A program made the translations under genes and the position numbers. From contig CACZMF010000004.1 in assembly GCA_902782225.1 (NCBI GenBank), forward strand, positions 1-64,000: a DNA stretch of 64,000 bases, read 5' to 3'. This DNA comes from an uncultured Bacteroidia bacterium. Lineage in GTDB: Bacteria; Bacteroidota; Bacteroidia; Bacteroidales; UBA932. The notes under the pieces are model-generated. The model searched no databases, was not told where the DNA came from, and saw nothing but the letters and a program-made list of their open reading frames with translations. This document shows positions 1-64,000 of this stretch, piece after piece (position 1 is the first letter of the stretch; each line of letters opens with the position of its first letter).

Positions 1-32
1 ACTCAATTTATTAACCTTAAACTCTTCTGACT

Positions 33-725
33 ATGAAGTACATTCCTTCCATCGCCTTCGAGGAGATGAGCGGATCCGCCAAGGGCGTGACTGCCGCTAA
101 AATGAAGAACCGGAAGTACATCCGCAACCGCGGATACGGCGGCAGCGTCCGCACTTCCGACCAGGCCAAGGTCAAGGGCATTTTCAAGCGCCTGACCACG
201 ATGTGGAAAACGCTCACCAACGAGCAGATCCTCGCGTGGAACAAGCTTGCCCTGAGCCAGCAGGGCCGTTCTGTCCTGGGAACCGGCGCCAAGATCTCCG
301 GTTCCAACCTGTTCACCCGCCTCAATTACTGGATCGTCGCTTGCGGCGGCCAGCCCGAGGTGACCCCTCCCACGCTTCTGGGCGTGGAGAATCCGTCCAG
401 CGCCACCATCGTGTGCCAGGGCAATACCTTTACCTTCAAGCTGGACCAGGCTCTCGCCGACAACGGCGGCATCTTCCTGGTCATTGAGGCCACCGAAGGA
501 CAGTCCAATGGCGTAAGCCGCGCCCACAGCAAGGCCGTTGCCATCAAGATGGTGGAAGAGCCCACCGCGGTCGCTATCGACATCCGTGCCGATTACGTGG
601 CCAAGAACGGAACTCCGAACGCAGCTGCGCCGAAGATCTTCTTCCGCTACTACTACGTCAACTCCAGCACCGGCGAAAAGTCCGGCACCATGCTGGCTGA
701 GACCAGGTGGGTCGCGGGCGAGTAG
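33..725 (+). CDS. hypothetical protein, 230 aa
   Basis: I do not recognise the family. The protein begins MKYIPSIAFEEMSG and is basic over its first 50 residues, with no signal peptide or transmembrane segment. A stretch at about residues 50-75 reads like a helical segment (KRLTTMWKTLTNEQILAWNKLA). The C-terminal half is beta-rich (FTFKLDQAL, GIFLVIEAT, KIFFRYYYVNSSTG). It is followed by a clear intrinsic terminator, so it ends its transcript. Its promoter lies outside the window. Codon use resembles the neighbouring core genes. The overall look is similar to short Bacteroidota-specific proteins of unknown function; no role is inferred. Confidence 0.75.
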   Translation: MKYIPSIAFEEMSGSAKGVTAAKMKNRKYIRNRGYGGSVRTSDQAKVKGIFKRLTTMWKTLTNEQILAWNKLALSQQGRSVLGTGAKISGSNLFTRLNYWIVACGGQPEVTPPTLLGVENPSSATIVCQGNTFTFKLDQALADNGGIFLVIEATEGQSNGVSRAHSKAVAIKMVEEPTAVAIDIRADYVAKNGTPNAAAPKIFFRYYYVNSSTGEKSGTMLAETRWVAGE

Positions 726-769
726 TCCGGGTGACTGTCAGGCCCTCGGGCCGATTCTGAAAAAAGTTT

Positions 770-801
770 CCTGCCTTCCTTTCGGGGGGCAGGATTTTTT
801 T
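770..801 (+). terminator. intrinsic terminator
   Basis: CCTGCC (770-775) pairs with GGCAGG (788-793) and is followed by ATTTTTTT. It lies 45 nt after the stop of the hypothetical gene and ends that transcript. From 802 to 980 I see no gene. Confidence 0.8.
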
Positions 802-980
802 GTGTATTTCCAGACGTATGGCGTGGCGGGTTCCCGGATAGTTCACCGGTCGGACCTGCCCAAAAGCAATCAAAGTATAGGGGAGGATAGTAAAAGAAAT
901 TACGCATAAATAATTTCGCGAGTTTTATGCGTAAATTTATGCGTAAGTGTCTTAAGTGACTGATTTTCAGTCTGTTTCGT

Positions 981-1052
981 GGAGCATAGGAGAATCGAAC
1001 TCCTGACCTTTTGAATGCCATTCAAACGCTCTACCAACTGAGCTAATACCCC
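981..1052 (-). tRNA. tRNA-Ala (anticodon GGC)
   Basis: The reverse strand folds as a 72-nt cloverleaf. The acceptor stem GGGGTAT pairs with ATGCTCC. The D arm contains AGCTCAGTTGGTAGAGC. The anticodon stem TTTGA/TCAAA encloses loop ATGGCAT with anticodon GGC, and the T arm is CAGGAGTTCGATTCTCCT-like. CCA is not encoded: the discriminator A is followed by CG. A TATATTTG box lies 12 nt upstream. Confidence 0.95.
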
Positions 1053-1064
1053 GTTTGTGGACTG

Positions 1065-1072
1065 CAAATATA
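1065..1072 (-). promoter_or_regulatory. -7 promoter box for tRNA-Ala
   Basis: Reverse-strand TATATTTG, a perfect match to the Bacteroidota -7 consensus TAnnTTTG, 12 nt upstream of the mature tRNA 5' end. Confidence 0.7.
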
Positions 1073-1088
1073 CGAACTTTTTTTAATT

Positions 1089-1766
1089 TCAAAACATTTT
1101 TTCTTCATCAAAGCTATAAAAATGTTCGTCGGAGATGATAATGTGGTCCAGAAGCTTCACAGAACAAGCCGAGCAGGCCTCGCGCAGCGAGGCGGTTTCC
1201 CGGATGTCGGAAATGCTGGGGGTGGGGGAGCCGCTCGGGTGGTTGTGCACCAGGATGATGTATTTCGCGCCGTTCTGCATAGCTTTGCTGAGGATGGCGG
1301 GGACGTCGATGATGGTGGCTGCGGAGCCTCCGGTGGTCATTTTCAGGATTCTCTTTATGACGCTTTTGCCGTCGAGGAGTATCATCCAGCATTCTTCGTG
1401 CCTCAGGCCTTTGAGGCGGGGGAGCATACGTTTGTAGATCTGGCGCGGGTGCTTGATCTTCTCGCCGGGGGCGTCCGACTGCTGGATGAAACGCCGCCCG
1501 AGCTCGAATGCGGCAAGAAGGGATGCCGCTTTTGGGGTGCCGACTCCCGAAATCGAGGCGAGGTAGTCCGGATCGCAGGCAAACAGCCCTGAAATGCGGC
1601 CCCCGACCATCGCCAAAAGCCTCTGGGCGAGGTCCAGGGCGCTTTCTCCCCGGCAGCCGGTGCGAAGCAGGATTGCCAGCAACTCTCCGTCTGCCAGTGC
1701 CTCCGGCCCTTTGTCGAACAATTTTTCCCGAGGCCTTTCCGCCTCGCTCATATCCAGTATCTTCAT
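1089..1766 (-). CDS. radC: RadC family JAB-domain protein
   Basis: About 225 aa, the usual RadC length. The N-terminal part (RPREKLFDKGPEALADGELLAILLRTG) is the typical UPF0758 helix-hairpin-helix region. The C-terminal JAB/MPN-like metalloprotease fold carries the motif HNHPSGSPTPSISD (JAMM-type His-x-His...Asp). RadC was named for DNA repair, but its biochemical function is still unsettled. I chose the ATG at 1766 (MKILDMSEAERPREK) rather than the TTG at 1793, because a TAGTTTTG promoter box at 1796-1803 would leave almost no leader for the longer form and MKILDMSEAERPREK is family-like. It is a single-gene unit. Confidence 0.9.
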   Translation of the reverse strand: MKILDMSEAERPREKLFDKGPEALADGELLAILLRTGCRGESALDLAQRLLAMVGGRISGLFACDPDYLASISGVGTPKAASLLAAFELGRRFIQQSDAPGEKIKHPRQIYKRMLPRLKGLRHEECWMILLDGKSVIKRILKMTTGGSAATIIDVPAILSKAMQNGAKYIILVHNHPSGSPTPSISDIRETASLREACSACSVKLLDHIIISDEHFYSFDEEKMF

Positions 1767-1795
1767 AGTCAGAATGCCCACCCACCCGCCCAATG

Positions 1796-1803
1796 CAAAA
1801 CTA
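1796..1803 (-). promoter_or_regulatory. -7 promoter box for radC
   Basis: Reverse-strand TAGTTTTG, 29 nt upstream of the chosen radC ATG; matches TAnnTTTG. Confidence 0.5.
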
Positions 1804-1919
1804 AACTTAAACTATAAAAAACAATCGTGCAAATTTACCCCGGTTTCCTGTTCATTTCAAAAGAAAGTGACCGGCACCTGCAGATAATTACGATTTTTTA
1901 AGAATCCGGCAATAATTAT

Positions 1920-1927
1920 TATATTTG
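1920..1927 (+). promoter_or_regulatory. -7 promoter box for the OadA-HAD-alr-pepC-tenA unit
   Basis: Perfect TATATTTG box, 24 nt before the ATG at 1952. It is the only good promoter match ahead of the plus-strand gene run that follows. Confidence 0.65.
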
Positions 1928-1951
1928 TGATTCGAATTTTTTAAGAAAACT

Positions 1952-3733
1952 ATGGCTAAAGAAATAAAGTTTTCCCTTGTCTACCGAGATATGTGGCAGT
2001 CGTCGGGTAAATATCAGCCCAGGGCGGACCAGCTTGTCCGTGTGGCGCCCGCCATCATCGACATGGGATGCTTCGACCGCGTGGAGACCAACGGCGGCGC
2101 CTTTGAGCAGGTGAATCTCCTCTACGGAGAGAACCCCAACCGTTCCGTGCGCCTCTGGACCGCCCCGTTCCACAAGGCAGGCATCCAGACCCACATGCTC
2201 GAGCGCGGTCTCAACGCCCTGAGGATGAACCCGGTGCCGGCCGACGTGCGCGAACTGATGTTCAAGGTCAAGAAAGCCCAGGGCACCGACATAGCCCGTT
2301 CCTTCTGCGGCCTCAACGACCATCGCAATCTCCGCCTCAGCGTGGAATACGCCAAGAAGGCCGGTATGATTTCCCAGGCGGCTCTTTCCATAACCCATTC
2401 CCCGGTCCATACGGTCGAATACTATATGGATGTGGTAAGGCACCTGGTCGATTACGGTGCCGACGAAATATGCCTCAAAGATATGGCGGGAGTGGGCCGT
2501 CCCACTGTGCTCGGCGAGCTTGTCCGGGAGATCAAGGCGAAGTATCCGCATATCAAGGTCCAGTACCACGGGCACTGCGGTCCTGGTTTTTCCACCGCCT
2601 CGATGCTTGAGGTCGCCCGTGCCGGAGCCGACTACCTGGACGTGGCCGTGGAGCCCCTTTCCTGGGGCAAGGTCCACCCGGACGTGATCACCATACAGCA
2701 GATGCTGCGTGCCGACGGCTTCCTCGTGAAGGATATCAACATGGACGCCTATATGCAGGTCCGCGCATTGACCCAGGAATTCATAGACGATTTCCTCGGC
2801 TACTGGATCAATCCAAGCAACGCGAAGATGACTTCCCTGCTGGTGGGCTGCGGTCTTCCCGGCGGAATGATGGGCTCGATGATGGCCGACCTCAAGGGCT
2901 TCCAGTCCGCAATCAACGCGGCAGAGAAGGCCTCCGGCAAGGCGGAGAGTTCCCTGGACACCCTCATGGTCAAGCTTTTCAGCGAAGTCGAGTACGTGTG
3001 GCCGCGCCTCGGCTATCCGCCCCTCGTGACCCCGTTCAGCCAGTACGTCAAGAACACCGCCCTGATGAACCTCTTTGCGATGGCCCAGGGCAAGCCCCGT
3101 TTCAGCACCATCGACAAGGACACCTGGGGCATGATACTCGGCAAGATGGGTAAGCTGCCCGGCTCCCTCGCCCCCGAAATCATCGAACTGGCTAAGGAAA
3201 AGGGCTTCGAATTCTACACCGGCAACCCCCAGGACGAGTATCCCGACGAACTGCCCAAGTTCCGCCGGATGATGAAGGACGAAGGCTGGGACTGCGGCGA
3301 AGACGACGAGGAACTCTTCGAACTGGCTATGCACGAGCGCCAGTACCGCGACTACCGCAGCGGCATCGCAAAGGAGCGTTTCGAGCACGACCTCGAGGAA
3401 CTCAAGGCTAAGGCTGGCGCTCCCATCTGCGTCAAGCGTCCCGTGGTCGAGATGCCGGCATTCGACATCGAAGAATACACGGAAAAATACCCCGGCGCCG
3501 TGCCTCTTCAGGCACCCGCCAAAGGTAAGATACTCTGGCAGATAGACGTCGAGGACGCATCCATTGCTCCCGTGGCCGGGACCTCCGTCAAGGCCGGCGT
3601 TCCCTGCGGCTATGTCCAGACCTGGTACGGAATGGAAGAAATCATCCCCGCCGCCGACGGCCGCATCGTAGCCGTCACGGCTCCCCAGGGCAAGGACGTC
3701 GTCAAGGGAGAAATCGTAGCATTTGCTCAATGA
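1952..3733 (+). CDS. OadA/PycB-like biotin-dependent carboxyltransferase subunit
   Basis: 593 aa. Residues about 1-300 form the carboxyltransferase TIM barrel: N-terminal RDMWQSS metal-site region, KDMAGVGRP with the carbamylated-Lys motif, and YHGHCGPGF with the metal-binding His-x-His. Residues about 300-480 match the PycB/OadA C-terminal helical domain. Residues about 520-593 form a biotinyl/lipoyl-like beta-barrel. The family moves carboxyl groups between oxaloacetate/pyruvate (or methylmalonyl-CoA) and biotin. The expected biotinylated Lys (AMKM) is absent: residues 559-563 read YGMEE, so the domain may be a structural relic or a variant. A separate biotin carrier would then be needed; none is encoded nearby. 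First gene of a run with overlapping or tightly spaced members. Confidence 0.88.
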   Translation: MAKEIKFSLVYRDMWQSSGKYQPRADQLVRVAPAIIDMGCFDRVETNGGAFEQVNLLYGENPNRSVRLWTAPFHKAGIQTHMLERGLNALRMNPVPADVRELMFKVKKAQGTDIARSFCGLNDHRNLRLSVEYAKKAGMISQAALSITHSPVHTVEYYMDVVRHLVDYGADEICLKDMAGVGRPTVLGELVREIKAKYPHIKVQYHGHCGPGFSTASMLEVARAGADYLDVAVEPLSWGKVHPDVITIQQMLRADGFLVKDINMDAYMQVRALTQEFIDDFLGYWINPSNAKMTSLLVGCGLPGGMMGSMMADLKGFQSAINAAEKASGKAESSLDTLMVKLFSEVEYVWPRLGYPPLVTPFSQYVKNTALMNLFAMAQGKPRFSTIDKDTWGMILGKMGKLPGSLAPEIIELAKEKGFEFYTGNPQDEYPDELPKFRRMMKDEGWDCGEDDEELFELAMHERQYRDYRSGIAKERFEHDLEELKAKAGAPICVKRPVVEMPAFDIEEYTEKYPGAVPLQAPAKGKILWQIDVEDASIAPVAGTSVKAGVPCGYVQTWYGMEEIIPAADGRIVAVTAPQGKDVVKGEIVAFAQ

Positions 3734-4629
3734 TGGAAAACTACAACAAGAAACTCAGCGCCGGACAGCGCGCCAAGTTGTCACGGATTAAACATGTCGC
3801 CCTCGATATGGACGGCACTATCTATCTGGGCAACAACATATTCCCCTACACCATCGACTTCCTGGACAGGCTCGCCGGGGCGGGAATCGGCTACTCCTTC
3901 CTGACCAACAACCCGACCAGGTCGGTGGCGGACTACCTGAAGAAACTTGCCGGCATGGGCATCGAGGCGGGGGAGGACAATATGTACACCACGTCCCTTG
4001 CCGCCATAGACTACATAAAGCTCAAGTGGCCGCACGCAAGGCGCCTTTTTATGCTCGGGACCCCTTCTATGATCACCCAGTTCGAAAAGGCCGGGTTCGA
4101 ATCCTGCGCCGACAGCGCCGACGACCGCCCCGACGTGCTGGTCGTGGCCTTCGATCCCACCCTTGTGTATTCCCGCCTGTGCCGTGCTGCCTGGTGGGCG
4201 TCCCAGGGCATACCATATGTGGCCACCAACCCCGACCGCGTGTGCCCGACGGATCAGCCCACGGTCCTCGTGGACTGCGGCTCCCTGCAGAAATGCATCG
4301 AGCACGCCACCGGCCGCCGGCCAGACATAGTGCTGGGCAAGCCCGATCCCACGATGCTCGACGGCATCCGTCTCCGCCACGGCCTTCAGCCGGAGGAAAT
4401 CCTGATGGCCGGAGACCGAATCTACACCGACACGGCGATGGCCCACAACGCCTCCGCCGTGGGCTGCCTGGTGCTTAGCGGCGAGACCACGCTCCAGACC
4501 GCCCTGGACGTGGCCGCGGATGAAAAGGCCTGCAAGGCCCGTGGCGAGACCCCTGAATTCTATGCCCCCGACTTCATAGTCAGGGACGTCGCAGAACTCG
4601 GCGACCTTCTGCTGGAGAGCCGGAAATAA
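3730..4629 (+). CDS. HAD-IIA family phosphatase (NagD-like)
   Basis: 299 aa. Motif I is DMDGTIYLG (residues 26-34), motif II is FLTNNPTRS, and motif III/IV is LGKPDPTML...GDRIYTDTAMAHN. A class IIA cap lies between motifs II and III, as in NagD and p-nitrophenylphosphatases. It probably hydrolyses a small phosphorylated metabolite in the cytoplasm; the substrate cannot be read from sequence. Its start overlaps the OadA-like stop by 4 nt (ATGA), suggesting translational coupling; a second ATG follows at 3733. Alanine racemase begins 6 nt after its stop. Confidence 0.88.
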   Translation: MMENYNKKLSAGQRAKLSRIKHVALDMDGTIYLGNNIFPYTIDFLDRLAGAGIGYSFLTNNPTRSVADYLKKLAGMGIEAGEDNMYTTSLAAIDYIKLKWPHARRLFMLGTPSMITQFEKAGFESCADSADDRPDVLVVAFDPTLVYSRLCRAAWWASQGIPYVATNPDRVCPTDQPTVLVDCGSLQKCIEHATGRRPDIVLGKPDPTMLDGIRLRHGLQPEEILMAGDRIYTDTAMAHNASAVGCLVLSGETTLQTALDVAADEKACKARGETPEFYAPDFIVRDVAELGDLLLESRK

Positions 4630-4635
4630 GAGGAT

Positions 4636-5742
4636 ATGCCGGGAGAGAATGATTTTTCACGTCTGGAGCTGAGTCTCCCCGCCGCCCGTCGCAACTACCG
4701 CTATTTCAGGTCGTTGCTCAGACCGGCGACGAAGTTGCTCGTGCTGGTGAAGGCCAATGCCTATGGCCACGGGGCGGTCGAATTTGCCTCGATGATGCAG
4801 CAGGAAGGCGCCGACTACCTTGCCGTCGCCCTGCCCGTCGAGGGAATTGAGCTGCGGCGCGCCGGTGTCTCGCTGCCGGTGCTGGTGCTTACTGCCGGCA
4901 CAGACTTTTTCCCTGAAATCATAGACTACAAGCTGGAGCCGGGCATCCCCAACCTCTACACGCTCAGCGCTTTATGCGATCAGCTCAGGGCCCGTGGCAT
5001 TAGCGGGTTCCCAATCCACATCAAGCTGGACACCGGCATGCACCGCCTGGGTTTCGTCCCCGAAGAACTGCCCTCGCTCATCGACTTTCTGAAGGATCAC
5101 GCCGAAGTGCGTGTGCGCTCCGTCTATTCCCACCTGGCCGCTGCCGAGGACCCTGCCGAGGATGAATTCACGCTGGGCCAGATCGCCCTTTTCGAACGTG
5201 GTGCGCAGGCCCTTACCGACGCCATAGGATACAAGCCGATGTGGCACGTGCTGAATTCGGCCGGGATCGAGCGTTTCCCGCAGTTCCAGCACGATATGGT
5301 GCGCCTCGGCATAGGCATCTACGGCATCAGCGCGCTTCCCGGCGTGAATCTGTCGCCGGTCGCGAGCCTCAAGGTGAAGATACTGCAGATCAAGACGTTG
5401 ACAGAAGGCACCATAGGCTACGGGCGCCACGGAATCGTGTCTCCTAAGGGCACCCGCATCGCCACTATACCCGTCGGCTATGCGGACGGAATCAACCGTC
5501 ACCTCGGCTGCGGGCACGCCAGTTTCAGCGTCTGCGGCCACCGCGCCCCCACGATAGGCAATATCTGCATGGATATGTGCATGCTGGATGTGACCGGCAT
5601 ACCGTGCGAGCCCGGCGACACCGTGACCATCTTCGGAGCAGACCCCACGGTCAGCGAAATTGCCGGGAAACTGGACACAATCCCTTACGAAATACTCACA
5701 TCGGTGCCCCGACGCATCGAAAGGATAATTATTCGCAAATGA
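4636..5742 (+). CDS. alr: alanine racemase
   Basis: 368 aa, the usual length for a stand-alone PLP-dependent alanine racemase that makes D-Ala for peptidoglycan. The PLP Lys is K39 in LVKANAYGHG. The substrate/PLP region includes HIKLDTGMHRLGF, HVLNSAG and RLGIGIYG. Catalytic Tyr262 lies in TIGYGRHG, and the C-terminal beta domain has PVGYADGINR and IGNICMDMCMLDVT. In many Bacteroidota Alr is fused to MurF; here it is not. It sits 6 nt after the HAD gene and overlaps the next gene by 4 nt, within an apparent operon. Confidence 0.95.
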   Translation: MPGENDFSRLELSLPAARRNYRYFRSLLRPATKLLVLVKANAYGHGAVEFASMMQQEGADYLAVALPVEGIELRRAGVSLPVLVLTAGTDFFPEIIDYKLEPGIPNLYTLSALCDQLRARGISGFPIHIKLDTGMHRLGFVPEELPSLIDFLKDHAEVRVRSVYSHLAAAEDPAEDEFTLGQIALFERGAQALTDAIGYKPMWHVLNSAGIERFPQFQHDMVRLGIGIYGISALPGVNLSPVASLKVKILQIKTLTEGTIGYGRHGIVSPKGTRIATIPVGYADGINRHLGCGHASFSVCGHRAPTIGNICMDMCMLDVTGIPCEPGDTVTIFGADPTVSEIAGKLDTIPYEILTSVPRRIERIIIRK

Positions 5743-7145
5743 AAATAAGACTGACACTTGCGCTGGCGCTGATGAGCATCGCGGCAGCTGCACAGGCCCC
5801 CGGTGGCATCACCCCTGAAATGCTCTCTGAAATCAGCACGGGCTGGAGCGGAAGCCGCGCCGACAAGGCCCTGCGCAACGCCATCGGCCAGACCCCCATC
5901 AACACCCTGGCCGTCAATGCGGAAAACGCCGCAATGATAGATACCGGCTTCAGCGACATGGTGAGGACCAAAGGCATCACCGACCAGAAGTCCAGCGGAC
6001 GCTGCTGGCTGTTCACCGGGCTGAACGTGCTCAGGGCCGCCGCCATCAGCAAATGGGACCTCGGCGAGTTCCAGTTCAGCCAGAACTACTGCTTCTTCTG
6101 GGATCAGCTCGAGAAGGCCAACCTGTTCCTGCAGGCCATCATAGACACCCGCGACAAGCCTGCCTCCGACCGTGAGGTGGACTGGCTCTTCGAGCATCCC
6201 ATCGGAGATGGCGGCACATTCACAGGAGTGGCCAACCTGGTCTCCAAATATGGCCTCGTGCCCGCGGACGTGATGCCGGAGACCGCAGTTGCCAATGCCA
6301 CGTCACAGATGCGCACGCACCTTGCCACGCTCCTGCGCCAGGACGGCCTCAGGCTGCGCGACATGTGGGAGCAGGGGATGATAAATGCCCCCCGCAACGC
6401 CGCGAAAGCCAGAAAGCACTCCGAGAACATACTCTCGTTGATAGAAAAGGAGAAGGTGGCGATGCTCAAGGATGTATACCACGTCCTTGCCCTGTGCCTC
6501 GGAGTCCCTCCTGAAGAATTCGAGTGGAAGGGCCGCACAGTCACTCCCGTCCAGTTCTACAAGGAGCTTCTCGGCTACGACCTTGAAGGCGGCTACGTGA
6601 TGCTCATGAACGATCCCAGCCGCGAGTATGGCAAAGTCTATGAGATACAATACGACCGCCACGTCTATGACGGCCAGAACTGGCTCTACGTCAATCTTCC
6701 CGTCGAACGTATCAAGGAGATGGCGGTTGCTTCGATCAAGGCCGGTGTGGCAATGTATTTCAGTTGCGACGTGGGCAAGTTCCTGGACCGCAGGAAGGGC
6801 GTTGCCGACCTGCAGAATTTCGATTACGGATCCCTTCTCGGAGTGGACTTCACCATGGACAAGAAGCAGCGCATACAGACGCACGCCAGCGGCTCCAGCC
6901 ACGCCATGACCCTGATCGCCGTCGACATCAAGGACGGCAAGCCCCGGAAATGGATGGTGGAGAACAGCTGGGGAGCCGACAGCGGCTACAAGGGCAACAT
7001 CATCATGACGGACGAATGGTTCGACGAATATATGTTCCGCCTCGTGGTGGAGCGCCGTTTCGTGCCCGCCGACGTGCTGGAAATGCTGGGTCAGAAGCCC
7101 ATACTCCTGCCGGCATGGGACCCTATGTATATGCCTGAAGAATAA
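5739..7145 (+). CDS. secreted C1 family peptidase (aminopeptidase C / bleomycin hydrolase-like)
   Basis: 468 aa, papain-fold peptidase of the PepC/bleomycin hydrolase group. Residues 1-20 (MKIRLTLALALMSIAAAAQA) are a signal peptide, so this copy acts outside the cytoplasm, unlike classical PepC. The nucleophile is C89 in SSGRCWLF, with H388 in SGSSHAMTL and N409 in VENSWGAD completing the triad. The start is the ATG overlapping the alr stop by 4 nt (ATGA); a longer reading frame upstream lies inside alr and has no family features. Downstream tenA starts 11 nt after the stop. Confidence 0.92.
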   Translation: MKIRLTLALALMSIAAAAQAPGGITPEMLSEISTGWSGSRADKALRNAIGQTPINTLAVNAENAAMIDTGFSDMVRTKGITDQKSSGRCWLFTGLNVLRAAAISKWDLGEFQFSQNYCFFWDQLEKANLFLQAIIDTRDKPASDREVDWLFEHPIGDGGTFTGVANLVSKYGLVPADVMPETAVANATSQMRTHLATLLRQDGLRLRDMWEQGMINAPRNAAKARKHSENILSLIEKEKVAMLKDVYHVLALCLGVPPEEFEWKGRTVTPVQFYKELLGYDLEGGYVMLMNDPSREYGKVYEIQYDRHVYDGQNWLYVNLPVERIKEMAVASIKAGVAMYFSCDVGKFLDRRKGVADLQNFDYGSLLGVDFTMDKKQRIQTHASGSSHAMTLIAVDIKDGKPRKWMVENSWGADSGYKGNIIMTDEWFDEYMFRLVVERRFVPADVLEMLGQKPILLPAWDPMYMPEE

Positions 7146-7156
7146 AGTTGACAGCA

Positions 7157-7813
7157 ATGAATAATTCCTGGACAAAGCAAGTGTGGGCCGAGGCCCTCCC
7201 GGTCTATAACGACATCATCGATCATCCGTTCATCAAGGAACTCGCTTCCGGCTCCCTGCCTGTGGAGTGTTTTGACAGGTATCTGGCCCAGGACGAGCTG
7301 TATGTTGGCAACTACGGCCGCCAGATGTTCGAGCTGGCCGATCTGATCACGGATCCGGAGCAGCACGCCATGTTCGAGGCTTTCGCCCGCGAGGGCATCG
7401 AAGGCGAAAAGGCTATGCACCAGCTGCTTATCGAACGCTTCGGCATAGACACCAAGGTGCTTCCTTCGCCCGTCACGGCGGATTATAACGCCCACACGCA
7501 GGAGGCGATCGCCACCGGCAGCAAGGAAATCGGCCTTGCGGCTATGCTGCCCTGTATGTGGGTGTATAATGAGGTCGGCCTGCACATCCTCCGGATTGCG
7601 TCCGTGGAGGGCAATCCCTACAAGGAATGGATTCAGGAATATGGCAACGAAGCATTCACCGAAGGCGTGAACTTGGTCCTGCAACTTGCTGATTCTTACG
7701 CAGAAGCAGTGGATGCCGACACGCGCGCAAAGATGACTGCGGCTTTTCTGGAAGCCACCCGCTTCGAATACTGGTTCTGGGACTACGGATACTGCGGGAA
7801 AGACCGTCGCTGA
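7157..7813 (+). CDS. tenA: TenA family aminopyrimidine aminohydrolase
   Basis: 218 aa, all-helical heme-oxygenase-like fold. TenA hydrolyses amino-HMP from degraded thiamine to HMP for salvage. Catalytic Cys133 is in LPCMWVYNEVG, which places it in the TenA_C class, and E139 is at the usual Glu position. Other family signatures are YLAQDELYVGNYGR and the C-terminal FEYWFWDYGY. I chose the ATG at 7157 over a TTG 9 nt upstream. It is the last gene of the OadA-alr-pepC run but is functionally linked to the thi genes 1.6 kb downstream, which are separately controlled by a TPP riboswitch. Confidence 0.92.
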   Translation: MNNSWTKQVWAEALPVYNDIIDHPFIKELASGSLPVECFDRYLAQDELYVGNYGRQMFELADLITDPEQHAMFEAFAREGIEGEKAMHQLLIERFGIDTKVLPSPVTADYNAHTQEAIATGSKEIGLAAMLPCMWVYNEVGLHILRIASVEGNPYKEWIQEYGNEAFTEGVNLVLQLADSYAEAVDADTRAKMTAAFLEATRFEYWFWDYGYCGKDRR

Positions 7814-7815
7814 CG

Positions 7816-8592
7816 TCAGCGTATCTGTATGTTGAAGCCTTCATCCAGCAGCGGCTTCAGCAGGATACTCAGTTCATCGGCACTGTATTTCACGAGCCCT
7901 TCGGCAGGTGTGGGGCGGTCTATGGAATAGACCTGCACCAGCCGTGGCCGGAGTTTGCGCACAATTTCCATCCAGCCGTCCAGCACCTCCGGGTTTCCGG
8001 AATCGAAGATGTATTCCGCCGGAGCCTCCGGCTTGCGGGCGCGGAGGAACATGGTCTGGAGTATGAAGTCGCCGTGGAACTTTTTAAGCGCTTCCACCAC
8101 GCGCTCTACGCTGTAGCCAGGCGCAGGATGGTTGATCAGCGCTGCGAGCCGGTCCGTGGGGGCGTCTATCTTCATGCAGGGGTTGTCGACCTTGCGGAGG
8201 GCCTTGAAAACCTCCGGTATGTGCACCCTGGTGGCATTTGAGAGCACAGAGACCTTTGCGTCGGGGTAGTATGCGTCGCGAAGGCGGAGGGTGTCGTCGA
8301 TTATTGCGGGGAATTCGGGGTTGAGCGTGGGCTCGCCGTCGCCGCTGAAGGTGATGGAATCGACAGGAGTGCCTTCCTGCCGCAGAGCCTGCAGCTTTGC
8401 TTCAAGGGCGGACCGCACGGTGGCGGCGGAGGGAAGCAGGGTGTCGCCGCGCCCGTCGGCGTTCCAGCCGCATTCGCAGTAGATGCAGTCGAAGTTGCAG
8501 ATTTTTCCTTTGACCGGCAGCAGGTTGATGCCGAGCGAATTGCCAAGGCGGCGGCTGTGGATAGGACCGAAGACGGTTTCTTCTCGTATCAT
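7816..8592 (-). CDS. radical SAM protein (COG0731-like)
   Basis: 258 aa. The [4Fe-4S] motif C32-x3-C36-x2-C39 sits in GKICNFDCIYCECG; SFSGDGEPTLNP is the SAM-binding GGEP-like motif. The N-terminus IREETVFGPIHSRRLGNSLGINLLP is typical of the COG0731 group of Fe-S oxidoreductases related to wyosine-type enzymes; the true reaction is unknown. I start at the ATG at 8592 (MIREE), 5 nt from a perfect TATATTTG box, rather than 27 nt further upstream, which would place the start codon upstream of the promoter. Its stop faces the tenA stop 2 nt away. Confidence 0.85.
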   Translation of the reverse strand: MIREETVFGPIHSRRLGNSLGINLLPVKGKICNFDCIYCECGWNADGRGDTLLPSAATVRSALEAKLQALRQEGTPVDSITFSGDGEPTLNPEFPAIIDDTLRLRDAYYPDAKVSVLSNATRVHIPEVFKALRKVDNPCMKIDAPTDRLAALINHPAPGYSVERVVEALKKFHGDFILQTMFLRARKPEAPAEYIFDSGNPEVLDGWMEIVRKLRPRLVQVYSIDRPTPAEGLVKYSADELSILLKPLLDEGFNIQIR

Positions 8593-8597
8593 ATACG

Positions 8598-8605
8598 CAA
8601 ATATA
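8598..8605 (-). promoter_or_regulatory. -7 promoter box for the radical SAM gene
   Basis: Reverse-strand TATATTTG with only 5 nt to the ATG at 8592, implying a leaderless or near-leaderless mRNA. Confidence 0.65.
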
Positions 8606-8616
8606 AAACTTTTTAT

Positions 8617-8624
8617 CATATTTG
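8617..8624 (+). promoter_or_regulatory. -7 promoter box for folP
   Basis: CATATTTG, one mismatch from TAnnTTTG, 5 nt before the folP ATG. Together with the opposing box it fills the 37-nt divergent intergenic space. Confidence 0.5.
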
Positions 8625-8629
8625 CGCCG

Positions 8630-9370
8630 ATGATTCAGTGGATGGGCATAATCAACCTCACGCCGGATTCGTTCTTCGCCCAGAGCAGGGTGTGGAGCGG
8701 GGATGGGGACGGCTATGCCCGGAAAGCTCTCCACAGGGCCGTAGACTTTGCCGCCCGAGGGGCGTCTTACATCGACCTGGGCGCGGTTTCCACCCGTCCG
8801 GGCGCAGACGACGTGCCAGTGGAAGAAGAGTGGAGGCGGCTGGAGCCCGTCCTTGGCCTTCTCGCTGCTGAAGCTCCCCAAGGCCTTGGCATATCGATAG
8901 ATACAACCAGCGCCGAAATAGTCCGGCGCTCGTACGATATCATAGGTCCGTTCATAGTCAATGACATATCGGCGGGGGAGGACGACCCTGGCATGCTTCC
9001 CGCCGTCGGAGCCCTAGGCCTCAGATACGTGGCTATGCACAAACGCGGCAATCCCCGCACCATGGATTCCCTTGCCGAGTATCCCGATGGCATAATGGCT
9101 GAACTTATCGGGTATTTCAAGGCGTTCTCCGTCAAGGCCGGAGAATTCGGAATTTCGGACTGGATTCTGGATCCGGGCCTTGGATTTGCCAAGACCAGCG
9201 CCCAGAACTGGGAGGTGCTGCACCGCCTTCCCGAGCTGAAAGTGTTTGAACGTCCGATACTTATAGGCGCGGCCGACAAGCGCTTCACCTGCGGGCGCAA
9301 CGATCTTGCGCACCGCCTTGCTGAAGAGGGTGGCGCAGATATTCTCAGGGTGCACGAAATTCCGGAATAA
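8630..9370 (+). CDS. folP: dihydropteroate synthase
   Basis: 246 aa, somewhat shorter than most DHPS. It condenses 7,8-dihydropterin pyrophosphate with p-aminobenzoate in folate synthesis. Motifs: GIINLTPDSFF at the N-terminus, YIDLGAVSTRPGA (pterin loop), SIDTTSAEIV, IVNDISAGEDD, VAMHKRGNP, DWILDPGLGFAKT and a C-terminal HEIPE where most DHPS have RVHDV. Start ATG 8630 lies just after a CATATTTG box, so the message may be leaderless. A reading frame extends upstream but overlaps the divergent radical SAM gene and is not supported. Confidence 0.93.
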   Translation: MIQWMGIINLTPDSFFAQSRVWSGDGDGYARKALHRAVDFAARGASYIDLGAVSTRPGADDVPVEEEWRRLEPVLGLLAAEAPQGLGISIDTTSAEIVRRSYDIIGPFIVNDISAGEDDPGMLPAVGALGLRYVAMHKRGNPRTMDSLAEYPDGIMAELIGYFKAFSVKAGEFGISDWILDPGLGFAKTSAQNWEVLHRLPELKVFERPILIGAADKRFTCGRNDLAHRLAEEGGADILRVHEIPE

Positions 9371-9374
9371 TCCG

Positions 9375-9382
9375 TATATTTG
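9375..9382 (+). promoter_or_regulatory. -7 promoter box for the thi operon
   Basis: Perfect TATATTTG ending 6 nt before the riboswitch core, so the transcript should begin essentially at the aptamer. Confidence 0.7.
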
Positions 9383-9387
9383 CACTG

Positions 9388-9460
9388 TTCGGGGTACCGG
9401 CCCGCGCCGCCGGTTGAGAGAGTCCCGTTGAACTTGATGCGGTCAGTACCGCCGTAAGGA
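9388..9460 (+). promoter_or_regulatory. TPP riboswitch (THI element)
   Basis: The RNA shows the THI-box landmarks in order: GGGG opening, a P3 hairpin ACCGG/CCGGT (9396-9415), TGAGAGAG (the CUGAGA element), TCCCGTTGAACTTGAT (ACCCUUUGAACCUGAU element), a P5 hairpin GCGGT/ACCGC and the closing CGTAAGGAA. The aptamer ends 1 nt before the thiL ATG, and no terminator follows. Control is therefore most likely translational, by occluding the start region when TPP is bound. Confidence 0.93.
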
Positions 9461-9461
9461 A

Positions 9462-10430
9462 ATGTCACATACAGGAGAATTCGAACTCATCGGGCGCATA
9501 AGCGCCAAAGTCAAACCCAGCATACCATGCGGAGTCACCGGCATAGGTGACGACTGCGCCGTTATCCCCCAGAAGGAGGGGAGGGATACCCTCGTGACCA
9601 CGGACCTGCTTGTCGAGGACCGGCATTTTCTGCTGGACGACATCAGCCCTTTCGACCTTGGCTGGAAGTCCGCCGCGGTCAATATCAGCGATATAGCTGC
9701 GATGGGAGGAAGGCCCGAGTCTGCCTTCCTGTCCATCGCCCTTCCCGGGGGGACCGCCCCCGAATGGGTGGAAGCCTTCATCGAGGGCTTTATGGAACTG
9801 GCCGGACGCTACGGCGTGGCGCTTCTCGGAGGCGATACTTCCGCCTCGCCGGACAAACTGTTCATCAATATAACCCTTCTGGGGTCGTGCGCCCATGGTT
9901 CGGCGCTCCTTCGCTCCGGCGCCGTTCCCGGCGACCTTGTGTGCGTGACAGGCACCCTCGGTGATTCCGGAGCCGGCCTCAAGCTTATTCTGGACCACAG
10001 TGCGGCGGAGAATCCCTGGCTCATCCGCCGCCACTACCGTCCGGAGCCCCGGGTGCAGGAAGGGATTGCCCTTGCCGGAGTGCCCGGAGTGCATTCGATG
10101 ATGGATATTTCCGACGGTATCGCCTCGGACCTGCGGCATATACTCAAGGCCTCCGGTGTGGGGGCGGAAGTGGACCTGCGCCAGCTTCCGCTTTCGCCGG
10201 AACTTAGGGAAATCTGTGCCGCAAAGGGCTGGGACGCAGTGGAACTTGCCATCTGCGGAGGGGAAGACTACGAGCTGCTGCTCACTGTGGCCCCGGAGGC
10301 TTTCGAGGCGGCTTCGGCAGCGTCCGGCTGCCCACTTACCGCCATAGGTCGGATTGTGGAGGGCTCGGAAGGCGAAATCCGCTGGACGGGCGGAGCCAGG
10401 GATGACTATAAAGGATTCACACATTTCTGA
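9462..10430 (+). CDS. thiL: thiamine-monophosphate kinase
   Basis: 322 aa. Phosphorylates thiamine monophosphate to thiamine diphosphate (TPP). Family motifs: N-terminal GEFELIGRI, GIGDDCAVIP with metal-binding Asp pair, TTDLLVEDRHF, SDIAAMGGRP, LLGGDTSAS, VTGTLGDSGAGL, MMDISDGIASDL and the C-terminal GGEDYELL. It is the first gene behind the TPP riboswitch and its ATG directly abuts the aptamer; the thiD ATG follows 1 nt after its stop. Confidence 0.96.
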   Translation: MSHTGEFELIGRISAKVKPSIPCGVTGIGDDCAVIPQKEGRDTLVTTDLLVEDRHFLLDDISPFDLGWKSAAVNISDIAAMGGRPESAFLSIALPGGTAPEWVEAFIEGFMELAGRYGVALLGGDTSASPDKLFINITLLGSCAHGSALLRSGAVPGDLVCVTGTLGDSGAGLKLILDHSAAENPWLIRRHYRPEPRVQEGIALAGVPGVHSMMDISDGIASDLRHILKASGVGAEVDLRQLPLSPELREICAAKGWDAVELAICGGEDYELLLTVAPEAFEAASAASGCPLTAIGRIVEGSEGEIRWTGGARDDYKGFTHF

Positions 10431-10431
10431 T

Positions 10432-11253
10432 ATGAAACAGTATCCAAGAGTACTCACCATAGCCGGCAGTGATTCAGGCGGAGGCGCCGGAATCCAGGCC
10501 GACATCAAAGCTATTTCTGCCACAGGCAGTTATGCGGCAAGCGCCATCACGGCGGTCACCGTCCAGAACACCCTCGGGGTGGAAGGCGTGCACCCGGTGC
10601 CCGTCGATGTCATTTCAGCCCAGATTCGGGCCGTCCTCTCAGATATAGGCGCCGATGCAATCAAAATCGGAATGCTCCACAGCGCAGAAGTGGTCCGTGC
10701 CGTGCGCGAAGCGCTGCTTTCCAGCGTTCCCTCTGTCCGGAACATAGTGCTGGACCCGGTGATGGTGTCCACTTCCGGCCACAGGCTCATAGAGGAGACG
10801 GCTATAGAGGTGCTGAAGGCGGAACTGGTGCCGATGGCCAGGGTGATCACTCCAAATGTCCCTGAGGCAGAGATACTTGCGGGGGTGAAGATACACTCGC
10901 AGGAAGAGCTCCCCGGGGTGGCCCGGCTGCTTTCCTGCGGTGGAAAAGTGTCTGTGCTGATGAAGGCCGGGCACCTTAGCGAAGAGCGCCTCGTGGATGT
11001 GTTCTACAATGCTGAGGAGGACCGCTGCATCGAACTGCCGTCCGCCCGTGTCCACACTCCCAACACCCACGGCACCGGCTGTACTCTCTCGTCTGCTTTC
11101 GCATCCTACCTTGCGCAGGGGCTGTCGCTGGACGATGCCGCCCGTGCCGCCAAAGATTACATCAATTCGGCCATAGTGTCCGGGGCTCGTTATTCCATCG
11201 GTCACGGCCACGGACCTGTAAACCATTTCTTCAAATATGAAAATAATCAGTGA
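10432..11253 (+). CDS. thiD: hydroxymethylpyrimidine kinase / phosphomethylpyrimidine kinase
   Basis: 273 aa ribokinase-fold enzyme that phosphorylates HMP twice to HMP-PP. Motifs: TIAGSDSGGGAGIQADIK near the N-terminus, AITAVTVQNT, KIGMLHS, VLDPVMVSTSGH, TPNVPEAEIL, LMKAGHL and THGTGCTLSSAFAS with the catalytic Asp/Cys region. The start at 10432 is just after the thiL stop; the upstream extension of the frame lies inside thiL. Overlaps thiM by 17 nt. Confidence 0.96.
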   Translation: MKQYPRVLTIAGSDSGGGAGIQADIKAISATGSYAASAITAVTVQNTLGVEGVHPVPVDVISAQIRAVLSDIGADAIKIGMLHSAEVVRAVREALLSSVPSVRNIVLDPVMVSTSGHRLIEETAIEVLKAELVPMARVITPNVPEAEILAGVKIHSQEELPGVARLLSCGGKVSVLMKAGHLSEERLVDVFYNAEEDRCIELPSARVHTPNTHGTGCTLSSAFASYLAQGLSLDDAARAAKDYINSAIVSGARYSIGHGHGPVNHFFKYENNQ

Positions 11254-11968
11254 AAAGACCCCTGTGGTGGTCAACATCACCAATTACCTGGCGATGAATT
11301 TCAACGCCAACGCCCTGCTCGCGATAGGCGCATCCCCGATCATGTCCTTCTACGACAAGGAGATGGACGAACTCCTTGCAATAGCCGATTCACTCGTTGT
11401 CAACATAGGCTGCCTGGACGACGATGAGATTGCCGGCATGCACGAGGCCGCTGCGGCTGCACAAAGGTACGGCAAGCCCTGGGTTATCGACCCGGTGGGC
11501 GTCGGCGCCAGCAAGGTGCGCACTGAAACGGCCGTCGGACTCATAACGAAATACCATCCCTCCATCGTCCGTTGCAACGCATCCGAGATAATGGTGCTGC
11601 ACGGAACTGCCTGCAAGACCAGGGGCGTGGACAGCGTGGAACCGGTCGAAAAGGCCCGCGGCTGCGCACGAGAGTTTGCCGCGGAGCACAGGACAGTGGT
11701 TGCCGTGAGCGGAGCCGTCGACTTCATAACCGACGGAGAACGCGAGGCCGAGGTCCACAAGGGAAGCCCCCTGATGGCCAAGGTCACGACCATGGGTTGC
11801 TGCGCTTCGGCTATCTGCGCTGCATTCGCCGCAGTCATGCCTCCCTTCGAAGCCGCTGTGCACGCAATGGACCTGATGGGCACTGCCGGAGAAGCGGCGG
11901 CAGCCCGTTCCCGCGGCACGGGATCCCTCGCCGTGAATTTCATCGACGAACTCAGTCTGGCACAATGA
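11237..11968 (+). CDS. thiM: hydroxyethylthiazole kinase
   Basis: 243 aa. Phosphorylates salvaged hydroxyethylthiazole. Motifs: PVVVNITNYLAMNFNANALLAIGASPIM, LVVNIGCLD, PWVIDPVGVGAS, IVRCNASEIMVL, GVDSVE and TTMGCCASAICAAFAAV, with the conserved TxxGC catalytic loop. It overlaps thiD by 17 nt and its stop overlaps the thiE start by 4 nt, so expression is probably coupled. ThiM with TenA shows that the cell relies on salvage of both thiamine halves. Confidence 0.95.
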   Translation: MKIISEKTPVVVNITNYLAMNFNANALLAIGASPIMSFYDKEMDELLAIADSLVVNIGCLDDDEIAGMHEAAAAAQRYGKPWVIDPVGVGASKVRTETAVGLITKYHPSIVRCNASEIMVLHGTACKTRGVDSVEPVEKARGCAREFAAEHRTVVAVSGAVDFITDGEREAEVHKGSPLMAKVTTMGCCASAICAAFAAVMPPFEAAVHAMDLMGTAGEAAAARSRGTGSLAVNFIDELSLAQ

Positions 11969-12585
11969 GACCTGACCAACTGCGTCTCTATCTCGTGACC
12001 GACCGCCCCCTGTCGTTCGGACGCGATCTCGAATGGATAGTCGAAGAGGCCGTCAAGGGCGGGACAACGATCGTGCAGCTGCGCGAGAAGTCCCTGGACA
12101 CCAGGGAGTTCATCGAGCTTGGCCTGCGCCTCAAACGCACGCTTGCCCCATATGGGGTGCCCCTTATCATCAACGACAGGGTGGATGTGGCTCTTGCCGT
12201 GGATGCGGACGGAGTCCATATCGGCCAGTCCGACATGCCCTACGAAATCGCCCGCCGCCTGCTCGGCCCCGACAAAATAATAGGCCTGTCGGTGGAAAAC
12301 ATGGATGAGGTGGCGGAAGCGAATGCCCTGGACGTGGATTACGTGGCGGTGTCGCCGGTGTACGGCACGCCCACAAAGACTGACACGGCTCCTCCTTTCG
12401 GGCTGGACGGCCTGAAGCGGGCCGCGGCGCTTACCCGGCACCCCGTTGTGGCAATCGGGGGGATGAACCGGTCCACGGCTTCCGGTGCCATGGCATGCGG
12501 AATCGACGGAATAGCCGTGGTCAGCGCCATATGCAGCGCTCCCGAGCCGCAGCAGGCAGCCCGGGAGCTCTTGAACTTGCTGTAA
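11965..12585 (+). CDS. thiE: thiamine-phosphate synthase
   Basis: 206 aa TIM barrel that joins HMP-PP and thiazole phosphate to thiamine monophosphate. Motifs: LYLVTDRPL, GGTTIVQLREKS (pyrophosphate/substrate site), LIINDRVDVALAVDADGVHIGQSDM, IGLSV, DYVAVSPVYGTPTKTD, HPVVAIGGMN and GIAVVSAI. Starts within the thiM stop (ATGA). It ends the riboswitch operon; the next gene is convergent with a 1-nt gap. Confidence 0.95.
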   Translation: MRPDQLRLYLVTDRPLSFGRDLEWIVEEAVKGGTTIVQLREKSLDTREFIELGLRLKRTLAPYGVPLIINDRVDVALAVDADGVHIGQSDMPYEIARRLLGPDKIIGLSVENMDEVAEANALDVDYVAVSPVYGTPTKTDTAPPFGLDGLKRAAALTRHPVVAIGGMNRSTASGAMACGIDGIAVVSAICSAPEPQQAARELLNLL

Positions 12586-12586
12586 T

Positions 12587-13417
12587 CTACTTGATTATCA
12601 CTATGTTCGGCACGCGCCTCTGGCCTGCGGAGTCGAAGCGCTTGTTGTCGCAGGGCTTGGATACCACGCCGTTCGGGCGGGTCCACAGCGTGCTGGAGCC
12701 TCCGCCGTCGAGGTTGATGGCGTTGTCCAGGCCGAGGAGACGGGCTATCCGGGCCGTCTCGTGTATCGTGGCGCCGTCGGCCTTGCCAGGGGTGCGGCCG
12801 TCGATAACCACCAGATAGACCCAGCCGTCATTGGTGGTGCCCACGAAGGTGCGGGGGTGGCGCTTTGTGTAGAAAGATTCTGCGGGCCATTCGTCACGGG
12901 CTTCCCAGCCGTCGATCAGCAGCACCGGGCCGGCGGCAAGCACGTCCCTGCATTTTCTGGTGGTCTCGTCGTAATTGAGCGTGTCGCAGCGGATTATATC
13001 CACCTTGCGTCCGCGGACGGCAAGCAGTCCGTCGGTGCGGAAAGTCTCCCTGGCTGAGGTCCTGCCTTCCACCCTGCGCTTTTCCTTGACATAGGTCACG
13101 GGCTCGAGCGTCCTGACGTTGAAGTAGCTGCCGTTCACAGCTCCGAGCGCATTGTGCCGCAGGGCGAGGGCGCTGGTGCTGTCGGCTTCCGGACCGGGGT
13201 CGTTGACTATGCTCAGGCGCAGGCGTCTTTCGGGATAGCGGATCACCGAAATGCTTTGCACTGAACCGAACAGTTCGGCCTGAATATAAGCGACTTGGGC
13301 ACCTTTGCCAAGCTCAGTCCAGCCGAAGCGGCCGGCAGTCAGACCGCCATCCTGGGCCGCTGCGGAAGGGGCTGCGGCCAAAAGCAGGAAGAAGGTAAAA
13401 TAATTCCACAGTTTCAT
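12587..13417 (-). CDS. secreted phosphodiester glycosidase family protein (NAGPA-like)
   Basis: 276 aa with a signal peptide ([22 protein letters not shown]). The mature part matches the phosphodiester glycosidase (NAGPA/DUF2233) fold: [44 protein letters not shown] and [14 protein letters not shown] are its conserved blocks. The family removes GlcNAc from phosphodiesters in animals; bacterial members probably trim cell-wall glycans or teichoic-like phosphodiesters. The exact substrate is unknown here. A TAATTTTG box lies 4 nt from the ATG, so the message is probably leaderless. Divergent from rubrerythrin. Confidence 0.88.
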
Positions 13418-13421
13418 ACTG

Positions 13422-13429
13422 CAAAATTA
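13422..13429 (-). promoter_or_regulatory. -7 promoter box for the phosphodiester glycosidase
   Basis: Reverse-strand TAATTTTG, 4 nt from the ATG at 13417; implies a leaderless mRNA. Confidence 0.55.
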
Positions 13430-13441
13430 AGAAATATTGGT

Positions 13442-13449
13442 TACATTTG
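13442..13449 (+). promoter_or_regulatory. -7 promoter box for rubrerythrin
   Basis: TACATTTG matches TAnnTTTG. It is followed 4 nt later by a perfect inverted repeat, leaving a leader of about 35 nt. Confidence 0.6.
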
Positions 13450-13453
13450 CAGA

Positions 13454-13472
13454 CACCTGCACGGTGCAGGTG
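13454..13472 (+). promoter_or_regulatory. 19-bp perfect inverted repeat at the rubrerythrin transcription start
   Basis: CACCTGCAC-G-GTGCAGGTG is a perfect palindrome around one central base. It could be a repressor operator overlapping +1, or fold in RNA as a 7-bp stem with a 5-nt loop at the extreme 5' end of the mRNA. No T-run follows, so it is not a terminator. Confidence 0.6.
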
Positions 13473-13489
13473 AAAAGTTTTTAATCGAT

Positions 13490-14029
13490 ATGGCAAACAA
13501 ATATTCAGGCACCCAGACCGAAAAGAATCTGGAAGCGGCATTCGCCGGAGAGTCCCAGGCAAGAAACAAGTACACCTACTTCGCATCAGTGGCCAAGAAG
13601 GAAGGCTTCGAGCAGATGGCTGAAATCTTCCTCAAGACAGCCGACAACGAGAAAGAGCACGCCAAGCTCTGGTTCAAGGAACTGGAAGGCATTGGCTCCA
13701 CGGCAGAAAATCTCGCCGCAGCCGCAGCCGGTGAAAACTACGAATGGACGGATATGTACGAAGGCTTCGCCAAGACCGCCGAGGAAGAAGGCTTCAAGGC
13801 CCTGGCCGCCAAGTTCCGTATGGTAGCCGCCATCGAAAAGCGCCACGAAGAGCGTTACCGTGCCCTCCTGAGCAATATCGAGGCCCAGGAAGTCTTCGCC
13901 AAGAGCGAGGTGAAGGTGTGGGAGTGCCGCAACTGCGGCCACATCGTGGTGGGCAAGGCTGCGCCCCAGGTCTGCCCGGTGTGCGCGCATCCCCAGTCTT
14001 TCTTCGAAATCACGAAGGAAAACTATTAA
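13490..14029 (+). CDS. rbr: rubrerythrin
   Basis: 179 aa. N-terminal diiron four-helix domain with E21, E54-x2-H57 and E120-type ligands ([38 protein letters not shown]), and a C-terminal rubredoxin domain with C146-x2-C149 and C162-x2-C165. It reduces hydrogen peroxide with electrons from reduced rubredoxin or NADH-linked partners in anaerobes. The start at 13490 ([14 protein letters not shown]) is family-typical; upstream sequence in frame is non-coding. A stand-alone rubredoxin gene lies at 19.3 kb. Convergent with the DUF2490 gene. Confidence 0.97.
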
Positions 14030-14032
14030 TCG

Positions 14033-14839
14033 TCAGAACGAAAATTTGTAGCTCACGCCGACAATGGTGTTGAGGGCACGCTCATAGGTCAGGGACTTCA
14101 GGTAGGTCCCTGACTTATTTACGTCCAGCTTCTTGTCGTAGCAGTAGTCCACCATCGTGTAGAAGTCGAACGCAGAGTGCCTCGAGACCTTCCACTCCAG
14201 CCCGATTGCTCCCCTTATACGGTTGAAATACATGTCGTTGTAGCCTCCGAACTTATAATCGGCATAGGCCAGGCTGGACGTGCTCCATGTGGCCGAGCAG
14301 GACGGGTCGTTGAAAACGTTCCTGGCCTCCACGAAGGCGTAGGGCTCCAGAGGCTTCCACCCTTTGTACTGGACTTTGATCCTGGACTTAAGCATCAGGG
14401 GATTGGGCGTCTCCTGATATGGATTCATGGATTCGGTCTTATGCGTGAGGCGGAGCTGCTCCTTGAGCGAAAAGCGCCACTGGCCGGTCTTCCATCCGAG
14501 GGTCACGTCGGCGCTGAACCTGTGCCTGGGTGTCCATTCGCCGGAGTTCTTATGGTGGTGGATATAGGTATATGAGGCTCCGGCTTTCAGATAGTCAGTG
14601 ATTTTGTAGCTGAGGCCCACGGAGGCCTGGTGCCTGTCGAGGCTGCCGAAGCTGTCTTCGGTGCGGAGTTCGTATCCTGCTTCGAGATGCAGACCCTTTG
14701 CCAGCTTCCAGTCCAGGTCCAGCGACGTCCTGGTGCGGAAGTCGCTTTCGAGGGCGCTGGCAGTGCCCTGGGCCAACGCCGGAAGGCAGGCGGGAACCAG
14801 CATTAAAGAAAGGGCTAAGTGTTTGATTGTCGGTCTCAT
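14033..14839 (-). CDS. DUF2490 outer-membrane beta-barrel protein
   Basis: 268 aa with a signal peptide (MRPTIKHLALSLMLVPACLPALAQ). The mature sequence is a run of alternating hydrophobic/aromatic amphipathic strands (LHLEAGYELRTED, LKAGASYTYIHHH, WRFSLKEQLRLTHKTES) and ends in YKFSF, a C-terminal aromatic typical of outer-membrane barrels. This matches DUF2490, whose function is unknown. It is the last gene of a five-gene minus-strand operon and overlaps DUF4956 by 4 nt. Confidence 0.82.
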   Translation of the reverse strand: MRPTIKHLALSLMLVPACLPALAQGTASALESDFRTRTSLDLDWKLAKGLHLEAGYELRTEDSFGSLDRHQASVGLSYKITDYLKAGASYTYIHHHKNSGEWTPRHRFSADVTLGWKTGQWRFSLKEQLRLTHKTESMNPYQETPNPLMLKSRIKVQYKGWKPLEPYAFVEARNVFNDPSCSATWSTSSLAYADYKFGGYNDMYFNRIRGAIGLEWKVSRHSAFDFYTMVDYCYDKKLDVNKSGTYLKSLTYERALNTIVGVSYKFSF

Positions 14840-15597
14840 TGTGCGAAATCCCTTGCTTTTGTCAATTCTCCTATAGTCGATGATTCTCCTTTCTGAAGGA
14901 TGTAGCGTACCTTTATGTATGCGGCGTCACGGAGGAAGTCCACGTGGCCGATTTCCACGGATTCCACCTTTTCTCCTATGCGCTGCTCGAGGTCGGCGAT
15001 GAGCTCGGCGCGCCTGTCGGGCACTATGAGCTCGATGCGGTCGTAGAGCACGAGGCGCGTTGCCGTCTGCCTGCGGGAACCGCATTCGAGGGCGCACACA
15101 AGGCCGAGCACCAGCAGGTTGGACACCGAAAGCACGGCAAGTGAACCGGCGGAAAGCTCATAGTGTGGAGCGTCCGTGGCCATGCCCACAAGTTTGTAGA
15201 GGGGCGACAGTCCGTTCACTGCGGCGACTGCGATGATGATGAACAGGTATGTCATCTCCCTTATCGGCACCGTCTCGGTGCGGTAGCGTATGACCCCGAA
15301 AATGGCGAAGAGGCCAAGGGTGAGCCCCACTCCCACTTCTGCGTTGCCCATCATATAAAGGAGCAGCAGCATGGCGGATGAGAACACCATAAAGGTGAAG
15401 TAGTAGTCGCGCCTGCGGCTCTTGCGGTAGTAGAAGAACTGCACCAGCAGCCAGCAGACAAAAAGGTTCAGGAGGAACCTGATGCCGAGTTCCGTAAGGC
15501 TCTGGGATGTAGTCATCATGGCATCCGTTATGGTTTGCACGTCGATGACGTTTTCGTCGGCGAGGTCGAAGCCGTCTTGTAGGTCGGGGATAATCAT
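14836..15597 (-). CDS. DUF4956 domain membrane protein
   Basis: 253 aa with about four or five membrane segments (FLLNLFVCWLLVQFFYY, FTFMVFSSAMLLLLYMM, GVGLTLGLFAIFGVIRYRTE, YLFIIIAVAAVNGL, VLSVSNLLVLGLVCALE) followed by a soluble C-terminal domain of about 90 residues. The motif FAIFGVIRYRTETVPIREMTY is characteristic of DUF4956. The family is regularly found beside VTC-domain polyphosphate polymerases, as here, where it overlaps the VTC gene by 4 nt. It is probably a membrane partner in making or exporting a polyphosphate-type polymer; this role is inferred from context only. Confidence 0.88.
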   Translation of the reverse strand: MIIPDLQDGFDLADENVIDVQTITDAMMTTSQSLTELGIRFLLNLFVCWLLVQFFYYRKSRRRDYYFTFMVFSSAMLLLLYMMGNAEVGVGLTLGLFAIFGVIRYRTETVPIREMTYLFIIIAVAAVNGLSPLYKLVGMATDAPHYELSAGSLAVLSVSNLLVLGLVCALECGSRRQTATRLVLYDRIELIVPDRRAELIADLEQRIGEKVESVEIGHVDFLRDAAYIKVRYILQKGESSTIGELTKARDFAQ

Positions 15598-16367
15598 ATG
15601 AGTTTTTGTTTTATCTGTTTTTCTATCTTTCTGACTTTCAGCTTGAAGCGGTTGGATTTAATGTCCGGGCAGGTGAGAGTCACGCCGAGGCAGTATTTGC
15701 TCACGCGTATGGGCTTTACCCTGTGGTCCAGGAGTATGCCACGCATAGTGCTCTGCGTGCGGCCGTCCTGCTTGATTTCGATGATGACGGAGTTTTTCAG
15801 GGAGGCTTCGCGGCCTGTCCGTACGTTCCTGAACGCCACGCCGCTGTCTATTGTCACCCTTTCCGTCATTGCCGGATTGACCAGCGTGATGCGGCGGAAA
15901 ATGGTTTCGAGGCAAGGAGATATTCCTTCTGCCGTGTATTTGGATTTTGCGGCAAGGAAAGCGCAGGCACCGGCGTCTGAATTGAAACCCTTGAATTCGG
16001 AAGCCGGAATCTCCATCCGTTTCTTCTTCGTGCGGCCGTGGTTGTTTTTACGCTTGATTTCCAGGAAGGTGAGTCCGGAACTTACATACACTCGCGTGCG
16101 CACTTTCTGTCGCACGAGGCGGCGGTTGTGGTGGTCTAGAAACATCCTGAGCTCCGGGGTGTCGAAATAGAGGGTGTCATAGGATGCCGTCTTGCCTCCC
16201 TCCGTCTGCAAGGCCTTGTAGCCCAGTGCCTTTGCGTCGAGAAGGATGCCGGCGAGGGTGTCCTCGTCCGTCAGGTATTTGGAGTCGATGCGGTTCATCA
16301 GCCGGACCGAATCCATTTCCTGCAGCGAGATGGCGGGGAAGCCTTCTATGATTCCCGGATCAAGCAT
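15594..16367 (-). CDS. VTC-domain polyphosphate polymerase-like protein
   Basis: 257 aa, a single VTC (triphosphate tunnel) domain. Conserved basic and acidic tunnel residues are visible in RIDSKYLTDED, YDTLYFDTPELRMFLDHHNRR, RQKVRTRVY, FLEIKRKNNHGRTKKKRM and VIIEIKQDGRT. In yeast Vtc4 this fold makes polyphosphate from ATP. Bacterial homologues occur next to DUF4956 and CotH or Cthe_2159-type surface proteins. No membrane segment is present, so it likely works at the inner face with DUF4956. It overlaps the upstream small secreted protein gene by 8 nt. Confidence 0.88.
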   Translation of the reverse strand: MLDPGIIEGFPAISLQEMDSVRLMNRIDSKYLTDEDTLAGILLDAKALGYKALQTEGGKTASYDTLYFDTPELRMFLDHHNRRLVRQKVRTRVYVSSGLTFLEIKRKNNHGRTKKKRMEIPASEFKGFNSDAGACAFLAAKSKYTAEGISPCLETIFRRITLVNPAMTERVTIDSGVAFRNVRTGREASLKNSVIIEIKQDGRTQSTMRGILLDHRVKPIRVSKYCLGVTLTCPDIKSNRFKLKVRKIEKQIKQKLI

Positions 16368-16770
16368 CTTCGGTGATGTATTCGAATATCTTTATGGTCT
16401 GGAGTTTGCCCTTAGAGTCGTAGGTGTACTGGGTTTTCTTGCGCCCGAATTCATTGTAGGTGAATTTCTTGACACTGAAGAGCTTGTTGTATTCGTCATA
16501 CAGCAGTTCCCGGCTCACCTTGCCGTCCGCGCCGTACTCGAAGCGCTTGCGCCATTTCTGGCGGTTGTTGGCTCCGTATTCTATTTCCTCCACCTTCTTG
16601 CCGTCGGCGTTGTAGGTGGTCAGGTGGTCGAGCGTGCGGGCATTGGTGCGGGCATTGGTGTTCCACTCCTTGATGACAAGGTTCTTCTTGTTGATTTTCT
16701 GCTCCTCCTGGGCTTGGAGTGCGGGAAGAATGAGCAGCAAGGCCGCTGCAAGCGTGAATATCTTTTTCAT
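16360..16770 (-). CDS. small secreted repeat protein, 136 aa
   Basis: Signal peptide MKKIFTLAAALLLILPALQAQ, then short degenerate repeats of the form Y-x-A-D-G-K (YNADGKKVEEIEYG, FEYGADGKVSRELLY, YTYDSKGKLQTIKIFEY) resembling MORN/RHS-like beta-hairpin repeats. The start is the ATG overlapping the stop of the upstream gene by one nt (TAATG); the longer frame upstream is a shadow of that gene. Function unknown. Its place between a surface lipoprotein and the polyphosphate polymerase suggests a periplasmic or surface component of the same pathway. Confidence 0.75.
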   Translation of the reverse strand: MKKIFTLAAALLLILPALQAQEEQKINKKNLVIKEWNTNARTNARTLDHLTTYNADGKKVEEIEYGANNRQKWRKRFEYGADGKVSRELLYDEYNKLFSVKKFTYNEFGRKKTQYTYDSKGKLQTIKIFEYITEDA

Positions 16771-18521
16771 TACCAGCGGGAATTGGAACTGTAGGATGAA
16801 AGCGTCACGGCGCTGCCGCCGCTCGCGGAACTGTCTGTGGAGCCGTTGCCGCCCCAGATGGCGCCCTCTGAAGAGACGGACGTGCCGGATTTGAGGCTTG
16901 CGCTCTTGCCGCCGGAATAGACCACGAGGGAGTTGCCGGAAGCGGGCGTCTTGAAGGAAATGACGGCTTTGGAAGAACTGTCGTAGAGGGTGTGCCAGGA
17001 ATTTTTGCTCCAACTGCTGGCGCTGTAGGCGCTTCCGGTGATGCTGGATCCGGATTCAAGGCCGCCCACGGCGATGAGAGTGCCGCTTTTGACATACAGC
17101 TTCTTGCCGCCCTCGGTGTTGGCGTCTATAGCCACTTCGGGCGAACCTTTGGTCGAGACGGCATACACGCAGGCGCCGTCCACGTACATATTTCCGTTGG
17201 CGTCGATGCCGTCGTTGCCGGTGGACCAGCCGCACACATAGCCCCCGGAAAGGGTCATGTCGCCGGCTGAATTGATGGCGTCGTCGGAGGATGAGAAGGC
17301 GTACAGCGTGCCTCCGGAGACGGTGAGCTTGCCCTTGGTCTCGAAGGCCTCGTGGTTGCTTGCGCTGACTTCTATGCTGCCGCCGCTCACGGTCACGTCA
17401 CCGTCGAACTTGATGCCTTTGGCCGACTTGAGGTTGCCCGTGCTGCCGCCGGGACCGCCGCCGCCGGGACCGCCGCCGCCAGGACCTCCGCCACCGGGAC
17501 CGCCCGGGCCTTTGGTGCCGCTGCTGAGGTTGCTGCCGGTCACGGTGACCTTCACGCTGCCTCCCTTGAAAAAGGCCTTCTGGTCACCGGAAATGCCCTT
17601 GCCGCCCTGTCCGGAGCTGGCCACCGTGAGCACTCCGCCGGTCATCACGAAGGTCGAATCGGCCTTTATGCCGGCTGCGCCCGTGTATTCGGTAGTGGTG
17701 GATCCATTGGTGATCACCTGTTCGGAAACGGTGCCGCCGCTCACCTTGATGTCTATGGTGCCGCCGTTGATGCTCACCGAGCCGTCGGAACTGAGGCCCT
17801 TCTTGCCGGCGGCAGAGGAGACGGCTACAATGGTGCCGTCGTCAATCGTGATGGCGTCCTTGCCTCGGAGGGCGTGGCCAGCACTGGAACTGGCGCTGAC
17901 GCTTTGGGGGCCCATGAAGCGCAGGTAGTCGTCGGAAGTGATGCCGGCCTTGCCGGAGGCGGTGACGCTGAGCGAGCCGCTGCCGCTGAATACCAGCTGG
18001 CCTTCGGAGAAGAACGCCGCCTTCTCGTCCTCGGTCTCGGGAGTGCCGGTATAGGACGGTCCGTCGGAGAGGAAGTTGTCTCCCTCGAGCACGACGAACG
18101 TGCGTTTCTTGCTTTGGTTGTTGATTGCGGCGCCGGTCTTGTTGGTGAGGTTAAGTCCCTGAAGCACAATGGCCTGCTTACGGACGCCGTAGAGCTTGAA
18201 GCGGCCGTTGGAGGAACTCCCCTTTAGGCAGTAGCGGACTATGTCCTGACTCTGCCCGTTGTCCGCGGTCACGAATGTGCCGTCGGCGCTGACGATGCCG
18301 GTTTCGTCGCCCTCGATGCTGACTCCGGATTCGGTCCAGCTGATCGTAATTGTCCTGTCGAAAGTGACGCCGGAGATGAGGTCTTCTTCGCCCTGGACCT
18401 CTTCAGGGTCGTTGTTGGCAAGCGCTGATGTGTCCACCGGCTCGTCGGTCGTCTCGATCACGTCCTTCTGGCAGCTGACGAGGGCTGCGGCAAGGATGAG
18501 GGTGGTAAGTACACGTTTCAT
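16770..18521 (-). CDS. Cthe_2159-type carbohydrate-binding surface lipoprotein
   Basis: 583 aa. SPII signal with lipobox VSC17 (MKRVLTTLILAAALVSC). The body is a right-handed parallel beta-helix type sequence with repeated short strands (SGSGSLSVTASGKAGITSDDYLRF, GGTIDIKVSGG, GGVLTVASSGQGGKGISGD, GGSIEVSASNHEAFETKGKLTVSGGTLYAFSSSDDAINS). It resembles the Cthe_2159 family, whose founder binds polygalacturonate and calcium. A glycine/proline linker (about residues 336-357) built of GPGGG units interrupts the helix. First gene of the VTC/DUF4956 operon. A weak promoter, TATATTGC on the reverse strand at 18575-18582, overlaps the hsp20 terminator region. Confidence 0.82.
   Translation of the reverse strand: MKRVLTTLILAAALVSCQKDVIETTDEPVDTSALANNDPEEVQGEEDLISGVTFDRTITISWTESGVSIEGDETGIVSADGTFVTADNGQSQDIVRYCLKGSSSNGRFKLYGVRKQAIVLQGLNLTNKTGAAINNQSKKRTFVVLEGDNFLSDGPSYTGTPETEDEKAAFFSEGQLVFSGSGSLSVTASGKAGITSDDYLRFMGPQSVSASSSAGHALRGKDAITIDDGTIVAVSSAAGKKGLSSDGSVSINGGTIDIKVSGGTVSEQVITNGSTTTEYTGAAGIKADSTFVMTGGVLTVASSGQGGKGISGDQKAFFKGGSVKVTVTGSNLSSGTKGPGGPGGGGPGGGGPGGGGPGGSTGNLKSAKGIKFDGDVTVSGGSIEVSASNHEAFETKGKLTVSGGTLYAFSSSDDAINSAGDMTLSGGYVCGWSTGNDGIDANGNMYVDGACVYAVSTKGSPEVAIDANTEGGKKLYVKSGTLIAVGGLESGSSITGSAYSASSWSKNSWHTLYDSSSKAVISFKTPASGNSLVVYSGGKSASLKSGTSVSSEGAIWGGNGSTDSSASGGSAVTLSSYSSNSRW
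17450..17512 (-). repeat. 15-bp tandem repeat encoding the GPGGG linker
   Basis: About four imperfect 15-bp units of the form CCGCCGCCGGGACCG on the plus strand, in frame within the lipoprotein gene and encoding GPGGG repeats. Being short and in frame, it can change in length without breaking the gene. Confidence 0.65.
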
Positions 18522-18581
18522 AATATTCAGATTTTCATCGGCCGAAAAAACAATTTTCTTGCCAAACTGCGTGCAATATAC

Positions 18582-18612
18582 GAAAAAAAGCCGGCAGTTG
18601 CGGCTGCCGGCT
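18582..18612 (-). terminator. intrinsic terminator of hsp20
   Basis: AGCCGGCAG/CTGCCGGCT, a perfect 9-bp stem with a 6-nt loop (18589-18612), followed on the reverse strand by seven Ts. It begins 18 nt after the hsp20 stop. Confidence 0.92.
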
Positions 18613-18630
18613 TGAAGTAAAAAGTTGATT

Positions 18631-19071
18631 TTACTTGACTTCTATGTGACGGGAAGCGGGGACTTTTTTCTCCTCCACCTTCTTGGGAAGGGTGATGTTG
18701 AGCACGCCGTTCACCATTTCGGCCGAGATGTTGTCGAGGTCGATGTTCTCGGGCAGGGTGTAGCTCTGGTGGTAGGATGTGTAGGAGAATTCGCGACGCA
18801 GGTAGTTGGTGCCTTTCTCGTCTTTCTCTTCCTTCTTGTCCTTCTTCTCGAGGGCGATGACAAGTTCGTCGTCGTTGTCGATTCTGACATTGAAGTCTTC
18901 CTTGGTCATTCCAGGAGCTGCAATCTCAATCTTGAAATCCTTTTCGGTCTCTTTGATGTTCACGGCCGGGGAAGCGAACTGCCTTGCCGGCATTACGTTG
19001 AAATCATCGTCGAACAGATCGCTGAAGATGCTTGGAAGCCAAGTCTGATTCTTTCTGACTACTGGATACAT
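18631..19071 (-). CDS. Hsp20/alpha-crystallin small heat-shock protein
   Basis: 146 aa. N-terminal arm (MYPVVRKNQTWLPSIFSDLFDDDF), then the alpha-crystallin domain at about residues 38-130 (PAVNIKETEKDFKIEIAAPGMTKEDFNVRIDND, FSYTSYHQSYTLPENIDLDNISAEMVNGVLNITLPKK) and a short C-terminal tail. It is an ATP-independent holdase. Unusually for this genome, a strong Shine-Dalgarno AGGAGG (19080-19085, reverse strand) sits 8 nt from the ATG. Its upstream region holds repeated dyads (19180-19252) that may be operators. It is a single-gene unit ended by a strong terminator. Confidence 0.95.
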   Translation of the reverse strand: MYPVVRKNQTWLPSIFSDLFDDDFNVMPARQFASPAVNIKETEKDFKIEIAAPGMTKEDFNVRIDNDDELVIALEKKDKKEEKDEKGTNYLRREFSYTSYHQSYTLPENIDLDNISAEMVNGVLNITLPKKVEEKKVPASRHIEVK

Positions 19072-19179
19072 AATAAAAACCTCCTATATTTTAAAATTTG
19101 TTTGTTGTTGTTTCAAGGCCCCGCGCCAATCGCGGAACGCTTAAGGATATATCAAAACCGGGACCATCCGGGTTTTTTG

Positions 19180-19252
19180 TACAAAATGTCCGAAATTATG
19201 GCGTAAATAGCTGAAAATCAAGACATTTTGTCAAATTATGCGACATTTCGTC
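19180..19252. promoter_or_regulatory. repeated GACA-N3-TGTC-type dyads between hsp20 and rubredoxin
   Basis: GACATTTTGTC (19222-19232) and GACATTTCGTC (19242-19252) are spaced 20 bp start to start. A reversed copy, ACAAAATGTC, sits at 19181-19190. AAATTATG follows the first and second copies in a similar context. Spacings near multiples of 10 bp suggest a protein bound to one DNA face. I know no matching named regulator; this is not the CIRCE element. Confidence 0.5.
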
Positions 19253-19272
19253 AGCGTCTCCCAGAAAGCCCG

Positions 19273-19303
19273 TTTGAATTGTTGAGCAGATTGTTTATAT
19301 TTG
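19273..19303 (+). promoter_or_regulatory. promoter for the rubredoxin-aro operon
   Basis: TTTG at 19273-19276, exactly 19 bp, then TATATTTG at 19296-19303: a full match to the Bacteroidota -33/-7 promoter. The leader to the rubredoxin ATG is about 20 nt. Confidence 0.85.
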
Positions 19304-19326
19304 CAAGGATATAAACAAAAGAAGAT

Positions 19327-19461
19327 ATGAAATACGTTTGCACAGTTTGCGGATATGTCTATGACGAGGCCGCTGAAGGAACCCCTTTCGATCAACTTCC
19401 CGAAGACTGGCTCTGCCCTCTCTGCGGAGTGGGAAAGGATATGTTCGAGCCTGAGCAGTAG
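19327..19461 (+). CDS. rubredoxin (short form, 44 aa)
   Basis: The 44-residue protein has two CxxC knuckles, C5-x2-C8 ([10 protein letters not shown]) and C30-x2-C33 ([12 protein letters not shown]), and the conserved WLCPLCG. It lacks the usual GDPDNGIAPGT-type loop, so it is about eight residues shorter than standard rubredoxins, as in the small Desulfovibrio desulfuricans form. It carries single electrons, plausibly to rubrerythrin. It is first in the aromatic amino-acid operon, with pheA starting 1 nt after its stop. Confidence 0.95.
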
Positions 19462-19462
19462 A

Positions 19463-20557
19463 ATGAACGAACTGGAAGAAGCCCGGCAGGGAATAGCCGA
19501 AGTAGACAAGGAAATGGCTGTCCTCTTCGAGAAGAGGATGCGTCTTGCCAGCAAAGTGCTCGACTACAAGAAGGGCAACGGTCTCCCCATACTCGATGCG
19601 GCACAGGAGGCCAGGGTGATTGCCAACAACACCGACAACATCTCCGATCCCTCGATCCAGGAGTATTATGTCCTGTTCCTCAGGGACATGATGAAGATAT
19701 CCAAGGCCTATCAGGGCCGCCTGATGAACGGGATGAAGATCGCCTACTGCGGCGTGCCTGGCGCTTTTGCCCACATCGCGGCCCAGACCGTGTTCCCCGA
19801 GGCGGACATCGTGCCCTATCCCGATTTCGAAAGCGCCTACAAGGCCTGCGAGACCGGAGAGGCCGACACGGCCGTGCTGCCGGTTGAAAACAGCTTTGCA
19901 GGCGACGTGGGCGGAGTCATGGACCTGACCTTCCACGGCAGCCTCTACATCAACCTCATGCTCGAACTGGACGTGTCCCAGAACCTTCTCGGGCTTCCCG
20001 GCACGCGTCCGGAGGATATACGCACGGTCCTTAGCCACCCCCAGGCCCTGGCCCAGTGCGCCCGCTTCATCACCGACCGGGGACTTGAGGCCCGCGAGTT
20101 TTCCAACACGGCGGCAGCCGCAAAGGAAGTGGTCCGTTTAGGCGACAAGAGCATCGGGGCGATTGCATCCCGGCAGACTGCGCTCCTCTACGGGCTGGAG
20201 GTGCTGGAACCGAACATCAATTCCGCCGTGGCCAACACCACCCGTTTTGCCGTCTTTTCCCGGGCCCGCAACAAAGCCAGCCTCCCGGAGACCGACGGGG
20301 AGCATTTTATCCTTGTGTTCACGGTGCGCAACGAGGCGGGAGCCCTTGCCAAGATATTGAATATCATTGGCTCACATGGCTTCAACATGAGCAGCCTCCA
20401 CAGCCGTCCCGTGGCCGGCCCGCTTTGGAACCACTATTTCTTCGCCGAGCTCGAAGGGGGAGTGGAGACGGAAAACGGCCGCGATCTCCTTCGCCAGCTC
20501 GAGACCGTCTGCGACCGCCTGAAGATGGTCGGCTCCTACAAGAGCCTCAAAATCTGA
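19463..20557 (+). CDS. pheA: bifunctional chorismate mutase / prephenate dehydratase
   Basis: 364 aa P-protein. Residues 1-85 are an AroQ-type chorismate mutase helix bundle (IAEVDKEMAVLFEKRMRLASKVLDYKK). Residues about 90-270 are prephenate dehydratase (IAYCGVPGAFAHIAAQTVFP, VLPVENSFAGDV, LSHPQALAQCARF, and catalytic NTTRFAVF). Residues about 280-364 are an ACT regulatory domain (GALAKILNIIGSHGFNMSSLHSRP) that senses Phe. The start at 19463, right after the rubredoxin stop, gives a full chorismate mutase; the longer frame overlaps rubredoxin. Confidence 0.95.
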   Translation: MNELEEARQGIAEVDKEMAVLFEKRMRLASKVLDYKKGNGLPILDAAQEARVIANNTDNISDPSIQEYYVLFLRDMMKISKAYQGRLMNGMKIAYCGVPGAFAHIAAQTVFPEADIVPYPDFESAYKACETGEADTAVLPVENSFAGDVGGVMDLTFHGSLYINLMLELDVSQNLLGLPGTRPEDIRTVLSHPQALAQCARFITDRGLEAREFSNTAAAAKEVVRLGDKSIGAIASRQTALLYGLEVLEPNINSAVANTTRFAVFSRARNKASLPETDGEHFILVFTVRNEAGALAKILNIIGSHGFNMSSLHSRPVAGPLWNHYFFAELEGGVETENGRDLLRQLETVCDRLKMVGSYKSLKI

Positions 20558-20563
20558 TTCCCT

Positions 20564-21571
20564 ATGACCCTGGAATTCCGCTCCGGCCGCATTGCATATG
20601 ACATTTCAATCGGCAACGGTCTGCTTTTGGAAGCGGACAGGATCTTTGACCTCAAGCGCAAGGTGCTGGTGGTCACCGATTCAGGCGTGCCGGTGGAATA
20701 TGCCCGGGCCATCATCTCCCGCTGCAGCGAGGGGCACCTGCTGGTGATTCCGCAGGGCGAGGAATCCAAGACGCTTGAGAGTTTTGAATCCATACTTTCC
20801 GCCTTGCTGGACGCCGGTTTCACGCGGAGCGATGCCGTCGTCGCCGTGGGTGGCGGCGTGGTGGGCGATATCAGCGGCTTTGCCGCCGCCTGCTATCAGA
20901 GGGGCATAGATTACTACAACGTCCCGACCACGCTACTTTCCCAGGTGGATTCTTCGGTCGGCGGCAAAACTGCCGTCAACTTCCACGGAATCAAGAATAT
21001 AGTCGGTGCTTTCCACCATCCTGCGGGAGTGCTGATAGATCCCCGGACGCTTTTGACCCTCAGCCCCAGGCTTTTCTCCGAGGGCATGGCCGAAGTGGTG
21101 AAGATGGCCGCCACCAGCGATGCGGAGCTTTTCCGCCTGCTCGAGAATTGTGATGACCCGAAGCCCCTGCTCCCGGAGATTATCGCTGCCGCCCTGCGTA
21201 TAAAGATTGCGGTGGTGGAGCAGGACCCGGAGGAGAAAGACCTTAGGGCCGTCCTGAATTTCGGCCACACGATAGGGCACGCGATAGAGGCCGCTTCCGC
21301 CGGCTCGTTTTTCCACGGTGAAGCCGTTGCCGCAGGCATGCTCTACGCGGCCGAAGGAGAAGCCGCTGCCCGGATTGAGGCGCTTCTGCGCAAGTTCTCC
21401 CTTCCCGTGTCGGATCCCTTTACCACTGAGGAGCTGCTGCGTTTTGCCCTCCGCGACAAGAAGCGCAGCGGGGAAGCAGTGAAACTGGTGCGGGTGGATA
21501 CAATCGGAAAATTCCGTTTCGAGTGGGCCGATCCGGCCGCGCTCGGAGCTTTAATACAGTCCCGAAAATGA
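20564..21571 (+). CDS. aroB: 3-dehydroquinate synthase
   Basis: 335 aa. Converts DAHP to 3-dehydroquinate with NAD and zinc. Motifs: VTDSGVPVEYA, IPQGEESKTLE, VAVGGGVVGDISGFAAACYQRGI, VPTTLLSQVDSSVGGKTAVNF, KNIVGAFHHP, EGMAEVVKMA and the zinc ligand stretch LNFGHTIGHAIE with FHGEAVAAGM. It begins 6 nt after pheA and its stop overlaps the aroC ATG. Confidence 0.96.
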   Translation: MTLEFRSGRIAYDISIGNGLLLEADRIFDLKRKVLVVTDSGVPVEYARAIISRCSEGHLLVIPQGEESKTLESFESILSALLDAGFTRSDAVVAVGGGVVGDISGFAAACYQRGIDYYNVPTTLLSQVDSSVGGKTAVNFHGIKNIVGAFHHPAGVLIDPRTLLTLSPRLFSEGMAEVVKMAATSDAELFRLLENCDDPKPLLPEIIAAALRIKIAVVEQDPEEKDLRAVLNFGHTIGHAIEAASAGSFFHGEAVAAGMLYAAEGEAAARIEALLRKFSLPVSDPFTTEELLRFALRDKKRSGEAVKLVRVDTIGKFRFEWADPAALGALIQSRK

Positions 21572-22668
21572 AGAACAGTATAGGCACAAGCGTGATTCTG
21601 ACCCTCGCCGGCGAATCGCACGGAGAGATGATCTGCGCCGTGCTCGACGGCCTTGCGCCCGGCATTCCCGTGAGCGAAGAAGCTATCGCTGCCCGGCTGT
21701 CCCTGAGAAGGCCTTCCGGCGCCACCGACACGGCGCGCCGGGAGCCGGACCGCTTCAGCATAGTCAGCGGCGTGTTCCAGGGCTGCACCACAGGCGCCCC
21801 GGTCTGCATACTCATTCCCAATGAAAACGTGCGCAGCGCCGATTATGAGCGCACCCGCACGCTTGCCCGCCCTTCCCACGCCGACTACGTGGCCCGCGTC
21901 AGGTACGGCGGCTTCGAAGACTGGCGCGGCGGCGGCCATTTCAGCGGCCGCATCACGGCCGGAATCGTGGCTGCCGGAGCCATTGCCGCGCAAGCCCTGA
22001 AGCGAAAGGGCATCACCGTCGGCACGCACATACTTGCCTGTGCCGGCGTCCGGGATGCCGCTTTCGACGACCTAGATCCCTGCGTCCTGCAGGAGCAGAT
22101 CGAGGCCGTGTCCGCAATGGACTTTCCCGTGCTTACGGACTGCCGCGCCGGGATGGAAGCGCGCATACTTGAGGCTAAGGCAGACGGCGACTCGGTGGGA
22201 GGCATAGTTCAGACGGCGGTCTGCGGCCTGCCTGCCGGTGTCGGTGAGCCGTGGTTCAGCTCGCTGGAAGGCGTGATTGCCAACGCCGTGCTTTCGATCG
22301 GCGGCATCAAAGGAATAGAGTTCGGGGCCGGTTTCGGACTTGCCGGAATGCGTGGCTCCGAGGCCAACGACGCCTTCTTCGTGCAGGATGGGGAAGTGCG
22401 CACCAGAACCAACCGGAACGGCGGCATCAACGGCGGCATCTCCAATGGTATGCCGTTGATTTTCAATTCAGTGGTGAAGCCCACGCCTTCCATATCAAAG
22501 CCGCAGGAAACCATCGACCTGGACAGCCTCGAGCCTGCCACGTTGCAGGTTGCGGGGCGCCACGACCCGGCCATCGTGCGCCGTGTCTGCGTGGTCGTGA
22601 GCAGTCTGGTGGCGATAGTGCTCTGCGACCAGCTTTCCCTCAGATTCGGAACGGACTACCTGAAATGA
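21568..22668 (+). CDS. aroC: chorismate synthase
   Basis: 366 aa. Makes chorismate from EPSP using reduced FMN. Signatures: TLAGESHGEMI near the N-terminus, RRPSGATDTARREPD, the RPSHADY block, GGGHFSGRITAGIVAAGAIA, GDSVGGIVQ and AGRHDPAIVRRVCVV. Starts in an ATGA overlap with aroB and overlaps the next gene by 4 nt. EPSP synthase (aroA) and dehydroquinase are not in this window. Confidence 0.96.
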   Translation: MKNSIGTSVILTLAGESHGEMICAVLDGLAPGIPVSEEAIAARLSLRRPSGATDTARREPDRFSIVSGVFQGCTTGAPVCILIPNENVRSADYERTRTLARPSHADYVARVRYGGFEDWRGGGHFSGRITAGIVAAGAIAAQALKRKGITVGTHILACAGVRDAAFDDLDPCVLQEQIEAVSAMDFPVLTDCRAGMEARILEAKADGDSVGGIVQTAVCGLPAGVGEPWFSSLEGVIANAVLSIGGIKGIEFGAGFGLAGMRGSEANDAFFVQDGEVRTRTNRNGGINGGISNGMPLIFNSVVKPTPSISKPQETIDLDSLEPATLQVAGRHDPAIVRRVCVVVSSLVAIVLCDQLSLRFGTDYLK

Positions 22669-23900
22669 TGTACGGACTAATAGGCGAGCGCCTCGGCCAC
22701 AGTTTCTCCCGCGAAATCCACGGGAGACTCTCTTCCGACCCATATGAACTGTGCGAACTGACTCCCTCGCAGCTTCCCGGATTCCTCCGCGACAGGGCAT
22801 TCAGGGGCATCAACGTGACCATCCCGTACAAGCAGGCCGTGATGCCGCACCTGGACGAGCTGGACGAGTCCGCTGTCCGGAGCGGGGCCGTCAACACCAT
22901 AGTCAACAAGGACGGCCGGCTCTGCGGCTACAACACCGACTATGACGGCTTCGTGATGCTCGCGCGCTATGCCGGGGTGGATTTCCGGAATGCGGACGTG
23001 GTCATACTCGGAGCCGGAGGGGCCGCCAAGGCTGTCGCTGCTGCGGCCCGCTCCATGGGAGCTTCTTCCGTCCGCAATGCCGTCCGCACCCCCAGGGAAG
23101 CCGGCCAGCTGCAGATCCGGGACATTTCCGCTTTCAGTGGCTGCGACATCCTGGTCAACGCCACGCCTGTGGGTATGTATCCCGACTGGCAGGGCAGGTT
23201 GCTTGACCTGGAAGCCTTCCCGAAACTTCGCGGAGTGCTGGACTGCGTCTATAATCCTCTGCGCACGTCCCTGGTGCTTGATGCCAGAGCACGTGGCATT
23301 CCAGCCGAGGGCGGCCTTTATATGCTTGTGGGACAGGCGGTCAGGGCCCGCGAACGCTTCACCGGAGAGCTCTTCCCCGAGACCGTTGCTGAGGCTGAGT
23401 TCCAGCGCCTGCTGCGCCTCAAGCGCAATATAGTGCTCTGCGGCATGCCCTCCTGCGGCAAATCCACAGTCGGCGCGGAGTTGTCGCGCCGCACCGGCAG
23501 GCGCTTCGTCGACACCGATGAAATCGTCGCCCTCCAGGCGGGGATGGATATTCCGGAGATCTTCGCCCGTGAAGGGGAAGCCGGATTCAGGAAACGCGAG
23601 ACTGCAGCGATAGAGTCGATCGCCCCGGAGCAGGGGCTAATTGTCGCTACAGGAGGCGGCGCCGTGCTTTCCGAGGTCAACTGCCGCCTTCTTCGCCACA
23701 ACGGCCTCCTGTGCTTCCTGGACAGGGATCCGGAACTGCTCATGCCCACTGCCGACCGTCCGCTGTCGCGCTCCAGGGCTGAGCTTATGGCTTTGTATGC
23801 CAGGCGTTTGCCTGTATATGCCAGGGCCGCGGACCTGCGCATTTCCAATAACGGTCCCATAGAGGACACAATATCACAACTGATTGAATATGCCGCTTAA
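22665..23900 (+). CDS. shikimate dehydrogenase - shikimate kinase fusion
   Basis: 411 aa with two enzymes in one chain. Residues 1-245 are AroE: GERLGHSFSREIH, catalytic K56 in INVTIPYKQAV, D92 in YNTDYDGF, NAD(P)-binding VVILGAGGAAKAV, LVNATPVGMYP and GLYMLVGQAV. Residues about 254-411 are AroK: Walker A GMPSCGKST (260-268), D283-T-D285 for shikimate binding, GEAGFRKRET, ATGGGAV and RPLSRSR. They catalyse consecutive but reversed-order steps 4 and 5 (dehydroshikimate to shikimate, then shikimate 3-phosphate). No stop codon or frame change separates the domains. Overlaps aroC by 4 nt and tyrA by 11 nt. Confidence 0.93.
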   Translation: MMYGLIGERLGHSFSREIHGRLSSDPYELCELTPSQLPGFLRDRAFRGINVTIPYKQAVMPHLDELDESAVRSGAVNTIVNKDGRLCGYNTDYDGFVMLARYAGVDFRNADVVILGAGGAAKAVAAAARSMGASSVRNAVRTPREAGQLQIRDISAFSGCDILVNATPVGMYPDWQGRLLDLEAFPKLRGVLDCVYNPLRTSLVLDARARGIPAEGGLYMLVGQAVRARERFTGELFPETVAEAEFQRLLRLKRNIVLCGMPSCGKSTVGAELSRRTGRRFVDTDEIVALQAGMDIPEIFAREGEAGFRKRETAAIESIAPEQGLIVATGGGAVLSEVNCRLLRHNGLLCFLDRDPELLMPTADRPLSRSRAELMALYARRLPVYARAADLRISNNGPIEDTISQLIEYAA

Positions 23901-24741
23901 AGACAGGAAGATACTTATCGTGGGCCTCGGACTCATCGGAGGCAGCTATGCCGAGGCGCTGAAGCGTAAGGGCTTCGAAGTCGGCGCCGTGACCCGTTCG
24001 CAGGCCAGCGTGGACTATGCCCTTGAGCATGGCATGATAGATTGCGGCACGACGGAAGTCACCCCCGGCTTCCTCGGACGCTACGACCTTGTGGTCTTCG
24101 CCCTCTATCCCCACGTGCTCCTCGACTGGGTGAAAAAGTACCAGCAGTTTCTCAAGCCGGGTGCGCTGCTGACTGATGTGACCGGCGTGAAATCTGCCGT
24201 GGTCTATAAAGTCCAGGAGATGCTGCGCGATGACCTCGAGTTCGTGGGCGCGCATCCTATGGCGGGCCGCGAAGTCTATGGCGTGCGCAATGCCGACAGC
24301 TCTATCTTCGTGGGCGCCAACTACATAGTGACTCCGACCCCCAACAATTCCGAGGCGGCAGTGCAGGATATAGAAGAACTGGGCCGTATCCTGGGCTTCT
24401 CCCGCATCTCCAGGCTTTCCCCGGGGAAGCACGACGAGATGATAGGATTCCTCAGCCAGCTCACGCACTGCATAGCCGTGGGGCTTATGACCTGCAAGGA
24501 TGTGGGGCATATGTCGGCCTACACGGGCGATTCTTTCCGCGACCTCACCCGCATAGCCCGTATCAACGACGAGATGTGGAGCGAGCTCTTCCTGCTCAAC
24601 CGGGATGAACTCCTGTCCCAGCTGGACCTGTTCATCGGCCAGATGGGCACGATACGCGATGCCGTCTCTGATGGAGACGCCGAAAAACTAAGGGCCCTGA
24701 TGCGCCTTTCCACGGAGCGGCGCGCCTTGTTTGACAAATGA
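23890..24741 (+). CDS. tyrA: prephenate dehydrogenase
   Basis: 283 aa. N-terminal Rossmann motif KILIVGLGLIGGSYAEALKRKG; catalytic His in GAHPMAGREVYG; TDVTGVKSAVV and the helical C-terminal half (LSQLTHCIAVGLM, GDSFRDLTRIARIND) are typical of TyrA. It oxidises prephenate to 4-hydroxyphenylpyruvate. No ACT domain is present. I chose ATG 23890 (MPLKDRKILIVG) over a TTG two codons earlier. Overlaps the aroE/K gene by 11 nt. Confidence 0.95.
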   Translation: MPLKDRKILIVGLGLIGGSYAEALKRKGFEVGAVTRSQASVDYALEHGMIDCGTTEVTPGFLGRYDLVVFALYPHVLLDWVKKYQQFLKPGALLTDVTGVKSAVVYKVQEMLRDDLEFVGAHPMAGREVYGVRNADSSIFVGANYIVTPTPNNSEAAVQDIEELGRILGFSRISRLSPGKHDEMIGFLSQLTHCIAVGLMTCKDVGHMSAYTGDSFRDLTRIARINDEMWSELFLLNRDELLSQLDLFIGQMGTIRDAVSDGDAEKLRALMRLSTERRALFDK

Positions 24742-24754
24742 TTTACAGAGAGAT

Positions 24755-25783
24755 ATGAACATGCGATTCAACCGTGAGCTTTTCAGCCCGCAGGAACTAA
24801 AGAGAATGTACGGCGCCTCCGCAGCCGCCGCTGAGAATAAAGCCGCCAACGACAAGAAGATACGGGATGTGCTGGACGGCACGTCGGACAAGATGCTGCT
24901 GGTCGTGGGCCCCTGCTCCGCCGACCGCGAAGACTCCGTCATCGATTATATCACACGCCTCCGCCCGCTGCAGGACAAGGTGGCCGACAAGATAGTCATC
25001 GTGCCCCGTATCTACACCAACAAGCCCCGCACCACCGGCGCCGGCTACAAGGGTATGCTCCACCAGCCTGACCCCATTGCCGATCCCGACCTCTTCAAGG
25101 GGCTGGTATCGATAAGGAAACTGCACCTGCGCGCCCTGGAGGAGACCGGCTTTTCCTGCGCCGACGAGATGCTCTATCCGGAGAACCACCTGTTCCTCTC
25201 GGACCTGCTGTCATACGTTGCAGTGGGCGCCAGGAGCGTCGAGGACCAGCAGCACCGGCTGGTGGCGAGCGGGCTGGACATCCCCGTGGGCATGAAGAAC
25301 CCCACCGGCGGCGACCTTTCGGTGATGATGAATTCCATCAATGCGGCGCAGCACGGCCATTCGTTCATCTACCGCAACTGGGATGTCTCCAGCGAGGGCA
25401 ACCCCTATGCCCATGCCATCCTGCGCGGCTACGTGGACAGCCACGGCACAAGCCATCCCAACTACCACTACGAGGACCTGCGGCGCCTTGCCGACCTGTA
25501 TGACGAGGGAAGTTACAAGAATCCCGGAGTCATCGTGGACTGCAACCACTCCAACTCCGGGAAGAAGTATCTCGAGCAGGGGAGGATTGCCAAGGAGGTG
25601 CTCCACAGTGCCCGTTCGTGCGATTCAGTGCGGCGTATCTTCAAAGGCCTGATGATTGAGTCCTATATCGAAGACGGCTCCCAGAAGTCCGGCGAGCACG
25701 TCTACGGCTGCTCCATCACCGATCCCTGCCTTGGCTGGGAAAAGACCGAGCGCCTCATCCTCGACCTTGCTGACCTGCTTTAG
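24755..25783 (+). CDS. 3-deoxy-7-phosphoheptulonate synthase (class I DAHP synthase)
   Basis: 342 aa, AroF/G/H type. Motifs: LLVVGPCSADR, VPRIYTNKPRTTGAGYKGMLHQPDP, ADEMLYPENH, YVAVGARSVEDQQHR, VGMKNPTGGDLSVMMNSI, GIVDCNHSNS-like VIVDCNHSNSGK, and GLMIESYIEDGSQ. Commits PEP and erythrose 4-phosphate to the shikimate pathway; the E. coli paralogues are feedback-inhibited by aromatic amino acids. ATG 24755 is chosen; an upstream TTG would overlap tyrA by 11 nt. Last gene of the operon, with its stop overlapping the convergent glycosyltransferase stop. Confidence 0.95.
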   Translation: MNMRFNRELFSPQELKRMYGASAAAAENKAANDKKIRDVLDGTSDKMLLVVGPCSADREDSVIDYITRLRPLQDKVADKIVIVPRIYTNKPRTTGAGYKGMLHQPDPIADPDLFKGLVSIRKLHLRALEETGFSCADEMLYPENHLFLSDLLSYVAVGARSVEDQQHRLVASGLDIPVGMKNPTGGDLSVMMNSINAAQHGHSFIYRNWDVSSEGNPYAHAILRGYVDSHGTSHPNYHYEDLRRLADLYDEGSYKNPGVIVDCNHSNSGKKYLEQGRIAKEVLHSARSCDSVRRIFKGLMIESYIEDGSQKSGEHVYGCSITDPCLGWEKTERLILDLADLL

Positions 25784-27093
25784 CGAGCGTTCATGGCAAT
25801 CCTGGCCTGGAGCTCCCAGGTGCGGATGCGGTCTTTGTAGAGGTTGTTGGCGTTGACCTTCTCCACGTCCAGGGCGGTGTCTGAATTGCCTCCCCAGCGG
25901 CGGCAGTTGTACATCACTTCATAGATGCGGCCAATGCGGTACTCCCTGCTGATGCGCAGGGCCACGGCGTAGTCTTCGCCGTACTTGGTGGTGGGGAAGT
26001 TGATTTCGCGAAGGAGCGGGGTCCAGAAGCCGCGCGGGGCGCCGAGACCGTTGACGCGGAGGGCGTTGTTGCGGCCGTTGTCCGGAGTCCACTCCCTGTG
26101 GTCTATGATGCCGGGCGGCAGTTCACGCATCTCGAAGTCGGTGATGCGGTAGGTGCCAACGACCATGGCGCAGCGCTGCTCGCGGAAGGCATCCACGAAC
26201 TTCTGGACGGTGTGGCTGTCGGAATAGACGTCGTCGGAATCGAGCTGCAGCGCGAAACGGCCGCAGGCTGGATGGTGGACGGCGGCATTCCAGTTGCCGC
26301 CGATTGCGTGGTAGCTCTTGTCCTGGGCAATGTAGATGAGCCTCGGATCACCTTCGAACGAACGGATTACGTCCACGGTGCCGTCGTCGGAATTGTCGTC
26401 CACCACGATGACGTTATAGGGGAAGTCCGTCTCCTGGCCAAGCGCCGAACGGATGGCGTCGCCGATAGTGCTGACCCTGTTCTTGCAGGGGATGACCACC
26501 GATGCCTCCACGTCGAAAGGCACGCTGTCCAGGTCGACTTCCTTGAAAACGGGCTCCAGATAGCCTCCGATACGTTTCAGATGGGCAGTGCAGACTGCCT
26601 CCATCTCGAGCTGGACGGCCCTGTTGCGGGGATCCACGTAGTCGAACAACTTCTCGCCGGAATCGCGCCTGTCGGTCTCTGTCTCATAATACAGCAACTC
26701 GTTGACATGCACCAGGGGCCCGAGTTCGGAGACACGGAGCCGCAGGTCGTACATCGCTGCAAACTCGTAATCCTTATCCATGGTCGCCACGGCCTGCTTC
26801 AGCAGATCGGTCCTGTAGACCTGCACACCCCCGAAATCGAACTCGTCGCGCACGGCTCCAAGCTGGTAATCGATCACCGGAGAGGGCTTTCCGTCATCGA
26901 AATGGTCGGAATAGATCATGGCGGCACCCGAATCTGCAGCAATCTGGAGCAGCCGCTCAAGGCCGAAGTTCACCCAGTCGAGACGGGTCTGGCGGGTGTA
27001 GATCAGGGTATAAGGTGTATCTGCCTGTGCGGCGATTCCGCGCAGGCTTGCGGTGGACGTCCGCATGGGGACGTCGAATCTGCGGATATCCAT
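25780..27093 (-). CDS. family 2 glycosyltransferase with extra N-terminal domain
   Basis: 437 aa. The GT2 (GT-A) domain is in the C-terminal half: ASVVIPCKNRVSTIGDAIRSALGQ, VIVVDDNSDDGTVDVIRSF, and the metal-binding LQLDSDDVYSD. The first 190 residues form a separate domain with a degenerate GT-A look (TPYTLIYTRQTRLDWVNFGLERLLQIAADSGAAMIYSDHFDD). No membrane segment. It probably transfers a sugar onto an envelope glycan; the acceptor is unknown. Two nt separate it from cstA upstream in the same minus-strand run. Confidence 0.85.
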   Translation of the reverse strand: MDIRRFDVPMRTSTASLRGIAAQADTPYTLIYTRQTRLDWVNFGLERLLQIAADSGAAMIYSDHFDDGKPSPVIDYQLGAVRDEFDFGGVQVYRTDLLKQAVATMDKDYEFAAMYDLRLRVSELGPLVHVNELLYYETETDRRDSGEKLFDYVDPRNRAVQLEMEAVCTAHLKRIGGYLEPVFKEVDLDSVPFDVEASVVIPCKNRVSTIGDAIRSALGQETDFPYNVIVVDDNSDDGTVDVIRSFEGDPRLIYIAQDKSYHAIGGNWNAAVHHPACGRFALQLDSDDVYSDSHTVQKFVDAFREQRCAMVVGTYRITDFEMRELPPGIIDHREWTPDNGRNNALRVNGLGAPRGFWTPLLREINFPTTKYGEDYAVALRISREYRIGRIYEVMYNCRRWGGNSDTALDVEKVNANNLYKDRIRTWELQARIAMNAR

Positions 27094-27095
27094 AT

Positions 27096-28565
27096 TTATT
27101 TCTTACTTAAAGCTTTACGGCGGATTGAGGCGATAAAGGCCACCAGTATGGCAGTGGCGACCGCGGCCCAGCAGGCAGAGAGCCATCCGGTCCACTCCAG
27201 AGGCAGTCCGAGGCAGGTCTTGTCCACGCAGAAGAAGGTCAGGCAGACCGTGAACATAAACACGGCCGGGATTCCGGCAATCAGGAACTGCCAGCCGGTG
27301 GGGTACTTGCGGGCAAGCCAGACCGTGATGGTGGCAAGGAAGAACACGGCCAGCGTCTGGTTCGACAGGCCGAAATAGCGCCAGATCACGTTGAATCCGT
27401 CTTCGTGGCTTATGTTGAACCACAGCAGCGCGCCCACGCCAGCGAAAATCGGCAGGCTGATGACGAGGCGGTTCCAGATCTTGTCCTGCTTCACGTGCAG
27501 GAAATCGGCTATGTTGAGGCGCGCTCCGCGAAGGGCGGTGTCTCCGGATGTGATGGGGGCCGCCACGACGCCGAGGATGGCGAGAATGCTGCCCGCTATG
27601 CCCAGCCAGTGCTTGCTGACCGCAGTCACGACCTGGGGAGCGGAAGTGCCCTGTGCGCCGCACTCGGCCATGCCGCCGTCAAAGAAGAACCAGGAACTGA
27701 CCGCAGCCCAGATAAGGGCCACGATGCCTTCTGTGATCATAGCTCCGAAGAAGATGGGGCGTCCCATCTTCTCGTTCTTCAGGCACCTTGCCATAAGGGG
27801 GCTCTGGGTGGCGTGGAAGCCGCTCACGGCGCCGCAGGCCACGGTGATGAACAGGCAGGGGAAGATGTTCTGTCCCTTCACTCCCACGGAAGGAGCCCTG
27901 TTCTGCAGTCCGTCCCAGAACTCGGGCAGCGAAGGCCACTTCGAGAAAAGGCTGAACATCATGGCCACGGCCATGAACAGCAGGGCGACTGCAAAGAAAG
28001 GATAGACGCGGCCTATGAGCTTGTCTATGGGAAGCAACGTGGCTATGATGTAGTATCCCAATATGATAAGGGCCCAGATGAGTATCCATTTGGATGTGCC
28101 GTCGCCGGCCATGCCGCCCAGGATCAAGGCAGGGCTGTAGACGAACACCGTGCCCACCATAAGCAGCAGGAAGGTGGTGAAAATGACTATCAGTACGCGG
28201 CTGCCGCGGATCTCGGAACCTATGATTTCAGGATAGGTGGCTCCTCCCTTGCGCATTGAAAGCATTCCGGAAAAATAGTCGTGGACGGCACCGGCGAAGA
28301 TGCTGCCCAGCACTATCCACAGATAGCAGGAAGGCCCGAACTTGGCTCCCATGATGGCGCCGAAAATCGGCCCCGTGCCGGCTATGTTCAGGAATTGGAT
28401 CATATATACCTTCCACGAAGGCATGGGGACGTAGTCCACTCCATCCTGCATGGACACGGCCGGAGTGACCCTGGCCGGGTCGGCCCCGAAAATCTTTTCG
28501 ACCACCCGGCCATAGATGAGGTAGCCGATGATCAGGACAACTATACTGATGATGAATGAGAACAT
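27096..28565 (-). CDS. CstA family carbon starvation / pyruvate-peptide transporter
   Basis: 489 aa integral membrane protein with many helices. N-terminal CstA signature: IGYLIYGRVVEKIFG, GVDYVPMPSWKVYMIQFLNIAGTGPIFGAIMGAKFGP and GAVHDYFSGMLSMRKGG, then GFHATQSPLMARCLKNEKMGRPIFFGAMI and SGDTALRGARLNIADF. CstA-type proteins take up pyruvate or peptides on starvation. This is the shorter form rather than the roughly 700-residue enterobacterial one. It is 6 nt downstream of galM in the same unit. Confidence 0.9.
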   Translation of the reverse strand: MFSFIISIVVLIIGYLIYGRVVEKIFGADPARVTPAVSMQDGVDYVPMPSWKVYMIQFLNIAGTGPIFGAIMGAKFGPSCYLWIVLGSIFAGAVHDYFSGMLSMRKGGATYPEIIGSEIRGSRVLIVIFTTFLLLMVGTVFVYSPALILGGMAGDGTSKWILIWALIILGYYIIATLLPIDKLIGRVYPFFAVALLFMAVAMMFSLFSKWPSLPEFWDGLQNRAPSVGVKGQNIFPCLFITVACGAVSGFHATQSPLMARCLKNEKMGRPIFFGAMITEGIVALIWAAVSSWFFFDGGMAECGAQGTSAPQVVTAVSKHWLGIAGSILAILGVVAAPITSGDTALRGARLNIADFLHVKQDKIWNRLVISLPIFAGVGALLWFNISHEDGFNVIWRYFGLSNQTLAVFFLATITVWLARKYPTGWQFLIAGIPAVFMFTVCLTFFCVDKTCLGLPLEWTGWLSACWAAVATAILVAFIASIRRKALSKK

Positions 28566-28571
28566 AGCTTG

Positions 28572-29615
28572 CTATTCAACGCCAAAAGAGAATATTATCG
28601 CTTCATGGAAGGTCTTTCCGGGCCGGAGTACCACCGGCGGGTACTCCGGATGGTTGGGGCTGTCGGGATAGTGCTGGCACTCGATTGCGACGCCGTCATA
28701 GTCGTGGTAGATGCGGCCGCGCTTGCCCTTGGGGCATCCTTCGAGCCAGTTGCCTGTGTAGATCTGCACGCCGGGCTGGGTAGTGGTGACTTTGAGGGTG
28801 CGCCCGCTGCGTGCCGCCTTCAGCACCGCCGCTTCCTGCAGCTGGCCCCTCTGGTAGCCGTCGATGAGCCAGCAGGCGTCATAGCCTTTGCCGGTCTTGA
28901 GCGCGGGGAAGTCCTTGCGAATGTCTTTGCCCAGGCGCTTGGGATTGAGGAAATCCATAGGAGTGCCGGCCACGGGCTCGGATTCTCCCAGAGGGATCAG
29001 GGTGCCGTCCGTGGGAAGATATTCGGAAGCATTGAGCCGGAGCCTGTGGTTCAGCACGGAGCCTTTGCAGTCGAGGTTGAAATAGGCGTGGTTGGTCAGG
29101 TTGATTACGGTGGGGGCATCGGTCCTGGCCGAGAACGTGAGACTGAGCACATTGTCTTCGCTCCATGCGTAGTGGGCCACGACCACAAGTTTGCCGGGAT
29201 AGCCCATTTCACCGTCCTGGGCCACGTATTTGAACTCCACGGCGCCGTGCTTCTTGCGGGAGTCCCAGACCTGGTTCTGGAAGCCCTGGGGGCCGCCGTG
29301 CAGGTGGTTGGGGCCGTTGTTAACGGGAAGTTCGTAGGTCTTGCCGTCCAGGGTGAAGCGGCCGAGGGCTATGCGGTTGGCGTAGCGTCCGGGGCATTTG
29401 CCGAAGCAGGGGCCGTCGGCGATATAGTTTTCCGCCTTGCCGTAGCCGAGCACCACATCGCCCAGCTTGCCGTCTTTGTCGGGCACGTTGACCGACACTA
29501 TTCCGGCTCCGATATTTGTCAGCACCACTGAGGCGCCTGAAGCGTTGGTGATGGTGTAGCGGTAGATCGCATTGCCTTCGGCGGTCCTGGACCAGAGTTT
29601 TCTTGATACTGTCAT
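28572..29615 (-). CDS. galM: aldose 1-epimerase
   Basis: 347 aa. Mutarotase that interconverts alpha and beta aldoses. Catalytic and binding blocks are visible: GRYANRIALGRFTLDGKTYELPVNNGPNHLHGGPQGF with the first His, VINLTNHAYFNL with the second His, and VAIECQHYPDSPNHPEYP with the catalytic Glu. No signal peptide. The start at 29615 follows the FAD oxidoreductase stop by 22 nt. Together with CstA it suggests a sugar/carbon-scavenging unit, though the FAD gene's substrate is unknown. Confidence 0.93.
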   Translation of the reverse strand: MTVSRKLWSRTAEGNAIYRYTITNASGASVVLTNIGAGIVSVNVPDKDGKLGDVVLGYGKAENYIADGPCFGKCPGRYANRIALGRFTLDGKTYELPVNNGPNHLHGGPQGFQNQVWDSRKKHGAVEFKYVAQDGEMGYPGKLVVVAHYAWSEDNVLSLTFSARTDAPTVINLTNHAYFNLDCKGSVLNHRLRLNASEYLPTDGTLIPLGESEPVAGTPMDFLNPKRLGKDIRKDFPALKTGKGYDACWLIDGYQRGQLQEAAVLKAARSGRTLKVTTTQPGVQIYTGNWLEGCPKGKRGRIYHDYDGVAIECQHYPDSPNHPEYPPVVLRPGKTFHEAIIFSFGVE

Positions 29616-29637
29616 AGTGTTATCGATTTTTTATTGC

Positions 29638-31044
29638 TTACACGAAAGCGCCGAGCTCGCGGAGCTGGGCCGTGAGGGCGGCGGTGTCTATATCCTGCAC
29701 GGCGCATCCCTGGCGGACTGAACGCACTGCGGCAAGTCCTGCGGCCTGTCCTATGCCCATGCAGCTCGCCTGCACGCGCAGTGAGGCGAGGGCCTTGCGG
29801 TCGGCGGAAATGCAGCGGCCGGAGACTATCAGGTTGGGAAAGCCGGGGGCTATGAGCGCCCTGTAGGGTACGTAGGCAGCCTGCTTCAGCTTTATCAGCA
29901 CCTGCCCGGAGCCCTTGCTGGAGTGCATGTCGATCTGGTGGGCGCCGCGCGAAATGCTGTCGGGGTAGTGCTCGCCGGCCACATACTCTTCGGCCGTGAC
30001 GGTGTGGACTCCGAGTATGCGCCGCGACTCCCTGATACCCGCCTGAGGGGCGCAGGAAGATACGTAGCAGCCGGCAAACTCCTTGAAATGCTTGCGAAGC
30101 AGGCCGGTGAAGGTGAATATATCCTCCCTCAGGCGGCATTCCGCCTGCGTGAAATTGCGGTTGTCGGTGGAATCTGTGGCTGTGCGGGTGATGTTTACGG
30201 CCACGCTGCCGCGGTGCATCACGCTGTTGAACCAGGGGCCGCCGAAATCGGGAATCGGGGCGCCGGCGGCCTTCAGGGCGAGCAGTTTCTCGCGCACGGG
30301 CTTGCATTCACTGGAGCCCCTGCGGCCGCTGTGGTACATGTAGCGGGTTAGCAGCGCGCTGTCGGTATCCACTCCGGAAAGCACGAAGCAGAAGGATGAG
30401 GGCTGGAGCTCGCCGTCCGAATTGGACTGCATGGGCACGCCGGCAAGCTGGGCGAGGTCGCCGTCGCCGGTGGCGTCGATGAACACGCCGGCGCGCAGCG
30501 ACTCCAGGCCGTTCTTGTTCTGGATGACGACCCTTCGCACGGAGCCGCCCTCCATCTCGCATCCGATCAGCGAGGAGTGCATATAAAGGTCAACCCCTGC
30601 TTCCAGCACCATGCGCTGGGCGCAGAGTTTATAGAGTTCTATATCGAAATCCACATTGCCCTTGGGCCACTCCACGAAGGCGCCGCCCATAGATTCGAGG
30701 CGCTGGACGAATTCCCACGGAATGCCGCCGATCACGCGCTCGCCCGCAAAGGCGAATTCACTGATGGGGGCCACATAGCCCATTGTGGCCATGCCGCCAA
30801 GGAATCCGTAACGCTCTATGATTGCGGTCTTTGCGCCCTGGCGGGCGGCTGCAATGGCGGCGATGAATCCGGAGGGGCCGCCGCCGCATACTACTACATC
30901 ATACTGGCCAGCTTCCGGGGCTGCCTTGCTGAAGTCTCCGGTCAAAGTGGCCCTGCCGGGGCCTGCGGAATGGAGTTTCGCCGGGGCCAGGGCAAGGGCG
31001 AGAGCCCCTGCTGCGCTACCCTTCAAAAAAAGCCTTCTGTCCAT
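29638..31044 (-). CDS. Tat-exported FAD-dependent oxidoreductase
   Basis: 468 aa. Twin-arginine-type signal (DRRLFLKGSAAGALALALAPAKLHSA). N-terminal FAD-binding YDVVVCGGGPSGFIAAIAAARQGAKTAIIERYGFLGGMAT; the second dinucleotide element is VFIDATGDGDLAQLAGVPM. This matches the FAD_oxidored family (PF12831), often found in polysaccharide or sugar catabolism loci of Bacteroidota; the substrate is unknown. I use the ATG at 31044 (MDRRLFLKG) rather than a GTG two codons earlier; a TATTTTTG box lies 5 nt upstream, so the message may be leaderless. First gene of the unit leading to galM, CstA and the glycosyltransferase. Confidence 0.88.
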   Translation of the reverse strand: MDRRLFLKGSAAGALALALAPAKLHSAGPGRATLTGDFSKAAPEAGQYDVVVCGGGPSGFIAAIAAARQGAKTAIIERYGFLGGMATMGYVAPISEFAFAGERVIGGIPWEFVQRLESMGGAFVEWPKGNVDFDIELYKLCAQRMVLEAGVDLYMHSSLIGCEMEGGSVRRVVIQNKNGLESLRAGVFIDATGDGDLAQLAGVPMQSNSDGELQPSSFCFVLSGVDTDSALLTRYMYHSGRRGSSECKPVREKLLALKAAGAPIPDFGGPWFNSVMHRGSVAVNITRTATDSTDNRNFTQAECRLREDIFTFTGLLRKHFKEFAGCYVSSCAPQAGIRESRRILGVHTVTAEEYVAGEHYPDSISRGAHQIDMHSSKGSGQVLIKLKQAAYVPYRALIAPGFPNLIVSGRCISADRKALASLRVQASCMGIGQAAGLAAVRSVRQGCAVQDIDTAALTAQLRELGAFV

Positions 31045-31049
31045 ATTCA

Positions 31050-31057
31050 CAAAAATA
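31050..31057 (-). promoter_or_regulatory. -7 promoter box for the FAD oxidoreductase unit
   Basis: Reverse-strand TATTTTTG, 5 nt from the ATG at 31044. It is back-to-back with the trp leader promoter. Confidence 0.55.
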
Positions 31058-31089
31058 CAAAAAAAACTTGGATTTTATTTTTTTGTTCA

Positions 31090-31097
31090 TATATTTG
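31090..31097 (+). promoter_or_regulatory. -7 promoter box for the trp leader-trpB2 transcript
   Basis: Perfect TATATTTG; a CTTG (3 of 4 to the -33 TTTG) lies exactly 19 bp upstream at 31067-31070. It ends 7 nt before the leader peptide ATG. Confidence 0.75.
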
Positions 31098-31104
31098 CAG
31101 GAGT

Positions 31105-31188
31105 ATGTGTCGCACAATCATATCTGATTCCAAGAGCTGGTGGCGCCTGAAGGATATTTCCGGTCAGGCTCATAGCTTGTGCGCATAA
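31105..31188 (+). CDS. trpL: trp leader peptide, 27 aa
   Basis: Short frame MCRTIISDSKSWWRLKDISG-QAHSLCA with tandem Trp codons 12 and 13 (31138-31143). Trp is otherwise rare, so two adjacent codons in 27 are a strong sign of a Trp-sensing leader. It starts 7 nt after a TATATTTG box and is followed by alternative RNA hairpins and an intrinsic terminator before trpB2. The product probably has no function beyond ribosome positioning. Confidence 0.88.
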   Translation: MCRTIISDSKSWWRLKDISGQAHSLCA

Positions 31189-31249
31189 CCGGTCGGAGAC
31201 CGGCAATAGTATACAAGAGAGGCTGCCCGGAGACGGACGGCCGTTTTTT
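31145..31249 (+). promoter_or_regulatory. ribosome-mediated trp attenuator
   Basis: Region 1 GCCTGA (31145-31150), just after the Trp codons, pairs perfectly with TCAGGC (31164-31169, region 2). Region 2 (31160-31171) can instead pair with region 3 (31219-31230), 10 of 12 positions. Region 3 (31221-31229) also pairs with region 4 (31234-31242), 8 of 9 with one G-U pair and a GAGA loop, followed by G and six Ts: an intrinsic terminator. A stalled ribosome at Trp would mask region 1, allow 2:3 and block 3:4. CCGGTC-GGA-GACCGG (31189-31203) forms an extra small hairpin. Confidence 0.87.
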
Positions 31250-31279
31250 ATGCAATTATCTATCAAATCCAATATTATT

Positions 31280-32653
31280 ATGAAACAGAAAAAGTACTTG
31301 CTTCCGGAATCTGAGATTCCCACCCATTTCTTCAACATCCAGGCGGTCATGCCTAACAAGCCCCTGCCTTTCCTCCATCCCGGCACGAAGCAGCCGCTGA
31401 AGAGCGAAGACCTGTATCCCATCTTCTGCAAGGCCTGCGCCGACCAGGAGCTCAACCAGACGGATGTGTGGATTCCCATTCCGGAGGAAGTGCGCCAGCA
31501 GTATGCGGCCTACCGTTGCACCCCGCTCGTGCGCGCCTATGAGCTGGAAGAGGCTCTCGGCACTCCCGCCCACATCTACTTCAAGAACGAGAGCGTGAGC
31601 CCCGCCGGCAGCCATAAGCTCAATTCCGCCATCGCCCAGGCCTATTATGCCAAGGAACAGGGAGTTACGAACCTGACCACCGAGACCGGCGCAGGCCAGT
31701 GGGGCGGTGCGCTGAGCTACGCCACCAAGAAGTTCGGCATCGAATGCGCCGTCTATATGGTGAAGGTGAGCTATGAGCAGAAGCCCTTCAGGCGCTCCAT
31801 CATGCAGGCCTTCGGCGCTGCCGTGACCCCTTCTCCGTCGATGTCCACCCGCGCAGGCAAGGATATCCTCACCCGCAACCCCAACGACAGGGGATCCCTG
31901 GGCTGCGCCATTTCCGAGGCCATAGAGCTTGCCTTATCGACGCCCAACTGCAAGTATGCGCTCGGCTCGGTGCTCAACCATGTGTGCCTCCACCAGACAG
32001 TCATAGGCCTGGAAGCCGAAAAGCAGATGGAACTGGCAGGGGAGTATCCCGACATCGTGATCGCCTGCTTCGGCGGCGGCTCCAACTTCTCGGGCCTGGC
32101 ATTCCCCTTCATGAGGCACAACATCCAGGACGGCAAGAAGACCCGCTTCATCGCGGCCGAGCCCTGCTCGTGCCCGAAACTCACCAAGGGCAAATTCGAA
32201 TACGATTTCGGCGACGAAGCCGGAATGACGCCGCTCCTTCCCATGTACACCCTTGGCCACACTTTCAAGCCCGCATCCATCCATGCCGGCGGCCTCCGCT
32301 ACCACGGCGCAGGTGTAATCCTTTCCCAGCTGATGAAGGACGGATACATGGAAGCCGTCGATATCGAGCAGCTTGACTCCTTCAAGGCAGGCGTCCTCTT
32401 CGCCCGCACCGAAGGCATTATCCCCGCTCCCGAATCCTGCCACGCAATCGCGGCCACGATCAGGGAAGCGCTCAAGTGCAAGGAGACCGGCGAGGCCAAG
32501 ACCATACTGTTCAACCTCTCAGGCCACGGATTCGTGGATATGAGTGCCTACGACAGCTATTTCTCCGGCGAAATGCAGAATTACCACGTGTCCGACGCCG
32601 AGCTCGCCAGCTTCATCGGCAGCGCCGACGCCCTGAACGAGAACAATAGATAA
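31280..32653 (+). CDS. TrpB-like pyridoxal-phosphate enzyme (TrpB2 type)
   Basis: 457 aa, the long TrpB2 (TrpB-like) form. PLP Lys in SVSPAGSHKLNSAIAQAYYAK; ETGAGQWGGALS is the substrate loop; IACFGGGSNFSGLAFPF binds the PLP phosphate; the C-terminus has FNLSGHGFVDMSAYD. It condenses indole or a related acceptor with serine to make tryptophan. TrpB2 usually acts without the canonical TrpA interface. ATG 31280 (MKQKKYLLPESEIPTHFF) is chosen over an ATG at 31250 in the terminator tail. Control by a Trp attenuator supports a true role in Trp supply. Confidence 0.93.
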   Translation: MKQKKYLLPESEIPTHFFNIQAVMPNKPLPFLHPGTKQPLKSEDLYPIFCKACADQELNQTDVWIPIPEEVRQQYAAYRCTPLVRAYELEEALGTPAHIYFKNESVSPAGSHKLNSAIAQAYYAKEQGVTNLTTETGAGQWGGALSYATKKFGIECAVYMVKVSYEQKPFRRSIMQAFGAAVTPSPSMSTRAGKDILTRNPNDRGSLGCAISEAIELALSTPNCKYALGSVLNHVCLHQTVIGLEAEKQMELAGEYPDIVIACFGGGSNFSGLAFPFMRHNIQDGKKTRFIAAEPCSCPKLTKGKFEYDFGDEAGMTPLLPMYTLGHTFKPASIHAGGLRYHGAGVILSQLMKDGYMEAVDIEQLDSFKAGVLFARTEGIIPAPESCHAIAATIREALKCKETGEAKTILFNLSGHGFVDMSAYDSYFSGEMQNYHVSDAELASFIGSADALNENNR

Positions 32654-32675
32654 ACATTTCATATTCAAATCATTA

Positions 32676-32716
32676 TTTTACTTTTTTCGCCTTCGTTTTG
32701 CGGAATAAAAGTAAAA
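32676..32716. terminator. bidirectional-type intrinsic terminator after trpB2
   Basis: TTTTACTTTTTTCGC pairs with GCGGAATAAAAGTAAAA around a 9-nt loop, with A and T runs on both arms. It starts 23 nt after trpB2 and separates it from the lipoprotein operon. Confidence 0.65.
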
Positions 32717-32722
32717 AAAATG

Positions 32723-32730
32723 TATATTTG
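32723..32730 (+). promoter_or_regulatory. -7 promoter box for the five-lipoprotein operon
   Basis: Perfect TATATTTG, about 120 nt ahead of the first lipoprotein ATG. The leader contains a hairpin CCGGCTG/CAGCCGG (32771-32800) with an inner GGAT/ATCC stem and no following T-run. Confidence 0.7.
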
Positions 32731-32736
32731 CACCTT

Positions 32737-32865
32737 ATGTGTGACAAATGTGCATTTGCGTACGTCCCCCCCGGCTGCCGGATAGTTATCCTTCAGCCGG
32801 GGAACATACTTGTCGGAAGTCAGCAGGCCGCCTCTACCAAGGACATCAGTTATGAAGACATTTAA
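32737..32865 (+). CDS. possible upstream ORF in the operon leader, 42 aa
   Basis: ATG 6 nt after the TATATTTG box opens a 42-codon frame (MCDKCAFAYVPPGCRIVILQ...) that runs through the leader hairpin and ends 14 nt inside the first lipoprotein gene in another frame. The position mirrors the trp leader upstream, and the ATGTGT start is shared. It may be a leader peptide that couples to the downstream start, or chance. No enriched amino-acid codon run is seen apart from Pro-Pro. Confidence 0.3.
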   Translation: MCDKCAFAYVPPGCRIVILQPGNILVGSQQAASTKDISYEDI

Positions 32866-34498
32866 GTCCATTCCGCTGGTGTTTCTTGTCCTCCTCGCAT
32901 GCCAGCGTGAGGAATCCCCCCTGCCTCCCGCTCCCGGGCCGCAGCTGGTGGAGCATACGCTGTATGCCTCTACGCCCGGCGAGGATGCGCCCCAGACCCG
33001 CACCATTATATCCCCGTACAATGAGAAAAAGATTCTCTGGAGCGCCCGCGAAAGCATCTCCATCCTGTGCGGCGAAGGCAATTACACGTTCCAGGGAGAT
33101 AACGAAGCCCCTGCCCCTACCGCCAATTTCACCGGGATGGGCCCTGCGGACCTGGGCAGCTACATTGCTCTTTATCCCTACGATTTTTCTGCTACATATG
33201 CAGGAGGTTACGTATCAACTAAGCTGACACCTTTCCAGCTCGGCAAGGACGGCTCTTTCCGCGACGGCTACCTGGTCACCGCAGATGACGCCACGGGTAA
33301 CAGCATCTCTTTCAACCATGTGTGCAGCGGCCTCCGGTTTATGGTGAATGCCGATAATATCAAGGCCGTGAGCATCAGGGGCAACAACGGGGAAAAGATT
33401 GCCGGCGATTTCCGCTTCCGCTTTACCGCGGAAGATACGCCTGTGGCTGAAGCCGGCACGGAGCAGTTCGTAACCCTCAGCCCGTCGTCCGGAAGCGCTT
33501 TTGAAGCAGGAAAGTATTATTATATCATCATCCTCCCCACGGTTTTCTCTAAGGGATTCACCATTACAGCCGACAATGGCAGCCAGATCGGCGAGCTTCG
33601 TTTCGAATCCAGCGCAACCTTCACGGCGGGCAAGTTCAAGAATGTCACCGGCAATCTGGATGAAAGAATGACGTGGACAACGCCTTCGGGCCGGGTCTAC
33701 TACGGCCAGGAAAACAGTTTCTGCCTTCGGCCGGGAGAGACCGTCAGTTTTGACGTGAACCCACGGAAGATTTCCGGCTCCTGGCAGCGGAGCGGTTTGC
33801 CTGCATCGATAGGTTTTCCGGATGAGGCGGAGGTGCTATGGGGCGGCGGGTCGGCATCAATATCGAGTGACAGCAAATTGACCATCACGGCCTCCGCCAC
33901 GCCCGGAAGTGCACTGGTTGCCATCAAAAAGAACGGCACCATTCTCTGGTCCTACCTCATCTGGGTGACGGAATCGGCCCCGGCCGAGACCACCCTTCCC
34001 AGCGGTGCCAAGGCACTGCCCGCCCTGGGCGGCGACTGCTATTTTCAATGGGGGCGCAAGGATCCGCTGCTCTCAACCGCAAACGTAGCAAACCCTGGGG
34101 CCAGCTGTCTGGCATATTCCATCTCACACCCGACAGAATACATCAAGAACAATACTGCCATTTATGACTGGATTGATGATATCGACTGGACCTTATGGGG
34201 AGACGGCACAGCCAAGACAGTATGGGACCCTTGCCCCATAGGCTACAGGGTTCCGGCAAAAGATGATTTCTCAGGGATAAATGAAAAATATCTGACCGAG
34301 AGTTTTGAAGCACTTGGCTACATCACTTATAATGGCTATCACAACCATACTGACTATTATTACTGGACAAGAAGCACGGACTTCCAAGGTGATGTGCGAA
34401 AACTCTCCTGGTTCTTGGGCGTGCCCACACCTGAAACCGACATCCTCTGGACTGATTACCGATACATGGCCTATCCGGTCCGTTGCGTTAAAGAATAA
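32852..34498 (+). CDS. fimbrillin-like/FISUMP lipoprotein
   Basis: 548 aa. SPII signal with lipobox LLAC17 (MKTFKSIPLVFLVLLAC) followed by QREE, an acidic post-Cys stretch like a Bacteroidota surface-export signal. Residues about 30-285 resemble fimbrillin-type domains (QTRTIIS, ILWSARESISIL, YIALYPYDFS, ISFNHVCSGLRFMV). Residues about 290-385 are an Ig-like segment. The C-terminus (about 390-548) matches the FISUMP paralogous domain (CYFQWGRKDPLL, WDPCPIGYRVPAKDDF, YYYWTRST, MAYPVRCVKE). Probably surface exposed; function unknown. First gene of a five-lipoprotein run, 16 nt before the next. Confidence 0.8.
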   Translation: MKTFKSIPLVFLVLLACQREESPLPPAPGPQLVEHTLYASTPGEDAPQTRTIISPYNEKKILWSARESISILCGEGNYTFQGDNEAPAPTANFTGMGPADLGSYIALYPYDFSATYAGGYVSTKLTPFQLGKDGSFRDGYLVTADDATGNSISFNHVCSGLRFMVNADNIKAVSIRGNNGEKIAGDFRFRFTAEDTPVAEAGTEQFVTLSPSSGSAFEAGKYYYIIILPTVFSKGFTITADNGSQIGELRFESSATFTAGKFKNVTGNLDERMTWTTPSGRVYYGQENSFCLRPGETVSFDVNPRKISGSWQRSGLPASIGFPDEAEVLWGGGSASISSDSKLTITASATPGSALVAIKKNGTILWSYLIWVTESAPAETTLPSGAKALPALGGDCYFQWGRKDPLLSTANVANPGASCLAYSISHPTEYIKNNTAIYDWIDDIDWTLWGDGTAKTVWDPCPIGYRVPAKDDFSGINEKYLTESFEALGYITYNGYHNHTDYYYWTRSTDFQGDVRKLSWFLGVPTPETDILWTDYRYMAYPVRCVKE

Positions 34499-34514
34499 TT
34501 ATAAGATTTATAGT

Positions 34515-35525
34515 ATGAAAGCTAAATTATTTACACTCACCTCAATCCTCCTGCTTTTCTGCACGGCAGCATTTGTTTCGTGCAATAAGAATGAGGGTCC
34601 CGATGGGAATCAACAAGAAGAATTCAAAACCGACGATGCCGCATTCATCATGTCTCAATTTGCCGAATGGGACGACAACGGTAACCTGTTGTTCCGTACA
34701 AAGGGTTTTACTCTGAATGAAGCGGACGACACCGAGGTCTCCCTCTGCGTGGAAACATGGGAAGAGTCTTTGATCATGTTCAAGGAATGGATGCCCGCAG
34801 ATGCCGACTTTTCCGAGACCGCCACGTCCCTTACCTGGAAAATGAGCGACGGATTTGGCAAGTCCCAGGGGCAGGCTGTCCTGAGCAAGGTAACCAACGG
34901 CTCAATGGTAGCCGAAGCCAAACTCCCTTCCGACATCCCCTTTGTCCGGACCATCCGCTTCATTCCCGAGGACAAATGGCCCACCAATGGTGGCGGTATT
35001 GTTTACGTCGATAAAATCAGCGCCAGTCAGTTGCTTGAGCCATATTTCTTTGGCAACACCGTCCTTATCGAAGAGCCTACGCACCATGGAACCGGCAAAT
35101 TTGTCGTGATGCGTGAATTTGACAATGAAACAAATGAGAAAGGACTTATAATGCGCCTCCCGAAAGGTCACAAGTATAATGCTTTCGCGGAATGGTCCAA
35201 TATCTTCAGCGACAATTGGGATAAGATTAAATCACGTGTCAGCAAGGTCGGCGTTGTAACAACCCTGGTGAAAATATACAGGGAAGACAGGGATTTTTGG
35301 GATCCTATTATGGATGCGGCCGATTTTGATACCCGCGACTACACCTATTTTTGCTGGGACGGGGGATGGAGTTTCTTTAAAGGATACCAATATAAGAAGA
35401 TTAACTTCATAAAGGGGGATGCGGAAAGCCTTAGCGAAACCCATCCCAATATGAGAGAATGCTGGGCCTACCATTTCTGGGTAGAAGAGGACAAAAACGG
35501 TGTCCTTCAGTTGATTATTAAATAA
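34515..35525 (+). CDS. lipoprotein of unknown function, 336 aa
   Basis: SPII signal MKAKLFTLTSILLLFCTAAFVSC with lipobox VSC23. I do not recognise the domain. The body is rich in Trp, Asp and Glu (FAEWDDNGNLLF, WEESLIMFKEWMPADADF, FIPEDKWPTNGGGIVYVD, DRDFWDPIMDAADFDTRDYTYFCWDGGWSF), with predicted mixed alpha/beta structure. The DNA is AT-richer than the core genes either side of the island. Nine nt separate its stop from the next gene. It probably works with the other lipoproteins of the unit. Confidence 0.78.
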   Translation: MKAKLFTLTSILLLFCTAAFVSCNKNEGPDGNQQEEFKTDDAAFIMSQFAEWDDNGNLLFRTKGFTLNEADDTEVSLCVETWEESLIMFKEWMPADADFSETATSLTWKMSDGFGKSQGQAVLSKVTNGSMVAEAKLPSDIPFVRTIRFIPEDKWPTNGGGIVYVDKISASQLLEPYFFGNTVLIEEPTHHGTGKFVVMREFDNETNEKGLIMRLPKGHKYNAFAEWSNIFSDNWDKIKSRVSKVGVVTTLVKIYREDRDFWDPIMDAADFDTRDYTYFCWDGGWSFFKGYQYKKINFIKGDAESLSETHPNMRECWAYHFWVEEDKNGVLQLIIK

Positions 35526-35534
35526 TCCACGCAA

Positions 35535-37952
35535 ATGAAAAGATGTTTTTGGGTTGTTTTGATTGCCCTTTCCAGCCTGTTTCTGGCAGCTTGCAGTAAG
35601 GATTACCCCATCAACCCTGACACGGGAGAATATCCTTACGCTCTTTCCGTCTGGAACTTGAACTATACGGAGGAGTTTGCCTTGAGAGAGATGGGGCTGG
35701 TAGAACTCTCTTCCGTGGAATCCATCCCTTCCTGGATAGGCGGAGTCACCCTGTCTCAGGATGCTGACAAGGAAACCACCTTTGCTCATATCGAAGTCAA
35801 ACGCACCGTGGATCTGGGGTCCGAACAGACGGCTGACATCAAGCTCAAAATGACCAGTGGAGCCACCGCGACCATCCATCTTGTCCAATGGCCGGAAAGT
35901 TCCGCTCAAAACGATGGTCCCGTAAGGTCCATGAATTCCGAATTCGAGAAAGATTGGGCCAGTGCGAAGGAAATATCCCTCGTTTTAAAAACGACGGATT
36001 TGAATGGACGCCCTCAGGTTGTGACCGAGCCGGTCCAGCTTCCCTGGGCGGCCAACAACACGCATCATCTTCCACACGGGGAAATAACCAAGATGCTGGA
36101 TCATAAGGACGACTGGCGTATGGTCTTCAACCTGACCGGTGTGGAAACCCTTCCCAAGCGGCACTACTTTGCTTTGTATAACCGCTATTCCGGAGTGCTG
36201 CGCGTGTTTTACTATTGGCACAGTGAGGATATCCCTACGGATGGGAACGATCATCTCTGGTCTTTCGAACTGGACCGCAGCATCTCCCAACATCAGGCTA
36301 CACAGTTCGCAGTGCCTTATGATGAGGCTGCGACAGATGCTTATAAAAGATATGCTGCAGACCCGGTGCTGCTTACCCCCTATGCCAGCAGGGCCGACGA
36401 AGTGCAGGGAGGAAAAATGCTTCCTGCCGTTGGCTGGTGGGCTTTCGATGTGAATATGGCCGCTTCACGCAATCATGATTTCTTCAGTGAGTCGCCCAGG
36501 GAGTATGCCGCCAAGATAGCCCCTAACATCTATCACGAAGACAACGTGGCTCTGAATTCCATCCTGAAAGGCAGTCTGGATGGAGCGTTGAAAGGAAAAA
36601 TCAACCTCGATGCTTTGTATCCGAAGGGCACTAGTGAATTTGGATCGATTCTGAATTGCGCAGGTGAAGGCTTAGGCGGTTGGATGTTGAGTAATTTTGT
36701 CCTGCAATCAGCTTTCGGCAAGGCCGGCGATGCCGATGTGTCGGGGAAAAGGAAATTCGCAGGTTGTTTTATGGCTCTTGTCGGCTCTGCCCTTTCCGCC
36801 GGAGGTAAATTTGCAGGAAGAGAATTGAAAGACAAATCAGGCGCCCCTGAAGAATTGGGCGAGCTCAATGCCTCTATCAACCTCGACCTCAACGCTACTA
36901 TGACCACATCGGGAATCATCGGTGGCGCACGTGCTACGACAATTCCACCCACCACGCTGGAAATGGCTAATTTCTGGCAGAATACGCCTGCCAAACAGCC
37001 TACTGGTTTCGGAAAAGGAGTATGGAACCTCAGGAAGCATCCTGTGGTGTATGTGGTGACCGATGCATATTGGCATGAAAACAACTTCTCCGTCACGAAA
37101 TCCGGAGTGCTCTACAGGAAGAACAAGAGGGATTATTACTATTATCAAACAGGAGGTGACCCGGATCGTCCCGGTCTGCGCATTATCAGTTTCCTGGACC
37201 CTACATCCGTGGAAGGCATTTACCTGAACGACGATCTCTTCGACGATGGTATAACCTATTGTGATGTGGAGCTGGCCTATGGGGTTTATCCTTCTTCAGA
37301 GGAGGGATATACCAATGCATTCAGGCAGTCGTTGGGGCTGAATACAGACCTGTCATGGCGCTTTTCAAACAAGTCATCATTCGTCTCGTCCAATAAGTCC
37401 CAGATAGACTTCAAACTATGCCAGAACAGAAGAGAGGACGCCATTTTCAATTACTCCGAGATTGATCCCGAACTGACTGACTATGTGGCCTTCCGCCGGA
37501 GTGAACAGTTTATTGCAGACACGATTGCGCGCCGCTATTATGGCCCGTCTATGTTCTATACCAAGGAATTTGCGAATCCCTACCAGGTGGACCAGGTGCA
37601 TTTTGTGACCGATCCCCAGATTGACGTTCCCTTCGACAACGTCGGCAAGGATGCAAAGGGAAAGCCGCAAAAGATGATTGTAGACCCCCAGCTGCCTGAT
37701 TTTGTGGTAACCGCAGTTCTCACTGTCAACGGCAGAGACCATACCGATGGCGAGGAGCAGACCATGGTAAACACCCTCCGCTTTGTTCCGGAAGTCAAGT
37801 ATATCAAATGGTCCCAACTGAACAATATCTATAATTCAATTGAGAGCCACCAGATGAAGAATATAACCGGAAAATCCATTGATGTGAAGTGGACTTTCAA
37901 GGACCAGCAGGTTAAAAAGATACGAGACTTCAGGGACGCTTTGAACAAATAG
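35535..37952 (+). CDS. large lipoprotein of unknown function, 805 aa
   Basis: SPII signal MKRCFWVVLIALSSLFLAAC, lipobox LAAC20. No recognised domain. Residues about 30-115 look like an Ig-like/BACON-type sandwich (VSSVESIPSWIGGVTLSQ-like stretch, FAHIEVKRTVDLGSEQTADIKLKM, ATIHLVQWPE). The middle has two Gly/Ala-rich helical stretches (GGWMLSNFVLQSAFGKAGD, KFAGCFMALVGSALSAGGKFAG), unusual in a soluble lipoprotein and suggestive of membrane-inserting or amphipathic helices. The C-terminal third is beta-rich (VDQVHFVTDPQIDVPFDNVG, FVVTAVLTVNGRDH). AT-richer than the genome background. Overlaps the next gene by one nt (TAGTG). Confidence 0.75.
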   Translation: MKRCFWVVLIALSSLFLAACSKDYPINPDTGEYPYALSVWNLNYTEEFALREMGLVELSSVESIPSWIGGVTLSQDADKETTFAHIEVKRTVDLGSEQTADIKLKMTSGATATIHLVQWPESSAQNDGPVRSMNSEFEKDWASAKEISLVLKTTDLNGRPQVVTEPVQLPWAANNTHHLPHGEITKMLDHKDDWRMVFNLTGVETLPKRHYFALYNRYSGVLRVFYYWHSEDIPTDGNDHLWSFELDRSISQHQATQFAVPYDEAATDAYKRYAADPVLLTPYASRADEVQGGKMLPAVGWWAFDVNMAASRNHDFFSESPREYAAKIAPNIYHEDNVALNSILKGSLDGALKGKINLDALYPKGTSEFGSILNCAGEGLGGWMLSNFVLQSAFGKAGDADVSGKRKFAGCFMALVGSALSAGGKFAGRELKDKSGAPEELGELNASINLDLNATMTTSGIIGGARATTIPPTTLEMANFWQNTPAKQPTGFGKGVWNLRKHPVVYVVTDAYWHENNFSVTKSGVLYRKNKRDYYYYQTGGDPDRPGLRIISFLDPTSVEGIYLNDDLFDDGITYCDVELAYGVYPSSEEGYTNAFRQSLGLNTDLSWRFSNKSSFVSSNKSQIDFKLCQNRREDAIFNYSEIDPELTDYVAFRRSEQFIADTIARRYYGPSMFYTKEFANPYQVDQVHFVTDPQIDVPFDNVGKDAKGKPQKMIVDPQLPDFVVTAVLTVNGRDHTDGEEQTMVNTLRFVPEVKYIKWSQLNNIYNSIESHQMKNITGKSIDVKWTFKDQQVKKIRDFRDALNK

Positions 37953-38962
37953 TGCGGGTTTTCTTCTCATACGTTTGCACCCTTCTCCTCCTCACTGCCC
38001 TCTTGGCCGGGTGCGGCAAGGCGCCGGCCACCGCGCCGGCGCAGCTGACGGTCTTCATCGGCACCGACGGCTACGGAGACGGCAGCTATAATGACACCAT
38101 GCTGGAGGGCATCCTGGGCTTCTGCAAGGACCATCCGGAGGTGAACCTGAGCCTCCAGCAGCCGGAGAGCATTGCCGATGCCGGGAAGCGGCTGGACGCC
38201 TGGCTCTCGGAGGAAGAAAGTGCAGACCGCGCCCTCATCCTCGCCAGCAACACCTACGAGGATATCCTCCGGGGAAAGCCGGCCCCCAAAAACGGCCGCG
38301 TGCTTATTCTGGAGACCGATGACGTTTTCCCGGGGCATTCCTCCTACATCATCCGCCGCTACGGCGCCTCGTGGCTGTGCGGAGCCATGTCCCGCTCTTT
38401 CACGGGCGTCATCTTCAAGGCCATGGACGGCAACGATATGATTGAAGAGAGCGCCCGCGGCTTCTCCGACGGCCACGGCGCAGCTTCTGAAAGTAAAGTA
38501 TATACCTGGACGCTGGCCGACGGCCCGCAGGGCTTTGCCATGCGGGACAGCACATACCGTTTCGTGTACAGAAAGTCTCAGGAGTTATACGAATCCGAAG
38601 AATTCTTTGGCGATCTTTTGTTCTTCCCCCTTCTGGGTGGATCCCTGTCCGGCCTTTTTGACTATTGCAGATATAACGGCTTCATCCAAATAGCCGGGAT
38701 GGACGTGGACTGCTCGGCGCTCAATCCCCAGATCGTTCCTTACTCCCTGTGCGTGAACAACCATCTTGCCCTTAAGAAGTATCTGGAAGACTGGCTTGCC
38801 GGCGTGCCCTGGCCGGAGCACCGGGAGTTCGGCCTGGAAAGCGAATACGTCCAGGTGGTTCCGGGCAAGCAGTTCGATGTTGAGAACCTGGATATGGCCG
38901 CCCTGTATAAGGAATTCTATCCTCTGGCCGTAGAAAAGGAGAAAGCGTATGAGGTGGAGTAG
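37952..38962 (+). CDS. BMP/PnrA-type periplasmic-binding lipoprotein
   Basis: 336 aa with GTG start in a TAGTG overlap. SPII signal with LAGC21. The fold matches the BMP (PnrA/Med) ligand-binding family: VFIGTDGYGDGSYNDTMLEGILGF at the N-terminus, ALILASNTYEDIL, then FFPLLGGSLSGLFDYCRYNGFIQIAGMDVDCSALNPQIVPYSLCVNNHLAL, with the characteristic GxDxD and final SLxxN. BMP proteins bind nucleosides, but here no ABC transporter is nearby and the N-terminal half is diverged, so it may be a receptor. Overlaps the receptor-protease gene by 14 nt. Confidence 0.8.
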   Translation: MRVFFSYVCTLLLLTALLAGCGKAPATAPAQLTVFIGTDGYGDGSYNDTMLEGILGFCKDHPEVNLSLQQPESIADAGKRLDAWLSEEESADRALILASNTYEDILRGKPAPKNGRVLILETDDVFPGHSSYIIRRYGASWLCGAMSRSFTGVIFKAMDGNDMIEESARGFSDGHGAASESKVYTWTLADGPQGFAMRDSTYRFVYRKSQELYESEEFFGDLLFFPLLGGSLSGLFDYCRYNGFIQIAGMDVDCSALNPQIVPYSLCVNNHLALKKYLEDWLAGVPWPEHREFGLESEYVQVVPGKQFDVENLDMAALYKEFYPLAVEKEKAYEVE

Positions 38963-41039
38963 ACTGCTATATGCCCTGTTTCCGCTCCTGTTGCTTTTTT
39001 CCTGCAACGGGAAAGGTCAGCTGGACGGAGGACAGAAAGTGAATTCCTACAAGGTGGCGGTGGTTCTTCCCTCCTTGGAGAAAGCAGAACTTTCCAAGAT
39101 CGTAGACTGGGCGCAGGAAACCATCAAGGCCGCCCAGATGGGGCAGGAAAGCCGGATAGAACTGGAGCTGGAATGGATTGACGAGGATGGATTCGGTATG
39201 GCCAGGGAAGTGGCCCGGGTTGCCCACGATAACAGTTATGCGGCCATCATCGGCCCGCGATACAGCCGCAACGCCCGTGTCATTGCGCGGGAAAGCCTTT
39301 CCTACCGCATTCCTGTACTGGCGCCTTCCGTCACATCCACGGAATTCCAGCGCATCTATGCGGGCAGCAACATGACGGAGCCCAATGTCTTCTGCCTGGC
39401 AGAGAATGACATGGCGCAGTGCCAGGCCATGCTCTCCAAGGCCCGGGCCAACAACTATTCCCGCATCTCACTCATTTCCAGGGACGGAAAGAAGGACGAC
39501 TACGCCGCGTCCTTCCAGCAGTTCTACGCCTATATGGCGCGCGAAATGGATATGGAGGTGGAGGAAACCTATTTCTTTGAAAATAAGGCAGAATTGAAAG
39601 CGGCCATCCAGAAGGCAATCGCCGTCGAAGAAGAAGCCCCCTATCCAGGCGTGTTGTTCTTTGTCCCTTCTTCGGCCGGGGATATGCTGGATTTTGACGA
39701 GGCCATCAAGCTTAGCGAGGACAGTGAATACCTTGCCATCGTTTGCACTGACATGGCCTACGACCTGTCCCTGGAAGGAAAGCTGAAAAACTACAACTAC
39801 GAAGGTACGGCGCTCTCCTCCAGGCCCGGAGAAGGATTCGACGTTGCCTGGAAAAGCCGCTGCGGGACGCTCCTTCCCGGCGGCTACGCCCAGTTGTATG
39901 ACTGCTTTTATCTGCTGGCTCTTGCCGCGGCCGTGGTGGAAAGCGGCGACGCCGCTTCGGTCAGGGAGGCCATCGTGAGTCTCACGTCCGGAGAAAAGGC
40001 TTCCACGCCCATCTATCCCTGGACAGCCTCCGGTATGCGTGACGCTTTCCGGGCGGCTAGGGAAGGGGATTACGGACGCATTACAGGCGTCTCCGGCCCC
40101 CTTGAATTCGAAAGTCAGACGCATATATGCCAGCTTGGCACCACCTACAGCACATGGACATATACGGGTGGAAAGTATGTGGAGACCGGACGCTTTTCCC
40201 GCGATTTCACCGGCGGCGACCTCTGGAACTGGACCAATACCCAGATCGAGGACATGTATGACGAGCAGGCAGCCGATCTTCCTTATCCAGACCTTAAGGA
40301 CCACTATGCCGTGGTGATCGCCACGTCCACCGGCCGGAACAACTATCGGCACCAGGCCGATGCCCTGGCCCAGTACCAGATGCTGAAGGGCTTCGGCTAC
40401 AACGACGACCACATCATCCTTATCCTGGAAGACGACCTTGGCTCTGACGTGCACGTCACTCCGGGCGGAGAGAACCTGCGCACTGGTGCCGTCATCGACT
40501 ACAAGACCAGCCGTGTGACGCCTGAAGACCTCCGGAACATCTTCTCCGGCACTCTCACCGAGCGCACCCCTGCGGTTGTCCAGGGCGGTCCCGGCACCAA
40601 TGTATTTCTCTTCTGGAGCGGCCACGGCGCCCGTGACGAGGTGCTCATGTGGGCCGATGGCAAATTGGAGGCGGAGGCTTTCCGCGGCATTCTGGAGGGG
40701 GCTGAAGGGAACTACCGGAAGCTGCTGGCCGTGATGGAAACCTGTTACAGCGGTTCTATCGGCAGTTATTGCGAGGGGCTTCCGGGCGTACTGCTGCTAT
40801 GCGCAACCCGCAGCGGCGAGACTTCACACGCCGACGTGTTGGAAGACGGCATCTACCTTTCCAACCGCTTCACCCGCGTGTTCCGCAGCGAGGTGGAAGC
40901 CAATCCGGCCATATCGCTCCACGATCTCTACTACCAGCTCGCCACCCACACCACCGCATCCCACGCCGGCCTCTACAACGACGCCTGCTATGGGAATGTC
41001 TATCGCAACACCCTGGAAGAATTCCTGAAGCCGCTTTAA
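38949..41039 (+). CDS. lipoprotein fusing a type I ligand-binding domain to a C13 legumain-like protease
   Basis: 696 aa. SPII signal with FSC19. Residues about 34-390 resemble a Peripla_BP_6/ANF-receptor bilobed domain (VAVVLPSLEKAELSKIVDWAQ, YAAIIGPRYSRNARVIARESLSYRIPVLAPSVTS, ISLISRDGKKDDYAASFQQFY, GFDVAWKSRCGTLLPGGYAQLYDCF). Residues about 450-690 match C13 (legumain/GPI8): YAVVIATSTGRNNYRHQADALAQYQMLKG starting at Y453, H559 in FLFWSGHGARDE and C599 in METCYSGS, 40 residues apart as in legumain (41). C13 enzymes cleave after Asn/Asp and can act as transpeptidases. Last gene of the lipoprotein unit; stop overlaps the convergent gene's stop. Confidence 0.88.
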   Translation: MRWSRLLYALFPLLLLFSCNGKGQLDGGQKVNSYKVAVVLPSLEKAELSKIVDWAQETIKAAQMGQESRIELELEWIDEDGFGMAREVARVAHDNSYAAIIGPRYSRNARVIARESLSYRIPVLAPSVTSTEFQRIYAGSNMTEPNVFCLAENDMAQCQAMLSKARANNYSRISLISRDGKKDDYAASFQQFYAYMAREMDMEVEETYFFENKAELKAAIQKAIAVEEEAPYPGVLFFVPSSAGDMLDFDEAIKLSEDSEYLAIVCTDMAYDLSLEGKLKNYNYEGTALSSRPGEGFDVAWKSRCGTLLPGGYAQLYDCFYLLALAAAVVESGDAASVREAIVSLTSGEKASTPIYPWTASGMRDAFRAAREGDYGRITGVSGPLEFESQTHICQLGTTYSTWTYTGGKYVETGRFSRDFTGGDLWNWTNTQIEDMYDEQAADLPYPDLKDHYAVVIATSTGRNNYRHQADALAQYQMLKGFGYNDDHIILILEDDLGSDVHVTPGGENLRTGAVIDYKTSRVTPEDLRNIFSGTLTERTPAVVQGGPGTNVFLFWSGHGARDEVLMWADGKLEAEAFRGILEGAEGNYRKLLAVMETCYSGSIGSYCEGLPGVLLLCATRSGETSHADVLEDGIYLSNRFTRVFRSEVEANPAISLHDLYYQLATHTTASHAGLYNDACYGNVYRNTLEEFLKPL

Positions 41040-42223
41040 TTTGATCTGCGGAGAGTCTGCGAGGGGAGCAAGATCTTCAGTTTGCTGATGCTCCTGCCCA
41101 CGTAGTAGAACAGGTTGAGGGTCGTGCCGTCGCTGTCGAAGTATACGGAACTCAAGTACTTATGGGCTTTCTTGTTGCGGCAGGCCGGTTCGCACCAGAC
41201 GAGGGTGCAGTCGCCGGTGGACTTTGATACGGTGCAGATGACGGTGTAGCCGCGGATGTCGAAGACGGCCGCGTTGCTGCTCCTGCCTTTTTCTTTAGGG
41301 GCCTTCCTGCAGGCCGCCGCTATCGAGGACTCGGGATCCAGCTGGCCGAAGTGCAGGCGCGACGCTCCGCCCTGGGCTTTAGGGTTCTTTTCCAGCCACC
41401 ATTTAATGGCCGTGTCGGTCAGCAGGTCGGCTTTGGAAATCTGCTGAAGCGAGCTGTTTGCCTTGAATTCCTCGACTATCCATGCGGTCTCCGGACTCAG
41501 GGCGAGGCCCTCGATCATTTCGGGGCTCTGGCCCTCGATCCTGAAGTCTTCGCCTTCGGACGGCTTCACCGGATTGCCGTAGAACATCGCCTGGTTAACT
41601 ATGTCTTCATAAGGGAGATAGAGAACCTCCACATATTCGGAGTCTCCGTTGAGGTAGCCGATGTAGAGGTAGTTCCGCAGGTTGAATGACGGCAGGACGT
41701 CAAAGAACTTGACCAGGGTAAAGGCCCCCGGGGTGTCGGACAAAGAGTAAACGGGAATGCTCCTGGTCATCTCCAGTTCGCCGGAAGGGGAGAGAAAGCG
41801 GAGGGACAGCCCCTCGTCAAGGGCAACGACGTGCTCGACATTGTCGACCTTAAAGCCTATGGCGTCGAGGCACTTGCCTGCAATCTGCAGGGCTTCTTCG
41901 TGATCGATCTGGGTCGCGTTGTGCTCCATTATCCTGTCTGTGGCCAGGTCGATGAAGGGGGAGTCCGGGTATGTGTTATAGTAATTGCGCATGCCCTCAG
42001 CATCATCGTAGTCTATGGCGAAGAAGACGAGGGAGTCCCGCAGGCGCAGGACTTTGGGCGCATAGACCGATTCCGGATACTTTTTCAGGAACCTCTCCGC
42101 CGCCTTCAGGGTCGGCTTCTTGACGGTCCTGCCGTACATGTTGGTCTCGGCTTTACTTTGCGCTGCGGCGGCCGCAGGCAGCAGTGCCAGGCAGATCAGT
42201 GCCGTGAGGATGCTCTTTCTCAT
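41036..42223 (-). CDS. secreted protein of unknown function, 395 aa
   Basis: Signal peptide MRKSILTALICLALLPAAAAAQ. The first 130 residues look like degenerate TPR/Sel1-type helices (LKAAERFLKKYPESVYAPKVLRLRDSLVFFAID, MRNYYNTYPDSPFIDLATDRIMEHN). The rest is beta-rich, without a family I recognise (LYIGYLNGDSEYVEVLYLPYED, IRGYTVICTVSKSTGDCTLVWCEPACRNKKAHKYL). Its start overlaps the stop of the Ntn hydrolase gene by 4 nt, so the two are probably co-translated and may act together in the periplasm. Confidence 0.72.
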   Translation of the reverse strand: MRKSILTALICLALLPAAAAAQSKAETNMYGRTVKKPTLKAAERFLKKYPESVYAPKVLRLRDSLVFFAIDYDDAEGMRNYYNTYPDSPFIDLATDRIMEHNATQIDHEEALQIAGKCLDAIGFKVDNVEHVVALDEGLSLRFLSPSGELEMTRSIPVYSLSDTPGAFTLVKFFDVLPSFNLRNYLYIGYLNGDSEYVEVLYLPYEDIVNQAMFYGNPVKPSEGEDFRIEGQSPEMIEGLALSPETAWIVEEFKANSSLQQISKADLLTDTAIKWWLEKNPKAQGGASRLHFGQLDPESSIAAACRKAPKEKGRSSNAAVFDIRGYTVICTVSKSTGDCTLVWCEPACRNKKAHKYLSSVYFDSDGTTLNLFYYVGRSISKLKILLPSQTLRRSN

Positions 42224-43365
42224 CGTATTCCTTTAAGGCTGAAATCCACGGTGGTGTCGTAGTCGTTCCAGTTGCGCAGGTGGAGGGCCAGGTTGGTCTG
42301 GTCATAGACATTGCTGTACTGGGTGTCCTCGACGGTGCCGTCCTCCCAGAGGAGGTCTTTCCAGTGCACCTGGGCAAGGCATTCCTGCGCCTGCTCGAGG
42401 GTGAGGGTGCCGTCGTGGGCAGAAAGGTAGGCATCCGCAGTCTCGTAGCGCCACCAGCTCTTGCTGTGGGGGTTGCCGACGGCGATGTCGGGCACGGGGG
42501 AGTAGTACTTGTCGGAAAGCAGGTGGTTGGTCACGAGCATGTAATTCGCGGCCTCGTCCTTGCGGACTATCATAGTCTTCCAGCCGTCTTCCTTGTCGAA
42601 TTCGACCACCGCGCAGTCGCCTTTGGCATCGGCCACCATATAGTGGTAGCCGGAGCCTACCGCGGCGTCGTGGCGCACGTCAAGGGTTTCCAGCAGGTCC
42701 AGGGCCTCCTGCACAGTCGCGCAGCGGTCGAGCCAGAGGCGCATGATGATGGTGGTGCCGACATCGTGCTTTTCCGTGTCCTGCTGCGAGGCCTGGCGGG
42801 GAAGGGCCATGATGGAGGTGCAAAGGCCTTTTTCATTGATTCCGTCCACGGGCGCATAGATTGAAGCAAGGCAGCTCAGACGGGAGAAAAACGAGTCGGG
42901 AAGCTTGTCCAGGGAGTATCCGAAGTGGGACATGTCGCTCACCCCGATTGAAGCGTATCCCTTCTTGGGGCGGGAAATGGTCACCATTGTGGGATTCTTG
43001 AAGAAATCGTAATTGCGGCCGTACCAGAAGCCGTTCCCGTCGGCCTTCGCGGCCTGGAAACTGGTGCAGTTGAAGGTGGCTGTCTCGCCGTTCTCGTCGG
43101 CCACCTGGGCGCTCTTCATCTTGATGGGTATGCCTTTCCCGATGCGTCCGATGACGTAGTCGAGAAGCTCCGGGTTGGAATCGACGTCCTTTGCGATGAG
43201 GTCGTCCAGGTCGTATCCGGCCTTGTATTCCATCTTGTAGAGATAGGGATTGCCACCCACGGATTCGATGGTGGATATGGTGCGGATCTCCCCGCCCCAG
43301 ATGCAGGCGATGGCGATGAACAATGCGGCGAGGATGCCGATAAGCCAGGTGATTACTCTTTTCAT
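42220..43365 (-). CDS. membrane-anchored linear amide C-N hydrolase (choloylglycine hydrolase-like)
   Basis: 381 aa. A single N-terminal membrane helix (VITWLIGILAALFIAIACIW) is followed by an Ntn-hydrolase domain. The motif NCTSFQAAKADGNGFWYGRNYDF matches the choloylglycine/penicillin acylase family (CTSxxxxxxDGxxxxGRNxDF), making C100 the predicted nucleophile. IYAPVDGINEKGLCTSIMALP and GSGYHYMVADAKGDCAVVEFD are further family blocks. Family members cut amide bonds of bile salts, penicillin or N-acyl lipids. Normally the Cys becomes N-terminal; here about 99 residues precede it, so either propeptide removal or a variant is implied. The start at 43365 is supported by a TACTTTTG box. Confidence 0.85.
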   Translation of the reverse strand: MKRVITWLIGILAALFIAIACIWGGEIRTISTIESVGGNPYLYKMEYKAGYDLDDLIAKDVDSNPELLDYVIGRIGKGIPIKMKSAQVADENGETATFNCTSFQAAKADGNGFWYGRNYDFFKNPTMVTISRPKKGYASIGVSDMSHFGYSLDKLPDSFFSRLSCLASIYAPVDGINEKGLCTSIMALPRQASQQDTEKHDVGTTIIMRLWLDRCATVQEALDLLETLDVRHDAAVGSGYHYMVADAKGDCAVVEFDKEDGWKTMIVRKDEAANYMLVTNHLLSDKYYSPVPDIAVGNPHSKSWWRYETADAYLSAHDGTLTLEQAQECLAQVHWKDLLWEDGTVEDTQYSNVYDQTNLALHLRNWNDYDTTVDFSLKGIR

Positions 43366-43381
43366 ACAATTGGTATTTGGT

Positions 43382-43389
43382 GCAAAAGT
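43382..43389 (-). promoter_or_regulatory. -7 promoter box for the Ntn hydrolase gene
   Basis: Reverse-strand TACTTTTG, 16 nt upstream of the ATG at 43365. Confidence 0.55.
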
Positions 43390-43408
43390 AGTAATGCGAT
43401 GAAGGGCG

Positions 43409-45013
43409 TTATCGCTTGAACTCGAACCGTATGTCGGCAGGAATCTTTTCCAGTCCAAGTTTCAGGCAGTCGGCGTCGTAGTCGGTGCTGCGCTTGGAGT
43501 ATTGGGCCTCGAACTGCCCGGCAAATTCACTGTCGCCTGTGGCCTGGGTCTTGAGCACGAGGGCGGTGAGCTCGGAGAGGGCCGATTCCATCTTCTTGAA
43601 ATCCAGTGCGTACTGGCCGGAAGCCTTGCGCTGGAAAGCGCCTGCCTGGGCCAGGTAGTTGTAGATCATGATGTTGGCACGTCCCAGCGCGGAGCCTTCG
43701 CCAAAGCGCTCAGAGCGGAGCAGGGAAGCGAAGAAGGTGGCAAGAGCATCTTCCTTGGTGAAGATGTGGTGGATGTCGAAATGGTCCTGTAGCCTGCACA
43801 CAAGCAGGGTCCCGGCTGCATTTGCCTTCACTTCTTCGAATGTGGCGGCAGAAGTGCCGAGGGCCTCTTCCACGCTGCCCTTGCCGTTTACGGTTTCTTT
43901 CACGCCGAGGCCGTGGGCCACTTCACGGAACACGATGTTCCAGAAGAACGCGTCCGCGTTGAGGTGATCTGCATCGTTGGATTCCAGAAGGATTTCGCCG
44001 CAGGGGTTGACGATATGGTTGTATTTGGCGTTGATAATGTTCTCCAGAAGTATGGTGCGTGTGCCGCGGTCGCGCTGCACGTCGCTGTCGAAGGGCAGGT
44101 TCAGGGCGATCACCTTCACGCCGGCGTTGGCCTTGCCCGCATAGTAGAGGGCGTCGCAGGAGAAAATATTGGAGCCGGTGCCGGGCTGGAAGGTCTTGTA
44201 GGCAGGGTCGCCGGGGAGGTCTTCCTGGAACTCGCCGATACGGGACACATACTGCATCAGCTCATTGGTGCGGCCTTCTTTTTTCAGCAGCACGTATGCC
44301 TCGTATGAACGCTTGATGCCGAGCAGCTGGTCGTCGGTCACTTCGTTGGGACCGATCACCAGGTCCATCTTGCTGTCGTCCATGTCCAGCCATGCGATGG
44401 AACTCTCATAGTAGCTGTCGGTCTTCAGGGCTTCCGCCTTCTTCAGCAGATAAGCGGCCACGCTGGGCTTGATGGTGATGTCTGCAGCAGCCTTCATGTA
44501 GTTGCCTATCTTGTCGATACGCTCCTTGTAGGCGTCGTGGTACCAGACAGCCTCCAGGGAACCGTCGGCGGCGCGGCGGACGAGGGTGTAGGGGCTGTTC
44601 TTGTCGGGGTTGTTCCAGGCGTCGAACTCTTCCATGGTCATGTCGGCAGGGTAGAAGCCTGCGCCGGGAAGACGGTCGGCATAGCCCTCGACGAAGGACT
44701 TGCCGGTGGCACGGTCCCAGGGGCCGTAGTTGATTTCTGCGAAAGTCTTCTGCACGGGGTCGGTGATGCCGTCCAGCAGGGCCTGCTTGTCGCCGAAGTA
44801 CTGCTGCCAGTAGATGGCATCCACTTCGTCGGCCGCGAAGCGGTAGAGGTTGAGGACCTCCTTGCCGTTGTCGGTGATGCCGCTCAGGTCCGGGGTTTCT
44901 ATGGTCACGACGGCGTAGTCCGCTACGCTGCGGGTGAACGGAGATTTGGGTGATTCATTGCAAGATACCGCTGCCAGAACCGTGAGGGCAGCGAAGATGG
45001 AAAACTTTTTCAT
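43409..45013 (-). CDS. M49-like (dipeptidyl-peptidase III family) lipoprotein, altered zinc motif
   Basis: 534 aa. SPII signal with lipobox AVSC18. The body matches Bacteroidota Zn-dependent M49-like hydrolases (LYRFAADEVDAIYWQQYFGD, YGPWDRATGKSFVEGYADRLPGAGFYPADMTMEEFDAW, IALNLPFDSDVQRDRGTRTILLENIINAKYNHIVNP). At the zinc site HExxHGLG is replaced by R363-EVAH367-GLG and the downstream EExKAD by EEVKAN (393-398). One of the His ligands is therefore missing. The protein may be inactive or use another metal arrangement. It is 4 nt downstream of the AspT-type transporter gene. Confidence 0.82.
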   Translation of the reverse strand: MKKFSIFAALTVLAAVSCNESPKSPFTRSVADYAVVTIETPDLSGITDNGKEVLNLYRFAADEVDAIYWQQYFGDKQALLDGITDPVQKTFAEINYGPWDRATGKSFVEGYADRLPGAGFYPADMTMEEFDAWNNPDKNSPYTLVRRAADGSLEAVWYHDAYKERIDKIGNYMKAAADITIKPSVAAYLLKKAEALKTDSYYESSIAWLDMDDSKMDLVIGPNEVTDDQLLGIKRSYEAYVLLKKEGRTNELMQYVSRIGEFQEDLPGDPAYKTFQPGTGSNIFSCDALYYAGKANAGVKVIALNLPFDSDVQRDRGTRTILLENIINAKYNHIVNPCGEILLESNDADHLNADAFFWNIVFREVAHGLGVKETVNGKGSVEEALGTSAATFEEVKANAAGTLLVCRLQDHFDIHHIFTKEDALATFFASLLRSERFGEGSALGRANIMIYNYLAQAGAFQRKASGQYALDFKKMESALSELTALVLKTQATGDSEFAGQFEAQYSKRSTDYDADCLKLGLEKIPADIRFEFKR

Positions 45014-45017
45014 ATTG

Positions 45018-46691
45018 TCAAAGCATTATCATTATCATAACCTGTGCGGCCACGACCCTGAGAAACATCGTCAGAGGGTAGACCGTTGCGTAATTCACGG
45101 CGATACGGCCGCTCCCGTACATCTGCTCGGAGAAGGACAGAAGTGCCGGGTCGGTAGTGCCTCCGGCAAGCAGACCGCATATTTTGAAGAAATCAAGTTT
45201 CAGTATCCATCTGGCGGCCAGGGCGGTCAGGAACATCGGGACCACGGTGATGAACGCACCGTAGAGCACCCACATGTAACCCCCTTCCACCAGGGAGGAA
45301 ACGAAAGTCTTTCCGGCGCCGAGGCCGACGGCGGCCATAAACAGGGAAATGCCGATTTCGCGTATCATAAGATTGGCGCTCAGGGCAGTGTAGGTGGTGA
45401 TCCTCAGCTTCGGACCGAAATGTCCAAGCAGGATGGCCACGATCAGCGGACCGCCGGCAAGGCCGAGCTTCAGCGGCTGGGGCATTGACGGGAAGCGTAT
45501 GGGGAGCATTCCCAGGGCAATTCCGAGGGCGATCCCGAAGAATATGGGAATCAGGTTGGGCTTGTGGAGCGATTCCGGCTCGTTGCCCACCAGCTCGGCA
45601 AGCCGCTGGATTCCGTCGTCGAAACCGACGACCTTCATGCTGTCGCCCACCTGGAGGATCAGGTCTGCATCTGCCTGCAGGTCCACTCCGGCGCGCATGA
45701 TGCGGGTCACGGTGACACCGTACTTCCTGCGTATGTCGAGTTTGCGCAGGCTCTTGCCGGTGATGGAAGATTTGGTGATGGAAAGGCGTCCGGACACCAG
45801 CTTGGTGCCGCTCTGCCGCCATTCGTTCATATCCACCGGCATGTCCTCGCCGAATATGATGCGGACCTTGTCTTTGTGCTGTATGTCGGTCACTATCAGC
45901 AGCATGTCTCCTTCCTGAAGGGGAAGGCCCAGATCGGGGAAGAAGACCTTGTCGCCCCGTTTCATCCTGGCCACCACCAGATGGTCGGAATTCTCTTCGC
46001 CCACGATATCGTGGAGGGTCTTTCCGAAGAGGGCGGGATTCTCCACCCTGCAGGCAAGACGATAGGCGCTGGCCTCGTCGCCTTCCGACTTGGAGGCCTG
46101 CTGTTTTTCCTTGTCGATGTTGACCTTGAAAAGGGCTTTGGAAAGCAGCAGGACGCCGATTGCGCCCAGCACGCCAAGGGGATAGGCCACGGCGTAGGCG
46201 GATGCTATGCCTGTGGAAGCTGCCGTGATTTCGTCTGAAGCTCCGGCTGCGTTGGAGAGCGTCTGCTGCGCTGCACCGAGTCCTGGCGTGTTGGTGACGG
46301 CTCCCGACATGATGCCGGTCATTATTCCCAGGTTCTCACCGCTGACCAGATGGATGACATAGGTGGTGATGACTGCGAGCAGCACCATGCCCAGGGCCAG
46401 CATGTTCATCGGCAGCCCGTCCTTCCTGAAGGAATGGAAGAAGCCGGGACCGACCTGGAGCCCGATTGCGAACACGAACAGTATCAGTCCGAAATCCTTG
46501 ATGAAAGACAGCATTACGGGATTGATGCGGAGGCCGAAATGGCCTAGCAGGATGCCCATGAACAGAATCCACGTTGTGCCGAGGGAGATGCCCTTGATCT
46601 TGAATTTGCCGAGGCACAGGCCCGAGGCGATGACTATGGCCAGGATGAAAATGGCGCCGGCAGTATCTCTTTGCGTTAACAGGTTCAACAT
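45018..46691 (-). CDS. AspT/YidE-type transporter with RCK_C domains
   Basis: 557 aa. Two halves of about five or six membrane helices (AGAIFILAIVIASGLCLGKFKIKGISLGTTWILFMGILLGHFGL; NLIPIFFGIALGIALGMLPI...LGLAGGPLIVAILLGHFGP) flank two TrkA-C (RCK_C) domains (about residues 190-370: PALFGKTLHDIVGEENSDHLVVARM, LQEGDMLLIVTDIQHKDKVRIIFGEDM). This is the aspartate:alanine exchanger (AAE) family; substrate unknown. The ATG at 46691 (MLNLLTQRD) sits 8 nt after a TACCTTTG box; the longer frame upstream crosses the promoter. Confidence 0.9.
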   Translation of the reverse strand: MLNLLTQRDTAGAIFILAIVIASGLCLGKFKIKGISLGTTWILFMGILLGHFGLRINPVMLSFIKDFGLILFVFAIGLQVGPGFFHSFRKDGLPMNMLALGMVLLAVITTYVIHLVSGENLGIMTGIMSGAVTNTPGLGAAQQTLSNAAGASDEITAASTGIASAYAVAYPLGVLGAIGVLLLSKALFKVNIDKEKQQASKSEGDEASAYRLACRVENPALFGKTLHDIVGEENSDHLVVARMKRGDKVFFPDLGLPLQEGDMLLIVTDIQHKDKVRIIFGEDMPVDMNEWRQSGTKLVSGRLSITKSSITGKSLRKLDIRRKYGVTVTRIMRAGVDLQADADLILQVGDSMKVVGFDDGIQRLAELVGNEPESLHKPNLIPIFFGIALGIALGMLPIRFPSMPQPLKLGLAGGPLIVAILLGHFGPKLRITTYTALSANLMIREIGISLFMAAVGLGAGKTFVSSLVEGGYMWVLYGAFITVVPMFLTALAARWILKLDFFKICGLLAGGTTDPALLSFSEQMYGSGRIAVNYATVYPLTMFLRVVAAQVMIMIML

Positions 46692-46699
46692 ATCGGCCG

Positions 46700-46707
46700 C
46701 AAAGGTA
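46700..46707 (-). promoter_or_regulatory. -7 promoter box for the AspT-type transporter
   Basis: Reverse-strand TACCTTTG, 8 nt from the ATG at 46691. Confidence 0.6.
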
Positions 46708-46777
46708 GTGAGAAAAAGCGTGATTTTAAACTGAAAAAAGCTTATATTAGCAAGAAAAATCAAGTACAGTTCATTTT

Positions 46778-46949
46778 ATGAAAAAGAATCTCTTCAATAT
46801 TGTCGCTCTTTTGGTGCTGCCCCTGCTTCTGGCGGCTTCGGCGGCGTCCTGAAGAATGCATCCATCGGAGTGGCGTCCGCATAGTCTATCGCGCGGAGGA
46901 AAGCGGACTCGGCTCCACCAAATACACAGTGGTCAGTCTGGACGACTGA
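46778..46949 (+). pseudogene. frameshifted small secreted-protein gene
   Basis: ATG 46778 encodes MKKNLFNIVALLVLPLLLAASAAS, a good signal sequence, then hits TGA at 46850. The +1 frame from about 46848 continues EECIHRSGVRIVYRAEESGLGSTKYTVVSLDD and stops at 46949, 6 nt before the convergent regulator stop. The two halves together make a typical 55-60-residue exported protein, so I read this as a one-base frameshift in the genome or the assembly. Alternatively only the 24-residue peptide is made. The family is unknown. Confidence 0.45.
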
Positions 46950-46955
46950 GCGGCT

Positions 46956-47879
46956 CTATAATTTGACATACCCATTCCGGACCTGGCTTTCCAGCAGGGG
47001 CCCGGGGATGATTTGCCTCACTGCATCGACCACGGCGTTGACCTTCGCTTCATGGATGTAGTCCTTCCGGATGACGAGAGAGACGGTGCGTCCCGGCACA
47101 GGATCGACTATGGGTCTCAGGCAGGTCTGCTGGCTGAACAGGATCATTTTCGTGTGCGTCTCGGGGATTATGGTGATGCCTCCGTTGTCGTTCACTACCT
47201 GTATCAGGGTGCCCACGCGCCCGCCTTCGAAGAACTGTTCGTAGGTGAAGCGTCCTTCTCTCAGGTCGGAGGAGTCCATCTGCCTGAGGCCGCCGCGTAT
47301 GATCCAGACGCCCCGGCCGGGCATCGAGCGGGCTTTGATGCTTTCCTCCGAGTAGGCAGGGTTGTCCGGCGACACGTAAGCAAGGAAACTTTCGTGGTAG
47401 AGGGGGATTTCAAGGAAATCCGCATCATTCACCGGCTCAGCCAGGATGCCCATGTCCACTTCCGCCTTCCTGAGTTTGTCCTTGATCGTGGCGGTGAGCA
47501 TTTCCTCGGTCTGCATGGAAACTGCCGGGTACGCCTGCCCTATATGCTTGAACAGGCCCGGAATCAGCACCGGGGCCACCGTGGATATCAAGGCTATCCT
47601 GAGCGGCCCGGAAAGCAATTCCTTTTCCGATTTCGTGATCAGCGGAATCTGCTCCACGTTATAGACCGCCACCCTGGCCTGGTCTATCACCTTGCGGCCA
47701 ATTTCGGTGGGGGAGACGGGATGGGCGTCCCTGTCGAAGATCAGGGAGTCAAGCTCTTCTTCCAACTTCTTGACCATCAGGCTCAAAGTGGACTGTGTCA
47801 GGCCGCAGGCCTCGGCGGCCTTCCCGAAATGCCGGTACTGGTCGATGGCAATGATGTAGCGCAGTTGTTGCAGTGTCAT
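46956..47879 (-). CDS. LysR-type regulator, OxyR-like but without the peroxidatic Cys
   Basis: 307 aa. N-terminal HTH (MTLQQLRYIIAIDQYRHFGKAAEACGLTQSTLSLMVKKLEEEL) is close to Bacteroides-type OxyR, and the effector domain aligns through GILAEPV, YVSPDNPAY and IIPETHT. In OxyR the redox Cys lies in a GHCLRDQ motif; here residues 196-201 are GGLRQM, so the Cys is replaced by Gly197. Only C25 and C253 remain. It therefore cannot sense peroxide by the standard disulfide. Divergent from trkH across a region with paired TATCTTTG boxes and dyads. ATG 47879 begins at the conserved MTLQQL. Confidence 0.88.
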   Translation of the reverse strand: MTLQQLRYIIAIDQYRHFGKAAEACGLTQSTLSLMVKKLEEELDSLIFDRDAHPVSPTEIGRKVIDQARVAVYNVEQIPLITKSEKELLSGPLRIALISTVAPVLIPGLFKHIGQAYPAVSMQTEEMLTATIKDKLRKAEVDMGILAEPVNDADFLEIPLYHESFLAYVSPDNPAYSEESIKARSMPGRGVWIIRGGLRQMDSSDLREGRFTYEQFFEGGRVGTLIQVVNDNGGITIIPETHTKMILFSQQTCLRPIVDPVPGRTVSLVIRKDYIHEAKVNAVVDAVRQIIPGPLLESQVRNGYVKL

Positions 47880-47890
47880 TGGATTCTCGA

Positions 47891-47933
47891 TTGATTTTAT
47901 CAATGCAAAGATAAATATTTTTGTGTTGATAAA
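47891..47933. promoter_or_regulatory. cluster of ATCAA/GATAAA inverted repeats between the LysR gene and trkH
   Basis: TTGAT-TTT-ATCAA (47891-47903), TTTATC-N8-GATAAA (47896-47915) and a further TTGATAAA (47926-47933) overlap. LysR regulators typically bind such interrupted dyads next to their own gene, so this is a candidate autoregulatory operator covering the LysR promoter. Confidence 0.55.
47906..47913 (-). promoter_or_regulatory. -7 promoter box for the LysR-type gene
   Basis: Reverse-strand TATCTTTG, 26 nt upstream of the LysR ATG and embedded in the dyad cluster. Confidence 0.55.
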
Positions 47934-47948
47934 TGAGAAACGCTGCAA

Positions 47949-47956
47949 TATCTTTG
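47949..47956 (+). promoter_or_regulatory. -7 promoter box for trkH
   Basis: TATCTTTG, the same octamer as the opposing LysR promoter, 20 nt before the trkH ATG. Confidence 0.55.
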
Positions 47957-47976
47957 CAACTTCAGAATGGAAAGCC

Positions 47977-49422
47977 ATGAATTGGAAGATTATCATCTGG
48001 TACACCGGAGTGTCGCTTCTCCTTGTCGCTGGTCTTATGGCCGTGTCGGGAGTCATTGCTTTCTGTACCCCGGGAGACGACAGCAGGTCTGCATTGCTGC
48101 TGTCGGCCATACTCACCGGAATGGTGGGCTTTTATCCGCTCATCTTCGTTAGGAGAGGCGGCCATATGAGTTTCCGGGAGGGCAACTGCATCGTCGTGGG
48201 GGCCTGGACCCTGGCCTGCATCTTCGGGATGCTTCCCTTCCTTTTCTGGGGTGGGGAGTTTACTCTTCTGAATGCCTTTTTCGAAAGCGTCTCCGGCTTC
48301 ACAACCACCGGCGCCTCCATCCTGAACGACATCGAGGCGCTCCCGCGCGGCCTGCAGTTCTGGCGGATTTCAACTGCCTGGGTGGGAGGAATCGGCATCG
48401 TGACGCTTTTCTCCATGCTGACCGCAGGCACCGACAAGTCCACCCTATCGGGCGCCGAAATATCCAGCCTGGCCCGCGACACCTTCTCCGGGGAGAGGAA
48501 CGGCCGCTTTGCCAGCAGGATGCTGCTTACATATATCCTGCTGACGATGGTCACTTTCTTTTCCCTCAAGCTCACCGGAATGGGCTGGTTCGACGCTGCG
48601 ACCAACGCCATGTCCGCCTGCAGCACCTGCGGGTTCTGCACCCGCAACACCAGCATTGCGTTCTACGCCAACCCGGCCGCGGAAATAGTGCTGACGGTGG
48701 CTATGCTTGCAGCCGGGGTGCATTTCGGCATCCTGTTCCTTGCAATACTTAAAGGGCGTTTCAAACTTATCGGCCGGTCGGAGGTCATCAAAGTCTTCAT
48801 TTCCCTGGTGCTGGTGGCCATCGTCATCGTGACCGTGGACCTGGTGGCAAACGGCCATTATGCATCTTTCTGGGTGGCCCTGAGGGATGCATCCTTCCAG
48901 GTGGCGTCCATTTCCACGACCACCGGTTTCGCCACGCAGGACACGACTCTGTGGCCGCCGCTGAGCATGGCGACCCTGATCATCTGCTCGCTTGTCTGCG
49001 GTTGCAGCGGCTCCACGTCGGGAGGCATCAAGGTGGACCGGGCCATCCTGGCCGCCAAGGGGATACACCGGAAAGTGAAGCTGACGGTGGCTCCGAATGC
49101 AGTTTTTCTTGTGCGCGTGGACGGGAAGGCGAAGAGCGAGGAGCAGGTCAGCGACGCTTTCGGCTACATTTTCTGCTACCTGCTGATCGTGGTTGTTTTT
49201 GCGGCGGTGAACATAGCTTTCGGCCTGGATTTCACCACGGGCGTGACCGCTTCCATCGCGTGTATCGGCAACGTTGGGCCCGGCTTCGGGGAAGTCGGCT
49301 CCATGTCGAACTATGCGGCGTTCCCTGCCGTGCTGAAACTGACCAGCCTTCTGGAAATGCTCATCGGCCGCCTGGAGATTTTCCCGGTGCTGTACCTGCT
49401 GCGCTCCGCCTCGGCGAGGTGA
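47977..49422 (+). CDS. trkH: TrkH family potassium uptake protein
   Basis: 481 aa membrane protein with four pore loops: FESVSGFTTTGASIL, MSACSTCGFCTRN, ASISTTTGFATQD and ASIACIGNVGPGFGEV, each carrying the filter glycine. The second loop is unusually Cys-rich (CSTCGFC). TrkH moves potassium and needs the cytosolic NAD-binding TrkA; a trkA gene is 5.7 kb downstream. ATG 47977 (MNWKIIIWYTG) lies 20 nt after a TATCTTTG box. It is convergent with the flavocytochrome gene. Confidence 0.93.
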   Translation: MNWKIIIWYTGVSLLLVAGLMAVSGVIAFCTPGDDSRSALLLSAILTGMVGFYPLIFVRRGGHMSFREGNCIVVGAWTLACIFGMLPFLFWGGEFTLLNAFFESVSGFTTTGASILNDIEALPRGLQFWRISTAWVGGIGIVTLFSMLTAGTDKSTLSGAEISSLARDTFSGERNGRFASRMLLTYILLTMVTFFSLKLTGMGWFDAATNAMSACSTCGFCTRNTSIAFYANPAAEIVLTVAMLAAGVHFGILFLAILKGRFKLIGRSEVIKVFISLVLVAIVIVTVDLVANGHYASFWVALRDASFQVASISTTTGFATQDTTLWPPLSMATLIICSLVCGCSGSTSGGIKVDRAILAAKGIHRKVKLTVAPNAVFLVRVDGKAKSEEQVSDAFGYIFCYLLIVVVFAAVNIAFGLDFTTGVTASIACIGNVGPGFGEVGSMSNYAAFPAVLKLTSLLEMLIGRLEIFPVLYLLRSASAR

Positions 49423-49425
49423 TTC

Positions 49426-51171
49426 TTAATTTCGTCGCTGGACAAATCTGGCAGCGACCTCTCCGGCCAGCTTCCCGTTGACCACGATGTCGGCAACGCC
49501 ATTGCCGCCCAAACGGTTGGCTCCGTGGAGGCCGCCGGTAACTTCACCTGCAGCATAGAGCCCGGGAATCGGCGTTCCGTCTGCTCTCAGGACCTGGGCG
49601 TCGGTGTTGACACGCAGTCCGCCCATCGTGTGATGTATGGCGGGCTTTACTCTGACGGCATAGAATGGGGGAGTCTGGAGCGCTGCAGTCATTTCTGTGG
49701 CACTACGTCCGAAGTCCTCGTCCAGCCCTGCCTTTTGTTGGGCTGAATAACGGCTCATCGTGGCTTCGAGATCTGCTTCAGGAATGCCTGCGGTAGCGGC
49801 TAGTTCGGTAATCGTTGAGCCCTTTTTAAGCAGGTGCTGGTTGGCGTAGGTCTCAATGGCGGCAAGCGAAGTTCTGACTTCCTGGTCAAAGATAAGGTAC
49901 GCGTCTCCTTTGGTCTGCTTCAGGATAGCCGCCGAGACTATGTCCCGCGTGTCCATCTCATTCACGAAGCGTTTTGCCTCCCTGTTCACCAGGATGGCGC
50001 CGTTCCCCCTCACAGCCTCCGTGATGAGTATGTGGTTTTCCGCTTCTGCCGTGGGGTGGATCTGGATGTTTTCCATCTGTATGGTGGCGCCGCCCAGAGG
50101 CTCAATCCAGTTGAAAGCGTCACCAGTGGCTCCGGGATGATTGAGCGTGGCAAATCCGCTCAGCCAGGGCTGGTACTTCGTCACCATTTGCAGATTGGCT
50201 CCGAATCCGCCGGTGGCTATGATAACAGCCTTCGCTTTGAGCGTATATGTTCTGCCGTCGGCATTTTCCACTCGCACGCCTGTTACGGCAGGGCCGGAAG
50301 AGAGCAGCCCCAGGACTCTATTGGACGTTCTGATTTCGATGCTCTTATTGGTGGCGGCGGTCTTCAGAATCTTCATAAGATGCGGGCCGATAGCGGTGCC
50401 ACCTTTCGGACGGTGGGTGCGCTTGACGCTGCTGCCTCCCATCAGGCCCACATCGCTGAGGTCTGCCCCCATGCCGGTCAGCCAGCTGATGGTGCCGGGG
50501 GCGCGCTCCACGAAGTTACGGACCAGTTCCGGCAGGTTTTCGTTCTTGCCTCCTCTTATTGTGTCGTCGTAGAACAGTTGCTTGCTGTCTTTGATGCCCA
50601 GAGACTTCTGTATGTCTGTTTCTGCAGCATTGACGCCGCCTGTGGAGTAATTGGTATTGCCGCCTATGATGCCCTGCTTTTCCAATACGATGATGCTTCC
50701 CGCTCCGGATTCGGCAGCAGATACGGCCGCAGACAGGCCTGCGCCTCCGGCACCGACTACGACGATGTCGCAGGTCCCGTCGCGGTAGGTCTTATCGCCG
50801 TCGGCCCTTTTCCCCATAGCAGCCAGCAGTGCCATATTGATGGCGTCGATTACTCCATTGGAAGTGAGCGTGGCTCCGGATATGGCATCTGTCTCCGGGT
50901 TCAGCAGGCCCTCCCGGCCGACCGCCTTTCCCGTAATGGTATTGATGGTTTCTTGTGCAAAGGATGACTCCGACTGGCTAAGGATGGTGACCTCCGCAAC
51001 CTGGTGGTTTTTCACTTCCACGCTGGCGATGATGGTGCCGCCGCGGCCTTCGCCGCTGCCTGTCCACACTCCGTCAATAAGGATATTCGTCTCTGGCTCG
51101 GGGTCGGCATCCAGTGTGCAGGATGCTGCGAAGATGAAAAGAGAAAGGACTATCAGTATCCGGTGTTTCAT
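49426..51171 (-). CDS. flavocytochrome-c-type FAD reductase lipoprotein with FMN-binding domain
   Basis: 581 aa. SPII signal MKHRILIVLSLFIFAASC. Residues about 30-110 are an FMN-binding domain with the ApbE flavinylation motif SGATLT (in DAISGATLTSNG). Residues about 125-575 are the fumarate reductase/succinate dehydrogenase flavoprotein fold (DIVVVGAGGAGLSAAVSAAESGAGSIIVLEKQGIIGGNTNYSTGG, FATGGFGAN-like VIIATGGFGAN, IQIHPTAE, HHTMGGL, LYAAGEVTGGLHGANRLGGNG). No heme motif. It probably reduces fumarate, urocanate or a related enoate outside the cytoplasm; the acceptor is unknown. A TATTTTTG box lies 4 nt from the ATG. Confidence 0.9.
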   Translation of the reverse strand: MKHRILIVLSLFIFAASCTLDADPEPETNILIDGVWTGSGEGRGGTIIASVEVKNHQVAEVTILSQSESSFAQETINTITGKAVGREGLLNPETDAISGATLTSNGVIDAINMALLAAMGKRADGDKTYRDGTCDIVVVGAGGAGLSAAVSAAESGAGSIIVLEKQGIIGGNTNYSTGGVNAAETDIQKSLGIKDSKQLFYDDTIRGGKNENLPELVRNFVERAPGTISWLTGMGADLSDVGLMGGSSVKRTHRPKGGTAIGPHLMKILKTAATNKSIEIRTSNRVLGLLSSGPAVTGVRVENADGRTYTLKAKAVIIATGGFGANLQMVTKYQPWLSGFATLNHPGATGDAFNWIEPLGGATIQMENIQIHPTAEAENHILITEAVRGNGAILVNREAKRFVNEMDTRDIVSAAILKQTKGDAYLIFDQEVRTSLAAIETYANQHLLKKGSTITELAATAGIPEADLEATMSRYSAQQKAGLDEDFGRSATEMTAALQTPPFYAVRVKPAIHHTMGGLRVNTDAQVLRADGTPIPGLYAAGEVTGGLHGANRLGGNGVADIVVNGKLAGEVAARFVQRRN

Positions 51172-51175
51172 TCTG

Positions 51176-51183
51176 CAAAAATA
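51176..51183 (-). promoter_or_regulatory. -7 promoter box for the flavocytochrome-type gene
   Basis: Reverse-strand TATTTTTG, 4 nt from the ATG at 51171, implying a leaderless mRNA. Confidence 0.6.
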
Positions 51184-51241
51184 ATCTTCTTTTTGCAATA
51201 ATGCACGTTTGAATGAGAATCAGCTTGAAATAAACCATAAG

Positions 51242-51276
51242 AAAAACCCCTCTGAGATGCTCTCAAAGGGGTTTTT
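51242..51276 (-). terminator. intrinsic terminator after tRNA-Arg
   Basis: AAAAACCCCT (51242-51251) pairs with AGGGGTTTTT (51267-51276), with an inner GAGA/TCTC stem. On the reverse strand the T-run lies in the stem's 3' arm. It ends the rplS-tRNA-Arg transcript 4 nt after the tRNA. Confidence 0.85.
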
Positions 51277-51280
51277 AAGT

Positions 51281-51353
51281 GACTCCTACAGGACTCAAAC
51301 CTGTAACCTTTTGATCCGTAGTCAAATGCTCTATTCAATTGAGCTAAGGAGCC
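51281..51353 (-). tRNA. tRNA-Arg (anticodon ACG)
   Basis: 73-nt cloverleaf on the reverse strand. Acceptor GGCTCCT pairs with AGGAGTC; anticodon stem TTTGA/TCAAA holds loop CTACGGA with anticodon ACG (wobble A likely edited to inosine). The T arm is ACAGGTTTGAGTCCTGT. CCA is not encoded. It lies 29 nt after the rplS stop and is probably co-transcribed with it. Confidence 0.95.
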
Positions 51354-51382
51354 GTATGCCGGGCCGGAGCCCGGCTGTAGTC

Positions 51383-51763
51383 CTATTCGGCGGAGGTCTC
51401 CTTGACGGCGCGCTTCGCTTCCTTGATCCTGGCCTTCTTGCCGGAGAGGTTGCGGAGGTAGAATATGCGGGCCCTGCGGACTTTACCTACCTTGTTGACT
51501 TCGATCTTGTCGATGAACGGGCTTTCGTAAGGGAAAATCCTCTCGACACCGATGCCGTTGGATACCTTGCGGACGGTAAAGGTCCTGGTGAAGGGAGTTG
51601 CACCACAAATCTGGATAACAACACCGCGGAAATTCTGAAGTCTGTCCTTGTCACCTTCTTTGATCCTGTAGGTCACGGTGATGGTGTCGCCGGCCTTGAA
51701 TTCAGGATAGGAGGCTGCTTTGTTCTGCGAGAAGGATTCCTCCACCAATTTAATCAAATCCAT
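51383..51763 (-). CDS. rplS: 50S ribosomal protein L19
   Basis: 126 aa. The conserved L19 core is visible: [87 protein letters not shown]. It binds 23S rRNA at the subunit interface. Its leader is about 70 nt from a TACATTTG box and contains no obvious structured element that I can name. tRNA-Arg follows in the same transcript. Confidence 0.97.
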
Positions 51764-51831
51764 AATACTATTTCAACTATAATCGCAGCGTCACTGAACC
51801 GTTCAACGAGAGGCTGCTGAATTTTGGACTG

Positions 51832-51839
51832 CAAATGTA
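51832..51839 (-). promoter_or_regulatory. -7 promoter box for rplS-tRNA-Arg
   Basis: Reverse-strand TACATTTG, 68 nt upstream of the rplS ATG. Confidence 0.6.
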
Positions 51840-51870
51840 GGAACTTTTTTTCAGTCCACCAAATAAATCT

Positions 51871-53046
51871 TTAAAAATATTTGCTTTCCTTCTCAAATAA
51901 TTCCCTGTCTTCGCGGTTCGGGTCGGGCTTGATGCTCGAACTGGTCCGAAGGGCTTCGATAGCCTCCTTCTCGCTGCGGCTAAGCTTGCGGGGGATCCAG
52001 ACAAGGATCTTTACATACAGATCGCCGCGGGAATAGCCGCCGGCTTCCGGAACGCCCTTGCCGCGAAGGCGGGTCACATAGCCGGACTGCGTGCCCGGAT
52101 CTATCTTCAGCTTCTGGCTGCCGTCCAGGGTGGGAATCTGTATCTCGGTGCCGAGAATTGCGTCGGCTACGCTGATTACCCTTGTGTAGAAGAGGTCCGT
52201 GCCCTGGCGCTTCAGCTGAGGGTGGGGAATCTCTTCGATGATCACCAGCAGGTCGCCGGAGACGCCGCCGCGGGCAGCTGCGTGGCCTTCGCCGCGCACT
52301 GTCAGCTGCATTCCGTCCTCGACTCCTGCGGGCACTTTCACGTGGACCGTCTCGCGTTTACGGAGAAGACCGGTGCCTTTGCAGCTGCTGCAGGGGTTGG
52401 TCACGATTTTGCCTTCGCCGCCGCACTGGGGGCAGGTGGCGTAGGTCATCGTGCGGCCGAACAATGAGTTGACGACATTCTGCACCTGTCCGGAACCGTG
52501 GCAGGTCGGGCAGGTCTTCAGGTCGCTGCTGCTCCTGGCTCCTCTGCCGCCGCAGTCGGGGCAGGGACGGTTGCGCTCGATGCTGACCTCCTTGGTGCAG
52601 CCCTTGGCGATTTCTTCCAATGAAAGGCGTACGCGCGTGCGGATGTCGCGGCCGCGCATGGTTCTCGGGCCCTGCTGGCCTCCGCCGAAGCCTCCGAAAC
52701 CGCTGAAACCTCCGAATGCCCCTCCGAACGCACCTCCGAAGAGGTTGTTCAGTATGTCGTTGAGGCTGCCGAAGCCCTGGCTCCAGTCCTGTGCGCCCGC
52801 GCCGTCCACTCCGGCAAAGCCGAACTGGTCGTACTTGGCCTTCTTGTCGGGGTCGCTGAGCACGGAGTACGCTTCGGAAGCCTCCTTGAATTTCTCCTCG
52901 GCGGTCTTCTTCTCGGCGTCGGTGCCGCTGACCCAGCGGTCGGGGTGCCATTTCAGCGCAGCCTTGCGGTAGGCCGCCTTTATGTCGTCTGCCGATGCGC
53001 CCTTGTCGACGCCCAGCACTTCATAGTAATCTCTTTTTTCTGCCAT
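51871..53046 (-). CDS. dnaJ: chaperone DnaJ
   Basis: 391 aa type I J-protein. J domain with HPD (KWHPDRW) at residues 5-75, a Gly/Phe-rich region ([23 protein letters not shown]), four zinc-finger repeats [24 protein letters not shown] and CSSCKGTG, then the C-terminal substrate domains. It delivers clients to DnaK and stimulates its ATPase. It starts 6 nt after the grpE stop. No dnaK in the window. Confidence 0.97.
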
Positions 53047-53052
53047 AGTGAA

Positions 53053-53580
53053 TTATGCTCCCACAACGACCTTGGCATACCTTAGAACCTTTCCGTTCAG
53101 CAGGTAGCCGGTCTGGATCACATCTATGACCATGCCTTTCTGCTCCTCGCTCGGGGCGGGGAACTGGGTCACGGCTTCGTGGTAATCGGTGTCAAACTTT
53201 TGTCCTTTAGCCTCGATCACGGTCAGTCCGCGGGTCTTCAGGTATTCCATCAATTTGTTGTATATCAGCGATGTGCCTTCGCGGGCGGCCTCGTCGGAAG
53301 AAGCGGCGAGTATCTGCATCGCCCTCTCGCAGTCGTCCAGGACGGGAAGCAGGCCCTTTATGGTGTCGGCGGCAGCCGATCCCACGAGTGCCAGCTTCTC
53401 TTCGGCGCTGCGCCTGCGGAAAGTCTCGAACTCTGCGTACAGGCGCACGTAGGAGTCGTGCTCCTTGGACAATTTGTCATTGAGCTCTTCCACCTGCTTC
53501 TGCAGGAGGTTGTCTTTTTTCTTCTTGGATGCCTTCTGGGATTGCTCCTGAGGCGTTTCTTTTATCTCTTTCTCTGCCAT
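53053..53580 (-). CDS. grpE: nucleotide exchange factor GrpE
   Basis: 175 aa. A long N-terminal charged coiled coil (KASKKKKDNLLQKQVEELNDKLSKEHDSYVRLYAEFETFRRR) leads to the C-terminal beta wing (FDTDYHEAVTQFPAPSEEQKGMVIDVIQTGYLLNGKVLRYAKVVV), both typical. It releases ADP from DnaK. A TACCTTTG box lies 17 nt upstream; I see no CIRCE element. Confidence 0.97.
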   Translation of the reverse strand: MAEKEIKETPQEQSQKASKKKKDNLLQKQVEELNDKLSKEHDSYVRLYAEFETFRRRSAEEKLALVGSAAADTIKGLLPVLDDCERAMQILAASSDEAAREGTSLIYNKLMEYLKTRGLTVIEAKGQKFDTDYHEAVTQFPAPSEEQKGMVIDVIQTGYLLNGKVLRYAKVVVGA

Positions 53581-53597
53581 TTCAGTTTAGTTTCCTG

Positions 53598-53605
53598 CAA
53601 AGGTA
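53598..53605 (-). promoter_or_regulatory. -7 promoter box for grpE-dnaJ
   Basis: Reverse-strand TACCTTTG, 17 nt from the grpE ATG. Confidence 0.6.
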
Positions 53606-53653
53606 TCAATTTTTTTGCCACTGCCACTTTGTCATAATTGAAAACAAATGCCT

Positions 53654-53661
53654 ATATTTGA
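53654..53661 (+). promoter_or_regulatory. -7 promoter box for the GlpT-family gene
   Basis: Perfect TATATTTG, 24 nt before the ATG at 53686. Confidence 0.65.
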
Positions 53662-53685
53662 ATGCTTAATTAAAACTGATACCGA

Positions 53686-55083
53686 ATGGCTAGATTTCTC
53701 GATCCGCCCAAGCCGAAGGCGCAAATCCCGGCTGAAAAAGTAGACAAGGAGTATAAGGCAATGCGTATCAAGGTGTTCCTTGGCGCTTTCCTGGGATATG
53801 CCGCATATTATCTGGTCCGGAAAAACCTTTCTCTGGCCGCTCCCGACATGATTGCCGACGGCATACTCGATGCCGGAAAGGTGGGTCTCGCCATGTCGGC
53901 GGTGTCTATCGCATACGCATTCAGCAAATTCGTGATGGGCAGCGTGTCGGACCGCTCCGACGCCCGCAAGTTCCTCTGCGTGGGCCTGGTGCTGTCCGCC
54001 CTGGTGATGATGTCGGTGGGCCTGATTCCTTTCGGCACCAACACCGCCGTCAACACGGTGATAATCTTCGTCCTGATGCTGATAGTCGGCTGGCTCAGCG
54101 GTTTCGGATGGCCTCCATGCGGGCGCATAATGGCCCACTGGTTCAGCCAGAATGAGCGGAGCTTCAAAATGAGCGTGTGGAACGTGTCCCACACCATCGG
54201 CAGTTTCTCCCTCGGCTTCCTGGCCATCGCCGGTGTGTCGCTTGCCGCCGACCTGGGCATAGCGCAGACCTGGAAAGGCAACTTCGTGTTCCCGGCGGTC
54301 ATAGCCATGGCCATCGCCCTTTTCTGCTGGTGGGCCATACGCGACACGCCGGAATCCTGCGGGCTGCCTGCAGTGGCGGACTGGAGAAACGACCACTCCG
54401 GCGTCAAGTCCAAGGGCGCTGCCGGTGAAAAGCTTCCCTTCAAGACCCTGTTCGTGGACTACGTGCTCAAGAACAAGCTTCTCTGGATCGTGGCCATCAG
54501 CAACGTGGCGGTCTATATGGTCCGGTACGGCATCGGCGACTGGGCTCCTACCTATCTTCAGACGAAGGGCATCATGACTGCGGCGGAAAGCAAGGTTGCA
54601 TTTTCCGTCCACAACATAGTCGGAGCAGTGGGCACCATCGCCTGCGGCTGGGCCACTTCCAAGATATTCAAGGGCCGCTGCGCCCCCATGAACGTGATCT
54701 GCATGTTCCTCTGTGCTATCGGCGTGCTGCTCTACTGGATGGTGGGTGCGGGCATAATTGCCGTGGATCCCGGGATGCAGAAGGTGCTGGTCTATGTGGC
54801 CCTGTGCCTCATCGGTTTCTTCATCTACGGTCCCGTGGCCCTGACCGGCGTGCAGGCCCTGAACCTCGTGCCCAAGAACGCAGCCGGCACTGCTGCCGGT
54901 TTCGTGGGCCTGTTCGGATACCTTGTGGGCGATGCCGTGTGCTCCAAGATTGTCGTGGGAGGTATCGCCAACGGCAGCTCCTGGGATACTGCAATGCTCT
55001 CAGTTGCGATAGGTTCGCTGATCGGAGTCGGCCTTTGCGCCCTCCTTATTCCGAGCGAGAAGAAGCTTGCCCGCCAGAACTAG
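53686..55083 (+). CDS. MFS organophosphate:phosphate antiporter (GlpT/UhpT family)
   Basis: 465 aa with 12 predicted helices. OPA-family features: the N-terminal GYAAYYLVRKNLSLAAPDMIADG (YYxxRKNxS motif), FSKFVMGSVSDRSDARKFL, WLSGFGWPPCGRIMAHWFS and the second-half GVQALNLVPKNAAGTAAGFVGLFGYLVGDAV. The Arg residues in the first and seventh helices that bind phosphate are present (YLVRKN; YMVRYGIGDW). It probably exchanges glycerol 3-phosphate or a sugar phosphate for phosphate. It is a single gene, convergent with trkA. Confidence 0.9.
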   Translation: MARFLDPPKPKAQIPAEKVDKEYKAMRIKVFLGAFLGYAAYYLVRKNLSLAAPDMIADGILDAGKVGLAMSAVSIAYAFSKFVMGSVSDRSDARKFLCVGLVLSALVMMSVGLIPFGTNTAVNTVIIFVLMLIVGWLSGFGWPPCGRIMAHWFSQNERSFKMSVWNVSHTIGSFSLGFLAIAGVSLAADLGIAQTWKGNFVFPAVIAMAIALFCWWAIRDTPESCGLPAVADWRNDHSGVKSKGAAGEKLPFKTLFVDYVLKNKLLWIVAISNVAVYMVRYGIGDWAPTYLQTKGIMTAAESKVAFSVHNIVGAVGTIACGWATSKIFKGRCAPMNVICMFLCAIGVLLYWMVGAGIIAVDPGMQKVLVYVALCLIGFFIYGPVALTGVQALNLVPKNAAGTAAGFVGLFGYLVGDAVCSKIVVGGIANGSSWDTAMLSVAIGSLIGVGLCALLIPSEKKLARQN

Positions 55084-55090
55084 GGACAGG

Positions 55091-56455
55091 CTAAACCTTA
55101 AAGAATCTGTCAATAGCTTTGATTGTCTGCGGCAGGGCGAATATTGCGACCCTGTCGTAGTCTTCTATACGGGTGTCCCCGACAGCTATGAATGAATCGC
55201 TGCCGCGCACCACGCCTGCGATGATGGCGTTTTCAGGGAAACCGAGGTCCTTGAGCGGCTTTTTGGTGATCGCGCTTCCGGGGGCCACAGTGTATTCGAT
55301 GATTTCGGCGTTGCTGCCGGACATGTATTTGACGAAGCGGGCCTTGCCGGACAGGGTGAACTTGAAAATCTTGCCTGCCGTGATGAGCTTTTTGTTTATC
55401 ACGGTGTCCACGCCCATTTCCTCGGCCAGACGTATGTATTCGATGTTCTCGACCTCGGCCACGGTGCGCTGCACGCCGAATTTCTTGGCCACGACGCATG
55501 AAAGCACATTGGTCTCGTCGCTGTCGGTGAGGGCGATGAAAGCATCGTAGTCCCGTATCCCTTCTTCATACAGCAGGTCGGAATTGCGGCCGTCGCCGTT
55601 GACTATTGCGATGGAATCGGGGAGCCGCTCCGACAGCGCCAGGCAGCGCTCCTTGTCTTTTTCGATGATCTTGACGCCATGGTTCTGGGTGTCGAGGGTC
55701 CTGGCCACCATTTCCCCGATTGCCGTGCCGCCCAGTATCATCACGCGTCCTATTGCCTTTTCCGCCTTCCCGAAGTATTTCAAGATGCTCTTGAGGCCTT
55801 CGCGCTTGGAAACGGTGAAGATGAGGTCACCGAACTGGAACTTGGTGTCGAATTTCGGTATGATGGTCTGTTCGTCGCGGGAGATGGCGATGATCCTGAA
55901 AAGGGTGTTCTCTTCGGGGGTCATCATGCGCACGAATTCTTCGAGGCGGAGGTCCACCATGGGGGATTCTTCGTCGATCTTGAACACTGAAATCTGGAGC
56001 TTGCCATGAGCAAAATCCATTGAATCAGAAGAAGATATGTGCTTCAGGGAATTCACGATTTCGTCTGCGGCGCTCTTTTCGGGATAGAACATGAGCTCAA
56101 TGCCCAGTTCCTTGAAGAGGAGGCGGTTCTCGGCGGCGAGATAGTCTTCGTCGTTGATCCTGGCCACCACTTTCTTCGCTCCCAGCTGCTTTGCGAGCAG
56201 GGCGCCCACGATGTTGACCTCCTGCGTCGTGAACGGATACACGGCGATGAAAAGGTCGGCGCGGGCCACTCCGGCGTCGCGAAGGGCCTTTATGGAAGAC
56301 GGGCTGCCAAGAAATGTCTCCACGTCGGCATAGCCGCCCAGGGTGCTCAGACGCACCGGGTCGTTGTCGATCACCGTGACTTCATTGGCTTCTTCGCGAA
56401 GCATCTTGGCAAGGTGGGAGCCGATTTCGCCGGCGCCTTCAATGACTATCTTCAT
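55091..56455 (-). CDS. trkA: Trk system potassium regulator TrkA
   Basis: 454 aa with two RCK_N Rossmann domains (MKIVIEGAGEIGSHLAKMLREEANEVTVIDND; AIGRVMILGGTAIGEMVARTLDTQNHGVKIIEKD) each followed by a TrkA_C domain. This is the full tandem TrkA that gates TrkH by NAD(H)/ATP binding. The TrkH gene is at 48.0-49.4 kb in a separate unit. Here trkA overlaps the end of an upstream glycosyltransferase by 17 nt. Confidence 0.94.
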   Translation of the reverse strand: MKIVIEGAGEIGSHLAKMLREEANEVTVIDNDPVRLSTLGGYADVETFLGSPSSIKALRDAGVARADLFIAVYPFTTQEVNIVGALLAKQLGAKKVVARINDEDYLAAENRLLFKELGIELMFYPEKSAADEIVNSLKHISSSDSMDFAHGKLQISVFKIDEESPMVDLRLEEFVRMMTPEENTLFRIIAISRDEQTIIPKFDTKFQFGDLIFTVSKREGLKSILKYFGKAEKAIGRVMILGGTAIGEMVARTLDTQNHGVKIIEKDKERCLALSERLPDSIAIVNGDGRNSDLLYEEGIRDYDAFIALTDSDETNVLSCVVAKKFGVQRTVAEVENIEYIRLAEEMGVDTVINKKLITAGKIFKFTLSGKARFVKYMSGSNAEIIEYTVAPGSAITKKPLKDLGFPENAIIAGVVRGSDSFIAVGDTRIEDYDRVAIFALPQTIKAIDRFFKV

Positions 56456-57485
56456 ATCGTTTCAAGTATTCGAATATACCATCGCCTCTTAGGAGGCACT
56501 GCAAGATAATGCATTTTTTCCAATATCCGGCAACTTTGGCGCTCCCTTCCGCTTGCGGGCCTGCAGACTTCCGCAGCCGGCGGTATCCTTTGTGGGCCCG
56601 GAAAACCGCACTGAACGCGGCCGGTTTGCCCTGCAGCAGGTACACGAAAGCGGATGCCGTGTCCAGCAGAAGACGGGCCCATATGATTCCGCGGGCCTTG
56701 ATTGCACCCACGGTGGCCGGAAGGTTGTTCTCCAGGAGCAGCAGGTCGTTGCGGTGGTTGAGCTCCAGCTTGAAAGGGGAGTCCGGAGACAGGGTGCCGC
56801 CGCCAAGGTGCCATACGGTGCTTTGCGGCACGAGCGCCACGCCGAATCCAAGGCGCTGCGCCCTCCAGCAGTAGTCGATTTCTTCCATGTGGGCGAAGAA
56901 ACGCTCGTCCAGTCCGCCAAGCCTGCGCCAGAGGGAGGCCCGAGTCATGAGGCATGCCCCGCTTATCCACAGGATGCCGGAAGGGGAGTCATACTGCCCC
57001 CGGTCGGTCTCGGCACGGCTCATGACCCTGCCTCGGCAGAAAGGATAACCGAAAAGGTCGATGCGGCCGCCTGCCGCTCCCGCATACTCGAAGCGGTCTG
57101 TGCGCTCCCACCTGCCGTCCTTTTCGTCGAGGGCGTGGAGCTTGGGGCCGCAAACCCCGCAACCGGGGTGCGAATCCATATATTCCACCAGCGGCTCCAG
57201 CCAGCCGGGGGCCACCTCGATGTCGGAGTTGATCAGCAGGAAGTATTCCGCATCTATCCTCTCGAGGGCCCTGTTGTAGCCGCCTGTGAAGCCGTAATTG
57301 GCGCCGAGCGGGATCGTGGGCATCCCCGGGAAAGCCTTGTGGACATATTCCAGGGAACCGTCGGTGGAGCCGTTGTCGGCCACTATCACCTGCGCGTCGT
57401 CGGGGCAGGACGCCACCAGCGAAGGCAGGAAGGCCTTCAGGAAACGTTCCGTGTTCCAGTTCAGTATGACGACGGCGGTCTTCAT
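56439..57485 (-). CDS. family 2 glycosyltransferase (rhamnosyltransferase-like)
   Basis: 348 aa GT-A enzyme. Motifs: KTAVVILNWNTERFLKAFLPSL, VIVADNGSTDGSLEYV, LGANYGFTGGYNRALERIDAEYFLLINSDIEVAPGWLEPL with the metal-binding SD, ISGACLMTRASLWRRLGGLDERFFAHMEEIDYCWRAQRLG with the ED catalytic site, and TVWHLGGGT. Such proteins add rhamnose or other sugars to surface glycans. It lies 6 nt after the FKBP stop and overlaps trkA, an odd mixture of functions for a single unit. Confidence 0.9.
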   Translation of the reverse strand: MKTAVVILNWNTERFLKAFLPSLVASCPDDAQVIVADNGSTDGSLEYVHKAFPGMPTIPLGANYGFTGGYNRALERIDAEYFLLINSDIEVAPGWLEPLVEYMDSHPGCGVCGPKLHALDEKDGRWERTDRFEYAGAAGGRIDLFGYPFCRGRVMSRAETDRGQYDSPSGILWISGACLMTRASLWRRLGGLDERFFAHMEEIDYCWRAQRLGFGVALVPQSTVWHLGGGTLSPDSPFKLELNHRNDLLLLENNLPATVGAIKARGIIWARLLLDTASAFVYLLQGKPAAFSAVFRAHKGYRRLRKSAGPQAEGSAKVAGYWKKCIILQCLLRGDGIFEYLKRYEDSH

Positions 57486-57491
57486 CGAAGC

Positions 57492-58088
57492 TTATTTGCC
57501 CTCGCAGCTGCCTTCGCAGTGGCAGTCGCCCTCGCAGTTGCAGTCCTCGCCTTCGCCCTTGTGGCAGCAGCCGCCCTCGCCTTTGTGGCAGTGGCACTCT
57601 TTGGGGAGGTATTCGCCGTGGAGACCTTCCTTCAGCTCTTTTTCGCTAGCGTCACGCACGGACTCCACCTTGCCGGTGAAGTGCAGGGTCTTGCCTGCCA
57701 TGGGGTGGTTGAAGTCCATCTTGACGGATTTTTCTTCCACTGCGGCCACAGTGCCCTGCACCACCTGGCCTTCGGAGTTGAGCATGGGCAGTACGCGTCC
57801 GACCACGAGCAGTTCGGTGGCGGTCTTTCCGTCTATTGCGAAAGCCTCGAGCGGGAGGTCAATCAGGTATTTGGGATTGTAGGTGCCGTAGCCCTCTTCG
57901 GGGCTGAGGGTGAATTCGAAACCGTCGCCGGCCACTTTCCCGTCGAGAGCGGACTCGAACTTGGGAAGCAGCATGCCGGTGCCGTGGATGTATTCCAGAG
58001 GGGCCTCGGAAGAGGCTTTGTCGGCGATTTTCCCTTCCACTTCCAATTCGTAGCTGACGGCTACCACTTTGTCTTTCTGAATTTTCAT
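57492..58088 (-). CDS. SlyD-like FKBP-type peptidyl-prolyl isomerase with Cys/His-rich tail
   Basis: 198 aa. FKBP domain (about 1-70 and 125-145) with the IF insert (about 70-125), as in SlyD: VVAVSYELEVEGKIADKASSEAPLEYIHGTGMLLPKFESALDGK, EGYGTYNPKYLIDLPLEAF, VKMDFNHPMAGKTLHFTGKVESVR. Residues 164-198 form a tail with nine Cys and four His (CHCH, CCH, CNC, CHC), which should bind nickel, copper or zinc. A start four codons earlier (58100, MHKK) is possible and would lie 8 nt from the TACCTTTG box. First gene of the unit with the glycosyltransferase and trkA. Confidence 0.92.
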   Translation of the reverse strand: MKIQKDKVVAVSYELEVEGKIADKASSEAPLEYIHGTGMLLPKFESALDGKVAGDGFEFTLSPEEGYGTYNPKYLIDLPLEAFAIDGKTATELLVVGRVLPMLNSEGQVVQGTVAAVEEKSVKMDFNHPMAGKTLHFTGKVESVRDASEKELKEGLHGEYLPKECHCHKGEGGCCHKGEGEDCNCEGDCHCEGSCEGK

Positions 58089-58108
58089 TTTTTTATGCAT
58101 TAAAGATG

Positions 58109-58116
58109 CAAAGGTA
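58109..58116 (-). promoter_or_regulatory. -7 promoter box for the FKBP-glycosyltransferase-trkA unit
   Basis: Reverse-strand TACCTTTG, 8 nt from the ATG at 58100 and 20 nt from the ATG at 58088. Confidence 0.6.
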
Positions 58117-58130
58117 AACATTTTTTTGCG

Positions 58131-58138
58131 TATATTTG
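58131..58138 (+). promoter_or_regulatory. -7 promoter box for the DUF1846 gene
   Basis: Perfect TATATTTG, 8 nt before the ATG at 58147. Confidence 0.65.
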
Positions 58139-58146
58139 TAGTCCGT

Positions 58147-59613
58147 ATGAAATACGGATTCGACAACGAAAAATATCTCAAGATCCAGTCAGAACACATC
58201 AAGGAACGTATCTCCCGTTTCGGTGACAAACTGTATCTCGAGTTCGGCGGCAAGTTATTCGACGACCACCACGCCTCCCGGGTGCTCCCCGGTTTCCAGC
58301 CCGACAGTAAGCTCAAGATGCTGATGCAGCTTTCCGACGATGCGGAAATCATCATCGTGATCAGCGCAATCGACATCGAAAAGAACAAGGTCCGCAACGA
58401 CCTGGGCATCACCTACGATATGGACGTTCTCCGCCTGAGGGAGGAGTTCGTGAGCCGCGGGTTCATCGTGAGTTCCGTGGTGATCACCCACTACAACGGC
58501 CAGAACAGTGCGGATTCCTACCGTGCCCGCCTGGAGCGTATGGGCATCACGGTCTATTACCACCACACGATAGAGGGCTATCCCAACAACGTGGCCCTGA
58601 TCGACTCCGACGAGGGATTCGGACGGAACGACTATGTCCGCACCACCCGCCCTCTCGTGGTCGTCACGGCTCCCGGGCCCGGCAGCGGGAAGATGGCCGT
58701 CTGCCTCAGCCAGCTGTATCAGGAGCACAAGCGCGGCATCAAGGCCGGCTATGCGAAGTTCGAGACTTTCCCCGTCTGGAACCTGCCCCTGAAGCACCCG
58801 GTGAACCTTGCCTATGAAGCTGCGACCGCCGACCTGAACGACGTCAACATGATCGATCCCTTCCATCTGGAGGCTTATGGCAAGACTGCCGTCAACTACA
58901 ACCGTGACATTGAGATATTCCCGGTGCTGAATGCCCTTTTCGAAGGCATTTACGGCGAGAATCCGTATAAATCGCCCACCGACATGGGCGTGAACATGGT
59001 GGGGTTCTGCATCAGCGACGAAGATGTCTGCTGCGACGCTTCCCGCGATGAAATCGTGCGCCGCTACTACAGCGCCCTCGTGAAGATGGCGGAAGGCGAC
59101 GGCAATGATACGGAGGTCAACAAGACCGCCCTGCTGATGCGGCAGGCAAAGATCACCACCGCCTGGCGCAAGACCACAGTGGCCGCTTACGAACGCAAGA
59201 TGGAGACGGGCGTGCCGGCGGCTGCCATCGAGCTTCACGACGGCACCATTATCACGGCTAAGACTTCCTCGCTGCTTGGCCCTAGCGCCGCGCTTATCCT
59301 CAACGCCGCCAAGCACCTGGCCGGAATAGACCATTCGGTGCAGTTGATTCCTCAGGAAATGATAGAGCCCATAGCCCGGACGAAGGTCAATTTCCTCCAC
59401 GGCCACAATCCCAGGCTCCACACCGACGAGGTGCTGGTCGCCCTGTCGATGCTGAGCAAGGACGACGACAACTGCCGCAGGGCGCTTGAGACCCTGCCGC
59501 TGTTCGAGGGCTGCCAGGTCCACTCCACGGTGATGCTGAGCGAGGTGGACAGGAAAATCTTCAAGAAGCTCGGAGTCGGCCTGACCTGCGATCCCGTCAA
59601 GAAAGGATCATAA
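58147..59613 (+). CDS. DUF1846 domain-containing protein
   Basis: 488 aa, matching DUF1846 over its whole length: MKYGFDNEKYLKIQSEHIKERISRFGDKLYLEFGGKLFDDHHASRVLPGFQPDSKLKML at the N-terminus, VVVTAPGPGSGKMAVCLSQLYQEHK (P-loop-like), NMIDPFHLEAYGKTAVNYNRDIEIFP, and GIDHSVQLIPQEMIEPI. The family is cytoplasmic; structures are known but the biochemical role is not established. It is a single-gene unit on a perfect promoter box with an 8-nt leader. Its stop overlaps the convergent flavoprotein stop. Confidence 0.93.
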   Translation: MKYGFDNEKYLKIQSEHIKERISRFGDKLYLEFGGKLFDDHHASRVLPGFQPDSKLKMLMQLSDDAEIIIVISAIDIEKNKVRNDLGITYDMDVLRLREEFVSRGFIVSSVVITHYNGQNSADSYRARLERMGITVYYHHTIEGYPNNVALIDSDEGFGRNDYVRTTRPLVVVTAPGPGSGKMAVCLSQLYQEHKRGIKAGYAKFETFPVWNLPLKHPVNLAYEAATADLNDVNMIDPFHLEAYGKTAVNYNRDIEIFPVLNALFEGIYGENPYKSPTDMGVNMVGFCISDEDVCCDASRDEIVRRYYSALVKMAEGDGNDTEVNKTALLMRQAKITTAWRKTTVAAYERKMETGVPAAAIELHDGTIITAKTSSLLGPSAALILNAAKHLAGIDHSVQLIPQEMIEPIARTKVNFLHGHNPRLHTDEVLVALSMLSKDDDNCRRALETLPLFEGCQVHSTVMLSEVDRKIFKKLGVGLTCDPVKKGS

Positions 59614-60957
59614 TCTAGCTGCGGAATACCCTGCAAGGGCCCCTGTGCAAAATGCGAGCTGGAGGTTGTAGCCTCCGGTGTCGGCGTCGATGTCCAGCGC
59701 CTCGCCGCAGAAATACAGGCCCGGCACCAGTTTGGACTCCATGGTTTTCTGGACCACGTCGTCGGTGGACACGCCTCCGGCGGTCACGACGGCGCGCTCC
59801 CAGCCCACGTAGCCGGCAATCTCGAACCTCCAGTCCTTGAGGGCCTTTGCTATGCTCACCAGATTGATCCAGACCTTCGTGTCCGCGCGGCCGCGCCTTT
59901 CGAGCGTGATGATCTCGGGATGCGCACTCTTGAAGGCGGGAATCAGTTCGCGGGGCATCAGTTTGCCCAGCAGTATGCGGCAGCGCTCCTTTTCGCGGAC
60001 GCCACGGCTTCTCGGGTCGGCGGCTATTTCGTCCCAAAGTTCCTTTATGCGGGTGGTCAGTTCAGTCAGGCCGACCCCCGGCTTCAGGTCGAGCGAAACG
60101 GCCACCCTGGAGCCGCCCAGCATGGATTTTACGGCTTTGCGGCTGATCTGGAATCCGGCAGGGCCTTCCAGGCCGCCGTCGGTGAAATCGATGTCTCCGA
60201 ATTCGCTGGCGGCTACGGTATCTTCGACCAGCAGCTGAAGTCCTATGTTCTTGAGCTGTATGCCGCAAAGCTCTGCGCCTGAGGCGGACAGGGGAGTTTC
60301 GCGCGGGATGTGGCCTTTGGCGCCGATGTCTTTGTAGCCCCTGGGCACAAGGGCGGTCAGGGACGGGAATGGCGGGATGATGCGGTGCCCCGTTTCTTCT
60401 GCCCATCGGAGGCCGTCTCCGGTGGATCCGGTGCCGGGGTAGGAGAGGCCGCCGGTGGCGATAATGAGGCGGGAGCAGGTGTGGGAGCGCCCGTCTGCGG
60501 CTTCGACCTTGAATGTGCCGTCGCCCGTCGTGATTCCTGAAACCTCAAATTCGGTTTCCAGCTTCACTCCGAGGCTGTGGCATGCATTGACCAGCGTGTC
60601 CACTACGTCGGACGAGCGATAGGACGCGGGAAAAGCGCGGTCGCCGCGCTCCACTACGGCAGGCATGCCGAATCCTTCGAAGAAAGATATGAGTTTCTCC
60701 GGCGGGAGGGTGTAAAACGCTGAACGTACGAAGCGGGAGTTGCTGCGGACGTGCTGGGAGAATTCGTTCCAGTCCTTGACGTTAGTGAAATTGCAGCGGC
60801 CTTTGCCGGTAATCATTATCTTTCGTCCGGGACGGGGCATTTTTTCCAGGATGCAGATCCTCAGGTCGCGTTCTTCATCCGCCGCCCTGCGGGCTGCCGA
60901 GTATGCGGCAAGGAGCCCGGAAGCGCCTCCGCCTATGATCAGGATGTCGTATTTCAT
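59608..60957 (-). CDS. BaiN/HI0933-family NAD(P)/FAD-dependent oxidoreductase
   Basis: 449 aa. FAD motif YDILIIGGGASGLLAAYSAARRAADEERDLRICILEKMPRPGRKIMITGKGRCNFTNV is diagnostic of the HI0933/BaiN group, with ATGGLSYPGTGSTGDG and the C-terminal VTAGGVSTDDVVQKTMESKLVPGLYFCGEALDIDADTGGYNLQLAFCTGALAG. BaiN members reduce bile-acid or other enoate intermediates; the role here is unassigned. A TATATTTG box at 60981-60988 is 23 nt upstream. Confidence 0.93.
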   Translation of the reverse strand: MKYDILIIGGGASGLLAAYSAARRAADEERDLRICILEKMPRPGRKIMITGKGRCNFTNVKDWNEFSQHVRSNSRFVRSAFYTLPPEKLISFFEGFGMPAVVERGDRAFPASYRSSDVVDTLVNACHSLGVKLETEFEVSGITTGDGTFKVEAADGRSHTCSRLIIATGGLSYPGTGSTGDGLRWAEETGHRIIPPFPSLTALVPRGYKDIGAKGHIPRETPLSASGAELCGIQLKNIGLQLLVEDTVAASEFGDIDFTDGGLEGPAGFQISRKAVKSMLGGSRVAVSLDLKPGVGLTELTTRIKELWDEIAADPRSRGVREKERCRILLGKLMPRELIPAFKSAHPEIITLERRGRADTKVWINLVSIAKALKDWRFEIAGYVGWERAVVTAGGVSTDDVVQKTMESKLVPGLYFCGEALDIDADTGGYNLQLAFCTGALAGYSAARL

Positions 60958-60980
60958 GCGTTTTGTTGAAAATATGTTTA

Positions 60981-60988
60981 CAAATATA
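60981..60988 (-). promoter_or_regulatory. -7 promoter box for the BaiN-like gene
   Basis: Reverse-strand TATATTTG, 23 nt from the ATG at 60957. Confidence 0.65.
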
Positions 60989-61021
60989 AGGAATCTTTTT
61001 GGCTGCTTTGCTTTTTATCGT

Positions 61022-61029
61022 TAAATTTG
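61022..61029 (+). promoter_or_regulatory. -7 promoter box for the small peptide-fimbrillin lipoprotein unit
   Basis: TAAATTTG matches TAnnTTTG, 33 nt before the ATG at 61063. Confidence 0.55.
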
Positions 61030-61062
61030 CCAATTGGAGAATAAGTAACCACAATTATAATT

Positions 61063-61218
61063 ATGTCAGTAAAAATTAAGGAAACCAAGCGTCTGGCGTA
61101 TGTCTCGCCCGACTTTGACGCCTGCAGTGTCCTCGCAGGCGCCCTGATTTGCCAAAGCACCACTGACGGTGCTACGATCGAGGACTGGGTTGACGACGGT
61201 AACGGATTCGAGCTATGA
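61063..61218 (+). CDS. small conserved-looking protein, 51 aa
   Basis: MSVKIKETKRLAYVSPDFDA then CSVLAGALICQS and a polar acidic tail TIEDWVDDGNGFEL. It has no classical signal peptide. A short hydrophobic core with two Cys follows the charged start. It begins behind a TAAATTTG box and overlaps the large lipoprotein start by 4 nt (ATGA), which argues for real translation and coupling. The pattern resembles the tiny, poorly annotated ORFs found next to fimbrillin-type lipoproteins in Bacteroidales. Function unknown. Confidence 0.7.
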   Translation: MSVKIKETKRLAYVSPDFDACSVLAGALICQSTTDGATIEDWVDDGNGFEL

Positions 61219-63713
61219 GAAGACTGTTCACCCTCGCAGGGCTGATGATGGCAGCCATCGTCTCCCTCACCAATTGCCAGCAGAAGGAATTGGAGCCTCA
61301 GGTCCGTCCGGACGGCATCAAGCTCGTCATGTCAACTGACGACACCAAGACCACAAACGACGGAATGAGCACCCTCTGGGCCGAAAAAGACAGGGTCGGC
61401 GTGTTCTTCCAGGACGTGACCGGCGGATATGTATCCCTCGGAGCATTCAACCTCACCGGCGGCGCCGGCACCAAGAGCGGCACCTTCGAGCCGGCATCCA
61501 CCGAGACCGAAGGCTTTGCCAAACTGAACACGAGCGCATCCTACAACTGGTACGCCCTTTATCCCTACAGCGGCGGCGTGAAGACTCCTGCTTCCACCGA
61601 CGATGAAGGCGGTTATATCTACATCGGCCAGAGGAACGGCATCAACCAGGACGGCTACAACAGCAGTGCTGCTGTCTGCGGCAGCAACTGCGCTCTGTAC
61701 GCAAAGAAGGAAAACGCTACCGTGGGCGAACTGACCAACAGCGTCACCGTGAAGAACCTGACATCCCTTGTCGAGTTCGAACTTGTCAACCAGACCGGGC
61801 AGGATATCATCATCAGTTCCGTGACCCTCACGGCAAGCGAACCGGTGGTCGGTTCCTTCTATGTGGATGTGACCGGGAGCGAGCCGGCATACATATCTTC
61901 CGGAGACCAGTATGTCAAGAAAGAGGCCGCCGTCTTTATCCAGAATGCAGGCACCCTTGCAAACGGTTCTTCTGCAAAGGCCTATCTGCCTATAAAGCCC
62001 TATACACAGTCTGCCTCCGAGCCCTTCAAGGTGGAGGTGACCGGCTCGATCGGCGGAAACACTGGCTCCAAGGAGTTCTCCTCCGTCCTTGCTTCCGGAA
62101 AGAATGTTTTCGAGGCCGGCAAGGTGAAGAAGATCAAGCTCAACATCGATTCCATGGCAGCAGCCGGCAACGTCAACACGGTTGCCGAAGTGCTTTCCGG
62201 AACAGTCGGTGAGGAATACACGCTCAACGGAGCCCAGGTGACTTCCGTCGTGGGCAGCTCCTATTTCGTGACCGACGCGACCGGCACCGTGATGTGCTAC
62301 AAGAGCGGCCACGGTCTCGCCATAGGCGATATCGTGAATGTCCAGGGCAAGTCCATGGCGTACAATAACCTCGTTGAGTTGAGTAATCCGGTGGCTACCA
62401 AGGTTTCCGGCGGCACCCGTTCCATCACCCCTGCCGTCTGGAGCACTTCCGACATGGTGGCCGCCTACGGCAACGCCCAGATCGCCTATGTCACATATGA
62501 GACTGAGTTCACCGGCTCCCGCAATGCTCCTCTGACCGGGACCGATATCGTTCTCTACACGACCAACGCTTCCGGAGTCAGCATCAGCAAGGACAAGACC
62601 TACAAGGTCACCGGCTACGTGTATGGCTGGATGGATTTTGAGAAGGACAGCAAGGTCACCAAGGAAGTCTGCATGTACGTCGAGACGGCCGAAGAGGTCA
62701 CCGGCGGACAGACTGCCACCCTTGAGATCAGCCCCAAGAGCATGACCTTCGAGGCGGCCGGCGGCAGCAAGGAAGTGACCGTGACTTGCGACAACGAGAA
62801 GTGGAGCTGGGGCCAGACCCCCGATTGGGCCACACTTACCCGCGAAGGCAACAAGGTGACCGTCACAGTCGCTGAAAACACCGGCGAAGAAAAGCGCGAG
62901 GGCACAGTCACCTTCACCCACTCCAACGGCACCCTCTCAGCAGAACTTACGATTTCCCAGAAAGGGACTGCTGCCTCTGATAATATTTCCCTTTCTCCGG
63001 CATCATATACCTTTGATGCCGTGCCTGCCGGCCCTCTTGAGGTAACCGTTACATCCAACGCTGACGGATGGACATATGACGCTCCGACTGAAACCTGGAT
63101 TCATCTTTCGACCAATGGCAACACAGTAACTGTTACTGTCGATGAGAATACTGGCGATGCCAGAAATGTCACCGTAAAGTTCCACCACGCGAATGGGTCT
63201 CCCAATGCAAACCTGGTCATTAATCAGAGGGCAAAGAGTTCAGGGAACAAGGTGACCTATACAAAAGTAACTTCCGGAACTATCGGTACCGGAGATTACC
63301 TGATCGTTTGCGAGGATGCCGGCAAGGCCTTGGATGGCAGTCTGACCGATTATTCCAAGGCTAACAGCATGGATGTCACAATCAACGGCAATACTATAAC
63401 CGTCGATGAAGGGTCTGATATTCACTATGATGCGACATCAAAGACGATTGTGTCTGCAAGCGGCTTGTATATCGGAGCAAAGAGTAACAACAACAATGGT
63501 ATCTCGACCAGGAAGAGCGACCCTCAAGGTAGTAGTGCTATATATATCATAGATATTACCGTTTCCAATGGCGAGGCTTCTATAGGTTGTACTCTTGATG
63601 CCGGTTTCCACTCGCTGAAATACAACAATACAAATGACAGCGACTACTTCCGTTTTTACAAGCCAACATCCTCATTGGCGTCCAGCCCTCTGTCCATTTA
63701 CAAAAAGAACTAA
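61215..63713 (+). CDS. fimbrillin-like lipoprotein with OB-like and BACON domains
   Basis: 832 aa. SPII signal with TNC21 (MRRLFTLAGLMMAAIVSLTNC) followed by QQKELEP. Residues about 30-310 are a fimbrillin/Mfa-type domain (TKTTNDGMSTLWAEKDRVGVFF, NWYALYPYSGG, LTSLVEFELVN). Residues about 320-490 look like an OB-fold (EEYTLNGAQVTSVVGSSYFVTDATGTV, GDIVNVQGK). Two BACON domains follow (about 503-585 and 590-672: MTFEAAGGSKEVTVTCD, WATLTREGNKVTVTVAENT). The C-terminal 150 residues are a beta-rich domain with FRFYKPTS near the end. It is probably a surface adhesin or glycan-binding protein; the substrate is unknown. Starts in an ATGA overlap with the 51-aa gene. Confidence 0.85.
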   Translation: MRRLFTLAGLMMAAIVSLTNCQQKELEPQVRPDGIKLVMSTDDTKTTNDGMSTLWAEKDRVGVFFQDVTGGYVSLGAFNLTGGAGTKSGTFEPASTETEGFAKLNTSASYNWYALYPYSGGVKTPASTDDEGGYIYIGQRNGINQDGYNSSAAVCGSNCALYAKKENATVGELTNSVTVKNLTSLVEFELVNQTGQDIIISSVTLTASEPVVGSFYVDVTGSEPAYISSGDQYVKKEAAVFIQNAGTLANGSSAKAYLPIKPYTQSASEPFKVEVTGSIGGNTGSKEFSSVLASGKNVFEAGKVKKIKLNIDSMAAAGNVNTVAEVLSGTVGEEYTLNGAQVTSVVGSSYFVTDATGTVMCYKSGHGLAIGDIVNVQGKSMAYNNLVELSNPVATKVSGGTRSITPAVWSTSDMVAAYGNAQIAYVTYETEFTGSRNAPLTGTDIVLYTTNASGVSISKDKTYKVTGYVYGWMDFEKDSKVTKEVCMYVETAEEVTGGQTATLEISPKSMTFEAAGGSKEVTVTCDNEKWSWGQTPDWATLTREGNKVTVTVAENTGEEKREGTVTFTHSNGTLSAELTISQKGTAASDNISLSPASYTFDAVPAGPLEVTVTSNADGWTYDAPTETWIHLSTNGNTVTVTVDENTGDARNVTVKFHHANGSPNANLVINQRAKSSGNKVTYTKVTSGTIGTGDYLIVCEDAGKALDGSLTDYSKANSMDVTINGNTITVDEGSDIHYDATSKTIVSASGLYIGAKSNNNNGISTRKSDPQGSSAIYIIDITVSNGEASIGCTLDAGFHSLKYNNTNDSDYFRFYKPTSSLASSPLSIYKKN

Positions 63714-63739
63714 CTGTCAACTTCTAATCCTATAATCAT

Positions 63740-64000
63740 ATGGCCTATCAAAAAGTAACCACAACCTCCTACGGAGGCCGCCTCAAGAACGCTCTTCAGG
63801 GCGTTGGCGCAGGCTTTATCATGTTGATTGCCGGTACCATCCTCCTCTTCTGGAATGAAGGCCGCACAGTCAAGACCACAAGGATGCTCAAGGAAGCCCA
63901 GGGCGTCTGCATCGAATTGGGCGACATCCAGCAGATCGATGCAGAAAAGAACGGCAAGATGATCCACGCCAGCGGTTTTGCAGGCACCGAGGACATCCTT
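63740..64000 (+). CDS. TMEM43 family protein (5' part, cut by window end)
   Basis: The first 87 codons are present: MAYQKVTTTSYGGRLKNALQ, then a membrane segment VGAGFIMLIAGTILLFWNEGR and the VKTTRMLKEAQGVCIELGDIQQIDAEKNGKMIHASGFAG stretch. The single helix followed by LLFWNEGRxVKT is characteristic of the bacterial TMEM43 family, of unknown function. It follows the lipoprotein stop by 26 nt. The remainder lies beyond the window. Confidence 0.82.
   Translation, partial: MAYQKVTTTSYGGRLKNALQGVGAGFIMLIAGTILLFWNEGRTVKTTRMLKEAQGVCIELGDIQQIDAEKNGKMIHASGFAGTEDIL

Follow-up and report, generated by a model that had tools for sequence, protein, structure and literature searches.

Introduction

Peptidases of family C13, to which legumain (asparaginyl endopeptidase) belongs, prefer asparagine (PMC4357240). 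In Bacteroidales, clan CD proteases of another family, C11, are better described. According to two reports, the C11 enzymes fragipain and DpnB are lipoproteins and general surface proteases with Arg/Lys specificity that process co-resident toxins, namely CDCL and BcpT, and thereby activate them (PMC11169675, PMC9308784). Arg-gingipain, another clan CD protease, matures fimbriae and is needed for Mfa1 polymerisation (PMC5954841). Bacteroidales also have the BSAP toxins, which are MACPF proteins (PMC12853789). Bilobed Venus-flytrap domains are found in LivJ/LivK, mGluR and T1r3, and Venus kinase receptors join such a domain to a tyrosine kinase (PMC2680970).

Here, we analysed a window of DNA of 64,000 nucleotides from an uncultured Bacteroidia bacterium. 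It involves a gene (F00) whose product is, judged from its sequence and its structural model, a Venus-flytrap (type I periplasmic-binding) domain fused to a legumain-type C13 peptidase. F00 resembles legumain in its catalytic domain, His-Cys dyad, NYRHQ and DY..VTPE motifs and fold. However, it is a predicted bacterial lipoprotein with an N-terminal receptor domain and it stops right after the catalytic domain, whereas legumain carries a C-terminal LSAM regulatory domain. With LivJ/LivK, mGluR and T1r3 it shares the bilobed fold and four aligned candidate pocket residues, but its flytrap is fused to a protease, and neither an ABC transporter nor a part for signalling across the membrane was found. 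The principle of an amino-acid-type flytrap joined to an enzyme is common to F00 and the Venus kinase receptors, but the latter are animal transmembrane kinases and F00 is a bacterial protease; the likeness is confined to the flytrap fold. Like fragipain and DpnB, F00 is a putative clan CD lipoprotein protease of Bacteroidales, for which we propose a comparable role. In contrast to these enzymes, it is a C13 enzyme with predicted Asn specificity, is encoded within the operon of its proposed substrates and carries a sensor-like domain. In this role, F00 would correspond to the C11 activators of Bacteroidales toxins, but would be encoded in cis and equipped with a sensor. MACPF proteins also occur in six related operons, where they form arrays with lipoproteins of the F02/F07 family and several of them bear BACON domains, whereas the window operon has a protein called F03 and no MACPF. 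No description of a flytrap-C13 fusion was found among the open-licence papers that our searches listed (15 of 533 in the case of one search).

Results and Discussion

Predicted architecture and localization of F00

The following features were assigned to F00.

38949..41039, + strand: F00 receptor-protease fusion gene, 696 aa
39003..39005, + strand: Cys19, predicted lipidated residue (lipobox LFSC)
39045..40208, + strand: type I periplasmic-binding/Venus-flytrap domain, residues 33-420 (Pfam, fold search)
40293..41036, + strand: C13 peptidase domain, residues 449-696 (Pfam, alignment, fold search)
40347..40349, + strand: R467, at the position of Arg in legumain's NYRHQ motif (by alignment)
40623..40625, + strand: catalytic His559 (by alignment)
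40743..40745, + strand: catalytic Cys599 (by alignment)

The initial annotation had described this gene as a receptor-protease fusion and we confirmed this observation, both domains being recovered in the sequence searches and again in the predicted structure. The flytrap exceeded the cut-off of the Pfam family PF01094 (ANF_receptor) and is bilobed in the model, and when the predicted structure was used for a fold search, the N-terminal domain matched the bilobed periplasmic-binding fold. Assignment of the C-terminal part to family C13 was borne out by a PF01650 score of 125.3 bits (curated cut-off 22.8), and the suggested H559/C599 dyad aligned with that of C13 enzymes and is placed in a caspase-like fold. 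The Pfam match to C13 stops at residue 679 of 696 and leaves no C-terminal LSAM prodomain; because of this end point, F00 is a C13 member and not legumain proper. A fragipain-type C11 protease was ruled out, since the Pfam scan gave C13 and ANF_receptor as sole matches and no C11 domain. The interdomain linker (residues 423-435) has a pLDDT below 50 and the model is therefore uninformative on domain coupling.

F00 is predicted to be a lipoprotein. Cysteine occupies position 19 in 42 of the 46 aligned fusion copies and the other four have a gap there. The cell-surface location that had been assumed for F00 found no support: the window protein lacks the canonical export signal after Cys19 (motif: PMC5080379), and a loose surface-export pattern matched 8 of 42 fusion copies. 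A function in anti-phage defence was rejected, as PADLOC returned for F00 only a weak caspase match (E 0.0058) and no match for six other proteins submitted with it.

Conservation of the active site

Both residues of the dyad are kept in 44 of the 45 copies that span it (46 copies aligned), and the motif arginine R467, which presumably has a role in the S1 pocket, is kept in every aligned copy spanning it. Two residues before the catalytic cysteine, E597 is glutamate except for aspartate in four copies. The conservation of dyad and motif arginine leads us to expect an active protease. Its preference for asparagine is a prediction from family knowledge, with which the presence of R467 is consistent. 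The single dyad exception, L065, carries Asn and Ser instead of His and Cys. This copy (L065:8344-10554) has no F01 gene and follows a TonB-dependent receptor gene; it may be a natural pseudo-protease, which perhaps retains the receptor role only.

Candidate ligand pocket of the flytrap

Five residues of F00 are pocket candidates (S106, T129, D154, Y185, D268). The best non-bacterial profile match of the flytrap was the taste receptor T1r3 (5x2m, E 7e-5), and in the profile alignment S106, T129, D154 and Y185 pair with T1r3 residues that we take to be the equivalents of mGlu1 Ser165, Thr188, Asp208 and Tyr236. D268 was matched to mGlu1 Asp318 by spacing only. The roles of this mGlu1 pocket set (Ser165, Thr188, Asp208, Tyr236, Asp318) follow PMC2680970. 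All five positions of F00 are invariant across 41 aligned rows of close homologues. D154 and Y185 have been retained wherever a fusion copy spans them, whereas S106 and D268 are missing from much of a second clade. We read this pattern as a putative ligand pocket retained in the window's clade, and from the conserved mGlu1-like residues we infer that the flytrap probably binds an alpha-amino acid or a similar ligand.

The window operon

F00 is preceded by four further lipoprotein-like genes that run in the same direction (order F05, F02, F03, F01, F00), with gaps of -14 to +16 nt.

32737..32865, + strand: mini-ORF of 42 codons at the operon head, overlapping the start of F05
32852..34498, + strand: F05, 548-aa predicted lipoprotein (start read from the sequence)
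34515..35525, + strand: F02, predicted lipoprotein (336 aa), a member of the F02/F07 family (F02/F07 profile, E 4.8e-56; start read from the sequence)
35535..37952, + strand: F03, 805-aa predicted lipoprotein with a BACON-like N-terminal part and a body of unknown fold (profile-profile match)
35910..35912, + strand: Asn126 of F03, candidate legumain cut site (conserved Asn in a poorly conserved linker)
37952..38962, + strand: F01, predicted lipoprotein (336 aa) whose fold is that of PnrA/BMP nucleoside-binding proteins (model, fold search, remote relative)

The mini-ORF is a possible leader peptide, and similar mini-ORFs were seen by eye in L011, L016 and L020. F05 weakly matched Mfa_like_1, a fimbrillin-like family (E 0.006), and Fib_succ_major (E 0.061), both below cut-off in a scan that began at 32855. 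It is at most a candidate for the fimbrillin subunit of a type V (FimA/Mfa) fimbria operon. The F02/F07 family was rejected as MACPF, since there was no match past the signal peptide.

F03 had no Pfam match and no PDB profile match, the latter search having been made with an alignment that included one unrelated row (L012). In a profile-profile comparison with MACPF lipoproteins, its match was confined to 128 N-terminal columns, among them those of the signal peptide. The idea that F03 is a hidden MACPF protein was rejected for now, as nothing beyond the signal peptide and the BACON-like part matched the MACPF proteins. Asn126 lies just after the BACON-like part; nine of the ten rows have Asn there, and two of the rows come from the same contig. 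The conservation of its flanks (0.41) is the lowest of 11 conserved-Asn columns. These ten rows, one duplicate included, give a hint that N126 may be a protease cut site.

Among the operon genes and the neighbouring genes scanned there were no ABC-transporter families, and the Pfam scan reported no TonB family for the operon genes. With transporter genes absent from both sets, F00 was rejected as an ABC substrate-binding protein. Past the operon, convergent genes on the minus strand (41036-45013) encode a 395-aa protein, a C45 acyltransferase-like hydrolase and an M49-like peptidase.

The partner gene F01

F01, to which the initial annotation makes no reference, has a GTG start and overlaps the F00 gene by 14 nt. 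F01 itself gave no Pfam match; a remote relative (P0180) carries the Bmp domain PF02608. The model of F01 (pLDDT 88.8) structurally matched the nucleoside-binding proteins Lbp, PnrA and BmpD. When we set aside three contig-edge copies and dropped three duplicate contigs, F01 was found directly upstream of the fusion in 40 of the 43 copies whose upstream sequence measures 700 nt or more. The two frames touch or overlap in 36 of these 40; frames were set by the first start codon and exact overlaps are therefore approximate. The three copies without F01 directly upstream are L020, in which the fusion frame is broken and F01 precedes the first half, L100, in which the N-terminus of the fusion is missing, and L065. 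In L060 and L090, where the fusion occurs in tandem, each copy has an F01 gene of its own.

Related operons and the link to MACPF proteins

In relatives, three families are represented among the genes that flank the F01-F00 pair: MACPF, F02/F07 and F03. MACPF lipoproteins stand in line with F01-F00 in six loci (L063, L066, L076, L082, L083, L097). These assignments were above the Pfam cut-off, and five of the operon MACPF proteins gave profile matches to perforin and to complement C6-C9. Many carry a recognizable lipobox and several a BACON N-domain. F02/F07 genes alternate with the MACPF genes, and F03 occupies the position that MACPF genes hold in relatives. One genome (G979) has one F03-type and one MACPF-type locus. 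Upstream of the pair in L012 there are a collagen-repeat gene and an M6-peptidase-like gene instead, and the neighbours in L099 are three large proteins belonging to one further family. In L088 (12143-14598) the fusion gene is followed by a gene resembling secretory lipases and by one for a second binding lipoprotein (Peripla_BP_4).

We scanned 33 of the 41 fusion-bearing genomes known for MACPF proteins and obtained 20 matches in 8 genomes; no MACPF was found in the other eight fusion-bearing genomes, which have partial fusion genes. Fourteen of the 20 matches lie within 12 kb of the fusion gene (0.31 expected under uniform placement), and six of the eight MACPF genomes have at least one match within this distance. 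The remaining six matches form arrays with the same F02/F07 lipoproteins on contigs 5.3-15.5 kb in length, and the fusion gene was not seen in the stretches read on these contigs. The window's own genome gave no MACPF match, so any pore-forming step there would rest on F03.

In the genus sample, 13 of 250 genomes have MACPF proteins, 27 have the fusion and 3 have both. This co-occurrence at the genome level is not significant (one-sided P 0.15), and the connection between MACPF and the fusion rests on operon adjacency. F00 and F01 were absent from the stretches read at six MACPF loci of the other ten MACPF genomes of this sample. One of these six loci is a MACPF-F02/F07-MACPF array (L127:8649-13860), in a genome without a reported fusion gene. 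The MACPF effector set can thus occur apart from F01-F00. Adjacency in operons, yet no significant co-occurrence in the genus, makes the MACPF link a property of some operons and not of the whole gene family.

Proposed function and alternatives

The initial annotation had suggested ligand-gated processing of neighbouring proteins. This idea gained from the position of F00 at the end of a lipoprotein operon, from the MACPF genes in some relatives and from the pocket residues kept in close homologues; gating itself is a prediction. Our preferred, still tentative, reading is that F00 is a ligand-gated protease that cuts, at asparagine, lipoproteins of its own operon. The flytrap would sense a small ligand, an alpha-amino acid or similar, and its closure, possibly with F01 as second sensor, would switch the protease on. 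The protease would then remove or separate the BACON-like N-terminal part of MACPF or F03 lipoproteins, which, once cut, would be free to assemble. The activation of CDCL and BcpT by C11 enzymes (PMC11169675, PMC9308784) and the maturation of fimbriae by Arg-gingipain (PMC5954841) are precedents for such a principle. We infer these elements with falling support, from the active protease over co-encoded lipoproteins as substrates and binding of an amino-acid-like ligand by the flytrap to control of the protease by the ligand. A more elaborate version, which we consider rather unlikely, is a bacterial complement-like convertase, in which amino-acid-gated F00 and the nucleoside-type sensor F01 would fire co-encoded perforin-like lipoproteins by Asn cuts upon a chemical cue such as a competitor, the host or lysed kin.

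An unlikely alternative is a constitutive maturase, in which trimming by the C13 domain lets co-encoded lipoproteins of the fimbrillin-like or adhesin kind polymerize and the flytrap is a docking or substrate-binding part without gating. The first operon gene, F05, has its weak fimbrillin-like match, and by analogy gingipain sets a precedent for FimA/Mfa1 fimbriae (PMC5954841). However, the Mfa_like_1 match of F05 is below cut-off, a fimbrillin family was unreported among the neighbours scanned at four MACPF loci (L063, L066, L082, L097), and retention of the pocket residues in close homologues is unexpected if the flytrap merely docks.

We regard nutrient scavenging, with the flytrap and F01 capturing amino acids, peptides or nucleosides released by the protease, as quite improbable. 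ABC-transporter and TonB families were not reported for the window operon genes, and scavenging explains neither why F01 and F00 are so strictly paired nor why some operons contain MACPF genes. Ligation instead of cleavage, as had also been envisaged, was not favoured by any evidence, and a GPI8-like transamidase or ligase that joins operon lipoproteins to a surface acceptor is most improbable, as no hydrophobic C-terminal sorting-like tail was seen by eye in F03, F02 or F05.

Returning to the gated protease, an enzyme of a family other than C11, with a receptor-like domain attached, shares an operon with MACPF proteins in several lineages. If gating is real, F00 would be, to our knowledge, the first receptor-protease fusion of this kind and would offer a simple model of how small molecules could control extracytoplasmic proteolysis, as the Venus kinase receptors do for kinases. 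It might also provide a possible answer to how a perforin-like weapon stays restrained until a cue arrives.

Distribution and phylogeny of the fusion

Of 463 homologues retrieved in a database search, 120 were listed; each of these has the C13 domain, and 100 of them have the flytrap as well. Sixteen loci came from named genome records. Twelve of them are 82-92% identical and several are cut by contig ends; three others match the last 42-48 residues only and one, a Firmicutes record, matches part of the binding domain (30%). Apart from the latter, the record titles name uncultured Bacteroidales or Bacteroidia. Where sources are given they are yak, sheep and reindeer, and 'RUG' in record names presumably stands for rumen genomes.

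The fusion is present in 27 of 250 sampled genomes of the window's genus, in 7 of 393 sampled genomes of the order, and in 7/56, 4/18, 2/80 and 1/13 genomes of four other families. In a sample of 295 genomes of the order there were seven C13 matches with E <1e-30 (six genomes), all in frames of 700-782 aa and all aligning as fusions. Among 395 genomes sampled from the phylum, the sole C13 match with E <1e-30 was the window's own. Thus, as far as these samples show, legumain-like C13 proteins of the order are joined to a flytrap.

We calculated a tree from 40 rows, leaving out six partial copies; the program warned of long branches. The window protein falls into a clade of 22 rows (support 99/99), which contains all six MACPF-linked, all four F07-only and six of the seven F03-linked copies. 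The 18 rows outside have no assigned MACPF or F07 neighbour and one (L084) has F03. As these copies mostly lack such neighbours, the F01-F00 pair must also work without MACPF, F07 or F03.

Cassette-like behaviour

DNA similarity to the window starts near 32.7-32.9 kb in L011, L016 and L020. In L012 and L014, which are also window-type loci, it starts within F01, and F01-F00 is the sole shared part. For nine window-type relatives compared over the whole fusion gene, similarity stops at or just before the stop codon. The sequence past the stop differs among most of the ten loci compared, of which the window is one; by eye, two pairs of loci resemble each other. The operon, or the F01-F00 pair, thus behaves as a cassette at different places (window 32720-41039).

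Solo 3' ends of the fusion gene were observed beside other neighbours in L022 (8001-8144), L023 (8001-8138) and L024 (8001-8126), the L024 contig being that of L070. These ends comprise 110-146 nt with 84-90% DNA identity to window positions 40888-41033, and the rest of the gene is missing. We propose that they are deletion scars or recombination sites.
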